A DNA stretch of 64,000 bases from Methanothrix thermoacetophila PT (lineage in GTDB: Archaea > Halobacteriota > Methanosarcinia > Methanotrichales > Methanotrichaceae), in contig NC_008553.1 of assembly GCF_000014945.1 (NCBI RefSeq), forward strand, positions 682,001-746,000, given 5' to 3'. Positions within the stretch are counted from its first letter, which is position 1, and the number at the start of each line of letters is the position of its first letter. The notes below the pieces were generated by a model. It saw only the letters and a list, made by a program, of their open reading frames with translations, had not been told where the DNA came from and did no database searches. Made by a program: the position numbers and the translations under genes. Below are positions 1 through 64,000 of the stretch, one piece after another.

Positions 1-798
1 CACCAGCGTGAATCTGACCCGTCCGTCGATCGGCCCGATCTCCTGCCTGATCTCAGAGACGCCTTTTCCGGGGCTGAGCATCTCGACACACCCCATCCGC
101 CCCTCTCCGCCGATGGGCATCACCGCGCCGTCCAGCTTTTCCAGGAGGCCCTCATCGATCCCCTCAACGCCCATGATCAGATGCACTCCGCGCACAAGCC
201 TGATCCTGTTTATCGAGTAAAGATGCGCTTCCTTAGCTGTTCTTGTATCCCTTTCTCTCTCAAGACCGACAGCGTACTCCGTCCCCCATAACTCCTCCCT
301 CGGGATCACCCGTCCCTCCGGAACCTCTCCCCTCAATACCTGTTTCAGCTGATCTCCATTTACGTATCCTGACAGCTGCTTCATGCCATCGATTTTCTCC
401 GCTGTGGGAAGCCTGACCCTTCCAAGATCGCACTCCACCTCCTCCCCGGGACGGAGTAGCCTCATCTCGTACCCGCTGTCGTTCCTCTTCCCGAGTAGGT
501 TCAGCGGCGCTGGATACAGCATCTCTGGACCGCGATCTCCCTCCCTGCAGAGCAGCGGTCCCCTGAACCTGAGACCAGCCAGATCATACCCATCCCCGAG
601 CACCCTGCAGATCTCTTCACTCCACTTCCCTTCACGCCAGCCCATGCTCCGGGCGAGGTGCGCCCTTATCGCTCCGACCACAGTGAACGCGCTTGGGGGA
701 AAGAGCCCCCCAACGTCTGATGTCGCCTCTCCCAAATGGAACGGCCTTCCGTCCCTGAAGAACCAGGAATCCACCGGGGTGATTCTGAGATAAATCAT
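1..798 (-). CDS. cmr3: Type III-B CRISPR RAMP protein Cmr3 (C-terminus beyond window)
   Basis: The minus strand is open from an ATG at 798 through base 1 (266 codons), so the C-terminus lies outside the window. The N-terminus reads MIYLRITPVDSWFFRDGRPF, which with the following FPPS segment is the usual opening of Cmr3 RAMP proteins. Cmr3 binds the 5' handle of crRNA and contacts Cmr2 in the Cmr effector complex (known for the family). Its ATG overlaps the cmr2 stop as ATGA, indicating translational coupling in the same operon. cmr4, cmr5 and cmr6 would be expected further left but cannot be seen. Confidence 0.88.
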   Translation of the reverse strand, partial: MIYLRITPVDSWFFRDGRPFHLGEATSDVGGLFPPSAFTVVGAIRAHLARSMGWREGKWSEEICRVLGDGYDLAGLRFRGPLLCREGDRGPEMLYPAPLNLLGKRNDSGYEMRLLRPGEEVECDLGRVRLPTAEKIDGMKQLSGYVNGDQLKQVLRGEVPEGRVIPREELWGTEYAVGLERERDTRTAKEAHLYSINRIRLVRGVHLIMGVEGIDEGLLEKLDGAVMPIGGEGRMGCVEMLSPGKGVSEIRQEIGPIDGRVRFTLV

Positions 799-2711
799 TC
801 CTGAACCCCCTTCTGTGACAGGAACTTCACAAGCAGCATGCCATCCGCGCAGATCTCCTTGCCAGTTGCCCGCTCATGCTCAGGGCCCCGGTGCCTCCGG
901 CTCACAGAAAGAAGATCTCTCACGTATCTCACCGCGCTGTCGCGTACCTCCTCTGTTATCTCAGATCTGTGCTCAAGCGCGTTGAGGTATTCGGCCTGCA
1001 GGAGCGTCTCTATATCCAGACCTCCGAGATGTGAGAGATCGAAGAACATTCCCGGGCTCCATCTCTGCTCGCCGGCGAGCATGAGCAGCAGCTCTCTCGA
1101 CTTGTAGAAGAACGAGCTCGACGCCTCTATGCCGTCAGGTTTCTCTGAGAGATTCTTCGCCAGCCGCTCCAGAACGACCTCGTTCTCTGGAGATACAGCA
1201 CCCTTCCAGGAGCTGACCCATCTGCAGTACCTGCCGCTGCCCTTGAGGACGCTGACAGCCATGCTTCCCCTGCCGTTCTCATCCTTCGCTATATCGTCCA
1301 GGATGGAGTGCGCCTCTCGCATAACAGAGCGGAGCGGCACGCGATGGCTGGCGAAGACCAATCCCGCTGATATGGTCGCCTCCATCCCCTGAGCTTCGAA
1401 CGACTCCGCGAAACTGACAGAGAGCCTGTACGCGCAGCTCATCGCTCTTTCAACAGGCAGCATCGCGAGGACGTCGTCTCCACCCGCGTACACCAGGACT
1501 CCAAGGTTATCGTGCACGACACGCTCAACATCTTTTGCGAAGGATGCAAGAGCTCTGCTCACAGCCTCTCCACTCTCCCTGATCAGCCTCCCCATGTTGT
1601 CCCCGTCCATGAGGAGCATGGCGTAGAATGGAGAGGGTTTCCCTTTTTTATTGTAAAGCTCCTCAAGGCATTCAATAAGCTCTTCCCGCCTTCTCCTCAC
1701 ATCCTCCGGTTCATCCCCATCCTCCGGGGTCATTTTGAGTGGGGTGCTCTTCGGGTTCTTCAGGGAGGTGGTGTGGTAGAAGTTCGCATCGATCTCCAGG
1801 AACAGGTCTTTCCTTCCGAAGATCTGCTCTGCAACACCCTTTCTCTGTATGTGCTCCGCATAGCTAAACGCCTTTTTCGCGTAGTCGTTCGCATAATCCC
1901 TCTCAGCTGATTCAATTACAGCACTGAGCCATGGTATCGCTGCCACGTAGAGCGTGGAGGGCCAGCGATCCGCGGAGACCTCCCATCCTATGGCATCCTC
2001 TGCCACCGATGGGAACATCCTCTTGATCAGGGCGATCGCGCAGAGCCGTTCATCGCTTCTGAGATCCATCCCGCTGGTCTCCTGGCGTATCTCTTTCCAG
2101 AAATCATCCTGCTTTTTCCTCTCAATGGATCTCACATAGCCTGAGATCTCCTGCCAGTCGCTCATGATCGTGCAGTGATCTCCCCATTCAATGGTCGGTC
2201 GACCGTCTGACCAGTCTGTGCAGATCCTCCAGTTCTTGCGCGCCTCCATTCCCTCCATCGCGCCGATCGTCCAGTGGATCTCCCAGAAGTTATTCACCTG
2301 CCTCTCCCAGATCTCACGCGTGTTCTTTCCCTGATCTGCGACGCCCTCCACGTATTTATTCCAAACACAGTCTGCGATCTTCTTCCACCTGCTCCTCACA
2401 CCCTCCGCGGCGCTTCTGGCAGCGCCAGCAGGGTCTTCCGCAGATGCCACGAACCTGTTGGGAAGTGTGCCGATCCGGGGTGGTGCACCCTCACCATCAC
2501 TCTCGATCCAGCGGAGCAGCTGATCTCCCTCTACATCTGGAACCTTTATTCTGCCATCACATCTCCGTATCTCAGCCATGGCGCATCCGGAGAGGTACGA
2601 GAGGAGAAACGAGCCGCTCCAGAGGTCTCTCGTACGGCGCGCCTGCGCGATGAACCCCTGAACAGGACCGATTGTGAAGTTTATTTCGGAACTGCTATCG
2701 CTCATGCTCAT
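795..2711 (-). CDS. cmr2: Type III-B Cas10 (Cmr2), polymerase/cyclase subunit without HD domain
   Basis: The 638-residue protein opens directly with the first palm-like domain (GPVQGFIAQARRTRDLWSGS at about residues 15-34). It carries a second palm with MDGDNMGRL at about 368 and the cyclase motif YAGGDDVL at about 408-415, so the cyclic oligoadenylate site looks intact. Full Cmr2 proteins are usually near 850-1000 residues with an N-terminal HD nuclease; no HD motif or room for that domain is present here. I infer that it makes cyclic oligoadenylate but lacks the HD single-strand DNase. It overlaps cmr1 by a few codons. The second ATG (MSDSS, 2705) is an equally good start. Confidence 0.9.
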   Translation of the reverse strand: MSMSDSSSEINFTIGPVQGFIAQARRTRDLWSGSFLLSYLSGCAMAEIRRCDGRIKVPDVEGDQLLRWIESDGEGAPPRIGTLPNRFVASAEDPAGAARSAAEGVRSRWKKIADCVWNKYVEGVADQGKNTREIWERQVNNFWEIHWTIGAMEGMEARKNWRICTDWSDGRPTIEWGDHCTIMSDWQEISGYVRSIERKKQDDFWKEIRQETSGMDLRSDERLCAIALIKRMFPSVAEDAIGWEVSADRWPSTLYVAAIPWLSAVIESAERDYANDYAKKAFSYAEHIQRKGVAEQIFGRKDLFLEIDANFYHTTSLKNPKSTPLKMTPEDGDEPEDVRRRREELIECLEELYNKKGKPSPFYAMLLMDGDNMGRLIRESGEAVSRALASFAKDVERVVHDNLGVLVYAGGDDVLAMLPVERAMSCAYRLSVSFAESFEAQGMEATISAGLVFASHRVPLRSVMREAHSILDDIAKDENGRGSMAVSVLKGSGRYCRWVSSWKGAVSPENEVVLERLAKNLSEKPDGIEASSSFFYKSRELLLMLAGEQRWSPGMFFDLSHLGGLDIETLLQAEYLNALEHRSEITEEVRDSAVRYVRDLLSVSRRHRGPEHERATGKEICADGMLLVKFLSQKGVQE

Positions 2712-3960
2712 TTGGATACACCCTCTTAAAACTCGAATTAAGGAAATCCCTGATCACCATGAGCTCCTCAGCCTCTTCTGTGTCCAGATTGACGCGAGAT
2801 TCCGGGAAGCTGCTGGAGTCCACCGACATCCTCCAACCACCATCCTTTTTCTTTTCTTCCGTGGCCCTTATCAGAATTTGTTCATCTGATGGCAGGAACA
2901 TCGCGGGCATGAGGGTTGCAACCGCGGTGTACTGCGTGCCCACCATCTGGACGTGGATCAGCAGCGGGCTTGCCCTGCGATTGTGGTTTGTACCTCTTAT
3001 CTCGAGGTTCTTTTCCAGATCCTTGAAGTGATAGTTGTGAGGCAGACCGAAGAAAAGGCGCCGTGGATGTCCGTTTACCTGTTCCCCCAGAGCTATCTTC
3101 TTGGCGAGCGCTGTGTCCGCTTTGAATCCTTTCTTGGCGAGCGCTGTGTCCGCTTTGAATCCTTTCTTGGCGAGCTCTGTGTCCGCTTTGAATCTACTCT
3201 GTATCCTTTTTCCGCTTGACTTCCCCCTTGTGCCCAGACGATACTCAATCATCGCATTGCCAACCCCGTCCAGAAGGCCCAAGGGGTCGGTGTTCATATT
3301 TTTAAAAAGATATATCTCTGTCTTCGGGCTAAAAGCGGTGTATTCTGGGAGCGTGTCGTACAGATTCAGACACTTTATAAACTTCCGTATCTCTTCCTTC
3401 AGCTGATCTTTGCTGTTAGGGCATTTGAATTTCGTTTTGCCGTCCACATTCAGCTCGATCAGATTGAACGAGCCGAATCCTCTCCTCGATCTCGATCCGA
3501 GGCCTCCAAATAAGCCCATGGCGATCAGGGCCTTCGAGAGCTGATCTGCGATTGATTCAGAAGGAGCTTTCTCATCGCTATTTTTCGGCCGAATCCGGAT
3601 CCTCAATATCGCATCAACGGGCGGTTTAAGATAATCTCGAGTCAGCTTTCCCTTCTCTATGGGACCGTATCCCAGGTACATCAGGCCCTGGCGTTTTTCA
3701 AAAAAGCTTTCGTTTGTGAATTTTGCATTCGCTCCACACAGATCCATGATCACCCCGGACTGCCCGTGCTCTGTGCTCCCGAAGATCCGGCCCTCCAGAT
3801 CTCGAATCTTGCTGAGATCCCCTTTACACCAGTTCCATGCGAGAGCGCGCCACCAGAACCTGAGGGCACCCTTTATGCCCGGAACGCGCAGCTCCGGCGT
3901 ACTCTGATCTGCCCCGCCCATGAAGAGCGGTGTAACGATACGGAACTTCGCCTCTATCAT
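2695..3960 (-). CDS. cmr1: Type III-B CRISPR RAMP protein Cmr1
   Basis: The 421-residue protein begins with the Cmr1-type RAMP opening (FRIVTPLFMGGAD, then GIKGALRFWWRALAW at about 28-42), with a glycine-rich loop GLFGGLGSRSRRGFGSFN at about 155-172. Cmr1 sits at the 3' end side of the crRNA in the Cmr complex (family knowledge). Odd feature: at about residues 256-287 an 11-residue unit KADTALAKKGF is repeated in tandem almost three times, encoded by 33-bp DNA repeats. The start overlaps the upstream effector gene's stop (ATGA), so it is in the same operon. Confidence 0.87.
   Translation of the reverse strand: MIEAKFRIVTPLFMGGADQSTPELRVPGIKGALRFWWRALAWNWCKGDLSKIRDLEGRIFGSTEHGQSGVIMDLCGANAKFTNESFFEKRQGLMYLGYGPIEKGKLTRDYLKPPVDAILRIRIRPKNSDEKAPSESIADQLSKALIAMGLFGGLGSRSRRGFGSFNLIELNVDGKTKFKCPNSKDQLKEEIRKFIKCLNLYDTLPEYTAFSPKTEIYLFKNMNTDPLGLLDGVGNAMIEYRLGTRGKSSGKRIQSRFKADTELAKKGFKADTALAKKGFKADTALAKKIALGEQVNGHPRRLFFGLPHNYHFKDLEKNLEIRGTNHNRRASPLLIHVQMVGTQYTAVATLMPAMFLPSDEQILIRATEEKKKDGGWRMSVDSSSFPESRVNLDTEEAEELMVIRDFLNSSFKRVYPNEHER
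3100..3193. repeat. 33-bp in-frame tandem repeat inside cmr1
   Basis: Units 3100-3132 and 3133-3165 are identical and are followed by most of a third with small changes (an Ala to Glu codon difference). The unit length is a multiple of three, so it adds 11 residues per copy (KADTALAKKGF) without breaking the frame. This looks like recent slippage or unequal recombination. Confidence 0.9.
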
Positions 3961-5663
3961 ATCCCTGCATCCTCCAAAAAGACCACCTCCCCCTCGACGT
4001 AAGGGTTCAGATTCTGCTCCTCAATTGAACGATTATCGATGACCGCGATCCATCTGACATTTCTTCCCAACCGCTCTGCCCTCCTTGCCAGCTGGATGAC
4101 CGCATACTGCATGGCAGCTGTGCCACCCGTCAGGTTGCACACAACCTCATCGAATCTGACGAGAAGCTCCCCTGAGTTGACAACGATGGTTTTGCCATCG
4201 TCAAATGAATGTGCATCCATTTCCTTAACATCGAAATCGCCACTGTAACTGGCCATTCTGGCGAGCTCATCCCATCTGCCCACAGTTTCGTGTGATGCAA
4301 TCACCAGGCATAACTCTGGATTCACATTCCTCAGAGCGGTATAGAGAAAGCCTGGGTGAAGGCCAAGTGCCGAGATCAGAAGCCTGCCAGAGCCACCTCC
4401 AAAACCGCAATCCCAAAACGAATTGTCGTCGAGACGCTGCTTCAGATCGTCCCACCACTTCGGGATCCCGATTTGTTTATCACTCACAATATCTTTCGTC
4501 ATCCCATAATGGTGCAACTTATTTCTGGCGTCGATAACGGAGCTCCATATACCAGCAAGCTCTTTCCTGTCTTTTGTAAGATCTGCGCTGTTCTTTTTGC
4601 TGTAATCCATGAGGGCTCCAATACATCGTTCGATCTTCTCTCGCTGTGATTTGTCGAGCCAGCTATTCCTGCCATCCTCATCTTCGAGCATTAGCCTGCT
4701 TATGATAAGCTCTCTGATCAGCCCGATAGCGTTGTTGTGGTAACCTGCCTCGAAGTATGCATCTATTAGCTTCTCCTGCCTGTGGATCTCCCCGATATCG
4801 AGAATGAGATCTTTCTTTTCAACGCCCTCTGGCAGCCTGAAGCGCTCTGCTGCATTTTCTATCTCCAGCAGCAGATCCTCTGCCAGGAGGATCTTTATTG
4901 CTGAAAGATCTCCCTCCACACGAAGCTCTTCTATCAGCCTCTGCAGATCTGCTGAAGCCATGCCGATCTCCACTGGAAGGCCTATGCCGAACAGCTCTGC
5001 GAACTCCTTTGCAGCGCTGGAGACCGCGCTGTATTTCTTTTTAGTGGAGGGAGGTATGTTCGTATCCGGCTTTATCACATCTCTCTTGTATGCAAGCAAC
5101 TTATCCGCAAGGGCCTTCGGGTTGCTCATATCCCTGAAGGACTGAACGACTCGGAACCAGTCGATCATCTCAAGGAGGATGCTCAGATCGATGAATGGTG
5201 TTGCACCATCAGGGTTCTTTGCATCCAACCTTCCGTACCAGATCTTTTTGATCTTAACATCCTTCAGAGCCTTCAGATACAGGCATGCGGTGAAGAACAG
5301 AAACGGGTAGTGCCTGAAGCCGTGCGTCACATCCAGGATGAGCTCTGCCTTCTCCGGTATCTTCTCCAGCATGTTATGCAGGGTCGCCTGAAGATCGCCA
5401 GCGCTGACGCCGCTGTGGACACGCGTGGGCTCACACATGACAGGCAGCTCCTCCCTGAGCAGGGGAAACGTCTTTTCGAGAACCTCCTCCGTGCAGAGGG
5501 CCAGCACTCTATCGAACCGCTCATCTTCCGGAAGCAGATTGTACAGAGCCACAGGGGACAGGAGGGACTTGCAGGTTCTGTTCCCCAGTGTGTACGTCGT
5601 CTCCTTTGGGTTGAGCCCCAGGGCAGTCAAAAGAACGCGATTATCCATAATGTATCGATCCAT
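3957..5663 (-). CDS. CARF-HEPN-CARF type III CRISPR ancillary effector (Csx/TM1812-like)
   Basis: Numbering from the ATG at 5663. An N-terminal CARF-like region contains LLTALGLNP at the start and DVTHGFRH at about 111-118, the signature of TM1812/Csx2-type CARF proteins. The central region carries a HEPN-type RX4H motif, RNKLHH, at about 380-385 within a helical segment. The C-terminal 140 residues form a second CARF-like domain: LLISALGLHP at about 428, then NLTGGTAAMQYAVIQLARR from about 510. CARF domains bind cyclic oligoadenylate and HEPN domains are metal-independent RNases (family knowledge). That this protein is the signalling effector of the adjacent Cas10 is inference. Alternative starts lie at 5708 and 5648. 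It is the first gene of the operon. Confidence 0.8.
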   Translation of the reverse strand: MDRYIMDNRVLLTALGLNPKETTYTLGNRTCKSLLSPVALYNLLPEDERFDRVLALCTEEVLEKTFPLLREELPVMCEPTRVHSGVSAGDLQATLHNMLEKIPEKAELILDVTHGFRHYPFLFFTACLYLKALKDVKIKKIWYGRLDAKNPDGATPFIDLSILLEMIDWFRVVQSFRDMSNPKALADKLLAYKRDVIKPDTNIPPSTKKKYSAVSSAAKEFAELFGIGLPVEIGMASADLQRLIEELRVEGDLSAIKILLAEDLLLEIENAAERFRLPEGVEKKDLILDIGEIHRQEKLIDAYFEAGYHNNAIGLIRELIISRLMLEDEDGRNSWLDKSQREKIERCIGALMDYSKKNSADLTKDRKELAGIWSSVIDARNKLHHYGMTKDIVSDKQIGIPKWWDDLKQRLDDNSFWDCGFGGGSGRLLISALGLHPGFLYTALRNVNPELCLVIASHETVGRWDELARMASYSGDFDVKEMDAHSFDDGKTIVVNSGELLVRFDEVVCNLTGGTAAMQYAVIQLARRAERLGRNVRWIAVIDNRSIEEQNLNPYVEGEVVFLEDAGI

Positions 5664-5712
5664 ACAAATCTTCAGCCGGCAGTTAATGCACAGTAAACTA
5701 AAACCCATACAG

Positions 5713-5727
5713 GAATTATTAAAAAAT
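5713..5727 (-). promoter_or_regulatory. Putative TATA promoter of the Cmr operon
   Basis: On the minus strand an A/T block (TTTTTTAATAATT) lies about 50-65 nt before the ATG at 5663 and only about 25 bp inside the left end of the adjacent insertion sequence. It is the only obvious TATA-like block between the element and the effector gene. Confidence 0.4.
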
Positions 5728-5751
5728 GTCGGTCGATGGTACCCATTTAAC

Positions 5752-6739
5752 TGCTGTGTTGGATAAGTAGCTTTATATTCATATATTCTCTCTTATTCTT
5801 TCAAGAATCTTCGTCATAATGTTATACGCTTAAAATTATAGTATAAAATGTGAACATCCTGCGTACTTCGCGAATCATGCCTTCCTTCGAAGTGGCCCTC
5901 ACAGTCTCGCCAAATATCCTCTTAATTGCTGAGAATACACTTTCAGCCGCCCACCTTCTTCCATATCCATGCACAATTTTCCAACTGTGGTATCCATACT
6001 TCATAAACTCAAGAACTGGTTCGGCTCTGGACGAGCCTGCTTTGACGATAGCATTCTTCCTGATCTTGATTCCAGGCATATCTACGCCCTTCTCTTTCAT
6101 GAAATCGAATACCCCCTCCTTATCATAAGCTCCATCCATCAGTGAATCTTCAAGCTTAACATCTTCCAGCAGCGGTTTTACCATCTCATGATCAGTGACG
6201 GTCTCATCGGTTATCTCGAAGGTTACGGGCTTCCTTGTTTCAACATCTACGGCGATATGCACTTTTATCCAGCCTCTGCGTTCAACACCATGACTTTCTC
6301 TCATCCAGTCGCCTCTATTCGTAACCTTCATTCCTGTTGAGTCAACTGCGACCACTAAATCGTTATCAGGTATTGGAATATTCAACTCCAAATTCGTAAT
6401 CCTCTGCCATAATGTCGAATAATCGGCAGCCAACAGCCCAGGAACAAATCCGCTTAGCGCCTGAATAAATCCTTCGAGCTGCCTGTATGGTAAATGAAGA
6501 AAGGCGTATGCTAAACCACAAAATTGAATAAATGTCTCAGGATAGCGATAGGGTCTGCCATTCTTGTTCTTATTCATCTTCAGTAGCTCTTCATCCCAAT
6601 TATTCACAAAGTCAGTGCTAAGGTAAAACCATCCTCGCCTAACCAATTTCTCATTGTATTCGCGCCAATTGCGGTTATCCTCATAGGCCATGAAATATAT
6701 TATATATTTTCCTAGTTTAAATAGTTATCCAACACAGCA
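5752..6739 (-). mobile_element. Complete IS5-like insertion sequence with 8-bp target duplication
   Basis: The ends are perfect 15-bp inverted repeats, TGCTGTGTTGGATAA at 5752-5766 and its complement at 6725-6739. They are flanked by the direct repeat CATTTAAC at 5744-5751 and 6740-6747, an 8-bp target-site duplication. The single gene inside is an intact transposase. The 988-bp length and 8-bp duplication fit the ISH1-type subgroup of the IS5 family; the subgroup is inference. Exact ends and an intact gene indicate a recent insertion. Confidence 0.92.
5822..6691 (-). CDS. IS5-family DDE transposase
   Basis: The 289-residue protein has the DDE triad in the expected order: D in VAVDSTGMK (about 115), D in LMDGAYDKEG (about 192) and E in RRWAAESVF (about 254). 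An N-terminal DUF4096-like region is followed by a tyrosine-rich segment typical of IS5 transposases. The frame is complete, so the element may still be able to move. It is transcribed toward the Cmr operon. Confidence 0.9.
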   Translation of the reverse strand: MAYEDNRNWREYNEKLVRRGWFYLSTDFVNNWDEELLKMNKNKNGRPYRYPETFIQFCGLAYAFLHLPYRQLEGFIQALSGFVPGLLAADYSTLWQRITNLELNIPIPDNDLVVAVDSTGMKVTNRGDWMRESHGVERRGWIKVHIAVDVETRKPVTFEITDETVTDHEMVKPLLEDVKLEDSLMDGAYDKEGVFDFMKEKGVDMPGIKIRKNAIVKAGSSRAEPVLEFMKYGYHSWKIVHGYGRRWAAESVFSAIKRIFGETVRATSKEGMIREVRRMFTFYTIILSV

Positions 6740-6747
6740 CATTTAAC

Positions 6748-7125
6748 GGAAAATATGACGATTATGATGTACATTTTTGGGCCTGAAATTCCGAAACCTT
6801 CAGCCACCAGCATCTGTTTAAAGGATGTTGTAACTGTTCTCGCTCTTATGTGTTCAGCAACTTGGAGGTCATGCAGTAGGTTGCTGAATACACTCATCCG
6901 CTCGCCAGGAGCGCATAGCATGACTGCTGCCTCTCCGGGCAAGTTATCAGATGGATAAGAGCGACTGTTCTTATGCTTCTGGCCACTTTAAAAACTGTCC
7001 TGAGCTGTGCTTGTTCTGCTGCACGACTCGGCAGATGAATCTGCTTGATTCGGTAGCTGAGCAAACAATGCTGCCAGCAGAATGAGCGCATATGCAATGT
7101 GCAGGAGTAAGCACTGAGGCGAATC
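6748..7125. other. Intergenic region with a dispersed repeat
   Basis: No convincing gene is seen between the IS right flank and the HAD gene's stop. The stretch holds the 125-bp repeat copy at 6840-6964; the rest shows no recognisable signal. Short open frames here have no coding character. Confidence 0.5.
6840..6964 (+). repeat. Dispersed 125-bp repeat (family A), copy 1
   Basis: This is bounded by a perfect 10-bp inverted repeat, TCGCTCTTAT at 6840-6849 and ATAAGAGCGA at 6955-6964. The interior (TTCAGCAACTTGGAGGTCAT; CGCATAGCATGACTGCTG; CAGATGGATAAGAGC) recurs at 32868-33020 in reverse orientation and, more diverged, at 50471-50581. It has no coding capacity, so it resembles a small non-autonomous transposable element. 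Confidence 0.75.
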
Positions 7126-7899
7126 TCAGAGCCATCTGGCGAGATCCGCGATCGAGTCCAGGACACAGTCTGGCCTCACTCCCGATCTCTCCACATGCTC
7201 CGGGCGGTATTTCCCAGTTCTGACAAGAATGCCGAGCATGCCGACCCTCTGGGCTCCGCCGACATCTGTGATTATGTCGTCCCCGATCATAGCAGCATCC
7301 TGTGGATTCACGCCCATATCATTCAGAGCGAGGCTGAAGAATTCCGGCGATGGCTTGCCCACGAGCTCCGCTCTCTTTCCGGTCGCATACTCAAGCGCTG
7401 CAACAAACGGTCCCGCGGAGAGGACGAGCCCCTCGGACTCCCTCCAGTACCTGTCCATCTCAAGAGCTATCATATCAGCTCCCTCCAGGACGTGATTGAA
7501 CGCCCTGTTCAAACGCTCATATGTGAAGTTGCTTCCCGCATCTCCTATAACCACAAAGTCCGCCTCGTCCTCGACAAGCGCGATGCCCGCATCCTCGAAG
7601 TCCCTGTGAACGTCACCTGTAGAAATAAGATAGCACCTTCTCTTCCCGGATCGATGGATCCTCTCGATTGCCGCAACAGATGGCGTGAAGATACGCTCAG
7701 GCTGTATTCTGTATCCCATCTCAGAGAGCCGCTTCGCAACGGATGCCCTGCATCTCCGAGTGGAGTTTGAGATGAATCTGAAGCTGTACCCCTTCTCCTC
7801 CATCAGCTCCAGACACTCCCTCGCTCCGGGAACTGGGTTTCTTCCAACATACAGCACGCCATCAAGGTCCATGAGAAACGCAGAGATCCGCGACATCAT
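7126..7899 (-). CDS. HAD-superfamily hydrolase, subfamily IIA (NagD-like phosphatase)
   Basis: HAD motif I LMDLDGVLYVG lies at the N-terminus, motif II FISNSTRR at about 41-48 and motif IV GDDIITDVGGA at about 206-216. The C2-type cap region between motifs II and III and the 257-residue length fit the NagD/LHPP-like subfamily IIA. These are cytoplasmic phosphatases acting on small phosphorylated metabolites; the substrate cannot be told from sequence. Start is the first or second Met (7899/7896). It stands alone with repeats on both sides. Confidence 0.85.
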   Translation of the reverse strand: MMSRISAFLMDLDGVLYVGRNPVPGARECLELMEEKGYSFRFISNSTRRCRASVAKRLSEMGYRIQPERIFTPSVAAIERIHRSGKRRCYLISTGDVHRDFEDAGIALVEDEADFVVIGDAGSNFTYERLNRAFNHVLEGADMIALEMDRYWRESEGLVLSAGPFVAALEYATGKRAELVGKPSPEFFSLALNDMGVNPQDAAMIGDDIITDVGGAQRVGMLGILVRTGKYRPEHVERSGVRPDCVLDSIADLARWL

Positions 7900-7944
7900 A
7901 TCAGTGAGATATTTCTCAAAAGATAAATGTAGCTCTCAATCCCA

Positions 7945-8030
7945 GTGTCCAAATGAGGATTAGGTGTTTCCGGCATGCAAACGGAGAAGGTCCGGATTTC
8001 CCGGCCAAAGCTCCTATTCGGACAGGCCCT
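7945..8030 (+). repeat. MITE-like element (family B), copy 1
   Basis: About 86 bp beginning GTGTCCAAATGAGGATTAGG and ending CTATTCGGACAGGCC. It aligns with the copies at 46297-46386, 60560-60645 and, inverted, 13460-13543 and 41104-41178. Terminal GTCCGAATAAG-type inverted repeats match the decayed IS at 50599-51682. It lies just upstream of the cgi121 promoter. Confidence 0.75.
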
Positions 8031-8047
8031 CCCAACGTACCACAACC

Positions 8048-8055
8048 TATTAAAA
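8048..8055 (+). promoter_or_regulatory. TATA box of cgi121
   Basis: TATTAAAA centred about 26 nt before the ATG at 8078, the spacing expected for a leaderless archaeal transcript. No Shine-Dalgarno sequence precedes this ATG. Confidence 0.5.
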
Positions 8056-8077
8056 ACCCGGAAATCTTCGGGTTGTT

Positions 8078-8557
8078 ATGCGGCTACTCTTCGGCAGGCC
8101 GATTCCAGGCATAGTTAACGCCATAAAAAACCTCAGATCGAAAGGGTATCTGATCCAGGCACTTGATGCTGCAATGGTTGTGAGCGAGAGGCATGTCTTT
8201 TACGCAGCCGAGAAGGCCATAGCAGCATTCCAGGAGGGCAGAAACGTGGCGAAGGATCTCGGCATTGAGATCCTGAGATACGCATCCGGCCAGAGGCAGA
8301 TAGAGAAGGCGCTATCTCTGGGAGTGTCGGATGCGGCAGAACGCGTGGCCCTGCTCATCGTCGACGATCTGGAGGATGATGAGGTCAGGAGGATAACAGG
8401 CATGCTTATAGAGCCAGATGATCTGGGGATTCGATTCGACGCTGAGCGGGTGAGGAGATTTTATGATATATCAGATGCTGAGATCGAGGCTGCTGGAGAG
8501 GACAGGATACCGGATCTGGTTCTGGAGAGAGTGGCGCTGGTCGATGCATACAGGTAG
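8078..8557 (+). CDS. cgi121: KEOPS complex subunit Cgi121
   Basis: The 159-residue protein matches the Cgi121/TPRKB family: ALDAAMVVSERH at about 27-38, AEKAIAAFQEGRNVAKDLG at about 47-65 and LRYASGQRQIEKALSLG at about 69-85. Cgi121 binds Bud32 and recruits tRNA for the t6A37 modification carried out by Kae1 (family knowledge). The gene is followed 17 bp later by a DUF2150 gene. The partner Bud32 is at 35882-36454 in this window; Kae1 and Pcc1 are not seen. Confidence 0.85.
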   Translation: MRLLFGRPIPGIVNAIKNLRSKGYLIQALDAAMVVSERHVFYAAEKAIAAFQEGRNVAKDLGIEILRYASGQRQIEKALSLGVSDAAERVALLIVDDLEDDEVRRITGMLIEPDDLGIRFDAERVRRFYDISDAEIEAAGEDRIPDLVLERVALVDAYR

Positions 8558-8574
8558 CACTGGAGGGAGAGAGC

Positions 8575-9171
8575 ATGAAAGAGGAGTTCTACACACAGAA
8601 GCGCTGGCTGAACTGGATGAACAAGGTGAAGGAGAGCCAGTTCAAGTTCCCCGAGTCTGAGCAGGATGCTGGAGGGGCTGTCTTTGTGTATATCATGGAC
8701 GATGTGATCCTGGCATGTTTAAAGGTATTAGCCAGACTGGAGAAAGGTATGCTCACTCAGGATGAGGCGCTTGAGACTATAAGAAGCATAAGAGATATCG
8801 TCTCAACAGAGCACGAGAGCCTTGGAGAGGATGCGGACCTGATGCTCGCCTCGCTTAGGACTTCGCTGGCCGCAGTATTCGAATCATGCAACAGCTACAT
8901 CCTGGGGGATTACGACAAAGATCGCAGATTGGATGAGATGATCAACGAGGCGGTGAGGGCAGAGGCGGAGGGAAGGATTGAGGACGCCCTGGCTGTTGTG
9001 GGCAACATCGGCGCGAGGGTTATAGCCGGGGAGAAGCCGCCGGAGATCCCTGATATGGATTATTGCGTTGTAGCTGAGCTCCTTGATGGAATAGATGCGA
9101 TAGCCGCTGCAATGGTCGGGGATACGAGCTACAAGGAAGAGGACGGGAGCCCGCTCGAGGAGGAGGTATGA
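8575..9171 (+). CDS. DUF2150 family protein
   Basis: The 198-residue acidic protein opens with FYTQKRWLNWMNKV, typical of the DUF2150 proteins found in methanogens. It is predicted helical, without signal peptide or membrane segment; its function is unknown. A GGGAGAG ribosome site lies just before the ATG at 8575, and the 17-bp gap to cgi121 suggests one operon. It ends 1 bp before the convergent map stop. Confidence 0.75.
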   Translation: MKEEFYTQKRWLNWMNKVKESQFKFPESEQDAGGAVFVYIMDDVILACLKVLARLEKGMLTQDEALETIRSIRDIVSTEHESLGEDADLMLASLRTSLAAVFESCNSYILGDYDKDRRLDEMINEAVRAEAEGRIEDALAVVGNIGARVIAGEKPPEIPDMDYCVVAELLDGIDAIAAAMVGDTSYKEEDGSPLEEEV

Positions 9172-9172
9172 G

Positions 9173-10048
9173 CTACCGTGTAATGATCTCGCATCCGCTC
9201 TCCGTCACTATCACAGTGTGCTCCGCCTGCGAGACAATCGCGCCCTCCACCTCCCAGAGCACAGGATATGTGTGAACAGCACCAGCCCGGATCAGTCTCT
9301 GGAGAGAGTAGTCTATGCTCTCCCCCCTCAGCCAGCGGCGCGCGAACGGCAGTCCTTTAAACCTCGTCTCTATCTCAGAAAGCAGCGCCCTCGCTCTCCT
9401 GTCCCTGACAGGCCTGCGGGATGTGAGCCCGAATATCTCGACCAAAGGCGCATCTGAGATCCTTCCAGAGCCGTTCGTCGCAAAAGGCTCTATCGCGATC
9501 ACATCACCTGGCCTGAGCTCCACGCCTGATGTGCAGGACCTGTTGGGCACGGTCGGCTCTGTGTGAGCATTGAACCTGGAGAGGCCGTGGCCGGTCAGGT
9601 TTGATACGGGCTTGAATCCAAATCCCTCGATCGCAGACTCGATCGCCCTTCCAATCTCACACGTGCTCACTCCCGGTCCGACCAGCTCTATAGCTGCATC
9701 CAGAGCCGCCCTGGATGCATCCACGAGCTCCGGATGTCCGCTCAGGTCGACGGTCACAGCCGCATCCGCGATGTAGCCATCGACATGCACCCCTATGTCG
9801 AGCTTCACCATCTCCTCGCCGAAGACTGCATCATCATTCGGTTTCGGAGTGTAATGAGCGGCCTCGCGATCCCGAGATATGTTGCATGGGAATGCTGGCT
9901 CTCCACCCATCTCCCGGATGGTGTTTTCCACGTAATCCGCAACCCCCAGAAGCGATACGCCGACGTCTATCTTCGCAGAGGCCTTTCCGAGGACGTCCGC
10001 AAGTATCCTGCCTGCAGTCCTGTATTTTCTCAGCATATCATCATCCAT
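9173..10048 (-). CDS. map: Methionine aminopeptidase, type II
   Basis: The 291-residue pita-bread metalloprotease carries the expected metal ligands: D in VKLDIGVHVDGYIADAA, H in LTGHGLSRFNAHTEP, E in IAIEPFAT and the last Glu near the C-terminus in QAEHTVIV. The insert between the catalytic His and Glu marks the archaeal/eukaryotic type II form. It removes initiator methionine in the cytoplasm. MDDDM gives two possible starts (10048 or 10036), and no clear ribosome site decides between them. Confidence 0.93.
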   Translation of the reverse strand: MDDDMLRKYRTAGRILADVLGKASAKIDVGVSLLGVADYVENTIREMGGEPAFPCNISRDREAAHYTPKPNDDAVFGEEMVKLDIGVHVDGYIADAAVTVDLSGHPELVDASRAALDAAIELVGPGVSTCEIGRAIESAIEGFGFKPVSNLTGHGLSRFNAHTEPTVPNRSCTSGVELRPGDVIAIEPFATNGSGRISDAPLVEIFGLTSRRPVRDRRARALLSEIETRFKGLPFARRWLRGESIDYSLQRLIRAGAVHTYPVLWEVEGAIVSQAEHTVIVTESGCEIITR

Positions 10049-10179
10049 AGAGACAGGCGCATCTGGACCTGCGCCCAGCTCACCTCCTCAGAGCAAAGAT
10101 GCGATCTCACATACATGCAGATCTCCTACATTCTGCCCGCAGAGGAGCAGCTTCCTCTTTGGACTTCCCCGCGGATAAT

Positions 10180-12921
10180 CTAAACCTGAAGCGCCTTTCG
10201 GGCTGCGCTCATCCCTGCATCGATGGCTGCCCTCAACCCTCCGACGTTTGGACCTCCTCCCTGAGCAAGATCCGGCTTTCCTCCTCCACCTCCTCCGATG
10301 TACTTTGCAGCAGCTCTCACGATATCAGCAGCGTTCAGCCCTCGCTCGAGCCCGGATCTTCCCACAGAGACGACGATCTTGGCAGCCCCACCGCTTGCCC
10401 CGCCCAGTATCGCGGTTATGTCCCTCTCAGAGAGCATCGTCGCGGCCTTGAGCAGGGTCTCGCCATCCGATTCCCCCATGTCCCTGGCGACGATACTCAC
10501 ACCATTCACATCCACAGCCTCTGATGAGAGCGTGAGTATCCGGATCCCGGCGATCTCCTCTTTCAGATGCTCTATCACCTTCTGCTGATCCTTCCACTCC
10601 TCAAAGAACCTGAAGACCGTCCTGGGAAGCTGCTCTATCGGCACCCGCAGAATGGAAGCAGCCTCCGCGAGAATATCGTCCCGCTCCTGTATTCTCTGCA
10701 CAGCTGCCTCTCCAGCCGCGAACTCTATCCGCTCCACGCCATCCTGAACCCTCTCGGTCCTGAGTATCTTTATCGGGCCGATCATTCCTGTGTTCGTGAC
10801 ATGAGTACCGGCGCAGGCCTCTATGTCAGACCCCACCCTGACGACGCGGATCTCCCTGCCCGGAGGCACGCCTCCCTGGTAGAGCTGGAATCCGAAGAGC
10901 CTCTCAGCCTCCTCGCGCGGCATGAATTCCGTGATCACGGGGATCATCTCCATCACGCGCCTGTTCGCCTCGAGCTCTATCGCCTTCAGCTCCTCATCAG
11001 AGATCCTCCTGTAGTGGGATATGTCCAGCCTGGCCCTGTCCTCACTCTTCTGAGCGCCGGCCTGCCAGACGTGCCTCCCCAGAACACGCTTCGCGGAGTC
11101 GTTGACGATGTGCGTGGCCGTGTGGTGCCTCGCATGCGCCATTCTCCTTCGCATATCGATCCTTCCGGTGACCCTGTCGCCTGGTGAGAGCCCCTCCTGC
11201 TCCACCCGGTGGAGGACAACGCCATCTATCATCTGGACGTCATTGACGTTAAACACCTGCCCGTCCCTCACCAGGACACCACGATCCGCCGGCTGGCCTC
11301 CACCTTCAGGATAGAAGAGGGTTCTGTCAAGAACAACAGACCCCTCGAATATCCCGAGGACTGTCGCATCGAACTCCTGATCGAAGGGCCTGTAGTAGAA
11401 GAGGCGCTCGGTCTTCTCGAAAGGCGGCGAGCGTGTCTCGACCTCTCTCTGCTCAGCCCTGCTGTGGGTCGATGCGACTATGGAGTAGAAGTTGTCCGGC
11501 AGCTCCACATCCACGCCGAGTGCGCCTGCTGTCTCCCTGGCGATCTCGGGAGGGATCCCGTGAGTGTCGTATAGTGATACGAGCTCTGTGAGGGGTATTC
11601 TTCCGCCCTTCTTCGAGTAATGCGATGCGATCTTGGAGACCATCCTGCTCCCCTTCTCCAGGGTCTCTGCGTACCTCTCCTCCTCCAGCGACAGGATCTC
11701 CGAGATCGTCTCCATCCGCTCCCTCCAGTCATCGTAATCGAGTTTTGATATCTGCATCTCAACGATCTCTGAGAGCGGGATCTCCAGCTTCAGATCTTTC
11801 ATCATCCTGAGGGTTCTGCGAATCACGAGCCTCGCGAGGTAGCCGGCCTTTACATTCGAGGGTATTATCCCATCGCCGAGCATGTATGCCAGGCACCTTG
11901 TGTGATCCGCGATCGCGTAGATCCTCTCCATCGGCGCCATTATGCGCTCAAGCCTCTCAGGAGTCGTGTTTATGCTCTCCGCGATCCTCTTTCTCAGATC
12001 CCTCAGCGATGCCTCCCCGAGATCGATCATGCCTGCGAGCCTGGCATTTCTCGCGAAGATCTCCGCGTACTCTGGGTCATGAAGATCGTGCTCCACACCT
12101 GCCAGATCGGAGAGCTCTCTCACGATGTCCGGGAAGACCGCGTCGTATATCGTGGGCGATCCCTTGGATGCCCACACGAACCTCTCAAGCCCGTATCCTG
12201 TGTCAACGATGTAGTTGTCCATCCGGCTGTAGCGCTCGCCCTTTATGACGTACTCTCCACTGGAATCAAGCCTCAGATTCATGAAGACCAAAGTCGCGAG
12301 CTCGAGGCCTCCAACGAGCACCTCTAGGCTCGGACCGGCGTTGCCGCCTCCTGCCCATGGCGACTCCTTGTACGTGATGCTCTCAGGATCAACACCCAGC
12401 CCGAGGAGGAGCTCATCACAGAGCTCCACAGTCCTGTCCTTCCAGTAGATCTCGTGTTCTTTTGTGTTGAAGACATGATGCGCCATCATCTCAAACGTCG
12501 TGAGATGCCTGCCGCTTCGCCCCACCGAATCGAGATCGTCGAGCCTGATGCACGGCTGGGATATGGTGAGGGGGTTCGCAGGCGGCGGGACCTGGCCTGA
12601 TGTCACAAAAGGCTGGAAGTCAGCTATCGATGCTATTGTGAGGTAGATGTCGTCCCTCCATCTCGCAACAACCGGGTATCTCTGCACCCTCGTATGCCCG
12701 TGCGCCTCGAAGAAGCTCAGGTAATGCTCGCGCATCGAGTCCAGTTCCATCTCCCTGAAAACAGGAGAGCCTATGAATGAGTACGGATCGCACGGCGGAT
12801 CCCCGCAGGTCCTCCTCGAGGCGTCCCTGGTCCAAAAACTGCCCCCGCAGCTCTCGCACACCTTGCGAACAAAACCCTCTGTCCTGAAGAATTCCAGTTG
12901 GTACTCGTCCTCGGGAAACAT
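10180..12921 (-). CDS. alaS: Alanyl-tRNA synthetase (archaeal type)
   Basis: The 913-residue protein has the archaeal N-terminal extension with a cysteine cluster (VCESCGGSFWTRDASRRTCG at about 17-36). A class II catalytic core follows, then the editing-domain zinc motifs HARHHTATH at about 600-608 and ACAGTHV at about 703-709, and a C-terminal DHHA1-like glycine-rich segment (GGGGGGKPDLAQGGG). It charges tRNA-Ala. The length is normal for archaeal AlaRS. It is divergent from the UPF0248 gene, with about 60 bp shared between the two promoters. Confidence 0.96.
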   Translation of the reverse strand: MFPEDEYQLEFFRTEGFVRKVCESCGGSFWTRDASRRTCGDPPCDPYSFIGSPVFREMELDSMREHYLSFFEAHGHTRVQRYPVVARWRDDIYLTIASIADFQPFVTSGQVPPPANPLTISQPCIRLDDLDSVGRSGRHLTTFEMMAHHVFNTKEHEIYWKDRTVELCDELLLGLGVDPESITYKESPWAGGGNAGPSLEVLVGGLELATLVFMNLRLDSSGEYVIKGERYSRMDNYIVDTGYGLERFVWASKGSPTIYDAVFPDIVRELSDLAGVEHDLHDPEYAEIFARNARLAGMIDLGEASLRDLRKRIAESINTTPERLERIMAPMERIYAIADHTRCLAYMLGDGIIPSNVKAGYLARLVIRRTLRMMKDLKLEIPLSEIVEMQISKLDYDDWRERMETISEILSLEEERYAETLEKGSRMVSKIASHYSKKGGRIPLTELVSLYDTHGIPPEIARETAGALGVDVELPDNFYSIVASTHSRAEQREVETRSPPFEKTERLFYYRPFDQEFDATVLGIFEGSVVLDRTLFYPEGGGQPADRGVLVRDGQVFNVNDVQMIDGVVLHRVEQEGLSPGDRVTGRIDMRRRMAHARHHTATHIVNDSAKRVLGRHVWQAGAQKSEDRARLDISHYRRISDEELKAIELEANRRVMEMIPVITEFMPREEAERLFGFQLYQGGVPPGREIRVVRVGSDIEACAGTHVTNTGMIGPIKILRTERVQDGVERIEFAAGEAAVQRIQERDDILAEAASILRVPIEQLPRTVFRFFEEWKDQQKVIEHLKEEIAGIRILTLSSEAVDVNGVSIVARDMGESDGETLLKAATMLSERDITAILGGASGGAAKIVVSVGRSGLERGLNAADIVRAAAKYIGGGGGGKPDLAQGGGPNVGGLRAAIDAGMSAARKALQV

Positions 12922-12981
12922 GTCAATCTACCAGCGTGATACAGAGCGAATATCTTATCAGCTCTAAAAGACTTTCTGAGC

Positions 12982-13251
12982 ATGATGGAGGAGCTCTTCC
13001 CTTTTGGCAGGCACCCAAAGCACATCCTGAACGAGATGAAGTGGCGCGGCTTCGATCTCAGTGATGTGGAGATCGAGATACTCCACAGGGGCGCGCCATC
13101 GAACAGGATCCACGCAAGGGCGAGCGAGATCGCTCTCGGCAGGTCGTTCTTCACGTACATGGGCACGGATATACCCTACCACAGGATCGAGAAGATTGTG
13201 TACAAGGGAAGAACGGTCTTCTCGCGCGCGGATATTGTTAAGGGTCAGTAG
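12982..13251 (+). CDS. UPF0248 (DUF504) family protein
   Basis: The 89-residue protein contains the family hallmarks IEILHRGAP at about 31-39 and GTDIPYHRIEKIVYKG at about 61-76. DUF504 proteins are small cytoplasmic archaeal proteins, suspected of RNA-related roles but without an assigned function. ATGATG at the start has no ribosome site and is probably leaderless. The start faces alaS. Confidence 0.8.
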   Translation: MMEELFPFGRHPKHILNEMKWRGFDLSDVEIEILHRGAPSNRIHARASEIALGRSFFTYMGTDIPYHRIEKIVYKGRTVFSRADIVKGQ

Positions 13252-13606
13252 TCGTCTACCAGCTGAAAGCTTTCGCTGTTTCAGCACATACCTCTGTTGA
13301 TTCTGAGGGCATCGAACGCTGCATCAGTATTCCGAGGGATTGGGTCGACTTCTTGCAGCATCCATCGACAGGTGTGGGCTCGAACAGAAGAGTGATTCTG
13401 CTGGAACTGAGCGACACTGTCTCCATACCAGTGACACACATAGAAGCAGAGCCGTTTTGGGACCTGTCTGGATAAGAGCCGAGGCTAGAAATTTGGACAT
13501 TACTGCTTCTGCATGTCAGAAACACGTCTCCTTATTCGGACTCCTCCCTGTTCTGCACCAAAATCTTTATCAGCGATCAGTTCAGTACACTCCCCGCGGT
13601 GGTTTT
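13252..13606. other. Intergenic region with MITE-like copy
   Basis: The 355-bp gap holds the inverted family B element at 13460-13543. The first 200 bp contain no supported gene. An open frame crossing the region shows no ribosome site until the small ORF at 13607. Confidence 0.5.
13460..13543 (-). repeat. MITE-like element (family B), copy 2
   Basis: In reverse complement it reads GTCCGAATAAGGAGACG at the start and ends CTCTTATCCAGACAGGTCC, with the shared interior GTTTCTGACATGCAGAAG. It has the same terminal inverted repeats and interior as copies 1 and 4. Confidence 0.75.
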
Positions 13607-13726
13607 ATGGACACAGCTACGGCTCTGGAATACCTGCAGTCTCTGATCGTGCTGGCGATATTCATACTGATATTGGGAATTGGCTTCAAGGTGTGGAGAT
13701 GGAACTACGTAGTTCCACCAAGATGA
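13607..13726 (+). CDS. Small single-span membrane protein (39 aa), hypothetical
   Basis: ATG at 13607 is preceded by a GGTGG ribosome site 4 nt upstream and encodes 39 residues. One hydrophobic helix (LQSLIVLAIFILILGIGF, about residues 10-27) is followed by a basic/aromatic tail KVWRWNYVVPPR. The topology suggests the N-terminus outside and tail inside. I do not recognise a family. The good ribosome site and a clean membrane helix support translation; its role is unknown. Confidence 0.5.
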   Translation: MDTATALEYLQSLIVLAIFILILGIGFKVWRWNYVVPPR

Positions 13727-13907
13727 TTCTCTCTTTTTGATGAATCTGATGGCGTACGGGCGCGATCCGTACCGCAGTTTCCTTTTCCATGATAGGGTCG
13801 GCATGTGGCCTTCGCGAACTCTCGACTCCGTCGAAGCTCTCACCTGCAGACACAAATTCTGCTTGATCGAATCGCCGTGCATACCGTCAATCAGCACACC
13901 ACCTGCA

Positions 13908-15371
13908 TCACGTGAACCTCAGCTTCCTGACCTTCATCGTCGATAGATCAACGTGCGGAACTATTCCAGGCGTGGGCTGTATGTTCATCTTCTTCTGGAA
14001 CTCTGTCTGTCCCTGCCAGGTGCCGCTGTTGATCAGCGTCACGCCCTTGTATCTCGTTATCCCCACCACGTGGACGTGTCCGCAGTGGAGTATCGCGGGC
14101 GGTTTGTCTATCACGTAGTGGTCCTCGGCCTCCGGGGCGACAGATACCCTGTTTCCGTATATCGGGCAGAGATGTCTCCGCCGGAGCATCTCAACCATCG
14201 CGAGCTCTGGCTCTCTGTACGAGAGTCCCGGAATCTTAAGGACAAAGTCGTCAATCGACCTTCCATGGTATATAAGCACCGGCCGGGAGGAGATCGTTAT
14301 CCAGGATGGATTTCCGACGAACATCACGTTCCCGGGAAACAACGATTGTATCTCCTTCGGCAGTGCTGGCTGTGGCTCGGCCTGCCTCACGATATCATGG
14401 TTCCCAGGTGATATCACGATCTTCACCCATGATGGGATCTGTGAGATCAGATCTGCGGCCAGCTGATACTGCTCGTAGATGTCCTTTATCTCGAGCTCAT
14501 CCTCCTGCCCCGGGTAGACTCCGATGCCATCAACTATATCTCCTGCGATCACGATACAGCCCACATCCGAGCTTAGCCCTGTCGGATCCTCTCCGGAAAT
14601 CCAGGAGACGAAGCGGTTCCATGTATCCATCAAAAATTTATTGCTTCCCACATGGAGGTCTGAGAGGAACAGAGCTCCTCCGGATGCAGCTGTCAGGGGC
14701 TGGGGCTGAGCCTGCAGATCCGGCCAGACGATGGACTTCGCGAATATGCGACCCCTTCCATCGGATGTTCCGGTGATGCCCACAACCTCATCTGTCACCA
14801 GAAGCATCGAGTCCTCATAGGCAGGTGAATCCCTGGCGAAGAGCACGGTAACCATGCCTGTGGGATCCTCGAGCTCCACGACTCTGGCTCGAGATGTGTT
14901 TCTTATCGCCATTACCATCCCAATAACAGAGACCTCGCGCCCGGTGGTCTGCGCACCCAGGCTCTCGATGGGCCTGGAGCTCATTCTCTTGCTCAGAAGA
15001 TCGCGAATCTTTACGTACCTGTCCCGGAAGTACTTCACGAAGTCGGTGTAGTCCCCTATACACGTCGATCTTCCTGTGATCTCCCTCAACACCTCGACCT
15101 CGACACCGGAGCTCCTCTGCTCGGGCGTGCAGGTCGTCGCTGGGGGTTCATTCACGGTTTGTGACACTGGTTTTGCATTCTCTTCCGCCGCCCTTCCTCG
15201 TCTCCCGTTCAGAAGTGAGAGTATATGCTCTGCGCTTACAACAACGGTGCTTGCATCGAGGCTGCTTATCAGATGGTCGATCGATACTGTATCTTTTTTC
15301 GATAGTATCTCGAGTGCCTCAGGTGTGAGCTGGTATCCCCTCTCAGCAAACATCTGAACGATCTCGAGCAT
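13908..15371 (-). CDS. polB: DNA polymerase II (family D) small subunit DP1, 3'-5' exonuclease
   Basis: From the ATG at 15371 the protein is 487 residues, beginning MLEIVQMFAERG. After an OB-fold region, the C-terminal calcineurin-like phosphoesterase motifs are intact: FLSDLHVGSNKF, IVIAGDIVDG, VISPGNHD, and LHCGHVHVVG near the end. DP1 provides proofreading for archaeal PolD together with DP2 (family knowledge). The open frame runs upstream to 15680, but that stretch lies across the divergent signal peptidase gene and lacks family similarity, so the inner ATG was chosen. Confidence 0.92.
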   Translation of the reverse strand: MLEIVQMFAERGYQLTPEALEILSKKDTVSIDHLISSLDASTVVVSAEHILSLLNGRRGRAAEENAKPVSQTVNEPPATTCTPEQRSSGVEVEVLREITGRSTCIGDYTDFVKYFRDRYVKIRDLLSKRMSSRPIESLGAQTTGREVSVIGMVMAIRNTSRARVVELEDPTGMVTVLFARDSPAYEDSMLLVTDEVVGITGTSDGRGRIFAKSIVWPDLQAQPQPLTAASGGALFLSDLHVGSNKFLMDTWNRFVSWISGEDPTGLSSDVGCIVIAGDIVDGIGVYPGQEDELEIKDIYEQYQLAADLISQIPSWVKIVISPGNHDIVRQAEPQPALPKEIQSLFPGNVMFVGNPSWITISSRPVLIYHGRSIDDFVLKIPGLSYREPELAMVEMLRRRHLCPIYGNRVSVAPEAEDHYVIDKPPAILHCGHVHVVGITRYKGVTLINSGTWQGQTEFQKKMNIQPTPGIVPHVDLSTMKVRKLRFT

Positions 15372-15411
15372 CGAAAGCCGTATAACACCCTCCCACCAGA
15401 TAAACCTCCCG

Positions 15412-16167
15412 ATGAAGCTATCGGATACTCTGGCGGGTCTTCCGTCCTTTGTCAAGGACATAATATTCGTCGTTGTGGTTGTCGGCGGCGTCTCCCTCAT
15501 CTCCCAGGTGCTTCTCGGCCTCTGGACCCCGATGGTCGCAGTTGAGTCCGGGAGCATGGTCCCGAACATGAATATTGGGGATATCATCATCGTGCAAGGC
15601 ATATCCAGAACTGATGTGATCACATGGGAGGAGGGCAAGGCGAGAGGATACAGATCGTTCAACAACCCGGGGGATGTCATACTCTACCGCCCGTATGGGA
15701 AGGAGAAGCTTGGAGTGCTCGATATCATTCCTGGCATCCTGGGCATCGGAAGCAGTGGGGATAAGGCCACGCCCATAATACACAGGGCGATGAGATGGGT
15801 AGAGATGGGCGAGCCGATGTGGGATGGGGGGCCCCCAGCGCCATTCGCGGGTTACATAACGAAAGGCGATCACAACGAGGTAATCGATCAGATGGCTGGA
15901 AGGATTCTGGGGGTGCCGAACTATGCGTACATCAGAGAACACCCGGAGAGGTTCAGGGAGACGGCTGATGGCATTCTCATAGATCGAGAGACGGGACTCG
16001 TCATTTACAGCCATGGCAACACGTCTTATGTGACAGATGGTATAAGCTATCTGACACCTGTGAGAAAGGAGTGGGTCATAGGTGTCGCGAGATACAGAAT
16101 ACCATATGTGGGCTATATCAGGCTCATCCCCGAGATGATCGTGGACTGGATTCGCGGTATCATCTGA
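15412..16167 (+). CDS. Signal peptidase I (archaeal, S26B)
   Basis: The 251-residue membrane protein has an N-terminal hydrophobic helix (IIFVVVVVGGVSLISQVLL) followed by the catalytic serine motif VESGSMVPNM at about 44-53. The archaeal histidine box IHRAMRW is at about 122-128 and ITKGDHN at about 149-155. It cleaves signal peptides at the outer membrane face and would process the exported proteins seen elsewhere in this window. No ribosome site precedes the ATG; the 40-bp gap to divergent polB suggests leaderless transcription. Confidence 0.88.
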   Translation: MKLSDTLAGLPSFVKDIIFVVVVVGGVSLISQVLLGLWTPMVAVESGSMVPNMNIGDIIIVQGISRTDVITWEEGKARGYRSFNNPGDVILYRPYGKEKLGVLDIIPGILGIGSSGDKATPIIHRAMRWVEMGEPMWDGGPPAPFAGYITKGDHNEVIDQMAGRILGVPNYAYIREHPERFRETADGILIDRETGLVIYSHGNTSYVTDGISYLTPVRKEWVIGVARYRIPYVGYIRLIPEMIVDWIRGII

Positions 16168-16798
16168 GCTTTCTCGCAACGACTGCGACGTGATCCCTGT
16201 GGTGTGGCAGGTCCACCCTCCTCAGGACCTCCACCCCACTGAGGCGCCTTATCTCCTCGTCGAAGATCTCGGTGGAACGGGCTGTTGAGTCGATGGATCT
16301 CGCCTTTATCATCACCACCATCAGACCGTTTGGCTTCAGGTATATCGATGCGTTTCTCGATGCTATCTCCGCCTGGTTGCGCTGCGCCACGTCCTGATAT
16401 AAAAGATCCACTGGCTCGACGATCCTCCGGTACGTCTCAGGGCGTGCTGCATCCCCGAGTACTGGTATTATATTTTCACGCTGCTCTGCCAGGAGGAGAA
16501 GATCCCTCATCGCCCTCGGAGAGATCTCGACTGCGTAGATCATGCCTCCAGTGAGAATATCACCGAGGTAGCTGACCGTGGTGCCGTTCGCAGCACCGAG
16601 GTACAGGACTTTACCGGATGGCACCACCCCCTCAAGGCATGGATACCTCAAAAGAAGGGCGGCGAGCTTCGATCTTCGCGGATCCCATACCCTCAGACCG
16701 TCAACGATCTTCTCGCCATAGAGGGGCTCCTGGGAGGGCGGGCTGGTTGCGAGACGGTCTCTTCTCAAGATGTAAAGCCCCGGAAGTATCTCCTTCAT
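16160..16798 (-). CDS. flpA: Fibrillarin-like rRNA/tRNA 2'-O-methyltransferase
   Basis: The 212-residue protein matches archaeal fibrillarin: [20 protein letters not shown] at about 28-47, the SAM motif [17 protein letters not shown] at about 65-81, VYAVEISPR-like strand and [13 protein letters not shown] at about 132-144. It is the catalytic subunit of the C/D box sRNP. Normally nop5 is adjacent in archaea; here the upstream gene is nikR, overlapping by 4 bp, and nop5 is absent from the window. Confidence 0.93.
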
Positions 16799-17217
16799 AG
16801 CTCCGCGCCGACAGAGGTTGTGGTGAGCTTCACATGCTTGACGCCCTTCAGTGCCATCATCCTCTCCGCTGCCCTTCTCACATCCTTTCCCTCGCCACGT
16901 AGTATCACAACCTCGAGGCAGTTATCCTTGTCCAGATGAACATGAAGGCTCGAGTTTATTATGCTGCCGAACTCATGCTGTATGTCCGTCAGGCTGTCCA
17001 CCAGGCCACGCTGATGGTGGGAGTATACTATTGTTATCACGCCCACCCTCTCGCCCTCGACATCGCTCATCCACTCATAGTGAATAATGTAGTTCCTTAT
17101 TGCGTCCCTTATCCCCTCGGATCTCGATGAGTATCCTCTCTGGGAGATGATCTCGTCGAAACGGCTCAGCAGCTTCTCCGGAAGCGATACGCCAATTCTC
17201 ATGAGCTCCTGTTCCAT
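16795..17217 (-). CDS. nikR: Nickel-responsive transcriptional regulator NikR
   Basis: The 140-residue protein begins with a ribbon-helix-helix DNA-binding region ([18 protein letters not shown]), with [13 protein letters not shown] at about 32-44. The C-terminal ACT-like domain carries the nickel ligands of NikR in YSHHQRG (about 65-71) and [12 protein letters not shown] (about 91-102). It binds Ni(II) and represses nickel uptake genes. Methanogens need nickel for F430, CODH and hydrogenases. A candidate palindrome lies upstream (17247-17281), consistent with autoregulation but unproven. Confidence 0.92.
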
Positions 17218-17599
17218 TAAACCACCACCATTTATTTCGATCAGATATAGTAATAAAGTTATTGGAATAAAATCTTACTATTTTTGATTTACGCTTTTTT
17301 CAGTGAGTGCCACCTGTGGGTGACAGAGTTCGTGGCGGGCATGATAGTACCACAGGGGGTGTATGGGTAGCGGATATCCCTTTCTTCAGGGCAGGGAGGA
17401 ACGTTTTTATTCGAATCAGGCTCCTGATTCTGTAACCGTACAAAGCTGGGCGGACGTGAACGATTTTTGCTCATGTGGTATAATCGTTGAAGAAGCGAGT
17501 TCTGGCAACCAGATGCAATCGACTTTGCCTTTCTGCGAGGTCATCGATCCGCTGACTCACAGGGATGAGTTTTTAACCACATCAGCATACCGATACCAC
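17218..17599. other. Intergenic region between nikR and a plus-strand gene
   Basis: An A/T-rich block at 17240-17290 contains the ATAGTAA/TTACTAT palindrome. The rest (17300-17570) shows open frames without homology or ribosome sites; a TTTTTAA box at 17570-17576 is placed for a leaderless start at 17600. Confidence 0.45.
17247..17281. promoter_or_regulatory. Candidate operator upstream of nikR
   Basis: Perfect inverted heptamers ATAGTAA (17247-17253) and TTACTAT (17275-17281) are separated by 21 bp of A/T-rich DNA, about 30-65 bp before the nikR start. The arrangement (two half sites about 28 bp centre to centre) is longer than the well-known enterobacterial NikR site, so the assignment is tentative. 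Confidence 0.35.
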
Positions 17600-18160
17600 A
17601 TGCCAGATGCTGTGATCCTTTGCGACAGGTCTTTTCTTTATGAGAAGCTCTTCGAAGAGGCAGGTGCTGATGTCCAATTCATCAAACCTGAGATGCTCTG
17701 CAGCCCGTTCCTCCCCAGGTTCAGGGCTCTGATAATTCCAACAGGATTCGCAAACCAGCAGTATTCCAGAGCTCTGAGGAATCTGAGAGCCTGCAAGGAG
17801 GGGATAGAGAACTTCGTGCGCTCCGGTGGGGTCATCGTGGTCTTCGGCCCGCTGGTTCCGGAACACGACTACGACTGGCTTCCGATCGCGATAAGATACA
17901 GGGGTGAATACACAGAGGCAGCGCAGATAAACTTCTCATGCGAGGGGGCGCCACTCTGCAGCGATTCTGGGGACTGCGATGGCTACCTCGAGCCCAGCGA
18001 GGGGATCGAGGTGCTCGCCAGGGATTCTTCAGGACGACCGGTCCTGTGCGCAGGCAGATATGGCGAGGGCATGATATTCATCACATCAATCCACGAGTTT
18101 CCGTCAGCGGATTTTGTGAGGTATGTGATCTCAATGGGCAAGCCATCGAAGATCATATGA
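17600..18160 (+). CDS. Hypothetical protein with GATase-like (ThuA/DJ-1-type) fold
   Basis: From the ATG at 17600 (TATA-like TTTTTAA 24-30 nt upstream, so probably leaderless) the protein has 186 residues. MPDAVILCDRSFLYEKLFEE opens a beta-alpha unit. RALIIPTGFANQQ and GIENFVRSGGVIVVFGP resemble the flavodoxin-like layout of class I glutamine amidotransferase-like proteins, and YGEGMIFITSIHEFPS is near the end. No catalytic Cys-His pair can be assigned. Function unknown. The open frame extends to 17363, but the added part has no secondary-structure pattern or ribosome site. Confidence 0.55.
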   Translation: MPDAVILCDRSFLYEKLFEEAGADVQFIKPEMLCSPFLPRFRALIIPTGFANQQYSRALRNLRACKEGIENFVRSGGVIVVFGPLVPEHDYDWLPIAIRYRGEYTEAAQINFSCEGAPLCSDSGDCDGYLEPSEGIEVLARDSSGRPVLCAGRYGEGMIFITSIHEFPSADFVRYVISMGKPSKII

Positions 18161-18229
18161 AGGCATGTGCAGCCATCAGGGAAGATGGCCTCGAGAAGGG
18201 ACATCCTAAAAACACAGCGGAGGAATGCG

Positions 18230-18430
18230 ATGTACAGAAAGCAGAGCAGGCTGAGAGATGAGATCGAGTCGCTGAATGTGAAGCCCAAGGGTGGGGTTCT
18301 CCTGGTGAACCTGAGCACCGGAGAGCGCTGGAGCTTTGATTCGTACCACGATGCGATCGAGTTCATGAGGGGAAAAAAGGGAAGATGGTATCTGACAGCA
18401 AGTATAAACGAAAATATAACTAAAAAATGA
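18230..18430 (+). CDS. Small basic hypothetical protein (66 aa)
   Basis: ATG at 18230 has a GGAGG ribosome site 6 nt upstream (18219-18223), which decides this start over in-frame ATGs at 18167 and 18185. The product has a basic N-terminal helix (MYRKQSRLRDEIESL), then GGVLLVNLSTGERWSFDSY and a short C-terminal helix. I recognise no family. It follows the GATase-like gene by 69 bp and converges on the DUF1646 gene. Confidence 0.6.
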   Translation: MYRKQSRLRDEIESLNVKPKGGVLLVNLSTGERWSFDSYHDAIEFMRGKKGRWYLTASINENITKK

Positions 18431-18432
18431 AG

Positions 18433-19575
18433 TTACAGATGGAACTCCATGTGGAATGGGATATAGAATACCCAGATGAAGTAGAGAACCATCAGTACAA
18501 GGCCGAGCGGCACGCCGAGCCTCGCCCACTCCTTGCTCGTTATATTGAGCTTGCCTGCTGATATGATGTTGGGGATGTTCCCGGGGATCAGCATGCCTCC
18601 CGATATCAGCAACCCCATCAGCACAGCCTGGATCTGGGTTATCTCCATTGACGGGCTCAGCTCAGCAGCGGTCAGCGTAGCGTTATCGAGAATCGCGGAT
18701 ACCATGTTCACCCAGTACAGGATCTGGGGTGGAATCGTTAGCAGGTACTTGTCGATAACGATCTTCATGCCTCCGCCAAGGAGAAGCAGCGCCATGACGA
18801 AGATGTAGACCTTCAGAGCCCTGACGAAGACGTCTCTCAGGCCTGCAGCCTCCTCAGCCGCAACAGCACACGCCTCCTTCGCAGCCTTTCCTGTGAAGAA
18901 CATCGCGAGCAGTCCCATTGCCAGGCATCCTGGAATTATGTATACTGCGAGCCTGTTGAAGAGGAAGAAGAATCCTGCGTGATAGGGCGGTCCCTGCAGC
19001 TTGGTGATCGCTATCGTCGAGAGCGGCTCTCCGACTGGAGTCAGAACAGCGCCAAGACCTATCGAGAAGCATGCGATGATCACGACATTGATCTTCGTCT
19101 GCCTGTCAAGGGGCATGCAGTTGACGAGCTCGACGAGGAGAAGAGATGCTATGATCGCAGTTATTATGCTCGACGAGAGGCCGAGTATCACAACCATCAG
19201 GAAGACTATAACCTTGAGCGGGACGACCTCAAGAATCCTGGCCATGGCCCTCTGAGCCGTTGCTCTTCCATAATGGAAGAGCAGACCCGCAACCAGGACA
19301 GCAGGCACGATGCCCTTTATTATCGGCTCCTTCACGGCCTCCATAACGAGCTCCATGTGCCAGCCGATCTTCTCCACCATCTCTGGGTTGTTGGCGTAAA
19401 GATGCTCAAGAACCTCCTTGCTCTCAAATCCCGAAAGAGTCACTGCGAGCACACCCATTACGAAAAGAAACGCCTCCAGGTTGTGCTCTATCTTCCTCAC
19501 CATGAACGGGCCAACGAGCACGATCAGAACTATCGCAAATAGCCCGATATCAACGGGCGTCGGCTGTAATGCCAT
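18433..19575 (-). CDS. DUF1646 family integral membrane protein (ion transporter superfamily)
   Basis: The 380-residue protein has about ten hydrophobic helices. Two re-entrant-type motifs are visible: GLGAVLTPVGEPLSTIAI at about 172-189, and SAILDNATLTAAELSP then IPGNIPNIISAGKL in the second half. This repeat pattern is that of the IT superfamily (ArsB/NhaD-like anion or cation transporters). Substrate unknown. A GAGGTGA ribosome site lies 5 nt before the ATG. Confidence 0.8.
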   Translation of the reverse strand: MALQPTPVDIGLFAIVLIVLVGPFMVRKIEHNLEAFLFVMGVLAVTLSGFESKEVLEHLYANNPEMVEKIGWHMELVMEAVKEPIIKGIVPAVLVAGLLFHYGRATAQRAMARILEVVPLKVIVFLMVVILGLSSSIITAIIASLLLVELVNCMPLDRQTKINVVIIACFSIGLGAVLTPVGEPLSTIAITKLQGPPYHAGFFFLFNRLAVYIIPGCLAMGLLAMFFTGKAAKEACAVAAEEAAGLRDVFVRALKVYIFVMALLLLGGGMKIVIDKYLLTIPPQILYWVNMVSAILDNATLTAAELSPSMEITQIQAVLMGLLISGGMLIPGNIPNIISAGKLNITSKEWARLGVPLGLVLMVLYFIWVFYIPFHMEFHL

Positions 19576-19771
19576 TGAATCACCTCTTTATTCTACACCC
19601 ACAAGACTGAAAGTCTGTTGCCAGATGGTTTTTATCTATTAAATGGTTTTGGTTTTCAAAAGCCGATGCTCGATTTCAGATGCTCTGAGGAGATCAGTGT
19701 TCAGAAGGGCCTCGCTGGCGCCTCCCTGTGTGCCTGAAATGCACAAAAAGTGGCTGATGCCCCGGAGGGCG

Positions 19772-20860
19772 TCAGCTTGATTTGAGCCGGAGATTTATGT
19801 TGTCCATGAAGTCGCATGCTCCGCCGATGCATCCTCTCCTGAGCGGCTGGTCCTTGAAGAGTATCTTGCGCATTATCTCAAATGACCCCAGGTACTCCTC
19901 GTGCTCCTTCATGCTCCTCTGTCCCGGTTTGGATTGCCGCGCGTCGAGCATGAAGTAGCCTGTGAAGTTGTCTGCGGTCTTGAATTCAGCGCTTCTTCCC
20001 AGCGTTCCCGTCTGGTAGAGATTGAAGTTCTGGTTCTTGAACTCCATCGCCTGGAGGTTGTAGCTCTCCCTGACCTTCGCGCCGATCCCGCCGAAGGCGA
20101 TCGAGCTTCTGAAGCTCTCGCTCCCCATGAGCGTGTCTCCGGGCGCCAGAGCTACATAGTCATCGACAGCGTCCTGCTCCTCGAAGTTCGGATTTCTCCC
20201 CTTCGCCCTGTCCACCAGATACTCGTTCTTCACCAGCGCCTCGACGCTGCCGCTGAAGTAGACGTCCTTGTTCGATTTTATCCCGGAGTTCATCGACCTG
20301 ACGTCCTTGCTGAGCTGGAACTGGCCGCTCCCGCTGATCATGGTCTCGGATGCGTAATCGTATCCCTGGACCTTGAACTTCTCTGTATCTGATGAGGATT
20401 CTGCGCCTGGTGCTGTCGCTGTGACCCTGAATCTGTAATCACCTCCCATGGCGTTTGTGGGCGGCGTGACCTGGAGCGGCTCCGAGACCTCGCCGCCGGC
20501 AGGTATGAACACCTCCGTGGAGGTCCAGGTGAACCAGTCCATACCGCAGGTCTCAGGGCTGACTGTGATGGTGGCGGTCACGTTCGTGTACCCCTCGTTC
20601 CTCACGTTCACAATGTAGTCCAGTGTCTTCCCCGGGGTTGTGTACTCCTTATCCCGCTCGTTGATGGGACCGGTCTGCTGCACAGAGACGACGAGCTTCC
20701 CAGGGGCGATTGGTGTGGGCGGAACGGACGGGATGTCAAAAGAGCTTGATGGATACGATGGATACACTGAGTCCGCTGCGTACGGCGGGCCTGTTGGGCT
20801 CTCCTCAACAGTGGCTGATGCTGGAATCAGCAGAAGCGCCAGGATCAGAATCCAGATCAA
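19772..20860 (-). CDS. Exported protein with CARDB-like domain; member of a local secreted family
   Basis: A TTG at 20860 with a GGTGG ribosome site 5 nt upstream starts a 362-residue protein with signal peptide IWILILALLLIPASA. A Pro/Ser/Tyr-rich linker leads to a CARDB-like beta domain (about 55-165, with GKTLDYIVNVRNEG). The C-terminal half shares three motifs with the next two genes: SGSGQF, FGGIGAKVRESY and LGSFEIMRKI, ending in a Cys pair (RRGCIGGACDF). Function unknown; a cell-surface or sheath role is inference. An upstream in-frame ATG at 20911 would overlap the previous gene and has no ribosome site. Confidence 0.7.
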   Translation of the reverse strand: MIWILILALLLIPASATVEESPTGPPYAADSVYPSYPSSSFDIPSVPPTPIAPGKLVVSVQQTGPINERDKEYTTPGKTLDYIVNVRNEGYTNVTATITVSPETCGMDWFTWTSTEVFIPAGGEVSEPLQVTPPTNAMGGDYRFRVTATAPGAESSSDTEKFKVQGYDYASETMISGSGQFQLSKDVRSMNSGIKSNKDVYFSGSVEALVKNEYLVDRAKGRNPNFEEQDAVDDYVALAPGDTLMGSESFRSSIAFGGIGAKVRESYNLQAMEFKNQNFNLYQTGTLGRSAEFKTADNFTGYFMLDARQSKPGQRSMKEHEEYLGSFEIMRKILFKDQPLRRGCIGGACDFMDNINLRLKSS

Positions 20861-20889
20861 TGGAACCACCTCAAAAAAAAAAGAGGGAA

Positions 20890-21705
20890 TCAGCAGTCTA
20901 CACCCTGGCACGGGCTGGGCTTCTCCTCAGCGAACGGCGCCTCGTGGAACTTGATCAGCTTCTCGACCTCGAAGTTGCCTGTGAACGACTGGTGATCCTT
21001 TATGTCCTTGTAGAATATCTTGTGCCACTTGGAGTCGGTGCCCCATGTGCCGTTGAAGTAGTTCCTGGTCTCAAAGCCGACGAGATGCGTCGGGCTCACG
21101 TTGTACTTCAGGTTGTACTGCTCTGCCTTAGCAAGGTTCTCATCGATCTCTCCAGGATCTACCTTCTTGTTATTATTCGCATCTTTCCACCCCCACGGCA
21201 TTCCTGTCGCAGGGTTCGCGGTCCAGTGACCTGTTGGATCCGTCGATGAGAAGAAGACCTTCTGCTCCTTCTCCATCTCTGTTACAGAGAAGACCTCCTG
21301 GACCTCTGCTCCGATGCCTCCGTAGAAGGCCTTTGAGTGGAGGTACTTGCCACCGACGAGCGGTGTATCTCCTGAGTAGGTCATCTTCGAGTTCTCATAG
21401 AGGTTGAGCGGAAGGCTCTTCGTCTCGTTGGGTCCTGTCCTGTTCAACCTGCTCGCGTTCTCCGAGAGCAGGTGCTCGGAGTCGAGCTCGAAATCGCCGT
21501 CGCCAGCCATCACGTTGTAGTACTCGAGAGCGATCTTCTTGTCCACGATCGACGTGCTTATGTCTATAACACCGTTCCCTGCCACCTTCTGCGCCTCGCA
21601 GTACTGCTCGTACTGCTTTGGCTCTGGAAGTGGTGGATTTGCTGAAGCCAGATTACATGCTAAAAGAGCAGCTATAAGCATTGCCGCTATTACTACTCCC
21701 TTCAT
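20890..21705 (-). CDS. Exported protein, local secreted family
   Basis: 271 residues with a clear signal peptide (VVIAAMLIAALLACNLASA). It shares with its neighbours AGDGDFEL, YGGIGAEVQEVFSVTEME and FTGNFEVEKLIKF, and ends in a Cys-rich tail (PSPCQGVDC). A DANNNKKVDPGEID segment looks like a calcium-binding dockerin/EF-type loop. A GGGGGTGA ribosome site and a TATA box about 50 nt upstream give it its own promoter. Function unknown. Confidence 0.75.
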   Translation of the reverse strand: MKGVVIAAMLIAALLACNLASANPPLPEPKQYEQYCEAQKVAGNGVIDISTSIVDKKIALEYYNVMAGDGDFELDSEHLLSENASRLNRTGPNETKSLPLNLYENSKMTYSGDTPLVGGKYLHSKAFYGGIGAEVQEVFSVTEMEKEQKVFFSSTDPTGHWTANPATGMPWGWKDANNNKKVDPGEIDENLAKAEQYNLKYNVSPTHLVGFETRNYFNGTWGTDSKWHKIFYKDIKDHQSFTGNFEVEKLIKFHEAPFAEEKPSPCQGVDC

Positions 21706-21750
21706 TCAGTTTCACCCCCTTAGGTTTATCTCAGATGTTCTCTCTCTTGT

Positions 21751-21758
21751 TATATAAA
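21751..21758 (-). promoter_or_regulatory. TATA box for the exported protein at 20890-21705
   Basis: TTTATATA on the minus strand, 46-53 nt before the ATG at 21705, within a strongly A/T-rich block in an otherwise G/C-rich region. Confidence 0.55.
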
Positions 21759-21867
21759 TTTTATTTATCCCCTCCGGCGCGCATGAGGATGGATGCAAAG
21801 AGCGGACGTGAGTGCGGGAGGGATATAATCAGGAGAAGAATTCGATCGAAGTTGGATAAAAATAGTT

Positions 21868-21887
21868 CAGACCCCGTGCGGGGTCTG
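21868..21887 (-). terminator. Hairpin terminator after the exported protein gene at 21903
   Basis: A perfect 8-bp stem, CAGACCCC with GGGGTCTG and a 4-nt loop, lies 16 bp downstream of the gene's stop. On the minus strand it is followed by AACTATTTTTATCC. This is a strong terminator-like hairpin separating two related exported-protein genes. Confidence 0.75.
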
Positions 21888-21902
21888 CGTCAGGCTACGC
21901 GT

Positions 21903-22634
21903 TCAGATGCACGGGAGCCAGTCGACGCTTATCGCGCCGCATGTCGAGTTGCCCCAGAGCTGGATGAACTTCTCGATCGAGAAGACACCAGTCAGGTCCT
22001 CAACGCTGCGGCCGTACTCGACGTGCCTGCCCTTGACTATGGCCTCAGCCATGGGCTCGCGGGACATCCAGCCGATGTGAGCGACGCCGATCACGTTGCT
22101 GTTGAAGTTCGCCTCAAGGACGCCTGTGCAGCAGTTCTCCTGGAGTGTCGCACCATACAGCCTGGTCTTGACCTCTGTGTTCTTCTGCAGGTGCTCCGCA
22201 TGCGTGTACATCTCTGTCACGACAGCGCCGATCCTGTAGTTCTGGACGCAGAGCTTCTCGATCCACTTCTGGTCGTATGTGCCTGTCTGGTAGCTCACAG
22301 GCATGTACTCGAACTCAGCTTCCTTGGTGAAGTTGATGTAGTCCATGCAGGGTTCGCCGGTCGGGTAGTCGCAGTCGGCTAAACAACCTCTCATATCCCT
22401 GTTCAGCTGCCTCTCGGCCTCGAGCTCAGTCCTCTCGATGATCACGTTACCGGATCCGGACTCCTTCTCGACAAGCTTGGCGCCTGCATATCCATACTGT
22501 GTGGAGATGATCATCTCCACGTTCTTGTAGCCGACGCCCTTAATGGTCGCCTTCTCGTACATGTAGTTGGCTGCGCTGGCCATGCCGACAAGAGCCAGAG
22601 CAACAACTACGAGAACAGCCAGTTCTCTCTTCAT
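21903..22634 (-). CDS. Exported protein, local secreted family
   Basis: 243 residues with signal peptide LAVLVVVALALVGMASA after MKRE. Family motifs: SGSGNVII, YRIGAVVTEMY and LTGVFSIEKFIQL, then a C-terminal cysteine pair (STCGAI..WLPCI). Several internal Cys (GCLADCDYPTGEPC; ENCCTG) suggest disulfides, fitting an extracellular location. A GGAGGTGGG ribosome site precedes the ATG. Function unknown; paralogy to the two genes downstream is visible by eye but distant. Confidence 0.75.
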   Translation of the reverse strand: MKRELAVLVVVALALVGMASAANYMYEKATIKGVGYKNVEMIISTQYGYAGAKLVEKESGSGNVIIERTELEAERQLNRDMRGCLADCDYPTGEPCMDYINFTKEAEFEYMPVSYQTGTYDQKWIEKLCVQNYRIGAVVTEMYTHAEHLQKNTEVKTRLYGATLQENCCTGVLEANFNSNVIGVAHIGWMSREPMAEAIVKGRHVEYGRSVEDLTGVFSIEKFIQLWGNSTCGAISVDWLPCI

Positions 22635-23106
22635 TTCGTTCCCACCTCCATTTTGTTACCCTCAGTTAAAGGATCGATACCTCAGCAGATGCCCCGACGT
22701 GGTCGAGGCCTCCCGAAAGAATCGGGGGATGCTGAAGCTCCCTGAGGCCCCGGGATCCAGACCTCCCGTCTGGCAGATGAACGCAGAAAAAGCAACTGCG
22801 CCCATCACCTCCGGCCATGCTCCACAGCACACGCCGGAGCCCCCAAACGACCTCTCAGGTTCAGGGTACCTGATCTTAAGACACACGTCAAATATTTCAG
22901 TGTTTTGCTCAGGCACAAATCCTGACTTCATATTGATAGCATATAAACATAACGGGCGAGGGCACCATATCGATGCCTCCATATTTCAGCCAGTATTTCT
23001 GCATCAGTGGAGGCTGATCCCATGTGTGGGCTTCAACCACTCTCTGACATTTCTCCCCAGTGCCCGAGGGATAGATTAATACGTTGCGAGCAGCTCTTAA
23101 GCTAGA
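22635..23106. other. Intergenic region before tRNA-Glu
   Basis: About 470 bp without a supported gene. A small hairpin (CCAGAC/GTCTGG) lies near 22757-22773, and a TTTAACTG TATA-like box near 22668-22676 on the minus strand serves the exported gene. Open frames here lack ribosome sites. Confidence 0.45.
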
Positions 23107-23181
23107 GCTCCGGTAGTGTAGCCAGGTCAATCATTCCGGCCTTTCGAGCCGAAGACTCGGGTTCAAATCCCGACCGGAGCA
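23107..23181 (+). tRNA. tRNA-Glu (anticodon TTC)
   Basis: A full cloverleaf is visible: 7-bp acceptor GCTCCGG/CCGGAGC, D arm, anticodon loop CTTTCGA with anticodon TTC, and T arm with GGTTCAAATCC. The discriminator base is A and CCA is not encoded, so the CCA-adding enzyme is needed. One C-A mismatch sits at the outer end of the anticodon stem. No intron. Confidence 0.95.
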
Positions 23182-23552
23182 TGATCCGCACCCACTGTAT
23201 GTTTTTCATTATGATGATAGTCGCGGAATACTGGAAATAATATTCTTCTGGGAAATATCATCATATTATAGTCCTTTGCGTCACTTCATGTAAATCCATT
23301 TAAAATCTACTGGATGTGTCATACTTCATAGATGATTTTATGTGACGTGCAATATTATATCAACTTATACGGAATACTATAATATAGGCTTTGTTTGACA
23401 TGGCCGGAACCGGGGATGTTCGGAGAAATCCTGTGAGTTCGGCCTGGTCTGGCTCACGGTCCCTAAAATGTTTTTATATAAAATATCATACATACAATTA
23501 CTTATCGACATGGGCAAATTGTAGGAAAGGGGGTTAGAATACTCGCATGCGA
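23182..23552. other. A/T-rich spacer between two tRNA genes with a G/C-rich island
   Basis: The 370-bp gap is A/T-rich except for a G/C-rich block at 23401-23464, which has a TATA-like box upstream and a T-run downstream (see the ncRNA entry). No protein gene is supported. Confidence 0.5.
23401..23475 (+). ncRNA. Candidate structured small RNA
   Basis: A G/C-rich island in A/T-rich DNA. GGCCG-G-AAC at 23403 can pair with GTTCGGCC at 23437-23444, enclosing a second small stem (GGAT/ATCC). ACTATAATATAGG at 23376-23388 is placed as a TATA box about 20-25 nt before the island, and TTTTTAT at 23471-23477 follows it. No C/D or H/ACA motifs were found and no known RNA family is recognised, so this rests on composition, structure and flanking signals only. 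Confidence 0.35.
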
Positions 23553-23625
23553 TAGTCCCGGGCGGATTCGAACCGCCGTCGCTGGCTCCAAAGGCCGGCA
23601 GGATTGGCCCCTACCCCACGGGACT
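23553..23625 (-). tRNA. tRNA-Gln (anticodon TTG)
   Basis: On the minus strand the acceptor AGTCCCG pairs with CGGGACT, the anticodon loop CTTTGGA contains TTG, and the T arm has GGTTCGAATCC. Discriminator A; CCA is not encoded. The 73-nt length and lack of intron are normal. Confidence 0.95.
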
Positions 23626-23646
23626 CCGGTCTGGATCTTGCCCTGG

Positions 23647-23656
23647 CTATATATAT
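23647..23656 (+). promoter_or_regulatory. TATA box of the NrpR gene
   Basis: CTATATATAT centred 28 nt before the ATG at 23680, with no ribosome site between; supports a leaderless mRNA and the choice of this ATG. Confidence 0.55.
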
Positions 23657-23679
23657 TCCCTTCCTCGTTCTGATGATCG

Positions 23680-24624
23680 ATGAGAGGGCGCGACCAGAGG
23701 AAGCTCCTGGAGATTCTGAGAGTCATAGCAGAGGCGAAGAGGCCGGTGGGCGCGAGGACCATCTCGGACATGCTCAGCAGCCGGGGGTATAACCTCGGCG
23801 AGAGGGCGGTGCGGTACAATCTCAGAATACTGGATGAGCTGGGATTCACAAGACGTTACGGCTACTCGGGTAGAATCGCAACCTCTCTCGGTCTCAAGGA
23901 GCTCAGGGACGCGCTGATACACGAGCGGATAGGCTTCGTGAACACACTGATAGAGGAGTACATGCTCCGCACCACATTCGATTTCGCGAGCGGCGACCTG
24001 GTGGCGAACATCAGCCTCATCGACAGGAACGATCTCGAGAGGGCGCTTGAAATAATGGAGATGGTCGCAGAGTCCGGGTACTCCGGGGATCTGGTGCGCG
24101 TGCATCACAAAGATGACTGCGCGGAGATCGGGACGGTGTGCAGCATCACCGTGGACGGGCTTCTCCTGAGAGCAGGGATACCTGTGAACACCACATTCGC
24201 AGGAGTCCTCGAGATCAGGAACGGGGAGCCCTGCAGGTTCTCGGATCTGATCGCGTACGCAGGCACATCCATAGACCCCATGAGGGCGTTCATGGCGAGG
24301 AGGATCGCCAGGGTGATGGACGCGGTGCGCTCCGGCTCCGGAAAGGTCCTGGCGAACGTGAGGGAGGTCCCGGTCAGCGCTCTGGAGGATGCGATGCGCG
24401 TGCTGGATCGCGCGCGCTCGATCGTCGGGAGGATCGCTGTGGGCGCGCCAGGCGATGATGTGCTTGGATGCCCTGTGGCGCCGGGTCGTGTGGGCATAGC
24501 GATATGCGCGGGCGTCAACGCTCCTGTGGCGGTCGCCGAGTGCGGTATACGCATCCGGACCTGCCCGATATCCACGCTCATCCCCTGCGGCGAGATGTCT
24601 CGGATAAGGTTTTATAAGAGCTGA
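23680..24624 (+). CDS. nrpR: NrpR-type transcriptional regulator of nitrogen metabolism
   Basis: The 314-residue protein has an N-terminal winged helix (LLEILRVIAEA, then ARTISDMLSSRGYNLGERAV at about 25-44). It is followed by one NrpR (DUF128) regulatory domain, with the conserved VGAPGDDVLGCPVAPGRVGI region at about 252-271. In methanogens NrpR represses nif and glnA operons and responds to 2-oxoglutarate (family knowledge). This is the short form with a single regulatory domain, which elsewhere can pair with a second NrpR. No nif genes are in the window. Confidence 0.87.
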   Translation: MRGRDQRKLLEILRVIAEAKRPVGARTISDMLSSRGYNLGERAVRYNLRILDELGFTRRYGYSGRIATSLGLKELRDALIHERIGFVNTLIEEYMLRTTFDFASGDLVANISLIDRNDLERALEIMEMVAESGYSGDLVRVHHKDDCAEIGTVCSITVDGLLLRAGIPVNTTFAGVLEIRNGEPCRFSDLIAYAGTSIDPMRAFMARRIARVMDAVRSGSGKVLANVREVPVSALEDAMRVLDRARSIVGRIAVGAPGDDVLGCPVAPGRVGIAICAGVNAPVAVAECGIRIRTCPISTLIPCGEMSRIRFYKS

Positions 24625-24650
24625 GAATGGCGGTAATCGAGGTCAGAAAG

Positions 24651-25022
24651 ATGGCTGTCAGAGTTGTGATATCAGATCCAAATACAGGAAAGGCATATCA
24701 GGTCGAGCTCAAGGACGCGGGCAAGCTCATCGGTAAGAAGATAGGGGACGCTGTTGAGGGCGATCTCCTTGGGCTGCCGGGATACGCTGTTACGATAACA
24801 GGCGGCAGCGATCGCGACGGCTTCCCGATGCGCAGCGATCTCCCGGGGATGCAGCGGAAGAGGCTTCTCCTCGCGGGCGGCGTCGGGTACAGGCCGCGCG
24901 TGAAGGGGCTGAAGCGAAGGAAGAGCGTCTGCGGGCGCGAGATCTCGCCGAACATAAGCCAGATCAACGTCAAGATAACAGAGTACGGCGCGAAGCCGAT
25001 CGAGGAGCTGCTCAAAGCGTAA
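24651..25022 (+). CDS. rps6e: Ribosomal protein S6e
   Basis: From the ATG at 24651 (GAGGT ribosome site 7 nt upstream; TATA-like TTTTATAAG at about 24609) the protein has 123 residues, matching archaeal S6e length. It begins MAVRVVISDPNTGKAYQ and includes GGSDRDGFPMR and GVGYRPRVKGLKRRKS. A small-subunit ribosomal protein. The in-frame ATG at 24627 is too close to the TATA box. The gene end overlaps the convergent reductase gene by 11 bp. Confidence 0.95.
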   Translation: MAVRVVISDPNTGKAYQVELKDAGKLIGKKIGDAVEGDLLGLPGYAVTITGGSDRDGFPMRSDLPGMQRKRLLLAGGVGYRPRVKGLKRRKSVCGREISPNISQINVKITEYGAKPIEELLKA

Positions 25023-26157
25023 ACATCGACCGGAGCCTTTCAAGAGGCGCGGGCAGGCGGCCGCGCTGGATGTCCTTCATTGTCATAGGATCCAGCAGGG
25101 AGAATATCATATCAATCGATCTGTCGCTCCTCATGGCCCTGTCCACCATCCTCCTTATAATCACAGAGCCCCTGAGTGGGGCGCCAAGCTCCTTCTCTAT
25201 CCTCTGCGTGTAAACGTTGAGATCTCCTCCGCGGGCGTGTGTTGCGGCGACTTCCCCCGCGATCCTTCCAGCGACCATCGCCAGCGGCACGCCTCCGCCG
25301 CTCGTCGCCATTACGTGACCTGCTGCATCCCCTGCGAGCAGAAACCTCCCGCTCTGTATGATCTCAGGCATCCCGCCCGAGGGCACGATCCCCCTCATAA
25401 CTGCGACGATCTCGCCCTTTCTGAGAATTCTGCCGGCATGCGGATGCTCCTCCACGAATCTCCTCAGGATAAGAGGGAGATCAATCTCCCCGCGGATGTA
25501 AGACCTCCTAACTCCCACACCCACATTCGCGATATCATCGCCGAGAGGTATGATCCACGCGTAGCCTCCGGGCGCCCACCTCTCTCCGAAGTACATCTCT
25601 GCCGCGTCTCTGTCTATATCGACATCCACCATCTCATACTCCAGACAGATCCCAGGTTCGTCCCTCTGGACAGCACCTATCGCCTCTGCGATCCTCGATG
25701 ACGGCCCGTCAGCGCCGATGATAATATCTGCATCGATGATACCCTCGCGCCTTCCCTTAAGGTGTATCGACTCCCCGCGCACATCAGCCTCCGTGCCGAC
25801 GATCAGCTGCGCGCCCGCGCGAGCTGCGCGGTGCGCAAGATACCTGTCGAAGCTCCGCCGGTCCACGCACCTGCCCGCCACAGGAAACTCCGCGGATCTC
25901 CCTGAGGGCGCGTAGAGCCTCTGGATCCGTGTTCTGTTGAGGATACACCTCTCCGGGATCTCGACGAGCGTCTCGGGGAGAACCGCGTCTGGAAGCAGAT
26001 CCCTGAGCTCGGAGGCCTCAGGTATGAACCCACCGCACTGGACAGGGCTGCCTATCTCCATTCTTCTCTCAACGAGAATAACATCTGCGCCGAGCCTCGC
26101 CGCGGTCTCAGCCGCAGTGGATCCCGCGGGGCCGGCGCCGACGACGATGATCCTCAT
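25012..26157 (-). CDS. Geranylgeranyl reductase family FAD-dependent oxidoreductase
   Basis: 381 residues with FAD-binding VVGAGPAGSTAAE at the N-terminus, MEIGSPVQCGGFIPE at about 35-49, and the GDAAGHVMATSGGGV motif at about 275-289. The family saturates geranylgeranyl chains of archaeal lipids (digeranylgeranylglycerophospholipid reductase) or menaquinone side chains; which substrate applies is not decided by sequence. Its start overlaps the end of the symporter gene by 4 bp, suggesting cotranscription. Confidence 0.87.
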   Translation of the reverse strand: MRIIVVGAGPAGSTAAETAARLGADVILVERRMEIGSPVQCGGFIPEASELRDLLPDAVLPETLVEIPERCILNRTRIQRLYAPSGRSAEFPVAGRCVDRRSFDRYLAHRAARAGAQLIVGTEADVRGESIHLKGRREGIIDADIIIGADGPSSRIAEAIGAVQRDEPGICLEYEMVDVDIDRDAAEMYFGERWAPGGYAWIIPLGDDIANVGVGVRRSYIRGEIDLPLILRRFVEEHPHAGRILRKGEIVAVMRGIVPSGGMPEIIQSGRFLLAGDAAGHVMATSGGGVPLAMVAGRIAGEVAATHARGGDLNVYTQRIEKELGAPLRGSVIIRRMVDRAMRSDRSIDMIFSLLDPMTMKDIQRGRLPAPLERLRSMFTL

Positions 26158-28055
26158 GCGGGCAGTGATGTCGTGTATCCCATGCTCAGAAGCGACTCCT
26201 CTATCTCCTCTACCGCGAGATACATCTCGTCCCTGAACCTCTCCCTCTGGGAGAGCCTTGGTTCAGCAGAGAGTCTGATCTCCATCTCATCCCCCCTGTA
26301 GAGCTTCACGCACGCAAGCATGTCATGCTGTGAGAGCCTGTACGCGATATGGCTCCCGGTCGGCGTGTACCACTCCGGATGCCTGGATCTCAGATCCTCG
26401 ATGAGTCTATCCCAGCTTATCTCTCCCCTGATCTGAGCTCCATCCGCCTTCAGCGGGTTCACCCTCAGCGCCAGATCGAGATGCGTTCTCTCTCCGAAAC
26501 CCCTCTCCTCTATCATTCTCATGATGATAGGATACCTGGAGTTCTTCCTGTCAACTGTGATCATGGCTCCACCAAAGAGCCTCTCTGCGATATCTGAGAA
26601 GAATGGCGCGAGCCTCCTGTCGTCGGTGGGCGGCGTGAGAAGGGAGACGATCGCGAATACCGATGCGCTCAGAGTCAGGCCGACGAGCACGCCGTGCTCT
26701 GTGAGGAGTGGAGAGATCGTGTCGAGTGGCTCCCCAAAAATGAACTTCTCATACGCGATCATCACGATCTGTGTCACGCCACCGACGATGACAGCTGCAA
26801 GCGCGCCCCAGGATGTGGCCCTCTTCCAGTAAAGCCCGCCGACGATCGGGAAGAAGTAGGATGTTGTCCCTATAACGGTGGCTATTATCACAGCCTCCAT
26901 GATGCTCTCCACATTCAGCGCGATGAACGCTGAGATGGAGATCATCATGACCACAAGCACCCTGCTGATTATCAGCATCTCCCGCATGGTGGCATCCGGT
27001 TTGACGAACCTCTGGAAGATGTCCCTGACGATGCAGGACGCGCCAGATGTCGCAAAGGTGTCTGTGCACGACATGGACGCGGCAGCGAATCCTATTGTGA
27101 GCAGCGCGACTGCTGCAGGTGGCACGTTCTCGGAGATGAACCTGAGGTACAGCATCTCAGCCTCCACCTCGCCCTCAGGGAGCGGGTAGATCGCGCGCAG
27201 GGCTATCGCCGTGAGGAAGCATGCGCCGTAAACGATCGCGAGAAGCATCGACCCCAGGAGCAAGCCCATCCTCGCGCTTCTCTCATCGCGCGCGGCCCAG
27301 ACCCTCTGCCACGGGTCCTGCTCCGCGATCCAGCCGGGGAGCAGGGCGAGCTGGAAGACAAGGGCGCCGAGCACGCCCCCCATCATGAACGGGTTCCACC
27401 ACTCCCCGCCGAGGGCAGCGCTCTCCGCGATGATGGATGCGCCCCGATCTGCCGAGAGCTTCAGGGAGAGAATCGCCACAACAACCGCGAGCCCTGCCAG
27501 GAAGATGTACTGGACCCTGTCGGTCCAGACAACCGCTCTGAACCCACCGAGGCTGACGTAGAGCGCCACGGACACCGCCATGATCAGAACCGCGTACAGT
27601 GGCTCGACCCCGAAGAAAGTCCCCAGAACGAGCTTGAACCCGATGAAATCAACCACTGAGAAGAGAATCATCATTATCGTTATCGCCACCGCGACCGGAG
27701 CTCTGACCATTGGATCGTATCTTATCTCCAGAAGCTCAGGCTGGGTCATCGCAGGTATGCGCTTGATCCTGCCTGCGATCAGCGCTATGATCGCCAGCGC
27801 AGCTATGTTCGGAAATACCCACACCCATATCGAGCTGACGCCTATGAGCATGAAAAGACCTGTGGAAAGCAGCAAAGCGCTGGCCGTGAGCCATGAAGCC
27901 GCAGCCGAGAATCCCAAGGAGGCTGCCCCCAGCTCCCGGCTTGCCAGCCAGAACTCAGTCACAGATCCCTGCCGCTTCGATGAGATGAAGCCTATGCCGA
28001 CGAGCACAGAAATATATACGCCCAGGATGAGGAGGAATATGTGATATGGATCCAA
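26154..28055 (-). CDS. Sodium:solute symporter family protein
   Basis: A TTG at 28055, with GGTGG 6 nt upstream and a TATATATA box about 40 nt upstream, starts a 633-residue protein. It has about 13 membrane helices and SSS motifs (EFWLASRELGAASLGFSAAA; SLGGFRAVVWTDRVQYIFL). A cytoplasmic C-terminal domain of about 160 residues follows the last helix. Likely a Na+-coupled uptake permease; the solute is unknown. In Methanothrix an acetate role would be attractive but is not shown. The ATG at 28130 would lie upstream of the TATA box. Confidence 0.8.
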   Translation of the reverse strand: MDPYHIFLLILGVYISVLVGIGFISSKRQGSVTEFWLASRELGAASLGFSAAASWLTASALLLSTGLFMLIGVSSIWVWVFPNIAALAIIALIAGRIKRIPAMTQPELLEIRYDPMVRAPVAVAITIMMILFSVVDFIGFKLVLGTFFGVEPLYAVLIMAVSVALYVSLGGFRAVVWTDRVQYIFLAGLAVVVAILSLKLSADRGASIIAESAALGGEWWNPFMMGGVLGALVFQLALLPGWIAEQDPWQRVWAARDERSARMGLLLGSMLLAIVYGACFLTAIALRAIYPLPEGEVEAEMLYLRFISENVPPAAVALLTIGFAAASMSCTDTFATSGASCIVRDIFQRFVKPDATMREMLIISRVLVVMMISISAFIALNVESIMEAVIIATVIGTTSYFFPIVGGLYWKRATSWGALAAVIVGGVTQIVMIAYEKFIFGEPLDTISPLLTEHGVLVGLTLSASVFAIVSLLTPPTDDRRLAPFFSDIAERLFGGAMITVDRKNSRYPIIMRMIEERGFGERTHLDLALRVNPLKADGAQIRGEISWDRLIEDLRSRHPEWYTPTGSHIAYRLSQHDMLACVKLYRGDEMEIRLSAEPRLSQRERFRDEMYLAVEEIEESLLSMGYTTSLPA

Positions 28056-28088
28056 GCGATACCACCGCTGGGCCACTAAACCATACCC

Positions 28089-28100
28089 TGTATATATACA
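28089..28100 (-). promoter_or_regulatory. TATA box of the symporter operon
   Basis: TGTATATATACA, a perfect palindromic TATA block 34-45 nt before the TTG start at 28055. It rules out the longer reading frame beginning at 28130. Confidence 0.65.
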
Positions 28101-28195
28101 CTCGGACATCCTGAGTTTTGTTGGAGACAATCGATTTTTATGCAGTTCGCGAAAGCCGCTTATACTAAGCGGGCAGAGCCGGTCCTGGGATCGTG

Positions 28196-29842
28196 ATGAG
28201 GAGCGATATCACCAAATCAGGACCTGAGAGGGCGCCGCATCGCGCACTTCTCAAGGCGATGGGCATCACTGACGATGAGATCAAAAGACCGTTCATAGGC
28301 GTTGCGAACTCGGCGAACGAGTTCGTACCAGGGCACATACATCTTGACAGGATCGCAGAGGCTGTGAAGGCGGGTATAAGAATCGCGGGAGGCGTGCCGT
28401 TCGAGTTCCAGACGATCGGCGTCTGCGACGGGATCGCGATGGGTCATGGCGGCATGCGGTACTCCCTCCCATCGAGGGAGATTATCGAGGACTCGATAGA
28501 GATCATGGCCCAGGCGCACCAGCTCGACGGTCTTGTTCTGATACCAACATGCGACAAGATCGTCCCCGGACATCTCATGGCAGCCGGGCGTCTTGATCTC
28601 CCGACCATAGTCGTGACGGGCGGCCCGATGCTTCCAGGATTTGCATGCGATCGTGAGCTCGATCTGATCAACGTCTTCGAGGAGTGGCAGAAGGGAGGCG
28701 AGTCCCTCTCGATTTTAGAGGATCTCGCATGCCCGGGTGCAGGGTCATGTGCTGGACTGTTCACAGCTAACTCCATGGCATGCATGGCCGAGGCGCTGGG
28801 ATTGAGCCTCCCTGGATGCGCAACAGCACATGCAGTGGATGCGAAGAAGATGCGCATCGCCAAACTCTCCGGGATGATGATCGTGGAGCTTGTGAAGAGA
28901 GGGCTCACTGCGAGAAAGATCGTCTCGCGCGAGTCATTCGAGAACGCTGTCAGGGTCGACATGGCCATCGGAGGGTCCACAAACACAGCACTGCACCTCC
29001 CGGCAATCGCTGCAGAATTCGATATCGATTTAGAGCTGGATGTCTTCGACAGGCTGAGCAGGGAGACGCCGCATCTGGTCAATCTGCGCCCCGGAGGCCC
29101 GCATCACATGCTGGATCTTGACCGTGCAGGTGGGGTGCAGGCTGTGATGCATCGCCTATCATCCAAACTGGATCTTAGTGTCCTCACGGTCACAGGAAAG
29201 ACTCTGGGGGCGGTGCTCGCGGAGTTCAAACCTGTCAACCCCAAGGCGAATGCAGAGGTCATAGCAACACTGGAGAGACCTGTGCATCCTGAGGGCGGGA
29301 TCGCGATACTCAAGGGAAGCCTGGCGCCAGAGGGCTCTGTTGTGAAGCAGACTGCGGTCTCGAAGAAGATGCTCGTGCACAAGGGCCCCGCAGTCGTCTA
29401 CGACTCCGAGGAGGAGTCGATGAAGGGGATACTGAGCGGCGAGGTCAAGGCGGGAGATGTTGTTGTCATAAGATACGAGGGGCCAAAGGGTGGTCCAGGA
29501 ATGAGGGAGACCCTGGCACCGACGTCAGCGATCGCAGGCGCGGGGCTCAGCGAGTCTGTGGCGCTGATCACAGACGGCAGGTTCAGCGGCGGTACGCGCG
29601 GGCCGTGCATAGGGCATGTCTCCCCTGAGGCAGCTGTCGGAGGCCCAATAGCGCTCGTCGAGAACGGGGATATGATCTCCATAGATATACCGAACAGGAG
29701 GCTGGATCTGCTCGTTGATGAGGGTGTGCTAGAGCGAAGACGCGCATCCTGGAGGCCTCCTGAGCCGAGGGTGAGGGGAGGAGTTCTCGATAGGTACAGA
29801 AAGTCCGTGACGTCTGCGAGCAAGGGCGGAGTTTTGAGATGA
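28196..29842 (+). CDS. ilvD: Dihydroxy-acid dehydratase
   Basis: 548 residues from the ATG at 28196 (a GTG directly before it is an alternative). Fe-S cluster cysteines lie in [13 protein letters not shown] at about 120-132 and [16 protein letters not shown] at about 180-195. The C-terminal beta-barrel part has [19 protein letters not shown]. It makes the 2-keto acids of valine and isoleucine. thpR follows with a 4-bp overlap. Confidence 0.95.
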
Positions 29843-30372
29843 GATGCTTTGTCGCTGTCGATCTGCCGGAGGAGATTAAGAGAGGGGTGCCGGCGATACA
29901 GCAGGCCTTCGCGATGAACGGGCTCAAGCTTGTAGATCCGAACCTGGTGCACATAACACTGAAGTTTCTGGGAGAGGTGGAGGAGAGAAGAGTCGATGAT
30001 ATCGTAAATGCGCTCGCGCGCGTGAGGTTCTCGCCATTCCAGGCGCGCATCACGGGCGTCGGCGCATTCCCCGGGAGATCCATCAGGGTAATCTGGCTGG
30101 GCGCCACTGGCCCATTCGAGGAGCTGGCGCGCGCCGTGGACACCGCGCTCGAGCCCTTCGGGTTTGAGCGCGACAAGAAGTTCAGCGCGCACGCGACCCT
30201 GGCCAGAGTGAAGGACCCGTCACTGAGTCGCATCCTCGCGGAGAGACTGTCAGGCGTATCAGAGGTAGATCTCGGAGCGTTCACGGTCGAGAGGTTTGTT
30301 CTCAAGAAGAGCACTCTGACACCGAGGGGGCCGGTCTACGAGGACATCGCAGAGTTCAGAGCTTCTCAGTGA
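29839..30372 (+). CDS. thpR: RNA 2',3'-cyclic phosphodiesterase (2H family)
   Basis: 177 residues with both 2H-phosphoesterase motifs, HITLKFLG at about 38-45 and HATLARVK at about 117-124, and the N-terminal [14 protein letters not shown]. ThpR (LigT) hydrolyses 2',3'-cyclic phosphates on RNA ends. The ATG overlaps the ilvD stop. The downstream cca reading frame begins inside or at the end of this gene, so the two are probably cotranscribed. Confidence 0.9.
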
Positions 30373-30373
30373 G

Positions 30374-31681
30374 GTTCTCAAAAGGATAAAACCATCGGAA
30401 GAGGAGCGGGGGCAGCTGGAGAGGATATCATCAGATCTCCTCCACAGGGTCGAGGAGATCGCAGCTGCAAGGAACGTGGCATGCCGTGGGATTCTCGTAG
30501 GATCCGCGGCCAGAAATACATGGCTCTCTGGCGATCGTGACATCGATATATTCATCGCGGTCCCGGAGGATGGGAACCTGGGCGATGCCCTCGAGATCGC
30601 AAGGGAGATCGCGCCTGTGCACGAGGAGAGGTACGCGGAGCACGCCTACGTTCATGCCCGGATCGATGGGTTCGATGTGGATCTCGTGCCGTGCTATGAC
30701 GTCAGGGATCCATCTAAAATAAAATCCGCTGTTGATAGAACCCCATTCCACTCGCGCTACGTCTCAGAGCGGATAAGGGGTTTGGAGGACGAGGTTCTCC
30801 TGCTGAAACAGTTCATGAAGGGCGTCGGTGTGTACGGTTCGGATCTGAGAACAGGCGGGTTCTCCGGATATCTGGCAGAGCTTCTCGTGATTCGCTACGG
30901 CTCATTCCTAAGAGTCCTGGAGGGCGCGAGCTCCTGGCGTCCTGGAACGAGGATAAATCTTGCACCGGGTGCGAACATCATGGCGCCACTGGTGGTCATA
31001 GATCCCGTGGATCCGAAGAGAAACGTGGCCGCTGCCCTGACCCTCGACAGGATGTTCCAGTTCGTCGCGGCAGCTAGATGCTTCCTCAGGTCCCCCGACA
31101 TAAGCTTCTTCTTCCCGCTGGAGGCTCACACGATGAGCCCGGATGAGATCAGGGCTGAGATCGAGCGGAGGGGCACGGAGTTCATACTCCTAGAGATCGA
31201 CGCCCCTGACATGGTTGATGATGTCCTCTATCCCCAGATGAGAAAGGCAGAGGCATCTATCAAAAACCTTCTCGAGAGAGAGGGGTTTCAGGTGCTCAGG
31301 AGCGATGTGGACCTAGTTCGCGGAGAGGATGTCCGGGCGCGCCTCCTCTTCGAGCTCTCGATCTGGGAGCTGCCGTCTGTAAGGATACACATTGGTCCGC
31401 CGGTCTGGGAGGCGGATCACGTCTCGAGGTTCGTGAAGGGCCACACATCTCCACTGTCTGGACCGTACATTGATAATGGCAGGCTTGTTGTGGAGATACC
31501 GAGGAGATACAGAAAGGCTGTGGATCTTCTCGAAGGAGAGGTTCACAAGATCTCTCTCGGAAAGCACCTCTCCTCCGGCAGGATCAGAACGCTATCAAAG
31601 CGCGAGATCCTTGAAGGCGTGGACGAGAGTCTTGCGGAGTTTCTCACAGCGTATCTAAATAAAAGAGTCAGAGTCTGTTGA
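30374..31681 (+). CDS. cca: CCA-adding enzyme (archaeal class I tRNA nucleotidyltransferase), start codon unclear
   Basis: The core is clear: ILVGSAARNTWLSGDRDIDI with the catalytic GS...DxD, VDLVPCYDV, and PFHSRYV. It adds CCA to tRNA ends, needed here because both tRNA genes lack CCA. Homology to family N-termini begins before the first canonical start (GTG at 30476): [18 protein letters not shown] is encoded from about 30356. In that frame, from the stop at 30317 down to 30476, there is no ATG, GTG or TTG. The true start is therefore non-canonical, frameshifted from thpR, or obscured by a sequence error; the coordinate given is the extent of homology. Confidence 0.85.
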   Translation, partial: VLKRIKPSEEERGQLERISSDLLHRVEEIAAARNVACRGILVGSAARNTWLSGDRDIDIFIAVPEDGNLGDALEIAREIAPVHEERYAEHAYVHARIDGFDVDLVPCYDVRDPSKIKSAVDRTPFHSRYVSERIRGLEDEVLLLKQFMKGVGVYGSDLRTGGFSGYLAELLVIRYGSFLRVLEGASSWRPGTRINLAPGANIMAPLVVIDPVDPKRNVAAALTLDRMFQFVAAARCFLRSPDISFFFPLEAHTMSPDEIRAEIERRGTEFILLEIDAPDMVDDVLYPQMRKAEASIKNLLEREGFQVLRSDVDLVRGEDVRARLLFELSIWELPSVRIHIGPPVWEADHVSRFVKGHTSPLSGPYIDNGRLVVEIPRRYRKAVDLLEGEVHKISLGKHLSSGRIRTLSKREILEGVDESLAEFLTAYLNKRVRVC

Positions 31682-31687
31682 TATGCC

Positions 31688-32701
31688 TCATGCGAGGCTC
31701 CTCCAGTACGCTTTCTGAACGCTTCTTACCTCCTCGATCCTGCGGGTGAGCGGCGCATCCTTTAAAGGCATCACATCAGGAACCTCTCCCTGAAAGGCTC
31801 TGAGGACAGAGACGACTGATTCTGAAAGTGACTCGAGGCGGTAACCGCCCTCAAGCGCTGCAACAATCCGCCCTCCAGCGTGCCTGTCAGCTATATCCTT
31901 CACCAGGCCTGCCAGAGCGCCGAAGCCGTTCTCTGTGAGGCGCATCCCTCCCAGCGGGTCCATCTGGTGCGGGTCGAATCCCGCTGACACGAAGACGATC
32001 TCTGGCCTGAATTCATCTGCTACGGGCACAAGTATCTCTTTATAAACAGCCAGGTATCCGCTGTCATCTATTCCGGGGGGCAGCGGGACGTTCACCGTGA
32101 ACCCCTTCCCCTTTCCATCGCCCACCTCGGTGACCCTGCCGGTGCCAGGGTAGTGCGGATGCTGGTGGGTGGAGAAGTACAGGACGCTGTTGTCCTCGTA
32201 GAAGATCGCCTGCGTGCCGTTGCCGTGATGCACATCCCAGTCGACTATGAGCACCTTTTTCAGCCCAAGGGATTGAGCATACCTCGCGCCTATCGCAACG
32301 TTGTTGAAGACACAGAAGCCCATGCCCCTGTGAGGGGTCGCATGGTGTCCCGGCGGCCTGACGAGAGCGAACACGGGATCCGGTTTCTTCATGACGTGAT
32401 CCACGCCTGCGCAGACGCCGCCCGCGGCCATGAGCGCGACATCGTACGAGTCCTTCGAGAGGACCGTGTCTATATCGAGACGGCCTCCCCCACGCTCGCA
32501 TATGCTCCTAACCTGCTCGATGTAGCGGCGCGAGTGGACGGCCTCGATCTTATCGAGGGAGGCGGGCCTGGGCTCGATTCTGTTCGGATTCAACCCCTCT
32601 GCCTCGATCCTCTCCATTATGGCTATCAGTCGCTCCTTCCTCTCAGGGTGCTCGTGGGTCTCGTGCATGAGATAGACGGGGTGGTAAACGATGGATGTCA
32701 T
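31688..32701 (-). CDS. Histone deacetylase family protein (acetylpolyamine/acetoin-utilisation type)
   Basis: 337 residues from the ATG at 32701. Zinc and catalytic motifs: RPPGHHATPHRGMGFCVFNN at about 115-134, VDWDVHHGNGTQ at about 148-159, and the distal SAGFDPHQMDPLGG at about 239-252. The class II-like architecture indicates a Zn-dependent deacetylase of acetyl-lysine or acetylpolyamines. A TTTTAA box about 28 nt upstream supports leaderless initiation at 32701 rather than the in-frame ATG at 32722. Physiological substrate unknown. Confidence 0.88.
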   Translation of the reverse strand: MTSIVYHPVYLMHETHEHPERKERLIAIMERIEAEGLNPNRIEPRPASLDKIEAVHSRRYIEQVRSICERGGGRLDIDTVLSKDSYDVALMAAGGVCAGVDHVMKKPDPVFALVRPPGHHATPHRGMGFCVFNNVAIGARYAQSLGLKKVLIVDWDVHHGNGTQAIFYEDNSVLYFSTHQHPHYPGTGRVTEVGDGKGKGFTVNVPLPPGIDDSGYLAVYKEILVPVADEFRPEIVFVSAGFDPHQMDPLGGMRLTENGFGALAGLVKDIADRHAGGRIVAALEGGYRLESLSESVVSVLRAFQGEVPDVMPLKDAPLTRRIEEVRSVQKAYWRSLA

Positions 32702-32867
32702 ACAGCTGTTGTATATCTGCATGGCGTTAAAATGCTTTTCTTGTTATGCGGTCAACCAGAGCGCAGCTTGCATCACTTGCACCAAAAACATTCAACCCTA
32801 TCGCATACCATGCAACCGAGAACCTGTTCTCCGAAATCTGGGATTCGTGGAGATAATATGATCTCTG

Positions 32868-33020
32868 CTCTTATCCATCTGATGACTTGCTCGAAGAGAC
32901 AGCAGTCATGCTATGCGCTCGTTTCGACTTATCCTCGACTGCGTCGAAGGCCTGGCAAGCGGATGGGCGCATTAGGCAACCTCCCTGCATGGCCTCCAAG
33001 TTGCTGAAAACATGAGAGTG
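32868..33020 (-). repeat. Dispersed repeat family A, copy 2
   Basis: The reverse complement matches copy 1 at 6840-6964 over TTCAGCAACTTGGAGGCCAT, GCATAGCATGACTGCTGTC and CATCAGATGGATAAGAGC. About 30 bp are inserted in the middle (near 32930-32958). The end inverted repeats are less well kept than in copy 1. Confidence 0.7.
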
Positions 33021-33223
33021 ATGATCCCAACTGGAGTAGAATGACTCAGCACATGAATCTTCACAAATCATCGAATACGAGATCTAGGATCTCCATTCCG
33101 GTGCTTTTCTGTAGAATGCGGTTTTCACAGGAACAGCCCCTCAGAGACCAGCGCCCTTCACAAAACACCTCACGAATCCTGCAATCGGGAATCAGCGTGC
33201 ACCTGCATGATACCACATGACCC

Positions 33224-33338
33224 CCCCACAAGGCCGCATGCATTCATGGTCTCACTGATACGCTGATCAGACTGAGAACTGCCCCCACATCTCGATGCTT
33301 TCCCACAAGGCCGTATGCGTCATGATCTCAGTGATACG
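33224..33338 (+). repeat. Pair of imperfect 36-bp direct repeats upstream of the S-layer gene
   Basis: CCCACAAGGCCGCATGCATT followed by CATGGTCTCACTGATACG at about 33225-33262 recurs as CCCACAAGGCCGTATGCG followed by TCATGATCTCAGTGATACG at 33302-33338. The period is about 77 bp, with only a few differences between copies. Confidence 0.7.
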
Positions 33339-33647
33339 AGCACATGACTCCAGGAGACCATCGGTGGAGTTCAGGATCAATGGAGCTTGCTGTTCGATAT
33401 GCACAGCACGGTACAAGGACCAAAAAGGATATAATAGGGAAATACTCTATCACTACGCTATAATTCCCATCAAAGGGGGAATTTATGGAGGGTGATGAAG
33501 CTATAAGTCTGCGAGATAGATGCCATGGGGTATATGCAGTGCATTCCCTAGATGGCATATTTCAGACTTTGCTGGGGCAATAGTTTTAAGAATAATCAGA
33601 CTGTATGTTGCAAACTAATCCGATATGGGAAGATAGGAGGTTAAAGT

Positions 33648-35810
33648 ATGAATAAGACTGCAATAATGATTACAGCGCTGGTAGCGGTACTAGCGACAGC
33701 GATGGTAGTCGGCGCAGTCGATAAGGTGGAGATCCGGGGTGCTGTTCAGGAGGTTGTGGATGGCGCAACAGTTACCTGGACTCCGCAGAACTTCGCCGGC
33801 TTCTACTACGACATCGATGACGATCTCGGCAACGAGCAGATCACAATGACCATCACCGGGAACAAGCTCGAGGAGCCCAACGGTGTCAAGTACACATCCA
33901 CAGCCCAGGACAACGACTTCGATTTCGAGGACTGGGGCTGGTACAGATCCATAGGATTCCTCGGTGAGAATTACTTCGCCGGTTACAGCGAGAATAAGCC
34001 CACAGTTGATGGTGTGGAGATCGATCCCGAGCTCTACAAGCAGTCCACCGACACGAACACGCTCGTCGATGAGCAGCTCCTGAAGGTCCTGATCGATGAT
34101 GATACAGAGAGGACGTTCACATCCGGCACACCGCTCAAGCTCGCTGACGGCTACGAGCTCATGATCAAGTCGATCGATGTCGATGGCAACAAGGTCTACG
34201 TGGAGCTGATGAAGGACGGACAGAGCGTCGACACAAAGGTCGTCTCCCCGTCCAAGGATGGCGCCACAATGAGTGACAAGACATACTACTACAAGAAGGA
34301 CATCGGCGACACTGAGGATCTCGTCATAATCGGCGTCCACTTCAAGAACGCATTCCGCGGCGCTGACCAGGATATAGCCACAGTCGATGGTATATTCCAG
34401 GTCTCCGATCAGCCGATGGACGTCTCCGTCGACACAGAGTATGACAAGATGAGAATCTCCAGCGTCACCAGGGACACAATCGAGATGGATAACAAGGACA
34501 ACGCCATAACACTGAACAAGAACAAGGACACGACGCTGATGGCTGGCATCCACATCAAGACAGCTGATCAGGACGTCATAGACGCGGAGAACCCGCTCAG
34601 GTTCTACATATACAAGGAGGTCACAGAGCCCGGAACATACGAGATACGCGGCGCTGTTCAGCAGGTCGTTGATGGTGCTCAGGTCACGTGGGACCCGAAG
34701 ACCTTCGCCGGCTTCTACTACGACATCGATGACGATCTCGGCAACGAGCAGATCACAATGACCATCACCGGGAACAAGCTCGAGGAGCCCAACGGTGTCA
34801 AGTACACATCCACAGCCCAGGACAACGACTTCGATTTCGAGGACTGGGGCTGGTACAGATCCATAGGATTCCTCGGTGAGAATTACTTCGCCGGTTACAG
34901 CGAGAATAAGCCCACAGTTGATGGTGTGGAGATCGATCCCGAGCTCTACAAGCAGTCCACCGACACGAACACGCTCGTCGATGAGCAGCTCCTGAAGGTC
35001 CTGATCGATGATGATACAGAGAGGACGTTCACATCCGGCACACCGCTCAAGCTCGCTGATGGCTACGAGCTCATGATCAAGTCGATCGATGTCGATGGCA
35101 ACAAGGTCTACGTGGAGCTGATGAAGGACGGACAGAGCGTCGACACAAAGGTCGTCTCCCCGTCCAAGGATGGCGCCACAATGAGTGACAAGACATACTA
35201 CTACAAGAAGGACATCGGCGACACTGAGGATCTCGTCATAATCGGCGTCCACTTCAAGAACGCATTCCGCGGCGCTGACCAGGATATAGCCACAGTCGAT
35301 GGTATATTCCAGGTCTCCGATCAGCCGATGGACGTCTCCGTCGACACAGAGTATGACAAGATGAGAATCTCCAGCGTCACCAGGGACACAATCGAGATGG
35401 ATAACAAGGACAACGCCATAACACTGAACAAGAACAAGGACACGACGCTGATGGCTGGCATCCACATCAAGACAGCTGATCAGGACGTCATAGACGCGGA
35501 GAACCCGCTCAGGTTCTACATATACAAGGAGGCGACCATTGAGGCCGCTGCTCCTGCACCTGTAGTCGAGGAGAAGCCTGCAGCTGAGGAGAAGCCTGTA
35601 GTCGAGGAGAAGAAGGTCGAGGAGGTTGCCCCGACCAACGTGACCGAGGAGAAGCCTGCAGCTGAGGAGAAGCCCGCAGCTGAGGAGAAGCCTGCCGCAG
35701 AGGCAGAGGCAAAGCCCGCAGCTGAGGAGAAGGGCGCTCCCGGATTCGAGGCGGTCTTCGCAGTGACTGGCCTCCTGGCAGTCGCATACCTCGTCACCAG
35801 GAGGAACTGA
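33648..35810 (+). CDS. S-layer protein with two tandem S-layer (DUF1608) domains and PGF-CTERM
   Basis: 720 residues: signal peptide (TAIMITALVAVLATAMVVGA) and two S-layer domains of about 304 residues each, both opening EIRGAVQ(E/Q)VVDGA. A Glu/Pro/Ala/Lys-rich stalk follows at about 635-695 (repeated EEKPAAEEKP). The C-terminal sorting signal is PGFEAVFAVTGLLAVAYLV followed by TRRN, a PGF-CTERM recognised by archaeosortase A. The domain type matches Methanosarcinales S-layer proteins. A GGAGG ribosome site sits 7 nt before the ATG, and a hairpin terminator follows. The two domains are nearly identical at DNA level (see repeat). Main cell-envelope lattice protein or a paralogue of it. Confidence 0.93.
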   Translation: MNKTAIMITALVAVLATAMVVGAVDKVEIRGAVQEVVDGATVTWTPQNFAGFYYDIDDDLGNEQITMTITGNKLEEPNGVKYTSTAQDNDFDFEDWGWYRSIGFLGENYFAGYSENKPTVDGVEIDPELYKQSTDTNTLVDEQLLKVLIDDDTERTFTSGTPLKLADGYELMIKSIDVDGNKVYVELMKDGQSVDTKVVSPSKDGATMSDKTYYYKKDIGDTEDLVIIGVHFKNAFRGADQDIATVDGIFQVSDQPMDVSVDTEYDKMRISSVTRDTIEMDNKDNAITLNKNKDTTLMAGIHIKTADQDVIDAENPLRFYIYKEVTEPGTYEIRGAVQQVVDGAQVTWDPKTFAGFYYDIDDDLGNEQITMTITGNKLEEPNGVKYTSTAQDNDFDFEDWGWYRSIGFLGENYFAGYSENKPTVDGVEIDPELYKQSTDTNTLVDEQLLKVLIDDDTERTFTSGTPLKLADGYELMIKSIDVDGNKVYVELMKDGQSVDTKVVSPSKDGATMSDKTYYYKKDIGDTEDLVIIGVHFKNAFRGADQDIATVDGIFQVSDQPMDVSVDTEYDKMRISSVTRDTIEMDNKDNAITLNKNKDTTLMAGIHIKTADQDVIDAENPLRFYIYKEATIEAAAPAPVVEEKPAAEEKPVVEEKKVEEVAPTNVTEEKPAAEEKPAAEEKPAAEAEAKPAAEEKGAPGFEAVFAVTGLLAVAYLVTRRN
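33791..35532 (+). repeat. 830-bp near-identical direct repeat within the S-layer gene
   Basis: 33791-34620 and 34703-35532 are the same at a 912-bp offset except for one silent change that I could find (C at 34148, T at 35060, GAC/GAT). The 69 bp immediately before each copy, coding homologous residues, differ at about 18 positions. The abrupt boundary points to gene conversion of an older duplication. Confidence 0.92.
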
Positions 35811-35840
35811 GGAGAGCTTATCGCTCTCCAGCTCTTTTTT
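35811..35840 (+). terminator. Terminator hairpin of the S-layer gene
   Basis: Directly after the stop codon, GGAGAGC pairs with GCTCTCC (5-nt loop TTATC), followed by AGCTC and six T residues at 35835-35840. A strong hairpin-plus-U-run signal befitting a highly expressed gene. Confidence 0.8.
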
Positions 35841-35881
35841 GTAAAATCAGGTTCAAAATCAGGGCCTGAGATATTAAGAGA

Positions 35882-36454
35882 TCACAGATACCTTCCTCTG
35901 GATCGTATCTCCTCGACCCTGGTGAGAACAGCATCTGCGCGCTGGTATGCTCTTCTGTAGCCGCGCTTGAACGATTCTATAAGAGCATCTGCGTCATCAT
36001 GCGTGCTTCTCAGGGTCTGGAAGTAGACATGAACATCCACACCCTGCGCCTCGATGCTCTGGTCGTGGTAGGCCAGGCCGAAATCGATGAAGTATATCCG
36101 GTTGTCTTTTAATAACATGTTAGATGTCGTGAGATCCCCATGCACAATGCCGGCCTTGTGAAGCCTTCCAACAAGCTCTCCAACTCTCTCTGAAAGCTCC
36201 GGAGTTATGATATCCCTGAGCTTTTTCCCATCCACATACTCCATCACAAGCTCGAACCTCGATACATCCCTGATTATAGGAGTCGGAACTCCAGCACGCC
36301 TGGCCTCTGCCATGATCCTCGCCTCCATGACAGTTCTCTCCGCGCGAAGCCGCTCATCGAGCTCCTTCATGCGATAGCTCTTCGGAAGCCGCCACTTTCT
36401 CACAACATTCCCATCCCGGGTGAGTATAGCCTCAGCACCCCTGCCTATCTCCAT
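35882..36454 (-). CDS. bud32: KEOPS kinase/ATPase Bud32 (stand-alone)
   Basis: 190 residues from the ATG at 36454 (GAGGGGA just upstream). The small kinase fold has GRGAEAILTRDG as the nucleotide loop, catalytic IVHGDLTTSNMLL at about 117-129 and metal-binding IYFIDFGLAYHD at about 134-145. Bud32 works with Kae1 in t6A37 tRNA modification. In many euryarchaea it is fused to Kae1; here it is separate. Its start overlaps or abuts the DUF1786 stop, so these two genes are cotranscribed. Confidence 0.92.
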   Translation of the reverse strand: MEIGRGAEAILTRDGNVVRKWRLPKSYRMKELDERLRAERTVMEARIMAEARRAGVPTPIIRDVSRFELVMEYVDGKKLRDIITPELSERVGELVGRLHKAGIVHGDLTTSNMLLKDNRIYFIDFGLAYHDQSIEAQGVDVHVYFQTLRSTHDDADALIESFKRGYRRAYQRADAVLTRVEEIRSRGRYL

Positions 36455-36459
36455 TCCCC

Positions 36460-37482
36460 TCACCCCACGAGCGCTCTCCATGCCTTTACAAGTCCGATAC
36501 ATCCGGTAACCATCATGTCCCCCCAGGGGGCAGCCTGTATCAGCTCCAGATCCACACTCCTCACAAACTCCCTTCTTCTAGGTCCTGTAACGAGAACAGT
36601 TCTCACCTCACCTGGAACGTACTCTGTATGAGCACCGTGGCCGCCATCCTCGAAGATCTCGCTGTTCGTGAGCTCTCCGGCACAGAACCTCCTCAATATA
36701 AAGTTGAGCCTCAAAGGATCCAGCGCAGATGTGTGGTGCTCGAAGATCGCCGTGATCCTGTTATCGTCCACCAGAGCCCCAATCGTGTGGCCATTCCCTA
36801 TGTTGAGAACAAGCGCAGGCATTTTGCACTTCGGCTCTTCAAGAGCGCCAAATACCGCAGCCGGGCCTGTGTCCATCAACAGGATATCCATACCCTGATC
36901 GTGCAGGTAACTCCAGACAGCGCGCATTCTGCTCAGAACCACAGGGGGTTCTCTGTATACGAAATCCTCGATCCGGCCGCCGTTCTTTAGAGACGCCCTT
37001 ATGATATCGAATCTGGTGGCCCTGTTCGATCTCTCCGGCGAGAATCCGTGATCCTGTACGGCAACTGCGATTGCCTCAGGCAGATCAACATCAAACGAGC
37101 TGAAGGCGGTTCTGAGAGCGATGAGATCCACATCGCATGTCTGGAGATCAACACAATCCTTGGGAGGATCCTCTGTGATCTCTACCCCCATCGATCTGAC
37201 CCGCTGGAGGTTGTCATGCAGGCTCAAGGCCGCCTCCTCTGTTGCATAGACTCTGAGACCGGAGGCGATATGCCTCCTCACCGCAGCAGTCAGAGGCCCG
37301 CCGCCCATTGTGTATCCGTGGAGAAAGACATCCTTTCTGCGATCTGTCGCACTTCTAATCCTCTTCGCGAGCATCACAGTCTGACTGGGCATGACCATCT
37401 TGTACAACCCTTCATGCTCCATACCCTCTCTGTAGAGAAGGATGTCCTGTGTGCCCGCCCCAACATCCACTGCCAGCATCAT
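36460..37482 (-). CDS. DUF1786 family protein (ASKHA-like fold)
   Basis: 340 residues from MMLAVDVGAGTQDILLY. This N-terminal phosphate-1-like motif, ILLMDTGPAAVFG and LVLNIGNGHTIGALV, resembles ATPase-domain proteins of the actin/hsp70/sugar kinase type. DUF1786 proteins occur in archaea and some bacteria, sometimes labelled as related to pyruvate formate-lyase activation, with no proven function. It lies 5 bp upstream of bud32. The upstream frame to 37536 adds residues unlike the family. Confidence 0.72.
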   Translation of the reverse strand: MMLAVDVGAGTQDILLYREGMEHEGLYKMVMPSQTVMLAKRIRSATDRRKDVFLHGYTMGGGPLTAAVRRHIASGLRVYATEEAALSLHDNLQRVRSMGVEITEDPPKDCVDLQTCDVDLIALRTAFSSFDVDLPEAIAVAVQDHGFSPERSNRATRFDIIRASLKNGGRIEDFVYREPPVVLSRMRAVWSYLHDQGMDILLMDTGPAAVFGALEEPKCKMPALVLNIGNGHTIGALVDDNRITAIFEHHTSALDPLRLNFILRRFCAGELTNSEIFEDGGHGAHTEYVPGEVRTVLVTGPRRREFVRSVDLELIQAAPWGDMMVTGCIGLVKAWRALVG

Positions 37483-37633
37483 ACAACCGCACCGGGACAC
37501 ATACATCTTAGATATTCTCATCGACCAATGATTCATCCCTTTTGGATAATAGTTAGTCTTTGTACTTCACAATAAGGAATTCTAATTGTACAAAACAGAA
37601 AAGATTATATGCCGTAATGGTCAACCTCAAAGC

Positions 37634-38881
37634 ATGGGTGAGTACACTCTGAGGTGTGCCGGCTGTGGGAATTTGCTGATCGGCGGCGCAGCCTCATGTC
37701 CTCTGGATGGTGGTCTTCCCAGGGCGGATTATATCGAGCGGAGATTCAACCCCAGAAAGCTTCCGGGTATCTGGTCGTTCATCGACTGGCTGCCCGTGGA
37801 TGGCTGGAATCGAAGCACTGGAGCATCATCTGTGACGTACAGGAGCTCCGGGCTCGCAGCTGAGCTGGGCCTGGATAGCCTGTATATAAGCTTCTCCGGA
37901 TACTGGCCCGAGCGTGGGGCTCTGATGAGAACATGCAGCTTCAAGGAGCTAGAGGCAGCTCCGACGATGCAGATGCTTCGTGATAGAAAAGCCGGGGAGA
38001 CCCTGGTGGTTGCATCCGCAGGCAACACCGCAAGGGCTTTCGCCGAGGTCTGCTCGATCACAGATCAACCACTTATCCTTTTTGTGCCGGTCTCCTCACT
38101 CGACAGAATCTGGACGACCGTCGAGCCTGGAAGGGTGCTGGTTGTTGGTGTGAAGGGAGATTACGCTGATGCGATAAAGCTCGCCGATGTTTTATCCTCG
38201 CGAAGTGGATTCAGGGCAGAGGGCGGCGCCAGGAACATAGCGAGGAGGGACGGCATGGGCACAGTGCTTCTCGATCATGTGAGACGCTTTAATTCCCTGC
38301 CGAACCATTACTTCCAGGCGATAGGGAGCGGCACTGGAGGGATTGCGGTTTGGGAGGCATCGATGCGCATCATTGAGGATGGCCGATTTGGAGAGCGACT
38401 CCCGCGCCTCCACCTGGCGCAGAACACCCCATGCGCACCTGTGTATAATATGTGGCATGGCATGGGTTCTGAAGAATCTGATTTTGATGCATACGGCTGC
38501 CCTGAGGGGATGCACGATGACGTGCTGTTCAACAGAAACCCGCCCTATGCGGTTCCGGGCGGCGTCAGGGATGCGGTCATCTCTTCTGGTGAGAGGATCT
38601 ACGGCATAGACAACTCCCGGGCTGTCAGCGCTCAGAAGCTCTTCGAGATGAGCGAGGGGATCGATATACTCCCGGCGGCATCGGTTGCGGTAGCAGCGCT
38701 TGTCGATGCCGTGGAATCCGGATTTGTTGAGAATGATGATGATATTCTGCTGAATATAACAGGCGGCGGCGTGAAGCGCCTTGCCGAGGATCACAGCCGT
38801 GTCAAGCTGAAATGCGATCTCACGGTCGGGCTCAGAGATTCAGAAGATGCATTATCATCGATAGAGGAGATCTTTGCATGA
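37634..38881 (+). CDS. Cysteate synthase (PLP-dependent, coenzyme M biosynthesis)
   Basis: 415 residues from [15 protein letters not shown]. This matches the threonine synthase paralogue that makes L-cysteate from O-phosphoserine and sulfite in Methanosarcinales and Methanomicrobiales. A Zn-ribbon-like CAGCG opening, [26 protein letters not shown] (phosphate-binding) and [15 protein letters not shown] are visible. An AGATTATATG TATA block 25-34 nt upstream supports a leaderless start here. It overlaps the next gene by 4 bp (ATGA). The next three genes are not known parts of the CoM pathway, which makes the context notable. Confidence 0.85.
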
Positions 38882-39639
38882 TCATCACGATAAAAGGCGG
38901 GTTTGATAAAGATGGTTTGCCAGAGCGCGTTAGAAGTGTGGATGTATCGAGCGGAGAGGTTATAGGCATCGTCGGGCCCACGGGCTCGGGCAAGAGCTCT
39001 CTGATATCCGACCTGGAGCAGTTCGCCCAGGGCGACACATCATCCAGGCGTTATGTCCTGATCGATGGCTCTCCTCCGGATCCGGAGATGCGGCACGATC
39101 CAAGAAAGAAGCCGGTCGCCCAGCTGTCCCAGAACATGCATTTCCTGGCTGACATGAAAGTGTGTGATTTTATCTGCATGCACGCCAGGAGCAGAGGACG
39201 GGATCCGGGGCTGCTCTCCAAGGTTCTGGAGATAACGAACACACTGACAGGAGAGCCGGTCCATGCAAATGACAACCTGACAGAGCTGAGCGGAGGCCAG
39301 TCCAGGGCGCTGATGGTAGCTGACATCGCAGTCATAAGCGACTCGCCCATCGTCCTCATAGACGAGATCGAGAACGCTGGCATAAGAAAAAAGGAGGCTC
39401 TGAGGCTGCTCTCGGGAGAGGGCAAGATCGTGCTGGTTGTTACACATGATCCACTTCTCGCACTCATGACCGAGCGCAGGATCGTCATGAGGAACGGCGG
39501 GATGGTTAATGTCATAAAAACCACAGATGAGGAGAGGCGCTTCTGCGATTCTTTATTCAGAGTGGACACCTGGCTTCTCTCACTGAGAGAGTCGATAAGG
39601 CGCGGGGAGGTGCTGAGCGCGACGGAGGCTGTTATTTGA
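38878..39639 (+). CDS. ABC-type ATPase, single domain
   Basis: 253 residues from the ATG at 38878. Walker [15 protein letters not shown] at about 29-42, signature [10 protein letters not shown] at about 139-148, Walker [13 protein letters not shown] at about 158-169 and the H-loop VVTHD. No membrane permease gene is nearby, so it is unlikely to be a classical transporter ATPase. It is coupled to cysteate synthase upstream and to a HypB-like GTPase downstream (TTG overlap). Function unknown; a role in cofactor or metal-centre assembly is inferred from neighbours. Confidence 0.8.
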
Positions 39640-40334
39640 AGATGGTGGTCATTGCCGGAACGCCAGGATCGGGGAAGACATCTGTCCTGATGCATACCGT
39701 GAAGAATCTTCAAGAGATGGGCATCAGGCCTGCGGTGGTAAAGATCGACTGTCTCTGGACAGAGGACGATGCGCGGATCAATCGTCTGGGTGTGCCGGTG
39801 CGCGTCGGTCTCGCGCGGGACATGTGCCCGGATCACTACTCGATATACAACACAGAGGAGATGGTCTCCTGGGCGAGCTCGCAGGGCGCGGACGTGCTCC
39901 TGAACGAGACTGCAGGTCTCTGCCTGAGATGCGCCCCGTATCCAGACAGGGCTCTGGCTGTCTGCGTGATAGATGTCACCTCCGGACCGAACACACCACT
40001 CAAGATCGGCCCACTGCTCACAACAGCGGATGTCGTCGTAGCGACAAAAGGTGATCTTGTATCGCAGGCGGAGCGGGAGGTCTTCCGGGAGAGGGTTGTC
40101 GAAGTAAATCCCAAATGCAGGATCGTGGAGGCGAACGGTTTGACTGGGAAGGGGTCAAGGGAGCTTGCAGATATCATAAAATATTCCAGAGAGATCGACG
40201 GGGAGATGCTCCTGAGGCACAATCCTCCTCTCGCGGTCTGCACGCTCTGCACCGGCGAGCTCAGAGTATCGAAGAAACACCACCGCGGAGTTCTGAGGCA
40301 TCTCGATGGATTCGTGGAATATGTGGGGGAGTGA
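39636..40334 (+). CDS. HypB/UreG-like metal-chaperone GTPase
   Basis: A TTG at 39636, overlapping the ABC gene's stop, has GGAGG 7 nt upstream; an ATG at 39642 is the alternative. P-loop [11 protein letters not shown] at about 8-18, a switch region with [14 protein letters not shown] carrying two cysteines (about 87-100), base-recognition ATKGDL and a C-terminal [14 protein letters not shown] with another Cys pair. The fold is that of SIMIBI GTPases such as HypB, UreG and CooC. The cysteines suggest metal or Fe-S binding. The target enzyme is unknown. Confidence 0.78.
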
Positions 40335-40336
40335 GC

Positions 40337-40948
40337 ATGCTGGAGAGGCTTCTTCCGGGTTACAACTGCGGGGAGTGTGGGTATAAGAGCTGCAGGGATT
40401 TCGCGGAGCATCTCTCCTCCATTGAGGATCTATCGCGCTGTCCATACATGTCGCAGGATCGCTTCCGGGATCACTGTGAGGAGATCAGGAGGATTATCGA
40501 GAAAGGTGTATCTCGCGAGAGGATTGTGGGCGTCATGGATGGACTGGAGGCGGAGTTCTCGCTTGGGCCGCTCGATGGGGAGAGGTCGTGCGTAGAGGAT
40601 ATACATCCCCTGGAAGATTGCTCCCTGAAGGCCGGAGACCTGATAAGGTACAGGCCTCTGGGCTGCCCGATAACCCACTTCGCAAGGGTCATCGAGTTCG
40701 ATCACGGTGTGGCAAGGGTCCACATCGTCGGCCCGCTCTTCGGGGAGAGGGGGAAGTATAGAGAGCTGGGCATATGTATGGTTCTTGCTTTTGAGGGAAA
40801 GGTTGTTCGTGGGCGAATCCCCGAGGTCGGAAGGACTGTGAGATTCCTGCCCGAACACTGCATGATGCAGAAGGTCCACTCAGGGGTTGTCGTCCACTCA
40901 GAGGGACTGAGGGTCAGAATAGAGGCGATCGATCTTAAGGTCTGGTAA
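40337..40948 (+). CDS. Fe-S binding protein with CdhE/AcsC-type 4Fe-4S motif
   Basis: 203 residues from the ATG at 40337 (GGGGGAG 6 nt upstream). The N-terminus YNCGECGYKSCRDFAEHL plus a later RCPYM forms the C-x2-C-x4-C-x17-C pattern of the 4Fe-4S domain in corrinoid Fe-S proteins and related maturation factors. The remaining 150 residues include GCPITHFARVIEFDHGVARV and no known catalytic motif. It begins 2 bp after the GTPase and is the last gene of the unit. It may receive or deliver an Fe-S or nickel centre; this is inference. Confidence 0.75.
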   Translation: MLERLLPGYNCGECGYKSCRDFAEHLSSIEDLSRCPYMSQDRFRDHCEEIRRIIEKGVSRERIVGVMDGLEAEFSLGPLDGERSCVEDIHPLEDCSLKAGDLIRYRPLGCPITHFARVIEFDHGVARVHIVGPLFGERGKYRELGICMVLAFEGKVVRGRIPEVGRTVRFLPEHCMMQKVHSGVVVHSEGLRVRIEAIDLKVW

Positions 40949-41103
40949 AACGCCCCGGTACCCTCTGCTCCAGCGGACTGGTAACCAAGATGCAAAGTCA
41001 AATACAGCTTGTTGGTTGTGATCTCCTGTCCTGAAATATTGGAGTTTGCGCCCTGTTATCCCCCATCAGGACTCGCCTTCTCAAACGATTCGACCACAGG
41101 ATC

Positions 41104-41178
41104 TTTGTCCGAATAAGAGCTGAATCCGAAGATTTGGGCCTTACTGCTTAGATGTAGGGGACATTTTCGGACACATCT
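41104..41178 (-). repeat. MITE-like element (family B), copy 3
   Basis: The reverse complement begins TGTCCGAAAATGTCC and ends CAGCTCTTATTCGGACAAAG, with interior GCAGTAAGGCCCAAATCT shared with copy 2. It is about 10 bp shorter than other copies. It sits in the 290-bp gap between the Fe-S protein and carbonic anhydrase genes, which otherwise shows no gene. Confidence 0.7.
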
Positions 41179-41238
41179 CGACCACATGAGTCAACGCTTT
41201 TAAACATTGAAATTACATTCTTTTTCAGGAGGGATTTT

Positions 41239-41790
41239 ATGCTCAGAAAGAACCCGCGAACATCCTGGAACAGTCAGGAATCGATGCCTTCAGTGGCAAC
41301 CACAGCCTACGTGGATGAGACTGCTGTTGTGATAGGCGACGTCCGCATAGGTGAGAGGGTTTACGTCGGACCATGTGCGTCTATAAGAGCGGATGAGGCG
41401 ACGCCGATAGTCATAAGCGAGGAGTGCAACGTCCAGGACGGCGCGATATTCCACGGGCTGAAGGGGAGCTCCATAAAGCTCGGAAAGAAAGTAAGCGTCG
41501 CACACGGTGCTGTGGTCCACGGCCCGATGACAATCGGAGATGAGAGCTTCATCGGTTTCAACGCTGTTGTCCATGCGTCCACCGTGGGGGAGAGATGCTT
41601 CATAGGCCACAGGGCTCTTGTGATGGGTGTTAAGCTGAAGGATGGAAGCTTTGTGCCGCACGGAAGTGTCATCGACACCCAGGATAAGGCTGACGCCCTT
41701 GGGCCAGTACCCGACTCGCTTAAAGGCTTCAACGCAGAGGTCGTGGAGGTCAACTGCGAGTTCGCAAAGGGGTACAGGTCTCTGCGCTGA
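41239..41790 (+). CDS. Gamma-class carbonic anhydrase family protein
   Basis: 183 residues with left-handed beta-helix hexapeptide repeats from about residue 25 to 145. The metal-binding histidines of gamma carbonic anhydrases are visible in GAIFHGLKG and [10 protein letters not shown]. The protein is cytoplasmic by lack of a signal peptide and lacks the acidic loop of Cam, so it is closer to CamH-type proteins. In acetoclastic methanogens such enzymes help hydrate CO2 near acetate uptake. Activity not certain from sequence. An A/G-rich AGGAGGG ribosome site is about 10 nt before the ATG. Confidence 0.85.
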
Positions 41791-41834
41791 GCACAGGCGC
41801 TGGGTTAATCAAGGACATGTGCATATTATTTTTT

Positions 41835-42443
41835 ATGACACAGAAGTTCTACACACTTCCCGAGCTGCCGTACGGCGCAAAAGACCTGGAGCCCTACATC
41901 TCTGAGGCGCAGCTGAAGCTACATCACGACAAGCACCATCTGGCGTATGTAAATGGTGCGAACGCCATTCTCGAGAAACTAGATAAGGCGAGGAGAGAGG
42001 GAGCTGATATCGATCAGAAATCAACGCTGAAGGAGCTCTCCTTCCACATCGGAGGACACCTGCTGCACAGCCTCTTCTGGGCAAACATGCGTAAACCACC
42101 AAGCGTTGGCCCGGTTGGCGCGCTGGCTGATGAGATAAAAGATGAGTTCGGCTCTTTCGAGCGTTTCAGGAAGGAGTTCACCGCAGCCGCTGTGAGCGTC
42201 GAGGGCTCCGGCTGGGCTGCGCTTGCGTACTGCATGCAGACCAGAAGACCTATAATAATGCAGATCGAGAAGCATAATACCAATATCTGCCCCATGTTCA
42301 GACTGCTGCTGGTTCTTGACGTATGGGAGCATGCTTACTATCTGGACTACAGAAACGACAGGGCGAAGTTCGTTGAGGCATTCTGGCAGATAGCTGACTG
42401 GGAGGAGGCCAACAGAAGGTTTGAGAGCCTGATCGGGAAGTGA
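41835..42443 (+). CDS. Superoxide dismutase (Fe/Mn family, probably Fe)
   Basis: 202 residues from [20 protein letters not shown]. Metal ligands: His in LKLHHDKHH, His in [10 protein letters not shown], and Asp and His in [15 protein letters not shown]. It removes superoxide in the cytoplasm. An in-frame ATG at 41817 adds six hydrophobic residues unlike the family. Located 45 bp after the carbonic anhydrase gene. Confidence 0.93.
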
Positions 42444-42525
42444 GCACTGAGCGCTCGCATGTCAAACCATATGGGATTCGTGGAGATAGCTTTGCTGGGC
42501 ATTGAGGGGCAGAGGGGTGTAATCC

Positions 42526-43476
42526 ATGATATACACAATCACGCTGAACCCTGCAATAGACAGAACGATGTGGGTCGAACGCATCAGGGATGATGAGCCC
42601 AATAGAATCGTAAGAGAGGAGAACTACGCCGGCGGGAAGAGTATCGATGTATCAAAGGTGCTCAAGAACCTGGGGGTTGAGAGCACAGCGCTCGGCTTCA
42701 TCGGAGGATTTGCCGGAATGGAGCTGGAGGGGAGGCTCCTCAATGAGGGTATCGGCACAGACTTCATCAGGGTATCTGGGGAGACGAGAACGAACATAAT
42801 CATCCACGAAATCTCTACAGGTCGGCAGCTATCATTCTACGCGAAGGGTCCGGATATCAGGCCCCACGAGCTCGTCATGCTCATCGAGCAGATAGAAGGG
42901 CTGAGGGATCCTGAGATCGTGACGATCGGCGGCAGCCTCCCTCCAGGCCTGAGCCCTGCTGTTTACCGGAGGATTGTGACAGAGGCGAAGAAGTGCGAGC
43001 ATAACGGCTGCAAGGCAAAGGTCTTTCTGGATGTCGATGGCTTATCTCTAAGATCCAGCATAGAGGCAGCTCCTGATGTTATAAAGCCAAACATATACGA
43101 GCTCAGCGAGCTGGTGGGCAGGGAGCTGAGGGAGATCGATGAGGTTCTCGCTGCAGCAAGAGAGATAAACAGAAAGGGCGTGGAGGTCGTGCTCGTCTCC
43201 ATGGGACCTCGCGGGATAGTTCTTGTATCAGCCCACGAGGAGTATCACGCGATCCCACCACAGGTCAAGGTTGAGAACACAGTGGGCGCTGGAGATTCAT
43301 CAGTCGCTGGCTTCATCTACGGCATGGTCAATGGAAAGTCACTGGCCGAGTGTCTGATCTATGCGGTGGCGGCAGGCACAGCAACGACCCTTACAGAGGG
43401 CACGGCTCTCGCAAATATGGAGGACTTCGAGCGGCTGATCCCTCAGATAACGCTCAGGACCCTGAAAACATCTTGA
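42526..43476 (+). CDS. PfkB-family sugar kinase (1-phosphofructokinase-like)
   Basis: 316 residues with the hexose-kinase opening ITLNPAIDRTMWV, substrate-binding AGGKSIDVSKVLKNLG at about 36-51 and the catalytic/ATP motif TVGAGDSSVAGFIYG near 260-274. The family phosphorylates fructose-1-phosphate, fructose-6-phosphate, tagatose-6-phosphate or related sugars; the substrate is not decided. Plus-strand, convergent with the CoA-binding gene. Confidence 0.85.
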   Translation: MIYTITLNPAIDRTMWVERIRDDEPNRIVREENYAGGKSIDVSKVLKNLGVESTALGFIGGFAGMELEGRLLNEGIGTDFIRVSGETRTNIIIHEISTGRQLSFYAKGPDIRPHELVMLIEQIEGLRDPEIVTIGGSLPPGLSPAVYRRIVTEAKKCEHNGCKAKVFLDVDGLSLRSSIEAAPDVIKPNIYELSELVGRELREIDEVLAAAREINRKGVEVVLVSMGPRGIVLVSAHEEYHAIPPQVKVENTVGAGDSSVAGFIYGMVNGKSLAECLIYAVAAGTATTLTEGTALANMEDFERLIPQITLRTLKTS

Positions 43477-43561
43477 CAGCGGGCATCAGGGCGCAAACAC
43501 CACCCTTCAGGACAGGTGGTCACTTCCATAGAACACGATATATTCATACCATCGCACCGCC

Positions 43562-43978
43562 TCAGAGGAGCTTTCTGCACTCTACCTTCATGCAGCGGCC
43601 CAAAACCACGTAGAAGCCCTCGTCTGCGAGCTCCCCGGCCACAGCCACGTCCTCAGTGCCCGGCTGAAACCAGACGATCCTGCACCCCTTTGCTCTGATC
43701 TCCTCCGCCACCTCACGGGCCGCTGATGGCCTCCTGAACACATCCACTATGTCTATATCCACGGGTATATCTCTAAGTGATGCGTAGACTTGCTCCCCCA
43801 GGATCTCCTCTCCTACATGGTTCGGGTTGACGAAGAACATCCTGAAGCCATATGTTCTGACTACGAGGGATACGAAGAAGCTGGGTTTGAGGGGATCTGT
43901 GGAGGCGCCCAGGACCGCCACAGTCCTGGACTCCTTCAGCACTCTTTTCAGCTCTTCATCACTCCTGACAATGGGCAC
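43562..43978 (-). CDS. CoA-binding domain protein (YccU-like)
   Basis: 138 residues with a Rossmann-like CoA-binding fold: TVAVLGASTDPLKPS at about 18-32, VNPNHVGEEILG at about 50-61 and a conserved IVWFQPGTED at about 99-108. These small proteins bind CoA or nucleotides; their role is unknown. It lies 4 bp downstream of the MBL-rhodanese gene, in the same transcription unit. Confidence 0.85.
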   Translation of the reverse strand: MPIVRSDEELKRVLKESRTVAVLGASTDPLKPSFFVSLVVRTYGFRMFFVNPNHVGEEILGEQVYASLRDIPVDIDIVDVFRRPSAAREVAEEIRAKGCRIVWFQPGTEDVAVAGELADEGFYVVLGRCMKVECRKLL

Positions 43979-43982
43979 GGAG

Positions 43983-45335
43983 TCACACCTGCCTTACAAC
44001 AGGGCACGTCACGCTCTTCCAGCCCGACAGACCTCCGAGGACAACCGCCAGGTTTCTCCAGCCATGTCTCCTGAGGAACGATGCCGCCACCATGGAGCGC
44101 ATGCCGCTGCCGCAGAATACGTATACCGCTTTCTCCTTGGACACTTCATCCATCCTTCGGGGCAGCTGCGTGACGTGGATGTGATGTGCTCCTGTTATGC
44201 TCTCCTTGGAGACCTCCTCCTCCGATCTCACATCCAGTATCCATGCCTGTCCACCCTGATCCAGATGCCTGCAGAGCTCCTGGACGGTCACGGTTCTTAT
44301 TGAGCTGCTCTCGTGGCCGGCCATGTGCCAGGCCAGCATTCCTCCTCCAAGGTATCCGGAGATCTCGTCATACCCCATTCTCATCAGAGTTCTGCTCGCC
44401 CTCTCGATCTCATCGCCCACCAGTATCACCGGCTTATCATATGAGAGATACCATCCTGCAAGCGCAGCCAGCCCGTCAGCCCATATGAACTGCGATCCGG
44501 GTATGTGGGCCCCGCCATATGCCACATCAGATCGTGTGTCTACAATCACACACTCATCGAGAGCCTCTGCGACCTCCTCAGGGGTGAGGGGAGAGATGGC
44601 GCGTCTCTTGAGCCTGTGACCTTTTAAGTTCAGATCCTCCATCCGCCGGAAGTACGGGGGTCGCTCGAGCTCCAGCGCAACACTTCTGATGAACTCGTTC
44701 CTGCTCCCTGCTCTCAGCTTCGGGTTGTGGAGTCGCTCCATACCTACCGTCGTCCAGGGGCGGTCGGTTATCGCAGATCCGCATGCTGAGCCCGGGCCAT
44801 GCGCCGGGCACAGCAGGACACCATCACCTAGCGGGAGTATTCTCTGAAAGATGCTCTCGTAGAGCATGCCTGCAAGCTCCTCTGCGCGGTCCATCCCGAG
44901 GAGATCCACGCGCCCGACATCTCCCGCAAACATCGCATCTCCGGTGAAGACCGCGTGCGGGACTCCGGCGTGATCCTTCAGAACATAAGCCATTGAGCCG
45001 AGCGTGTGTCCTGGCGCTGGCATTGCCTCGATCTGCCAGGCGCCTATTTTCCATACCTGCCCCTCTCTGGCGGGCGCACCATACCTGTAATCGAGCTCAG
45101 GATCTGCATGCCAGACGGATGCTCCTGTCAGAGCGGAGAGCTCGACAGAGCCTGTGACGTAGTCCTCATTTCTATGCGTCTCCAAAATGTCTGTTATGCG
45201 CATCTTATTTCTGGAAGCGATGTCCACATAGACATCACAGTCAAGCCTCGGATCTATGACGATTGCGCTCCCATAGTCACCCACGATGTATGAGTAGTGC
45301 GCCAGACCCTCGGAGACGATCCTCTCAAAGAGCAT
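43983..45335 (-). CDS. Metallo-beta-lactamase fold hydrolase with two rhodanese domains
   Basis: 450 residues from the ATG at 45335 (GGTGA ribosome site). The N-terminal MBL domain has metal ligands in LETHRNEDYVTG (persulfide-dioxygenase-like, instead of classic HxHxDH), APGHTLGSM, FTGDAMFAGDVGR and CPAHGPGS. Two rhodanese domains follow: the first lacks an active-site Cys (ILVGDEIERA), the second has YVFCGSGMRS. The layout matches proteins related to ETHE1/CstB that act on persulfides. It begins 5 bp after the sulfurtransferase stop. Confidence 0.85.
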   Translation of the reverse strand: MLFERIVSEGLAHYSYIVGDYGSAIVIDPRLDCDVYVDIASRNKMRITDILETHRNEDYVTGSVELSALTGASVWHADPELDYRYGAPAREGQVWKIGAWQIEAMPAPGHTLGSMAYVLKDHAGVPHAVFTGDAMFAGDVGRVDLLGMDRAEELAGMLYESIFQRILPLGDGVLLCPAHGPGSACGSAITDRPWTTVGMERLHNPKLRAGSRNEFIRSVALELERPPYFRRMEDLNLKGHRLKRRAISPLTPEEVAEALDECVIVDTRSDVAYGGAHIPGSQFIWADGLAALAGWYLSYDKPVILVGDEIERASRTLMRMGYDEISGYLGGGMLAWHMAGHESSSIRTVTVQELCRHLDQGGQAWILDVRSEEEVSKESITGAHHIHVTQLPRRMDEVSKEKAVYVFCGSGMRSMVAASFLRRHGWRNLAVVLGGLSGWKSVTCPVVRQV

Positions 45336-45339
45336 AATC

Positions 45340-46215
45340 TCACCTTGGATTCGGGCCTGTGACCGTCGGGTTCTCCTGATATGAAGACCACTCCGTGAAT
45401 GAGCCCTCGTAGATCCTGACATCTGGATGTCCAAGATAGTATTTGAAGAACAGATACTCGTTTGTAGCCTCCCGGCCAGTCCCGCAGTATACGATTATCT
45501 TTTTGTTATCCAGGTCGAAGCCGCTGATCATAGATCTCAGCTCCACATCGCTCCTGAGAAGACGGCTGTTCTTCTCCGTCATAAGGTTCCTCCACGGAAG
45601 ACTGTGTGCGCCAGGGATGTGCCCGGGCTTGATCCACATCGCCTGACCCTCATACGATGGTGTTGGCCTTGCATCGAATAATATAATATCCTCCCCCTCC
45701 ATCATGCTTCTCAGCTCATACATCCCCACGAAGTGCTCGCATCTTATCTCAGCTCTGAATCTGCTCTCCAAGACATCGGGAAATTCCTTTGTCAGCTTCC
45801 GTCCGGACTCCATCCATCCCTCTATTCCGCCGTCTAGGATGTGCACCATCTGGTGGCCGAAGCGGATGAGCGCATACGCGACCATTGTCTGCTCCAGGCC
45901 GTCGCCTATCCCCGCGGCACATCTGCTGTAAACGCCCGGGCCGCTGTAAACAACCACCGGCACATCTCTGGATATCCCCATGCTGCTGAACACAGACTCT
46001 ATCGACTCTGGAGGCACGAAGCTGGCCGGCTGTCTCCCGCGTGCGACCCTGAGAATCCCCTCATTCATGTAAACGGCCCCCGGGATGTGGCCCATTATGT
46101 AGTCGTGCACGTTCGGCTGGACATCGATTATTCGCACGTCATCCATATTCTCATCCAGCCAGTCTGGAGATATCCATCTGACATCGCTTTTTGATGGATA
46201 CGGATACTCTCTCAT
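45340..46215 (-). CDS. Thiosulfate/3-mercaptopyruvate sulfurtransferase (two rhodanese domains)
   Basis: 291 residues from MREYPYPSKSDVRWISPDWL. The N-terminal domain is inactive (VVVYSGPGVYSRC), while the C-terminal domain has the active-site loop IIVYCGTGREATN. It transfers sulfane sulfur to acceptors. It heads a three-gene minus-strand unit with the MBL-rhodanese and CoA-binding genes. The alternative upstream ATG at 46224 adds three residues. Confidence 0.9.
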   Translation of the reverse strand: MREYPYPSKSDVRWISPDWLDENMDDVRIIDVQPNVHDYIMGHIPGAVYMNEGILRVARGRQPASFVPPESIESVFSSMGISRDVPVVVYSGPGVYSRCAAGIGDGLEQTMVAYALIRFGHQMVHILDGGIEGWMESGRKLTKEFPDVLESRFRAEIRCEHFVGMYELRSMMEGEDIILFDARPTPSYEGQAMWIKPGHIPGAHSLPWRNLMTEKNSRLLRSDVELRSMISGFDLDNKKIIVYCGTGREATNEYLFFKYYLGHPDVRIYEGSFTEWSSYQENPTVTGPNPR

Positions 46216-46224
46216 ACAGCTCAA

Positions 46225-46935
46225 ACCCCACTCTGCAACAGAATAACAATATTTTATTTTACAGGATTGTATTTCAACCTATCGTGAGTTGATTCGGAGG
46301 TGTCCGAATAAGGATTAGGTGTTTATGACGTGCAGAAGAGGAGGATATCCAGATTTCCGGCCACAGCTCTTATCCGGACAGGTCCTCTCACATGGAGCAG
46401 CCCGGATCAGTAGATTGATTTCTTATTAACGAAAACTGACAAATATTTTCCCATCATAATAACCAGCTGTCTTGGATAGGTATCCTGTGACCAGAGACAG
46501 ATCGCAGCCGATTGCTGACACAGCTTTGAGATAGGTTTTCTCTCAAAATCACATCGAATTCGTATCGAAACTATTCGAGCAATGATGCCGATCTCCATCG
46601 ATCCTGTGCGGAAAACAATCCACAAAAATCAATACGCCCTAGAATTTTGAGGAGACTTCATCAAAATCAGCATAGAGTTGGTGTGCTGATCGGTGTCAAA
46701 GAGCGTACTCAAGATGATGCATGGATAGCGTTAGATATTTTTGGATGACATCATGATCCTGTTCGAGACACATCCCGGTGATTCGGCAGATCAATAATCT
46801 CACAGGAAAATATAAAGAGGTGGTTGGCTGGTCGGGTTTACCAGAGCTCACCACGCCGATGATTCAACCTCATGAACATTTTATACATGATCCCTGTGCG
46901 TATCACATGACGCTCCCGAGGGCTTTGCTGAGTAT
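46225..46935. other. Intergenic region with MITE-like copy
   Basis: About 700 bp without a supported gene. It contains the family B element at 46297-46386. From 46390 to 46900 no coding frame with a ribosome site and no recognisable structured RNA is seen; the sequence is A/T-richer than the surroundings. Confidence 0.5.
46297..46386 (+). repeat. MITE-like element (family B), copy 4
   Basis: Begins GAGGTGTCCGAATAAGGATT and ends CTCTTATCCGGACAGGTCC; the ends form an imperfect 16-18 bp inverted repeat. The interior GTGTTTATGACGTGCAGAAG matches copies 1 and 2. It is the best-preserved copy. Confidence 0.78.
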
Positions 46936-47304
46936 CTACTTCATACGCTCCTTTATCGCATCGACGACGCTTCTGAGCTCCTCCTCGCTGATCGACAGAT
47001 CAGGGGATTTCTTGACACCCAGCTCTGTTATCACGACATGCACATCCGGCTGAAATCCGCATCCTTCCAGGCTCTTACGACAGCATTCCAGGGAGCATCC
47101 GTCTATGGAGATGATTGCATCTGCACCCTGCGCAGAGGCTGTTATCCCTCTGATGCTGGCTGTTATCCCGGCCAGGCATGATATCCTGCCGTATCCCTGT
47201 GCGGTCAGCTCCCTGCCAGCGGCATTCGCGAGCTGGCCGACGTTCGAGCCGCCAGCGCATGTGAATATAGCGCGTCTGGCCTCGCATAGGCAACTCTCTG
47301 CCAT
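46936..47304 (-). CDS. DGC-domain (putative zinc/metal-binding cysteine-rich) protein
   Basis: 122 residues from MAESCLCEARR. Conserved elements: FTCAGGSNVGQLANAAGREL at about 14-33, RISCLAGI at about 41-48 and ISIDGCSLECCRKSLEGCG at about 67-85. DGC-domain proteins bind metal through these cysteines and occur beside thioredoxin-like and sulfur or selenium genes; the reaction is unknown. Its ATG lies 2 bp after the thioredoxin-like gene's stop, so they are cotranscribed. Confidence 0.78.
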   Translation of the reverse strand: MAESCLCEARRAIFTCAGGSNVGQLANAAGRELTAQGYGRISCLAGITASIRGITASAQGADAIISIDGCSLECCRKSLEGCGFQPDVHVVITELGVKKSPDLSISEEELRSVVDAIKERMK

Positions 47305-47306
47305 CT

Positions 47307-47540
47307 CTACCCCTTCAGCAGGCCCTTGATCTCTTCCACGCTCAGAACACGCCCAACGGCAACCGTCTCTCCGTCGATGCACAGCGCCGGGGTCATCATC
47401 ACCCCGCGATCCATGATCTCCATAATGCTGTCGACCTTGACTATCTCCGCGTCTATGCCCATCTCCTTAACAGCCTGGCGCACATTGTTCTCCAGGCCCT
47501 TGCATTTGGCACATCCTGTGCCGAGAACCTCTATCTTCAA
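47307..47540 (-). CDS. Small thioredoxin/glutaredoxin-like protein (CxxC)
   Basis: 77 residues from a TTG at 47540 with GGAGGTGA 5 nt upstream; the ATG at 47555 would lie inside that ribosome site. IEVLGTGCAKCKGLENNV carries the redox CAKC motif, and MMTPALCIDGE holds the cis-Pro. It matches the methanogen redox-active disulfide protein 2 type. Likely the disulfide reductant or persulfide carrier for its neighbours. Confidence 0.85.
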   Translation of the reverse strand: MKIEVLGTGCAKCKGLENNVRQAVKEMGIDAEIVKVDSIMEIMDRGVMMTPALCIDGETVAVGRVLSVEEIKGLLKG

Positions 47541-47557
47541 GCATGTCACCTCCATGA

Positions 47558-48829
47558 TCAGAATCTTCCGAGCTTCCTGTACCTCTCAGCCTCTAACTCC
47601 ACTGCGATGCGTTTCTCGAAGCGCTTGGTGAGCCCCCACGCTGAGAGCTCGACGCTCAGGTTGTATACCCCTCCAGGAACGCCAGATGCGTCCCATGTGC
47701 CTGTGTAAACATATGCTGATTCTGGATGCAGCATGATCCTTTCAATCTCTTCGTCAGAGCTGTCTGTCACAACGGCCAGGACATCGACAAAGGACTCCGC
47801 CACCGGACCTGAATTCCCTGTATCCGCAGCTCCAATCACGTTCACGATCTTCCTCCCAGGAGATGTGTAGTTCCCAAGCCTCACACCGGTGCTCTTACTC
47901 CCGCTGAGTCCACCTGTGTAGATCGTTATTGGCTCGCATGTTACACACCCCATCAAGTTAAGACTCTCATTTTTACTGATTTCAGAGAACCTGGCGGTTA
48001 TCACGACCGCTCGCTCCGGGCTCACCTCTGCGCTGAGATCTGATAGCTCCATCCTGAGCTCTGGCTGGTGGTCAAGCCAGTCCATCCATGTGTAGAGCCT
48101 CGCATCGTACCCCAAGCTCCGGAGGGCAAACCAGACGAGAGATGCCTGTCCGCCATTCAGGCTGTAAACGACCACAGGTCTTTCGTGGTCGAGATTGAAA
48201 AGTGGAACGAGCTCGCTCGCGTTCTTCAATCTCCCATTGCTCAGGACAGACGACGATTCTATGTTCACCGCTCCTGGAATATGCGCCGCCCTAAACTCAT
48301 CTGCACTTCTGGCGTCCACGAGCTGCGCAGCGCCACTCATCACGTAATCATACGTGGCGAGCAGCTCCGGCCTCAGCTCAGGGGTGTAGTTTGCTGAAGG
48401 TCTGGTCGACGGCTCTTCACACATACTTGCCTCGCTGCTCTCTGCATCCAGCACCCTGACATCCTCCTGCCCCAGGTAGCTCAGAAGCCAGCAGATGTAT
48501 GTCGGATCGCCGCACTCCATGCAGCTCCCGTAGACGACTACGGAATCATTTCTTGTTACGCCATGAGATCCTAGTATCCCGCAGATATCCCTCACAGAGC
48601 GCAGCCTGCCGTCGGCGACGAACTCCGCGCGCGGAACATGTATCGCGCCCTGAATGTAGTGATCTGGATCATCATTGCTCACATACATGATCACATCAGT
48701 CTGTGAGATGTCACCGATATCGACCACACCCACAGAGGACGCCGCTGATGTCAGAAGCAGCAGCGCAAGTGCACTTCCGAGCAGGACAGGGAGGCTGTGT
48801 GACGTCTCCGTGTGATGTTTTACCTTCAT
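47558..48829 (-). CDS. Exported tandem-rhodanese protein with C-terminal Ig-like region
   Basis: 423 residues from MKVKHHTETSH. A signal/anchor helix (LPVLLGSALALLLLTSAASS) is followed by two rhodanese domains. The first keeps a Cys loop, VVVYGSCMECGDPT; the second has VVVYSLNGGQAS with Asn in place of Cys, so it is probably inactive. A beta-rich C-terminal region carries MGCVTCEPITIY, a possible extra Cys pair. Location outside the membrane with a linked CxxC protein and DGC protein suggests sulfane-sulfur handling at the cell surface; inference. Confidence 0.8.
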   Translation of the reverse strand: MKVKHHTETSHSLPVLLGSALALLLLTSAASSVGVVDIGDISQTDVIMYVSNDDPDHYIQGAIHVPRAEFVADGRLRSVRDICGILGSHGVTRNDSVVVYGSCMECGDPTYICWLLSYLGQEDVRVLDAESSEASMCEEPSTRPSANYTPELRPELLATYDYVMSGAAQLVDARSADEFRAAHIPGAVNIESSSVLSNGRLKNASELVPLFNLDHERPVVVYSLNGGQASLVWFALRSLGYDARLYTWMDWLDHQPELRMELSDLSAEVSPERAVVITARFSEISKNESLNLMGCVTCEPITIYTGGLSGSKSTGVRLGNYTSPGRKIVNVIGAADTGNSGPVAESFVDVLAVVTDSSDEEIERIMLHPESAYVYTGTWDASGVPGGVYNLSVELSAWGLTKRFEKRIAVELEAERYRKLGRF

Positions 48830-48951
48830 ATGTGCTACCCAGCCCCTAAGGCGCATTAAATTCCTCTTGATCATCATGATCTGAGTAGTGTGGATTTATT
48901 TTGGCTATAAGTTTTGTGATGTAACGTCTGCAGATCACAAATCGTCTAGAA

Positions 48952-49791
48952 TCAATCCATATACGTTGATACGTCCTGATCTGAAATCCGCTTGTGAATC
49001 TGCATGCCAGCATTCATGCTTCCACTCCTGTATCCCTCCAGATCGAGTGTGATGTATGCAAATCCCAGCTCTTTGAGCGCATTCACTATGCCATCCCTGT
49101 GTCTCACAACCTGCTGGATCTCAGACTGCTGAACCTCTATCCTGGCGAGATCGCCATGTGCCCTCACGCGGATCTGAGAGAGGCCGATAGCCTTAAGCGC
49201 ATCCTCTGCCAGCTCCACTCTTTTAAGCAGTTGTGGAGTTATGCGCACACCGTATGGAATCCTTGATGCGAGGCATGCAGATGATGGTCTGTTCCAGAAA
49301 TCGAGCCCGATGGATCTTGCGATCTCCCTGATATCGGATTTAGATATGCCAGCATCAACAAAGGGGTGGCATATGCCCTCCTCATCGGACGCCCGTATTC
49401 CAGGGCGGAAATCCTCGTAGTCTGTGGTGTTGACTCCATCGGCCACACAGCTGATGCCGAGAGAGTTCGCGAGCTTCTTGAGAATTCCCGCAGAGGATTT
49501 CTTGCAATGATAGCACCTCTCAGGGCTGTTCTCAATGACGCTCTCTAACTCAAAAACATCATGCACGGCCACGATGCACCTGATCCCCAGAAGCTGAGCA
49601 ACAGACGTCGCATGCTCGAGTTCCCTTCTCGGCATAAGCGGGGAGTCCAGGATCACAGCCACCGCTCCATCTCCGAGAACATCTCTGGAGATCGCAGCGA
49701 GCAGGCTGCTGTCAACCCCTCCTGAGAAAGATACGAGCATGCTCTCCTTAAAGGCGATTATCTCTCTGAGCAGGTCAAGCTTCTCAGCCAC
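48952..49791 (-). CDS. larE: LarE-type ATP-dependent sulfur transferase
   Basis: 279 residues from a GTG at 49791 (AGAGGAG upstream; ATG at 49800 overlaps that site). The PP-loop LVSFSGGVDSSLLAA lies near the N-terminus, then ERCYHCKKS and RPSSACLASRIPYG. The Cys-x2-Cys plus the later Cys match the three-cysteine LarE group that holds a 4Fe-4S cluster and may act repeatedly rather than sacrificially. LarE sulfurates the nickel-pincer cofactor precursor; larB and larC are not in the window, so the target may be different. Confidence 0.82.
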   Translation of the reverse strand: MAEKLDLLREIIAFKESMLVSFSGGVDSSLLAAISRDVLGDGAVAVILDSPLMPRRELEHATSVAQLLGIRCIVAVHDVFELESVIENSPERCYHCKKSSAGILKKLANSLGISCVADGVNTTDYEDFRPGIRASDEEGICHPFVDAGISKSDIREIARSIGLDFWNRPSSACLASRIPYGVRITPQLLKRVELAEDALKAIGLSQIRVRAHGDLARIEVQQSEIQQVVRHRDGIVNALKELGFAYITLDLEGYRSGSMNAGMQIHKRISDQDVSTYMD

Positions 49792-50251
49792 GACGCACAT
49801 TCTCCTCTACTCCATATCTCACCGAAACTGCCACACCCCTCTTTATTTGAAGCATCTCATCCGGCGCCAGAACCGTTCTCCCAGTGGCGATCAGCCTGTC
49901 ATTCTCATCAACGACCAGTACCTCATCACCCGCTCTTATCTCAGGGTCTGCATACAGTACATGCCTCGCGAAGAGGTTCTTTCCAGCGGAGACAAAAGGC
50001 ACAGCATCGGGAGAGGCGACCACCCTCAGTCTTGGATGAGAGAACGCCACGTGCAGCCTCTTGGCGCCGAGCATGCTCAGCGTGAGATGCGAGTCCCGCG
50101 CACGGACGGTCGCAATCCTCTCATTCCCTGATATAAGGTATCTGAGCCTCTGCGTGCTGGACAGCTGGAATGTTGTATCGTCAGGAAAAAGAGCTGCTCC
50201 AGCTCCCCGCCCAAACTGAATATCTGCAAGCATCCTGGCAAGGTTGATCAT
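49784..50251 (-). CDS. PUA-domain protein of unknown function
   Basis: 155 residues. The C-terminal 75 residues form a PUA domain (LFARHVLYADPEIRAGDEVL; DRLIATGRTVLAPDEMLQ; GVAVSVRYG), as in archaeal tRNA-guanine transglycosylase and pseudouridine synthases. The N-terminal part (FQLSSTQRLRYLI) has no catalytic motif. Likely RNA-binding. It overlaps larE by a few bases, suggesting a link to RNA or cofactor sulfuration. Confidence 0.78.
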   Translation of the reverse strand: MINLARMLADIQFGRGAGAALFPDDTTFQLSSTQRLRYLISGNERIATVRARDSHLTLSMLGAKRLHVAFSHPRLRVVASPDAVPFVSAGKNLFARHVLYADPEIRAGDEVLVVDENDRLIATGRTVLAPDEMLQIKRGVAVSVRYGVEENVRRG

Positions 50252-50598
50252 GATATGTGGTGGAATGCTGGGGGTTTTAAGCTGTTTCCAACATGGTTAA
50301 TATTTTTACTCTGCTTTCCAAGTTTTTCTTCATTATAAGATATTTTTTATGATGAGCACCTAATATGCTTTTGGGATATACCATGAACAAGCTTGTGGAG
50401 CATCAAAGCTTAATCCGTATCTAGCGAACTTCGCTGATCCCTTTACCAAACCAAGTTCGCTCATTATGTGGGTAGCAACTTGTATGGCATGCGATCTGGT
50501 GATAGCACTCATTCATTCGCCACGAACGCATAGCACGACCACTGCTCCTTCTGGCAAGCCATCAAATGGATAAGAGCGACCAAGTTTTGTCTCATTTC
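50252..50598. other. Intergenic region with a diverged repeat copy
   Basis: A/T-rich, about 350 bp. The first part (50280-50380) is likely the promoter region of the PUA-larE unit. It is followed by family A repeat copy 3. No gene is supported. Confidence 0.45.
50471..50581 (+). repeat. Dispersed repeat family A, copy 3 (diverged)
   Basis: GTAGCAACTTGTATGGCATG, CGCATAGCACGACCACTGC and CATCAAATGGATAAGAGCGA align in order with copies 1 and 2, at lower identity. The right end abuts (18 bp away) the terminal inverted repeat of the decayed IS. Confidence 0.6.
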
Positions 50599-50645
50599 GG
50601 GACCTGTCCGAATAAGATAAAAACCAGAACTGGATATAAAATTAC

Positions 50646-50758
50646 TTCACTGAGTATTCCTATAAACCCTTATTTTTACAATGGCGGATTCTCGCTGATA
50701 TCGTATTTGGCTCACATTTGCCTCAAAACCAGAGGTTTTTAGGAATACTCCACTGAAA
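50646..50758. repeat. Inverted repeat pair upstream of the broken transposase
   Basis: TTCACTGAGTATTCCTATAA at about 50649 and the complement of TTATCAGTGGAGTATTCCTA-like sequence at about 50731-50752 (TAGGAATACTCCACTGAAA) form arms of about 22 bp around a 60-bp centre. They could be the ends of another small element or the operator/end structure of the transposase gene. Confidence 0.55.
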
Positions 50759-50767
50759 TTTAGAGAG

Positions 50768-51440
50768 GTGATGCTGATGATATCAGCATCTTTGATCTCA
50801 GTTTTATCCAGTCTACCTCTCTTCAGCAGGAATAAGGTGCCTTTAGAAATTAAGCTTTTCGCAATAGCGACCTATCTGGTCTCATCCAGTGTGAGGAGGA
50901 CGGCAGCGGTTCTTGGTGTTGGAAAATCGAGCGTGCATTACTGGATCACCCGATTCAAGTATTCGCTGGATTACAAACCCGATGAGATAAAGTCTCTTGG
51001 GATAGTGAGACTCGATGTGGATGAAACCATTCTGAAGTATAATGGTAAGAAATGCTATCTTTTTGCTGCAATTGATCTCGAATCTGCACATACTAATGTG
51101 GGAGCAGCGGCTACTTTCAGTAGCCGCTAAATAAAATAATTCATCTAAGAGTATACTCAGCAAGAAATAATCTGACATCACATGCATTCTTAAAAATGCA
51201 CCTACTAACGTAGGTGCAGCAGATACTTTCAGTATCTGCTGAGTCTCGAGCATGTGTAACGCGGAGGAGATCGTTCTGGATAGAGGACTGTGGTACACAG
51301 AGACGCACTCTGTCAACTTTATATAAAATGCAACATAAAAGTCAGATACGAATCTTTTTGGGGAGAGAAGCCTCGTGGAATCTGTATTCTCCTCTTTCAA
51401 GCAACGAGCAAAAATATTGTTCTGCTCAATAACTGTGAAC
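50768..51440 (+). pseudogene. Disrupted IS6-like transposase
   Basis: The N-terminal part is open for 100 residues (VRRTAAVLGVGKSSVHYWI helix-turn-helix; VRLDVDETILKYNGKKCYLF, first catalytic Asp; AIDLES). It then runs into an unrelated insert at about 51086 with a stop at 51128. The C-terminal part resumes after 51245 in broken frames (EEIVLDRGLWYTETHSV; GERSLVESVFSSFKQRA with the catalytic Glu), with two in-frame stops around 51327-51340. The middle of the catalytic domain is missing. It cannot encode an active enzyme. Confidence 0.8.
51086..51241. repeat. Two copies of a structured double-hairpin repeat
   Basis: Copy 1 at 51086-51128, copy 2 at 51198-51241, 69 bp apart. In copy 2, hairpin one is GCACCTAC/GTAGGTGC with loop TAAC, and hairpin two is CAGCAGATAC/GTATCTGCTG with loop TTTCA. 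In copy 1, hairpin two is AGCGGCTAC/GTAGCCGCT with the same TTTCA loop, so three paired positions changed on both sides. Hairpin one is weaker in copy 1. The pair interrupts the transposase reading frame. Confidence 0.75.
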
Positions 51441-51773
51441 TTCAAAACGCAGGGATAATAACCTGAGAAGCCTTAGATGGATGAGCGCTATAGAAGAAGT
51501 CGCCTCAAAATTCCCAGACGTATTAATTTGTATGGATTGTATTTCCGAGCAGGATCGATGCAGATCAGCATCGTTGCTTAAATAGTTTAGAGATGAATCG
51601 GAATGCTGGAACAATTTCTGTAAAATGTTTATATTCTACTATAACTTCGCCAAGAAGTGCTAATGTTATTCGGACACGTCCCCCAAAAGCGGACAGAAAA
51701 CTATTTGTTAATGGAAACGATAAATCTCGGGAATACCGTCCTTGTTCTGAGAATTTAAAGGGGGCTGTATCGG
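51441..51773. other. Remnant IS tail and CorA upstream region
   Basis: About 330 bp. It includes the right terminal inverted repeat of the decayed IS at 51666-51682; between 51440 and 51660 the DNA shows no gene. The last 90 bp is the leader of corA, with AGGGGGC about 10 nt before its ATG. Confidence 0.45.
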
Positions 51774-52841
51774 ATGCAGGACCTGGCAGCCAGAAAGGTT
51801 AGCAAGATAGACCTCGATCCCATGGAGCTCATCGAGCGGTACGAGCCACGCGGCGCGCCGGAGAAGGCCAGGATCACTGTCATCGATTACGATGAGGTCC
51901 AGTTCCAGGAGGAAGAGGTCAAGAGCGTCGAAGAGTGCGCACCATACAGATACAAGCCTACCGTCACGTGGATCAAGGTAAATGGGATTCGCGACACCGA
52001 GACTATGGAGAAGCTCGGCAAGATATTCGACATACATCCGCTCACAATCGAGGATATCATAACAGGCCAGCGACCCAAGATGGAGGATTTCGGTGAGTAT
52101 ATTTTCATAGTTCTGCGTGTCTTTTACTACGACAGGATCGCGAATGAGATAACCTCTGAGCAGTTCAGCCTGATCTTCAGCTCCAATTTTGTGATAACCT
52201 TTGAGGAGAGCGGGGGCGATGTGTTCAAGCTCATCAAGGAGAGGATAAAGAACGAAAAGGGAAAGATCAGAAGGAGAGGCACAGACTATCTCGCGTATGT
52301 GCTCCTTGATGCGATTGTAGATAATTACTTCTACATACTGGAGCGGCTTGGTGACAGGATAGAGCTGCTCGAGACTGTGCTCGTGGAAGAGCCATCTGAG
52401 GAGAACCTGAGGGAGATCTACGAGCTCAAGAGCTCCATGATATTCCTCAGAAAGTCAGTCTGGCCACTCAGAGAGGTCATAACGAGGCTCGAGCGAGGCG
52501 ATTCGCCATTAATACATGAGGAGACCATAATTTACCTTAGGGACGTTTATGATCACACAATACAGGTTATCGATAACATCGAGATAATGCGTGATATGCT
52601 CTCTGAGATGGTCTCCATACATCTGTCCAGCGCGAGCAACGAGCTGAACAACACAATAAAAATCCTTACATCAATAACAATTATATTCATGCTGCCAACA
52701 CTGATCGCTAGCATTTACGGTATGAACTTCAGATATATGCCCGAGCTTGAGTGGAGGTACGGCTACTTCGCCACGCTGATCCTCATGGCATCGGCTGTCG
52801 TGACCACAGTATTATACTTCAAGAGGAAAGACTGGCTTTGA
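51774..52841 (+). CDS. corA: CorA-type magnesium/cobalt transporter
   Basis: 355 residues: a cytoplasmic N-terminal domain of about 280 residues (FDIHPLTIEDIITGQRPKME is characteristic), a long stalk helix, then two C-terminal membrane helices. The selectivity motif YGMNF follows the first (IFMLPTLIASIYGMNFRYMP). It ends in a basic KRKDW tail as in CorA proteins. A homopentameric Mg2+ channel. Confidence 0.95.
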   Translation: MQDLAARKVSKIDLDPMELIERYEPRGAPEKARITVIDYDEVQFQEEEVKSVEECAPYRYKPTVTWIKVNGIRDTETMEKLGKIFDIHPLTIEDIITGQRPKMEDFGEYIFIVLRVFYYDRIANEITSEQFSLIFSSNFVITFEESGGDVFKLIKERIKNEKGKIRRRGTDYLAYVLLDAIVDNYFYILERLGDRIELLETVLVEEPSEENLREIYELKSSMIFLRKSVWPLREVITRLERGDSPLIHEETIIYLRDVYDHTIQVIDNIEIMRDMLSEMVSIHLSSASNELNNTIKILTSITIIFMLPTLIASIYGMNFRYMPELEWRYGYFATLILMASAVVTTVLYFKRKDWL

Positions 52842-53166
52842 TATCTGGAGCGGTCTCACAATCACACAGGCAATCGAAGGAGATTGTACATTCTGCGGTC
52901 ACCTTTGGGGTTCACGGCCACTGATCTATCTAATATGGCGGTCTATTTCGATGCGGTCTCTTATCTCCTGAGACCACGCTGCGCGTCAGAGTTATGCAGG
53001 CATTTGTGCTGAGTCTGCCTCATCCAGCTGTCGGTTTAGCTATCTGTCGGTCTTTCGTTGAAGATTCATAACAGCAAATCGATCCGACGAGGGCCAGCCC
53101 AATAATGCCATTAGCGCAGACCGGAGGCACATCTATATATTTCATGATCTCATCTCTCTCGCAAAA
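52842..53166. other. Intergenic region
   Basis: About 325 bp with no gene or repeat recognised. ATCTATATATTTC near 53131-53143 is a TATA box for the next gene. Confidence 0.5.
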
Positions 53167-53613
53167 ATGAGCAGAAAAACGTGGGGTATTGCAATGTTGA
53201 AGAACATGATTATGGTAATTCTCATGGGTTCGCTCGTTCTTGGTCCAGCTGGTGCGGTCTGGATGAATTATGCTCCCAGCGCAGGGGAGGTTGTTGCACA
53301 GTTCAGCAAGCCGGTATACACGATCAACACGACGGGCCAGTCCATGCAGGGATACTATCCTCTCATGGGACAGAGCTTCTGGTTTGAGCCCATCCCAGTT
53401 GCAGGCCAGATTGCTGCCGCATCGGAGAATGCCACGCCGGTTGTGCTCGGCAGCATTCCTGTGAAACATTACATCACTGACTTTGGCCAGAACTGGGAGA
53501 GGAACGTGGAGTTCGCACAGACAAGATCATCATTCAGGATCGCCGCAGATGACACTCTCGGATCGCTCGGGCAGAACTGGAACATCTTCGATACAGGATG
53601 GATCGTGATTTGA
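53167..53613 (+). CDS. Exported hypothetical protein (148 aa)
   Basis: The start at 53167 lies about 27 nt after a CTATATATTT box, so it is probably leaderless; MLKN at 53194 is an alternative. Signal peptide IMVILMGSLVLGPAGA, then about 115 residues with aromatic-rich segments (SMQGYYPLMGQSFWFEPIPV; DFGQNWERNVEF) and no cysteine. No family recognised. A secreted or surface-associated role is likely from the signal peptide only. Confidence 0.65.
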   Translation: MSRKTWGIAMLKNMIMVILMGSLVLGPAGAVWMNYAPSAGEVVAQFSKPVYTINTTGQSMQGYYPLMGQSFWFEPIPVAGQIAAASENATPVVLGSIPVKHYITDFGQNWERNVEFAQTRSSFRIAADDTLGSLGQNWNIFDTGWIVI

Positions 53614-53765
53614 TGTCGTGGCCGTGATCCGTCTCCTCGCACGGTAATCTCTGGCATTGCACAGGCCAGACTTGATTTGCCGGATCAAGGGGTTGCAACG
53701 GTGCGGTGGCTATCGCACTGGTGCATCCAATACATTTAACTATCTTAAGGGGAGGTAATTTATCT

Positions 53766-54863
53766 GTGCGATCCATCCAGAAGACCGGCGTAAAGGGCTT
53801 GAGCGGGAAGACTGACAGGAACCGTATAACAGGTGCAAGGTTTTTGCTTCTCAGACCTGCTGGATATCCTCTAAAGAGCACGTTTCAGGAGTCTCCTGTC
53901 GTATCAGACCCAGTGCTATTCGAACGGTACGCAAAGGAGCAGTGGTACGGCGAGCTTGTCAGAGCAGGAGCATATCTTTTCGACAGGCGACTATACCCGG
54001 ACTTCGCATTCAAGGTTGTGAAGGTGTACCCCAGAGAGGCGGTGATTGGGGCAGATACAACGATAGTTGTGGAGAAACGGATAGAGCCGGCAGCTGTCGT
54101 GGAGCCTGCCTCCTTTGATGATGTTGTCGGTCAGCTCGATGCAAAGAGAAAGGTCAAGGTTATAAAGAGATACCTTGAGGAGCCTGAGAGGTTCGGGAGC
54201 TGGGCCCCACGCAACATACTCTTCTACGGCGCATCAGGTACAGGCAAGACGATGATAGCCAGAGCGCTTGCCACCGAGGCAAATGTTTCCATGATGCCAG
54301 TGAAATCAACATCACTTATTGGAGAATTCGTGGGTGAGGGGGCCAGACAGATCCACAGCCTCTACGACAGGGCTGAGCAGCTCTCTCCGTGTATCATATT
54401 CATAGATGAGATCGACGCCATAGCGCTGGACAGGCGCTACCAGGATCTCAGGGGCGATGTCTCGGAGATAGTGAATGCGCTGCTCACAGAGATGGATGGC
54501 ATCTCATCCAGACGCGGCGTCTGCACGATAGCCGCGACCAACAAGATCGAGCTCCTCGATCCGTCAATACGATCGAGGTTCGAAGAGGAGATTGAGTTCA
54601 AGCTCCCATCCCATGAGGATAGGCTTGAGATATTGAGGAGAAATGCCAGCAAGATGCCGCTGGAGGTCAGGGGCGACCTCGCAGAGATCGCGAAGCTGAC
54701 AGAGGGCTTCTCCGGCAGGGACCTTGTGGACAAGATCCTGAAGGTGGCGCTCCATCAGGCGATCATCGAAGACTCCAGATTCGTCGAGCGGCGTCATTTG
54801 ATGGACGCGCTCCAGCGCATCAAGCGCGATGTGAAGGAGCCTCCGGGAGAGATGTTCATCTGA
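53766..54863 (+). CDS. AAA ATPase (Cdc48/proteasome-ATPase-like, single AAA domain)
   Basis: A GTG at 53766 with GGGGAGGT 9 nt upstream gives 365 residues. A 110-residue N-terminal region of unknown fold precedes the AAA domain. Walker A FYGASGTGKTMIA, Walker B CIIFIDEIDAIALDRR, sensor ATNKIELLDPSIRSRFEEE with the arginine finger, and the C-terminal lid GFSGRDLVDKIL are all intact. It probably unfolds or remodels a substrate protein; partner unknown. It precedes the HTH-ACT regulator gene by 13 bp. Confidence 0.85.
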   Translation: MRSIQKTGVKGLSGKTDRNRITGARFLLLRPAGYPLKSTFQESPVVSDPVLFERYAKEQWYGELVRAGAYLFDRRLYPDFAFKVVKVYPREAVIGADTTIVVEKRIEPAAVVEPASFDDVVGQLDAKRKVKVIKRYLEEPERFGSWAPRNILFYGASGTGKTMIARALATEANVSMMPVKSTSLIGEFVGEGARQIHSLYDRAEQLSPCIIFIDEIDAIALDRRYQDLRGDVSEIVNALLTEMDGISSRRGVCTIAATNKIELLDPSIRSRFEEEIEFKLPSHEDRLEILRRNASKMPLEVRGDLAEIAKLTEGFSGRDLVDKILKVALHQAIIEDSRFVERRHLMDALQRIKRDVKEPPGEMFI

Positions 54864-54875
54864 GGAGGCGCTTGC

Positions 54876-55379
54876 ATGTGGCAGCAGATCCTGAGTAAGT
54901 TCAGGCGCTATCCTGCTCAAGAGAAGGTCGTCAGGCTGATACTGTCAAGGGGTTTTCAGATAAATGAGCGCGGCAGGGTCGCTTCCGGCTCGATAGAAAT
55001 CCCTCATGCGCAGATCGCTAAAGAGATCGATGTTGATAGAAGAGTGGTCGACACCACAGCGATGGCCATTCGCGAGGATCCCGAGCTCTGGAAAGTATTC
55101 AAAAATGTGAGATCTGTGCTTTTTCTTGCGGATGTTGCACCTGTGCTCGGGCTCGGCGTGATCGAGATCACTCCCGTAGATGCCAGACAGACCGGCCTTC
55201 TGGGGAGCGTCGCCATAGCTGTGGCAAAACATGGATTGAGCATACGCCAGGCAGTATCTGACGATCCCTTCTTCGTGGAGGATCCGAAGCTCACAATCAT
55301 CACAGAGGGTAAGATCCCCGGCGAGCTTGTGACAATTCTGAAGGAGATTGATGGCGTTAAAAAGGTCACAGTGGAGTGA
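54876..55379 (+). CDS. HTH-ACT domain protein (predicted regulator of amino acid metabolism)
   Basis: 167 residues with GGAGG about 9 nt before the ATG. The N-terminal winged-helix-like region (KVVRLILSRGFQINERG; AQIAKEIDVDRRVVDTTAMA) is followed by an ACT-like domain ending LVTILKEIDGVKKVTVE. It matches a conserved archaeal family predicted to sense amino acids. It forms a two-gene unit with the AAA ATPase, an uncommon pairing. Confidence 0.8.
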   Translation: MWQQILSKFRRYPAQEKVVRLILSRGFQINERGRVASGSIEIPHAQIAKEIDVDRRVVDTTAMAIREDPELWKVFKNVRSVLFLADVAPVLGLGVIEITPVDARQTGLLGSVAIAVAKHGLSIRQAVSDDPFFVEDPKLTIITEGKIPGELVTILKEIDGVKKVTVE

Positions 55380-55594
55380 TCTTTTCTTTGGCTCATGAGG
55401 TCAGCCCCTCAACCAGCATCAATCCTGATCCGCTGACAGACAGTAGCGGGAGCAGGCTCTGGTTTTCAGGCCGGAGAAGAAGTCACCTTTCTGTCATACC
55501 TGTAACACCTAGAGCATGGGACCGCTCTGGTCCGCCGAAGATCGGGAGGATGTGTTTAGAATGATGCCATTTATGTCCCCATAGAGATGCGATC

Positions 55595-56650
55595 TCAGGG
55601 CTTGAGCCTCCTGACCTCCACATATTCCACGCCGTCGTCGCTGTATGCGAACACCATCATCTTTCGCACGCTGTGAGCCAGCCGAACCGCTCTGGAGAGC
55701 ACAGGGAGATGAAATACATGATCTACTCTCACAGTATGCACCAGGTATTCTGAGTGCGTGCCCCTCTTTTCCGCATCAACGCTCTTGTACACTCTGAAGT
55801 GCGTCCCGAACTTGAAGCCGGTCTTCACGACGAGCTTCCGGTCCCTAAGATCCCTGTAGACACGGTACTTCATCTCGAAGTCCTCCTCGATCTCAGACGC
55901 CCTCCTCATCAGCTCGTCCAGCGGAACTGGAACTCCGGATCGATCCACAAGCTGGATCATGCCCCTCTCAAGAAGGTACGCGGTCTCCACGAGCGAGAGC
56001 TGGAGCCTCTCCCCGATCATCTTCCCATAAAAACCGTGTTTATGCAGCCTCTCCGATGCCTTGGGATCCCACAGCACCACCCTGTCATCCAGAAGCGTCG
56101 CCTGCCCGCCAGGCTCTGCAGATTCTGTCCTGCCCGAGGGATTTGATTCCCTCACCTCGTAGTACGTTATATCGCTCTCCTCATCGACGACCGCGAGCAT
56201 GAGCCTTCTCCTCATCTGGCTGGAGAGCCTCAGGGGCTCAACGATCCTCTCTATAGGCAGCGGTGTCCGCTCAGAGACGACAAAAACGTAGAACTCTGCA
56301 GGCGTCTTTCCGGGATGTCCCCCACGCGGGTAAACTCTGAAGTCGGGGACTCCTGGCTGGACATAATAACCCCTCTCCCTCAGGTCCTTGTACACCACAT
56401 ACCTGAACTCGAAGCCCTTCTCGAAAGAGGATGCGAGCTCGAAGAAGCTCCGAAAGCTCAGGATGTGCCCATCATACTCGATCCTCAATCTGGATCTGTC
56501 GAGAAGATATGCGGCCTCGACGAGCGTCAGCTCGAGCCCGTCATCAAGAGGCCGCCCGAAGTAGCCCTGCTCGTAAAGCACCTTAACAGCATCTTTCCCG
56601 AGATGGACTTTCCCGGATTCAAGCCTTCCAAGCAGCGGCTCCTCTGACAT
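55595..56650 (-). CDS. endA: tRNA-splicing endonuclease (two-repeat, homodimeric type)
   Basis: 351 residues made of two EndA-like repeats: residues 1-170 (degenerate, structural) and about 175-351 (catalytic). The catalytic triad of Tyr, His and Lys is placed in FKFGTHFRVY, SEYLVHTV and LAHSVRKMM. It cuts introns from pre-tRNA and pre-rRNA at bulge-helix-bulge motifs. The ATG is 2 bp after the GAPDH-like gene's stop. Confidence 0.92.
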   Translation of the reverse strand: MSEEPLLGRLESGKVHLGKDAVKVLYEQGYFGRPLDDGLELTLVEAAYLLDRSRLRIEYDGHILSFRSFFELASSFEKGFEFRYVVYKDLRERGYYVQPGVPDFRVYPRGGHPGKTPAEFYVFVVSERTPLPIERIVEPLRLSSQMRRRLMLAVVDEESDITYYEVRESNPSGRTESAEPGGQATLLDDRVVLWDPKASERLHKHGFYGKMIGERLQLSLVETAYLLERGMIQLVDRSGVPVPLDELMRRASEIEEDFEMKYRVYRDLRDRKLVVKTGFKFGTHFRVYKSVDAEKRGTHSEYLVHTVRVDHVFHLPVLSRAVRLAHSVRKMMVFAYSDDGVEYVEVRRLKP

Positions 56651-56652
56651 GA

Positions 56653-57807
56653 TCAGATGCTCAGCTTGTCAGGCCATACGCCATGGACCACTCCGATGGC
56701 TCTGTCTACCGTCTCATGAACATCAGCAGCGGGATATCCGCAGGAGAGCATGTACGCTTCCACGTGGTTGGGCACAGCGATCGACATCTGCTCGACCATC
56801 GAGACAGTCTGCATGATCGTGTAATCGCCGAGTTCGAAGGGTATTATCGCATCTGACACGAGAAGCTCAAATATCTCTGGAGAGATCGGCCTCTCAAAGC
56901 CTGACAGGAACGCCTCGAGTATCTCGCTCGTCCACTCATGACGCCTTCCGCCCGCGTCCTGATAGGGTATCACGACAACCTCACGCGTGCTGGCGAGCCT
57001 CTCGACGAGATCCTGTGGTGTCAATTGCCCCTTGAATATCAAATTGAGAAAATTCGTATGTGGTATCGTCGTCGGCACCTTCGAGGCGCGTATCGAGAAC
57101 CTTACATCCTTGAAGATTGTGCCCGCGTCCGCGCCCTGATGACCTGCACCCCTTCCGAACTGTATGGCACTCGGCGATGCGCGCACGACTGTGTGCGGAT
57201 CTCCATGTCTCCTGTCGATATTCCCAATTATGCCGCAGAGCCCGAGTGGGCGCGCAGCATATGCAAGCCTGCTCAGGCCTGTCGTGTTGCAGCTGGTGCA
57301 CTGCACGACCCTTGGCTTCGCCTTCAGAAACCTCTCGTAGTTCTCAAGCCCGAAGAAAAACTCTCTCCTTAGATCCTCCTTCACATCATCTGTGAGCTGG
57401 AACCCCTCCTCCTCGAGCCCCTTCTGGAGCTTATCCCTGTGGGCCCCGCCCATAAGTGCTACGAAGCAGCCGTGCTCCAGCCCGGATTTCAGGTATGGCA
57501 GCTCCTCATCACCAGGTGTGCCAATCATGACGAACTCAGAGCTCTCGAAGAAATCCCTGTATCCTCCCTCCAGCTTGAACCCTGCACTCTCCCATTTTGC
57601 CCTGTCCTCGTCATTGCTGGCATACGCCCTGACACCGCAGATCCTGATCATCTTCCTCAGCATCGATACGGCTCTGGCATGCGGTTTTCTCACGAGAACA
57701 TTTATATCGCCACTGATGCCGGCTGCCTGCTTAACAGCATGCAGGGCGAAAATTGTTCTCTTGCTCTCCGTGCCATCAAAACCCACAAAGCCAGCATTCT
57801 TATTCAA
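56653..57807 (-). CDS. Divergent type II glyceraldehyde-3-phosphate dehydrogenase-like protein
   Basis: 384 residues. The active-site region VQCTSCNTTGLSRLAY and the RRHGDPHTVVRASPSAIQ, PTTIPHTNFLNL and MQTVSMVEQMSIAVPNHVEA stretches match archaeal type II GAPDH. The N-terminal nucleotide-binding loop is altered: VGFDGTESKRT replaces the usual GYGTIGKRVADA, losing glycines and several residues. The protein is also about 40 residues longer than typical. NAD(P) binding may be changed, and a role other than standard glycolysis is possible. It is in one unit with endA. Confidence 0.8.
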   Translation of the reverse strand: MNKNAGFVGFDGTESKRTIFALHAVKQAAGISGDINVLVRKPHARAVSMLRKMIRICGVRAYASNDEDRAKWESAGFKLEGGYRDFFESSEFVMIGTPGDEELPYLKSGLEHGCFVALMGGAHRDKLQKGLEEEGFQLTDDVKEDLRREFFFGLENYERFLKAKPRVVQCTSCNTTGLSRLAYAARPLGLCGIIGNIDRRHGDPHTVVRASPSAIQFGRGAGHQGADAGTIFKDVRFSIRASKVPTTIPHTNFLNLIFKGQLTPQDLVERLASTREVVVIPYQDAGGRRHEWTSEILEAFLSGFERPISPEIFELLVSDAIIPFELGDYTIMQTVSMVEQMSIAVPNHVEAYMLSCGYPAADVHETVDRAIGVVHGVWPDKLSI

Positions 57808-57921
57808 GTACGATCACTTCCTGCGCGGTGTTGAGAGTGCACCATATTTAAGATTTCTTGGAATGACCATCCAGACGCACTCATAACGCCAATCCGACGG
57901 CTGCTGGTTCAGCTGCATCCC

Positions 57922-58662
57922 TCAAACAACACTCTCCCCAGCGACCAGATTTCTCAGGACGGATCTGAATTTCCCGGCGCGGTGGCAGAGGTGTCTTCTG
58001 AGACATTCATCACCGGATGATACAGCCACGATGCAGCCCCTCCACCGTCCCCCTTCCAGGCCAGCCTCGTGGAATACCAGAGGATGCAGATCCAGATGCT
58101 CAGGAAACGCAGCACCATCCATGATATGCCAGCTCATCGCCGTCCAGCCGCGGTCAGAGGCATCTTTTAAAAGCTCGATCGCCTTATCCTGATCATCCGG
58201 AGAGGGGGGGTCAATGAGCAGAAGCCCTGGATCGCGTCTATTCAGGAGATCCATGACCCCAGAAAAGCCATCGCCCAGATGAAAATGTATGTCAGGACAG
58301 GCACTCCAGCTCTTCCCGACATCCTCGCTGATGTCCCATAGCTCAGCCACAACCCTCCTGCGGAAAAATCTGCCGAGCCTGAGGATGATCTTTGCGGATC
58401 CTGGGTAAATCTGGAGATGCTCATCATTCATCTCCTCCAGAACCGCGAAGTACGGGCTCTCGATCTCTGATCTCAGATGCCAGCACCTTCCTATGCCCCA
58501 CCTCCACTCTCCATTGGGAGCAAGCGTGTACGCAGTGTAACCGGCATGCGATTCTGCATACACCAGATCCGAACGGCAGAGCAGATATGCTGCAGCCTCT
58601 GATAGCAGAAAGTGCTTCCAGACATCTCCGGCATTTCCTGCATGCTCCCTGTGGTCATACAT
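57922..58662 (-). CDS. RlmJ-like 23S rRNA adenine-N6 methyltransferase family protein
   Basis: 246 residues from MYDHREHAGNAGDVWKHF, an opening that closely follows RlmJ (H-x-x-HAGN-x-DV-x-KH). The SAM region YAESHAGYTAY and the catalytic motif LLLIDPPSPDD (replacing the usual DPPY) at about 150-160 are visible. GGAG 6 nt before the ATG at 58662 decides the start. Bacterial RlmJ modifies A2030; the archaeal target is unknown. Divergent from feoB. Confidence 0.75.
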   Translation of the reverse strand: MYDHREHAGNAGDVWKHFLLSEAAAYLLCRSDLVYAESHAGYTAYTLAPNGEWRWGIGRCWHLRSEIESPYFAVLEEMNDEHLQIYPGSAKIILRLGRFFRRRVVAELWDISEDVGKSWSACPDIHFHLGDGFSGVMDLLNRRDPGLLLIDPPSPDDQDKAIELLKDASDRGWTAMSWHIMDGAAFPEHLDLHPLVFHEAGLEGGRWRGCIVAVSSGDECLRRHLCHRAGKFRSVLRNLVAGESVV

Positions 58663-58731
58663 CGTAATCTCCACAGGTTCTCAGGGAAGCTATATCTTTC
58701 TGTTCGATAACCTTCCCTCCGGAGTCTCAAT

Positions 58732-60450
58732 ATGCATGAAGAGAAGCCACTCAAGATACTTCTCATGGGCAACCCGAACGTGGGGAAGAGCGTGATATTC
58801 TCGAGGCTGACAGGTGCTGATGCCATCTCCTCGAACTATCCCGGAACAACTGTGAGCTACACAGAGGGCAGCATAAATGTGCTGGGCAGAAGCGCCGCGT
58901 TGATCGATGTGCCCGGTGTGTATTCACTTGATCCGAGCTCAAAGGCGGAGGAGGTTGCGAATCTCATACTGGAACAGGGCGCTGATCTGATAGTCAACGT
59001 TGTGGACGCGACAAACCTGGAGAGAAACCTGAATCTCACCCTGGAGCTCCAGGAGCGCGGTATCCCGATGGTAGTCGCACTCAACCTCTGGGATGTTGCT
59101 GTGAGAAGGGGTCTGGAGATAGATGTCAAGAGACTCTCAGAGGAGCTGGGCATAAAGGTCGTGCCAACTGTTGCAGCAAGCGGCCTTGGGATACGCGATC
59201 TCGTCGAGGCGATCGAGATCTCCATGAGCTCAAGACCGCCTGCATTGAGCCTCGATCCCACGGAGAGATGGCAGAGGGTGGGTGAGATAGTATCGAGGGT
59301 GCAGAAGGTCCATCACCGCCATCCATCTCACCTCGAGCGGCTGGAAGACCTCACGATACGACCATGGACAGGAATTCCCGTGGCGCTCATCGTCCTCTAT
59401 CTCTCATTCAGCCTGATCGTGGGAGCCGGAGAGCTGTTTATTGAGAATGTGAGCGACCCGTTCTTTCTCAGATACAGCTACTGGGTATTCGCGCTGGCTG
59501 ATAGATACACATCTGGACTCTTGCATGACATACTTGTGGGAAGATCTCCTGAGCTGCTCGAGTCGTTCGGCCTCCTGACAACCGGACTGTACATACCATT
59601 CGGCATCGTCCTCCCATTCCTCATACCATTCTATCTGGTGCTGGGGTTCCTCGAGGACCTGGGGTACCTTCCCAGGGTGAGCGTGCTCATGGACGCTCTT
59701 ATGCACAGGCTTGGCCTCCACGGTGCTGCGATAATACCGTGCGTCCTCGGGATGGGCTGCAGCGTTCCTGGCGTCCTGGGGCTGCGCGTTCTGGAGTCGT
59801 CGAAGCAGCGCTTCCTTGCAGCAACGCTCATGACAATGAGCATACCCTGCGCATCGCAAACCGCCATGGTCTTCGGAATCCTGGCTCCACACGGTCTTAG
59901 ATACATATTTGCAGTCTACGCAACCCTCCTCATAGTATTCATCATCTCTGGCATGATCCTCCACAGGCTGATCCGAGAGGAGTCACCAGAGATATTCATG
60001 GAGATCCCTCAGTACAGGATGCCCGTGATCGGTGCTCTGCTCAAGAAGACATTCGTGCGCATCAGGACGTTCATATCAGAGGCTGTTCCCTACATAGGAA
60101 TTGGCATAGTTGTGATGAATGTCTTCGAGATCACGGGTCTCATGAAGGCCATCGGCGAGCTGGCAAGCCCGATCGTCTCGGGCATTCTCGGCCTCCCAGC
60201 GGATGCTGCGACTGCACTCATTCTGGGCTTCCTGAGAAAGGACATCGGCATAGGCATGTTTGTACCTCTCGGTCTCACACCGGAGCAGCTCGTCATAGCT
60301 GCTGTTGTGCTCGCGATGTACTTTCCATGCGTCGCAACCCTGACGGTGCTGATGAAGGAACTCGGTCCGTATGATACAATCAGAGCGGTGGTCTTCCGCC
60401 TGCTCGCAGCTGTGATGGTGGGCGGTATGCTCAGAGTTATTCTTCTGTGA
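58732..60450 (+). CDS. feoB: Ferrous iron transport protein B
   Basis: 572 residues: N-terminal G domain with GNPNVGKSVIFSRLTG (P-loop) at about 12-27, DVPGVYSL (G3) and LNLWD (G4), then a helical spacer and about eight membrane helices with the gate motifs MGCSVPGVLGLR and CASQTAMVFG. It is shorter than typical FeoB (650-770), with a compact C-terminus, but no key motif is missing. Fe2+ uptake at the membrane. No feoA or DtxR-type gene is adjacent. Confidence 0.93.
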   Translation: MHEEKPLKILLMGNPNVGKSVIFSRLTGADAISSNYPGTTVSYTEGSINVLGRSAALIDVPGVYSLDPSSKAEEVANLILEQGADLIVNVVDATNLERNLNLTLELQERGIPMVVALNLWDVAVRRGLEIDVKRLSEELGIKVVPTVAASGLGIRDLVEAIEISMSSRPPALSLDPTERWQRVGEIVSRVQKVHHRHPSHLERLEDLTIRPWTGIPVALIVLYLSFSLIVGAGELFIENVSDPFFLRYSYWVFALADRYTSGLLHDILVGRSPELLESFGLLTTGLYIPFGIVLPFLIPFYLVLGFLEDLGYLPRVSVLMDALMHRLGLHGAAIIPCVLGMGCSVPGVLGLRVLESSKQRFLAATLMTMSIPCASQTAMVFGILAPHGLRYIFAVYATLLIVFIISGMILHRLIREESPEIFMEIPQYRMPVIGALLKKTFVRIRTFISEAVPYIGIGIVVMNVFEITGLMKAIGELASPIVSGILGLPADAATALILGFLRKDIGIGMFVPLGLTPEQLVIAAVVLAMYFPCVATLTVLMKELGPYDTIRAVVFRLLAAVMVGGMLRVILL

Positions 60451-60846
60451 GTGTGATGGGAAGCAGCAGTGCGCAACTCCCAGGCAGGAGAGACGTTCAC
60501 GCAGGCATATAACCTCACAGGCATTGAATCCGGCATCCGAGGTTCCGATGCTCGCCGGACGTGTCCGAATAAGGATTGAGTATCACCTCCACCCAAAAAC
60601 AGCAAGCCACAGATTTCTGAATTCAGCTTTTATTCGGACATCCCCTCGCTGACCAAAATCTATAAGTATTAATAAGTACAATCAGTTTTTGCTGTAGCTC
60701 TGATGTGAACGGCCAGGGCCTGCTCCTCGAGAGCGTTTTTCGCCTGGCACGCATCCGGCGAGGCTTGGAGTTCAAAGTTGTGCGCGCCGTGATGGGCGCA
60801 GCATCGCTCTGAGCAGGGGAACCGGGGTATATCAGGGCTGCAGCAC
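60451..60846. other. Convergent intergenic region with MITE-like copy
   Basis: About 395 bp between the stops of feoB and pstA. It holds the family B element at 60560-60645; the remainder (60660-60840) shows no gene. Confidence 0.5.
60560..60645 (+). repeat. MITE-like element (family B), copy 5
   Basis: Begins GTGTCCGAATAAGGATTGAG and ends CAGCTTTTATTCGGACATCC. The ends are a 12-bp inverted repeat, CGTGTCCGAATAA-type. The interior is more diverged than in copies 1, 2 and 4. Confidence 0.72.
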
Positions 60847-62079
60847 CTACCATCTTATATTCTTTCTGTAGTGGTTTCTCACGACTATTGCCAGGAAGTT
60901 CATCGCGAGCACCAGCCCCATGAGAACCAGAGCTGTGCCCCACGCTCTCTTCTCGACATCCCACGCCCCGAGGAAGTATATCAGCTGCAGAAGATGGTAG
61001 CAGAGGTTGTTCACAGGCTGATACACATCCGGAACCACGCCGTAGACCTTGTCCACATACACTGGAGTGAAGGTCACAGCGGTCCACATGATCGGCGCGG
61101 TCTCTCCAGCGGCCCTCGCCACTCCAATTATCAGGCCTGTGAGTATGCCGGGCAGTGCTGATGGAATGACTATCCTCAGGATCGTCTGCCACTTTGTGGC
61201 GCCAAGAGCCACGCTTCCTTCCCGCAGCGAGTTAGGAACAGATCTCAGCGCCTCCTGCGTCGTCAGAATTATCGTGGGGAGGTTCATGAGCCCCAGAATC
61301 ACGGAGCCTGCAAGCAGGGATATTCCGACCGTGGATACGAGAAATGCGAGCCCGAAGAGACCGTATACTACAGATGGAACCCCATTGAGGCAGCTTATCG
61401 ATATCGTGATGATGCGGTTCAGCGTGTGACTCCTCGAGTATTCATTCAGATATATGCCAGCGCCTATGCCGAGAGGGGCTGATACCAGCATGGCACCTAG
61501 GACAAGCCACATGGTACCCTCAATGCAGGTCACAATGCCGCCCTCCTGCCCGAGATTCCTGTGCGGCTCTGTCAGAAACTCGATGCTTATGGCTCCGATG
61601 CCGTTGTATATGATGACTGAGAATATGCCGCCGAGTATCACAATGGCCAGCACCGCCGAGCCTCTGATAAGAGTGAATGCCAGAACCTCTCTCGCTTTTG
61701 GACCGAACCCGTAGAGCATGTTGATTGCGTCTTTTAATAACAAAACGCCCGCAATGAGTGAAGCTGCAGGCGCGAGAAGCCTGTAGCTGAACGAAGCCCC
61801 TAGGTTCAAGGGGCTGATGACAAGATCCGGGGGTGAAAAGAGAAGAAAGATCGCAATCGCGATGATGATCAGGGCATCGAGATACACCACCATCGCATTC
61901 CTGGTTTTCAGCGTGAAAGCCATCTGGATGAGCATGAGCGCCGCAACCGGCAGGAGGAACTGCCAGAACAAGAGCAGAATTTTAAGCTGTGGCTGGATGG
62001 CAAGCGCAATCAGCGATGAGAGAAGCAGGATCGAGCCTGCGACTGCGAGCGCTGCTGTTCTTTTATCAGTATCCACCAA
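60847..62079 (-). CDS. pstA: Phosphate ABC transporter permease PstA
   Basis: 410 residues, longer than the usual 280-300 because of about three extra N-terminal hydrophobic helices (residues 1-125). The C-terminal 280 residues are typical PstA: EGTMWLVLGAMLVSAPLGIG, LNGVPSVVYGLFGLAF, and the EAA-type loop REGSVALGATKWQTILRIVI. It works with PstC to import phosphate. Its start overlaps the pstC stop by 14 bp. No PstB or PstS gene follows. Confidence 0.9.
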   Translation of the reverse strand: MVDTDKRTAALAVAGSILLLSSLIALAIQPQLKILLLFWQFLLPVAALMLIQMAFTLKTRNAMVVYLDALIIIAIAIFLLFSPPDLVISPLNLGASFSYRLLAPAASLIAGVLLLKDAINMLYGFGPKAREVLAFTLIRGSAVLAIVILGGIFSVIIYNGIGAISIEFLTEPHRNLGQEGGIVTCIEGTMWLVLGAMLVSAPLGIGAGIYLNEYSRSHTLNRIITISISCLNGVPSVVYGLFGLAFLVSTVGISLLAGSVILGLMNLPTIILTTQEALRSVPNSLREGSVALGATKWQTILRIVIPSALPGILTGLIIGVARAAGETAPIMWTAVTFTPVYVDKVYGVVPDVYQPVNNLCYHLLQLIYFLGAWDVEKRAWGTALVLMGLVLAMNFLAIVVRNHYRKNIRW

Positions 62080-62971
62080 ACCTCCTCCTGATGCGCTCTC
62101 TGGCCAGGTCTCCTATCACGCTCAGTATCGATACTATTGTGAGAAGCATCAGCCCCACTGCAAAGAGCGCATGGTAGTGCAGGGAACCATGTGCCACCTC
62201 ACCCATCTCCCCGGCTATGACAGATGTGAACGTCGCGCCCCGATCGAATACATCGTATATCGGGGTGGGTATCCGGGCGATGTTTCCAACCACCAGCAGC
62301 ACAGCCATGGTCTCGCCGATTATGTTGCCTATGTTCAGAAGCACTGCTGCTGTTATCCCCGACGATGCTGCTGGAAGCACAACATATCTTATCGTCTGCC
62401 ATCTCGTCGCTCCGAGAGCCATCGAGCCCTCCTTGAACTCGTTCGGCACAGCCCTAAGCGCATCCTCGCATATCGTCGTTATCGAGGGTATGAACATCAC
62501 ACCAAGCAGTATTGCGCCAGCAAGTATAGATCTGCCTGTGAGCATATCAAATGTGTTACCCAGGTACGGCACGAGGATTATAATGCCGAGGAACCCGTAG
62601 ACTATAGACGGCACGCCGGCGAGCAGCTCAACTGCTGGCTTCAGCACAGCCCTGGTCCTAGGCCCAGAGAGCTCTGCGAGATATATTGCAAGGGGTATGC
62701 CCACCGACATGTTTATCGCCAGGGCGAGTATCGCGACCAGGAGTGTATTTACTATCAGTGGGCGCATCCCGAAGATGTTTCCAGACGAGTGCCATTTCTC
62801 GCCCAGGACCAGGTTCAGCACTCCAACCTCGAAGATGGCTGGCAGGCTCTCCCGTATGAGGTACGCGAAAATAAGAATCATGATGGCGATGGACGCCACT
62901 GCTGTAATGAGGAGTAATGACTCTATGATCCTCTCTGTCAGACTTCTCAGAGCGGTAGGCAAAACGCTCAT
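62066..62971 (-). CDS. pstC: Phosphate ABC transporter permease PstC
   Basis: 301 residues from MSVLPTALRSLTERIIESLL (62971; an ATG at 62998 adds nine residues). Six helices with the permease loop KEGSMALGATRWQTIRYVVL and LLAGVPSIVYGFLGIIILVP. Pairs with pstA downstream. A TATA-like CTATATACTG near 63018-63027 lies about 50 nt upstream. Confidence 0.9.
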   Translation of the reverse strand: MSVLPTALRSLTERIIESLLLITAVASIAIMILIFAYLIRESLPAIFEVGVLNLVLGEKWHSSGNIFGMRPLIVNTLLVAILALAINMSVGIPLAIYLAELSGPRTRAVLKPAVELLAGVPSIVYGFLGIIILVPYLGNTFDMLTGRSILAGAILLGVMFIPSITTICEDALRAVPNEFKEGSMALGATRWQTIRYVVLPAASSGITAAVLLNIGNIIGETMAVLLVVGNIARIPTPIYDVFDRGATFTSVIAGEMGEVAHGSLHYHALFAVGLMLLTIVSILSVIGDLARERIRRRFGGY

Positions 62972-63282
62972 ACAATCCCAGAGATCGGTGTGCAGCATAA
63001 AGATCTTGTCTATATTCAGTATATAGATACATGACCTTGATCACCATCCTAAGAGGCCTTGCTGAGATATGCAGATCGGGATCGAGCTGTACAGCAATCC
63101 GAATCCACGCGCTAGAAGCTGCAAGGAGTGAAGTGTTTGGCCTGCATGATACGATCCTCATCTGAGATGCATCGACTCCGCTGAAGCAGTTGCTGAGATT
63201 TGTCAGACATTTGTAACTAAAGGTTCATCTGGTTGCTTCATCACATCCGGGATGTGATGAGTTCCAAAGCATGGGGGATGAT
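62972..63282. other. Divergent intergenic region
   Basis: About 310 bp between pstC and the ACT/DUF5612 gene. It holds the pstC TATA-like box; no pstS gene, Pho-type repeat or RNA is seen. Confidence 0.45.
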
Positions 63283-63951
63283 ATGAGCTTTGCGATAAAC
63301 ATAATATGCGAGGACAGGCCAGGGATGCTGCGCGATATAGCAGGCGTGGTGGCGGATCACGGCGGCAACATCGTCTACACCCAGCAGTTTGTCCTGGACA
63401 GAGGCGTGAACAAAGGAAAGGGGACGGTGTACATGGAAATCGAGGGGGATGTGCGTGGTGGAATCGAGGGCATGGTCGAGGCCCTCAGATCGATGCCCAT
63501 GGTATACGAGGTCACCGTGCACCCATCCTTCAACCAGATCTACGGCTCGCGCGTCATAATCATAGGAGGGGGTGCTCAGGTCGCCCAGGCCGCCGTGGGA
63601 GCGGTGAGCGAGGCTGACAGGCACAACCTGCGGGGGGAAAGGATAAGCGTCGACACGATCCCGCTCGTGGGAGAGGACGCGATCGCCGATGCGGTGAGCG
63701 CTGTGGGCAGGCTCCACAGGGCCTCGATTTTAATCCTGGCCGGCGCTCTGATGGGCGGGCGCATAACAGAGGAGGTGGCGAAGCTCCAGAAGGAGGGGAT
63801 ACCCGTCATAGCGCTGAAGATGGCGGGCACTGTGCCAAAGCAGGCGGATCTGGTCGTCACGGATCCGATTCAGGCTGGCACCTTCGCGGTCATGCATGTC
63901 GCCAGGACCGCTGTGTTCGATATAAACAGGGTGAGGGGCATGGAGTTCTAG
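63283..63951 (+). CDS. ACT domain / DUF5612 protein
   Basis: 222 residues from MSFAINIICEDRPGMLRDIA. GGGGGA just upstream (63273-63278) is the likely ribosome site, so the earlier in-frame ATG at 63271 is disfavoured. The N-terminal ACT domain (about 1-75) is followed by a Rossmann-like region (GSRVIIIGGGAQVAQAAVGA at about 89-108) matching the archaeal DUF5612 family. Probably a ligand-sensing regulator; ligand unknown. Confidence 0.82.
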   Translation: MSFAINIICEDRPGMLRDIAGVVADHGGNIVYTQQFVLDRGVNKGKGTVYMEIEGDVRGGIEGMVEALRSMPMVYEVTVHPSFNQIYGSRVIIIGGGAQVAQAAVGAVSEADRHNLRGERISVDTIPLVGEDAIADAVSAVGRLHRASILILAGALMGGRITEEVAKLQKEGIPVIALKMAGTVPKQADLVVTDPIQAGTFAVMHVARTAVFDINRVRGMEF

Positions 63952-64000
63952 AGCTTCAGCTCCTTGAGACGATCCCCATCGAATAGATCTCCGGTCGTGT
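63948..64000 (-). CDS. C-terminal end of an unidentified gene
   Basis: The minus strand reads TTGDLFDGDRLKELKL followed by a stop at 63948-63950, overlapping the convergent stop of the ACT gene. The frame continues beyond the right edge. Too short to identify; coding is suggested by residue composition and tight convergent packing. Confidence 0.4.
   Translation of the reverse strand, partial: TTGDLFDGDRLKELKL

Follow-up and report, generated by a model that had tools for sequence, protein, structure and literature searches.

The gene at positions 33648 to 35810 of the window (the whole 64,000-nucleotide stretch analyzed here, positions 682,001 to 746,000 of the Methanothrix thermoacetophila PT contig NC_008553.1) encodes two S-layer domains that are nearly identical in DNA sequence and lie next to short homologous stretches that are not. 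Does this pattern record a recent duplication, or an old duplication whose halves have since been rewritten from one another? A sequence-only reading of the window had favored the second answer and proposed recent gene conversion between the domains.

The S-layer gene and its two halves

Judged by its profile matches, the encoded protein is a DUF1608/TIGR01567 S-layer protein, with two domains and a C-terminal anchor above the cut-offs (Table 1). PF07752 scored 587 bits against a curated cut-off of 30 and TIGR01567 scored 367 against a cut-off of 122, each over two stretches of the protein, and both PGF-CTERM models (PF18204 and TIGR04126) exceeded their cut-offs. The solved relative is MA0829 (PDB 3u2g), which matched the window protein with an E value of 1.9e-33. 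The mature N terminus of Mbar_A1758 is given as ADSVEIR, and its counterpart in the window gene is VDKVEIR. Table 1 of PMC3361143 lists three such S-layer genes in the Mthe set, and the window's genome likewise gave three matches. In the expression table of PMC10470525, Mthe_0677 stands at 304 to 392 times the median, Mthe_0149 at 17 to 30 times, and Mthe_1177 at 4 to 5 times. The text of that paper names mspA as the most expressed surface-associated gene, and its table places Mthe_0677 above mspA (182 to 206 times the median).

Table 1. Features of the S-layer gene in the window
Feature	Position	Strand	Basis
S-layer protein gene, 720 aa, Mthe_0677-like	33648..35810	+	ORF, Pfam, NCBIfam; length and domain count as Mthe_0677 in Table 1 of PMC3361143
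Acidic P/A/E-rich stalk and PGF-CTERM, beside two PF07752/TIGR01567 domains	within product of 33648..35810		
Probable signal peptide	33648..33716	+	hydrophobic N terminus of the translation, judged by eye
S-layer domain 1, 298 codons	33729..34622	+	Pfam
5' edge of domain 1, not homogenized	33729..33790	+	18 of 62 sites unlike domain 2
Homogenized tract, copy 1, 830 bp	33791..34620	+	half-to-half comparison
Sole difference within the tract (C; T at 35060)	34148..34148	+	half-to-half comparison
Interdomain linker TEPGTY	34623..34640	+	translation
S-layer domain 2, 298 codons	34641..35534	+	Pfam
5' edge of domain 2, not homogenized	34641..34702	+	comparison with domain 1
Homogenized tract, copy 2, 829/830 identical to copy 1	34703..35532	+	half-to-half comparison
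PGF-CTERM sorting/anchor segment, residues 698 to 719	35739..35804	+	Pfam

The near identity of the two domains over 830 bp, as first read from the sequence, was borne out. The two copies of the tract, at an offset of 912, are equal at all positions except one, where codon GAC in domain 1 faces GAT in domain 2, a synonymous difference. The sites that flank the tract, 33790 and 34621, both differ from their counterparts. The sharp 5' edge with its 18 differences also stands, but the homologous stretch that holds them is 62 bp and not the 69 bp first proposed: upstream of 33729, a signal peptide faces the linker, and there is no homology between the halves. At the other end, no more than 2 bp separate the end of the tract from that of the homology, so that a sharp edge inside the homology exists at the 5' side only.

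The core halves of the window gene thus differ at 1 site, against approximately 171 synonymous sites, whereas the window core differs from those of the congeners L004 and L005 at 83 to 92 of 828 sites (loci are labeled L, and genomes are labeled G). This indicates that the last homogenization is recent relative to those species splits. Two congeners carry T at the site equivalent to 34148 in both halves; the C in domain 1 is therefore most simply a new mutation that arose after homogenization.

An assembly artefact, in which one copy was duplicated or collapsed, could be suspected here, as near-identical repeats do break short-read assemblies of this gene: the contigs of G003 end in the repeat, and G002 shows a single domain. 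The window, however, belongs to a single-contig genome of 1,879,471 bp, the copies have distinct edges on both sides, and they differ internally at one position. Moreover, two-contig assemblies (G018 and G019) also show two domains, with halves that group together, as does the one-contig assembly G030 with respect to domain number, though its gene L034 is an exception on the tree described below. An artefact is thus very improbable, and the distinct edges, the internal difference, and the single-contig genome led us to reject it. Chance likewise does not account for the likeness of the copies. Short-read Methanothrix assemblies may nonetheless break or collapse the S-layer gene.

Halves compared within genes and between species

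Relatives were collected by protein search in 6 congeneric, 60 related, and 50 family genomes, the sets overlapping. The main counts rest on 20 two-domain genes with PGF-CTERM, among which L036 and, slightly, L035 are without the start of domain 1; L036 is part of the 20-gene counts and of the tree and lies outside the 19-gene bin and run counts. Left out were the same contigs from another collection (L053, L054, L055, and L056, equal to L005, L024, L026, and L050), partial or broken genes (L007/L059, L021 to L023/L071, L014, L041/L062, L046/L065, and L052/L060), single-domain genes (L013/L015/L058, L068, and L069), and L066, L067, and L070, which were not classed. Genes without PGF-CTERM were placed among the paralogues.

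In all 20 orthologues, the identity between the two halves of the gene (82 to 98% in nucleotides and 81 to 98% in amino acids) exceeded that of the best match in the other 19 genes. L004 is marginal, with 94.3% between its own halves and 93.8% to L005. When partial genes were added, one exception appeared, the first domain of G003 (L007), which is 100% identical to that of the window over the 273 codons present. These sequence comparisons confirm that, except at the ends of the block, the halves within each species are more alike than the same half is across related species, as the concerted evolution proposed in the sequence-only reading had predicted.

A core tree of the 40 domains gave the same picture, with the halves as sisters in 19 of the 20 genes. 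The exception is L034, where the alternative has support of 85/68, and the halves of L051 are joined at low support (54/43). Forcing the tree to unite all first domains made it 4249 log-likelihood units worse, and this arrangement was rejected (p-AU of 7.7e-5). Against rate-weighted shuffles, 18 of 19 genes had identical runs between their halves that were longer than expected (p < 0.05), L004 and L025 only narrowly (p of 0.048); the run in L035 is no longer than expected by chance (p of 0.138). In L001, L005, and L024, the tract is full-length and almost the same, and its 5' limits agree to within a few base pairs; the other genes have shorter tracts at differing places.

The ends of the domains follow another rule. 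Among clean sites compared across three congeners (L001, L004, and L005), the edge at 33729 to 33790 holds seven sites fixed by domain position and none by species, the core at 33791 to 34600 holds none fixed by position and 92 at which the halves agree within each species, and the last 22 bp of the domain hold one position-type and no species-type site; the domain as a whole has 51 more sites of mixed type. Fisher's test of edge versus core gives a p value of 7e-11, which is descriptive, as the sites are not independent. Across 19 genes, the within-gene distance was the smaller one in 2 for the first 60 bp of the domain, in 11 for the next 90 bp, in 17 to 19 for the five core bins, and in none for the last 30 bp. 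Family-wide, the residues of the two halves agree at 85 to 98% in most ten-residue core blocks, at 77% in one core block that adjoins the 5' edge, and at 55 to 73% in the terminal blocks.

Edges that are position-specific in three species, together with cores that are species-specific, show that the duplication is old and that homogenization has been recurrent. The claim of an old, homogenized duplication in place of a fresh one thus holds, owing to the position-specific edge differences common to several species. Had a separate tandem duplication occurred recently in each species, core halves would also cluster by species on the tree, as they do. The seven edge sites contradict such duplications, and so do the edges more widely, which in 17 of 19 genes lie closer to the same-position edge of other species. 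We consider per-species duplication highly unlikely, and a fresh duplication was rejected because the edges are shared across species.

Purifying selection, if strong at the level of sequence or codons, could be thought to keep the halves of a gene alike without any recombination, and the abundant expression noted above for Mthe_0677 would suit it. Against this, the halves agree species by species at the 92 core sites, 36 of which sit in codons without any amino acid change, and pS is 0.23 to 0.28 between the window gene and L004 or L005. Cores that vary between congeners while the halves agree in each led us to reject purifying selection alone, which is next to impossible as the sole cause.

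Recombination between the halves and its alternatives

Cores that change between species and yet agree within each gene require homologous recombination between the halves. Very probably, the duplication is old and its cores have been overwritten repeatedly, half to half, by recombination, most simply by gene conversion. An ancient tandem duplication would have left two homologous domains, approximately 912 bp apart, in the main S-layer protein of Methanothrix and its relatives. Homologous recombination between these halves, most simply nonreciprocal gene conversion, on one chromosome copy or between two, would then have copied the core of one half over that of the other, repeatedly and separately in each lineage, with a very recent last event in the window gene. 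Polyploid methanogens could supply templates for such conversion. The proposal of conversion made from the sequence alone therefore fits in its recent homogenization, and has to be widened from a single event to a recurrent process, seen throughout the family and in some members of its sister family.

As the edges (approximately 70% identity here) and the paralogues described below (45 to 60%) escape and the cores do not, the process would depend on identity and reinforce itself. High sequence identity would be needed, so that similar cores would stay similar and go on converting. The first ~60 bp and the last ~30 bp of each domain adjoin nonhomologous DNA; they would seldom have been covered, would have diverged, and would now evolve by domain position. 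The two-domain paralogues, after drifting to 45 to 60% identity, would have escaped conversion altogether.

Cycles of unequal crossing-over, from two to three and back to two domains, are the main alternative route, as growth to three domains and a later contraction can produce internal patches no different from those of conversion. Single-domain genes with PGF-CTERM, as the reciprocal product would be, occur in three short-read assemblies (L013/L058, L068, and L069), where they could be collapsed repeats or true crossover products. On the other hand, no three-domain member with PGF-CTERM was found among the scanned open reading frames of the relatives, and all 20 orthologues have two domains. 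Such cycles are unlikely to have homogenized the halves in place of conversion. A cycle through a one-domain state was excluded, as it would erase the inner edge at the start of domain 2, whose old position-specific sites persist. We infer both the preference for conversion over a two-to-three-to-two cycle and the existence of an identity threshold.

Selection may also have played a part, favoring either lattice modules that match or terminal strands specific to their position. The suggestion of identical lattice modules maintained by conversion went too far, since over the 20 genes the halves differ by up to 19% of their amino acids. On these sequences, identity of the halves is an outcome in some lineages rather than a demonstrated requirement, and selection for their likeness may contribute. 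A stronger version, which we regard as rather doubtful, is that selection maintains the homogenization because a lattice works best with the same surface on both modules, that the terminal strands at the junctions serve as a position code that has to be shielded from conversion, and that S-layer identity spreads one module at a time, and from species to species too, as at the G003 locus. If so, species-specific surface changes would be copied into both halves in concert. A structure prediction of the two-domain ectodomain from 15 aligned sequences had a mean pLDDT of 53, with the N-terminal strands of each domain among the better blocks.

Paralogues, related systems, and possible exchange of the locus

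The same genomes hold two further two-domain members, in which the halves are 58 to 61% (type B) and 46 to 48% (type C) identical. In six genomes each, the closest match was within the gene in 0 of 6 for both types, and the first and second domains of these paralogues form separate clades (support of 100/100). Among 13 other genes without PGF-CTERM that were measured, the halves are at most about 65% identical in nucleotides in 10 and more alike in L006 (78.1%), L042 (77.0%), and L057 (88.2%). Further paralogue open reading frames in the relatives, such as L028-2, L061+1, L063, and L064+1, lie outside these 13. L006, a 645-residue second S-layer gene of G004, has halves that match the main gene over long stretches before diverging; it looks like a mosaic between paralogues, as far as its sequence tells.

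In a sister family, the closest match lay within the gene in 7 of 9 genes, which were chosen for hits covering nearly the whole query and not at random, and in 11 of 19 once ten genes from another genus were included. The halves of L077 were cut by hand coordinates for the nine-gene count, and all were recut for the 19-gene count, outside which L089 and L091 lie. In the other 8 of the 19, the closest match is in another species, which points to episodic homogenization. On these comparisons, homogenization is wider than one family and less regular in the sister family.

Long-lasting gene conversion in methanogens is described for mtrA-1 and mtrA-2 (PMC4632066), and the likeness is close: an old methanogen duplication whose domains have been homogenized repeatedly across lineages, with an adjoining part kept distinct. 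As described there, mtrA comprises two neighboring genes of an enzyme complex, whereas here the two halves belong to one surface-lattice protein and only the domain ends are unconverted. A survey of recurrent concerted evolution (PMC6053082) reports 26 prokaryotic genes, mostly for proteins that belong to complexes, with seven archaeal cases, all of them in methanogens. These genes share with the window gene a recurrent similarity that is higher within than between species, but the survey compares paralogous genes and not halves of one gene; its archaeal table holds no S-layer gene, and the term "S-layer" is absent from its main text.

The Methanosarcina protein MA0829/SlmA1 (3u2g) has the same tandem DUF1608 architecture as the window gene, and its accounts (PMC3361143 and PMC5744192), in the parts consulted, describe the tandem duplication and do not mention homogenization. 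The S-layer glycoprotein genes of Haloferax (PMC5867893) are also archaeal S-layer genes shaped by recombination, although there, as reported, it acts between strains and diversifies, in contrast to exchange between the halves of one gene. The literature covered on S-layers with gene conversion or concerted evolution, on DUF1608 tandems, and on Mthe_0677, a scope outside which most subscription papers fall, contained no homogenization of S-layer halves. The window gene therefore appears to be a new case of a known phenomenon, long-lasting concerted evolution, at work within a single gene. It comes with built-in natural controls, namely, the escaped two-domain paralogues in the same genomes and the escaped domain ends, which make the identity threshold of archaeal gene conversion testable.

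The sequences may also record exchange between genomes. A contig of G003 (L059) is approximately 98% identical to the window at 32405 to 33615 and 100% identical at 33616 to 34549, with flanks at approximately 84 to 89%. G004 (L022) has the upstream part in common with the window, with the same limit near 32400, inside the open reading frame at 31688 to 32722. Unless the contigs of G003 and G004 are chimeric, the S-layer locus seems to have been exchanged between species as well.

Two dispersed repeats were observed in the window. Positions 32976 to 32986 correspond to the empty site of an element of approximately 190 bp, which G003 (L059:2139-2328) and G004 carry between direct repeats of approximately 11 bp. 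With 48 matches in G004, 6 in G003, and 1 in the window's genome, it looks from its sequence like a small element of transposon origin that has multiplied in G004. The second, a repeat of approximately 117 bp at 23266 to 23383, has two matches in its own genome, including itself, and dozens in G002, G003, and G004 together.
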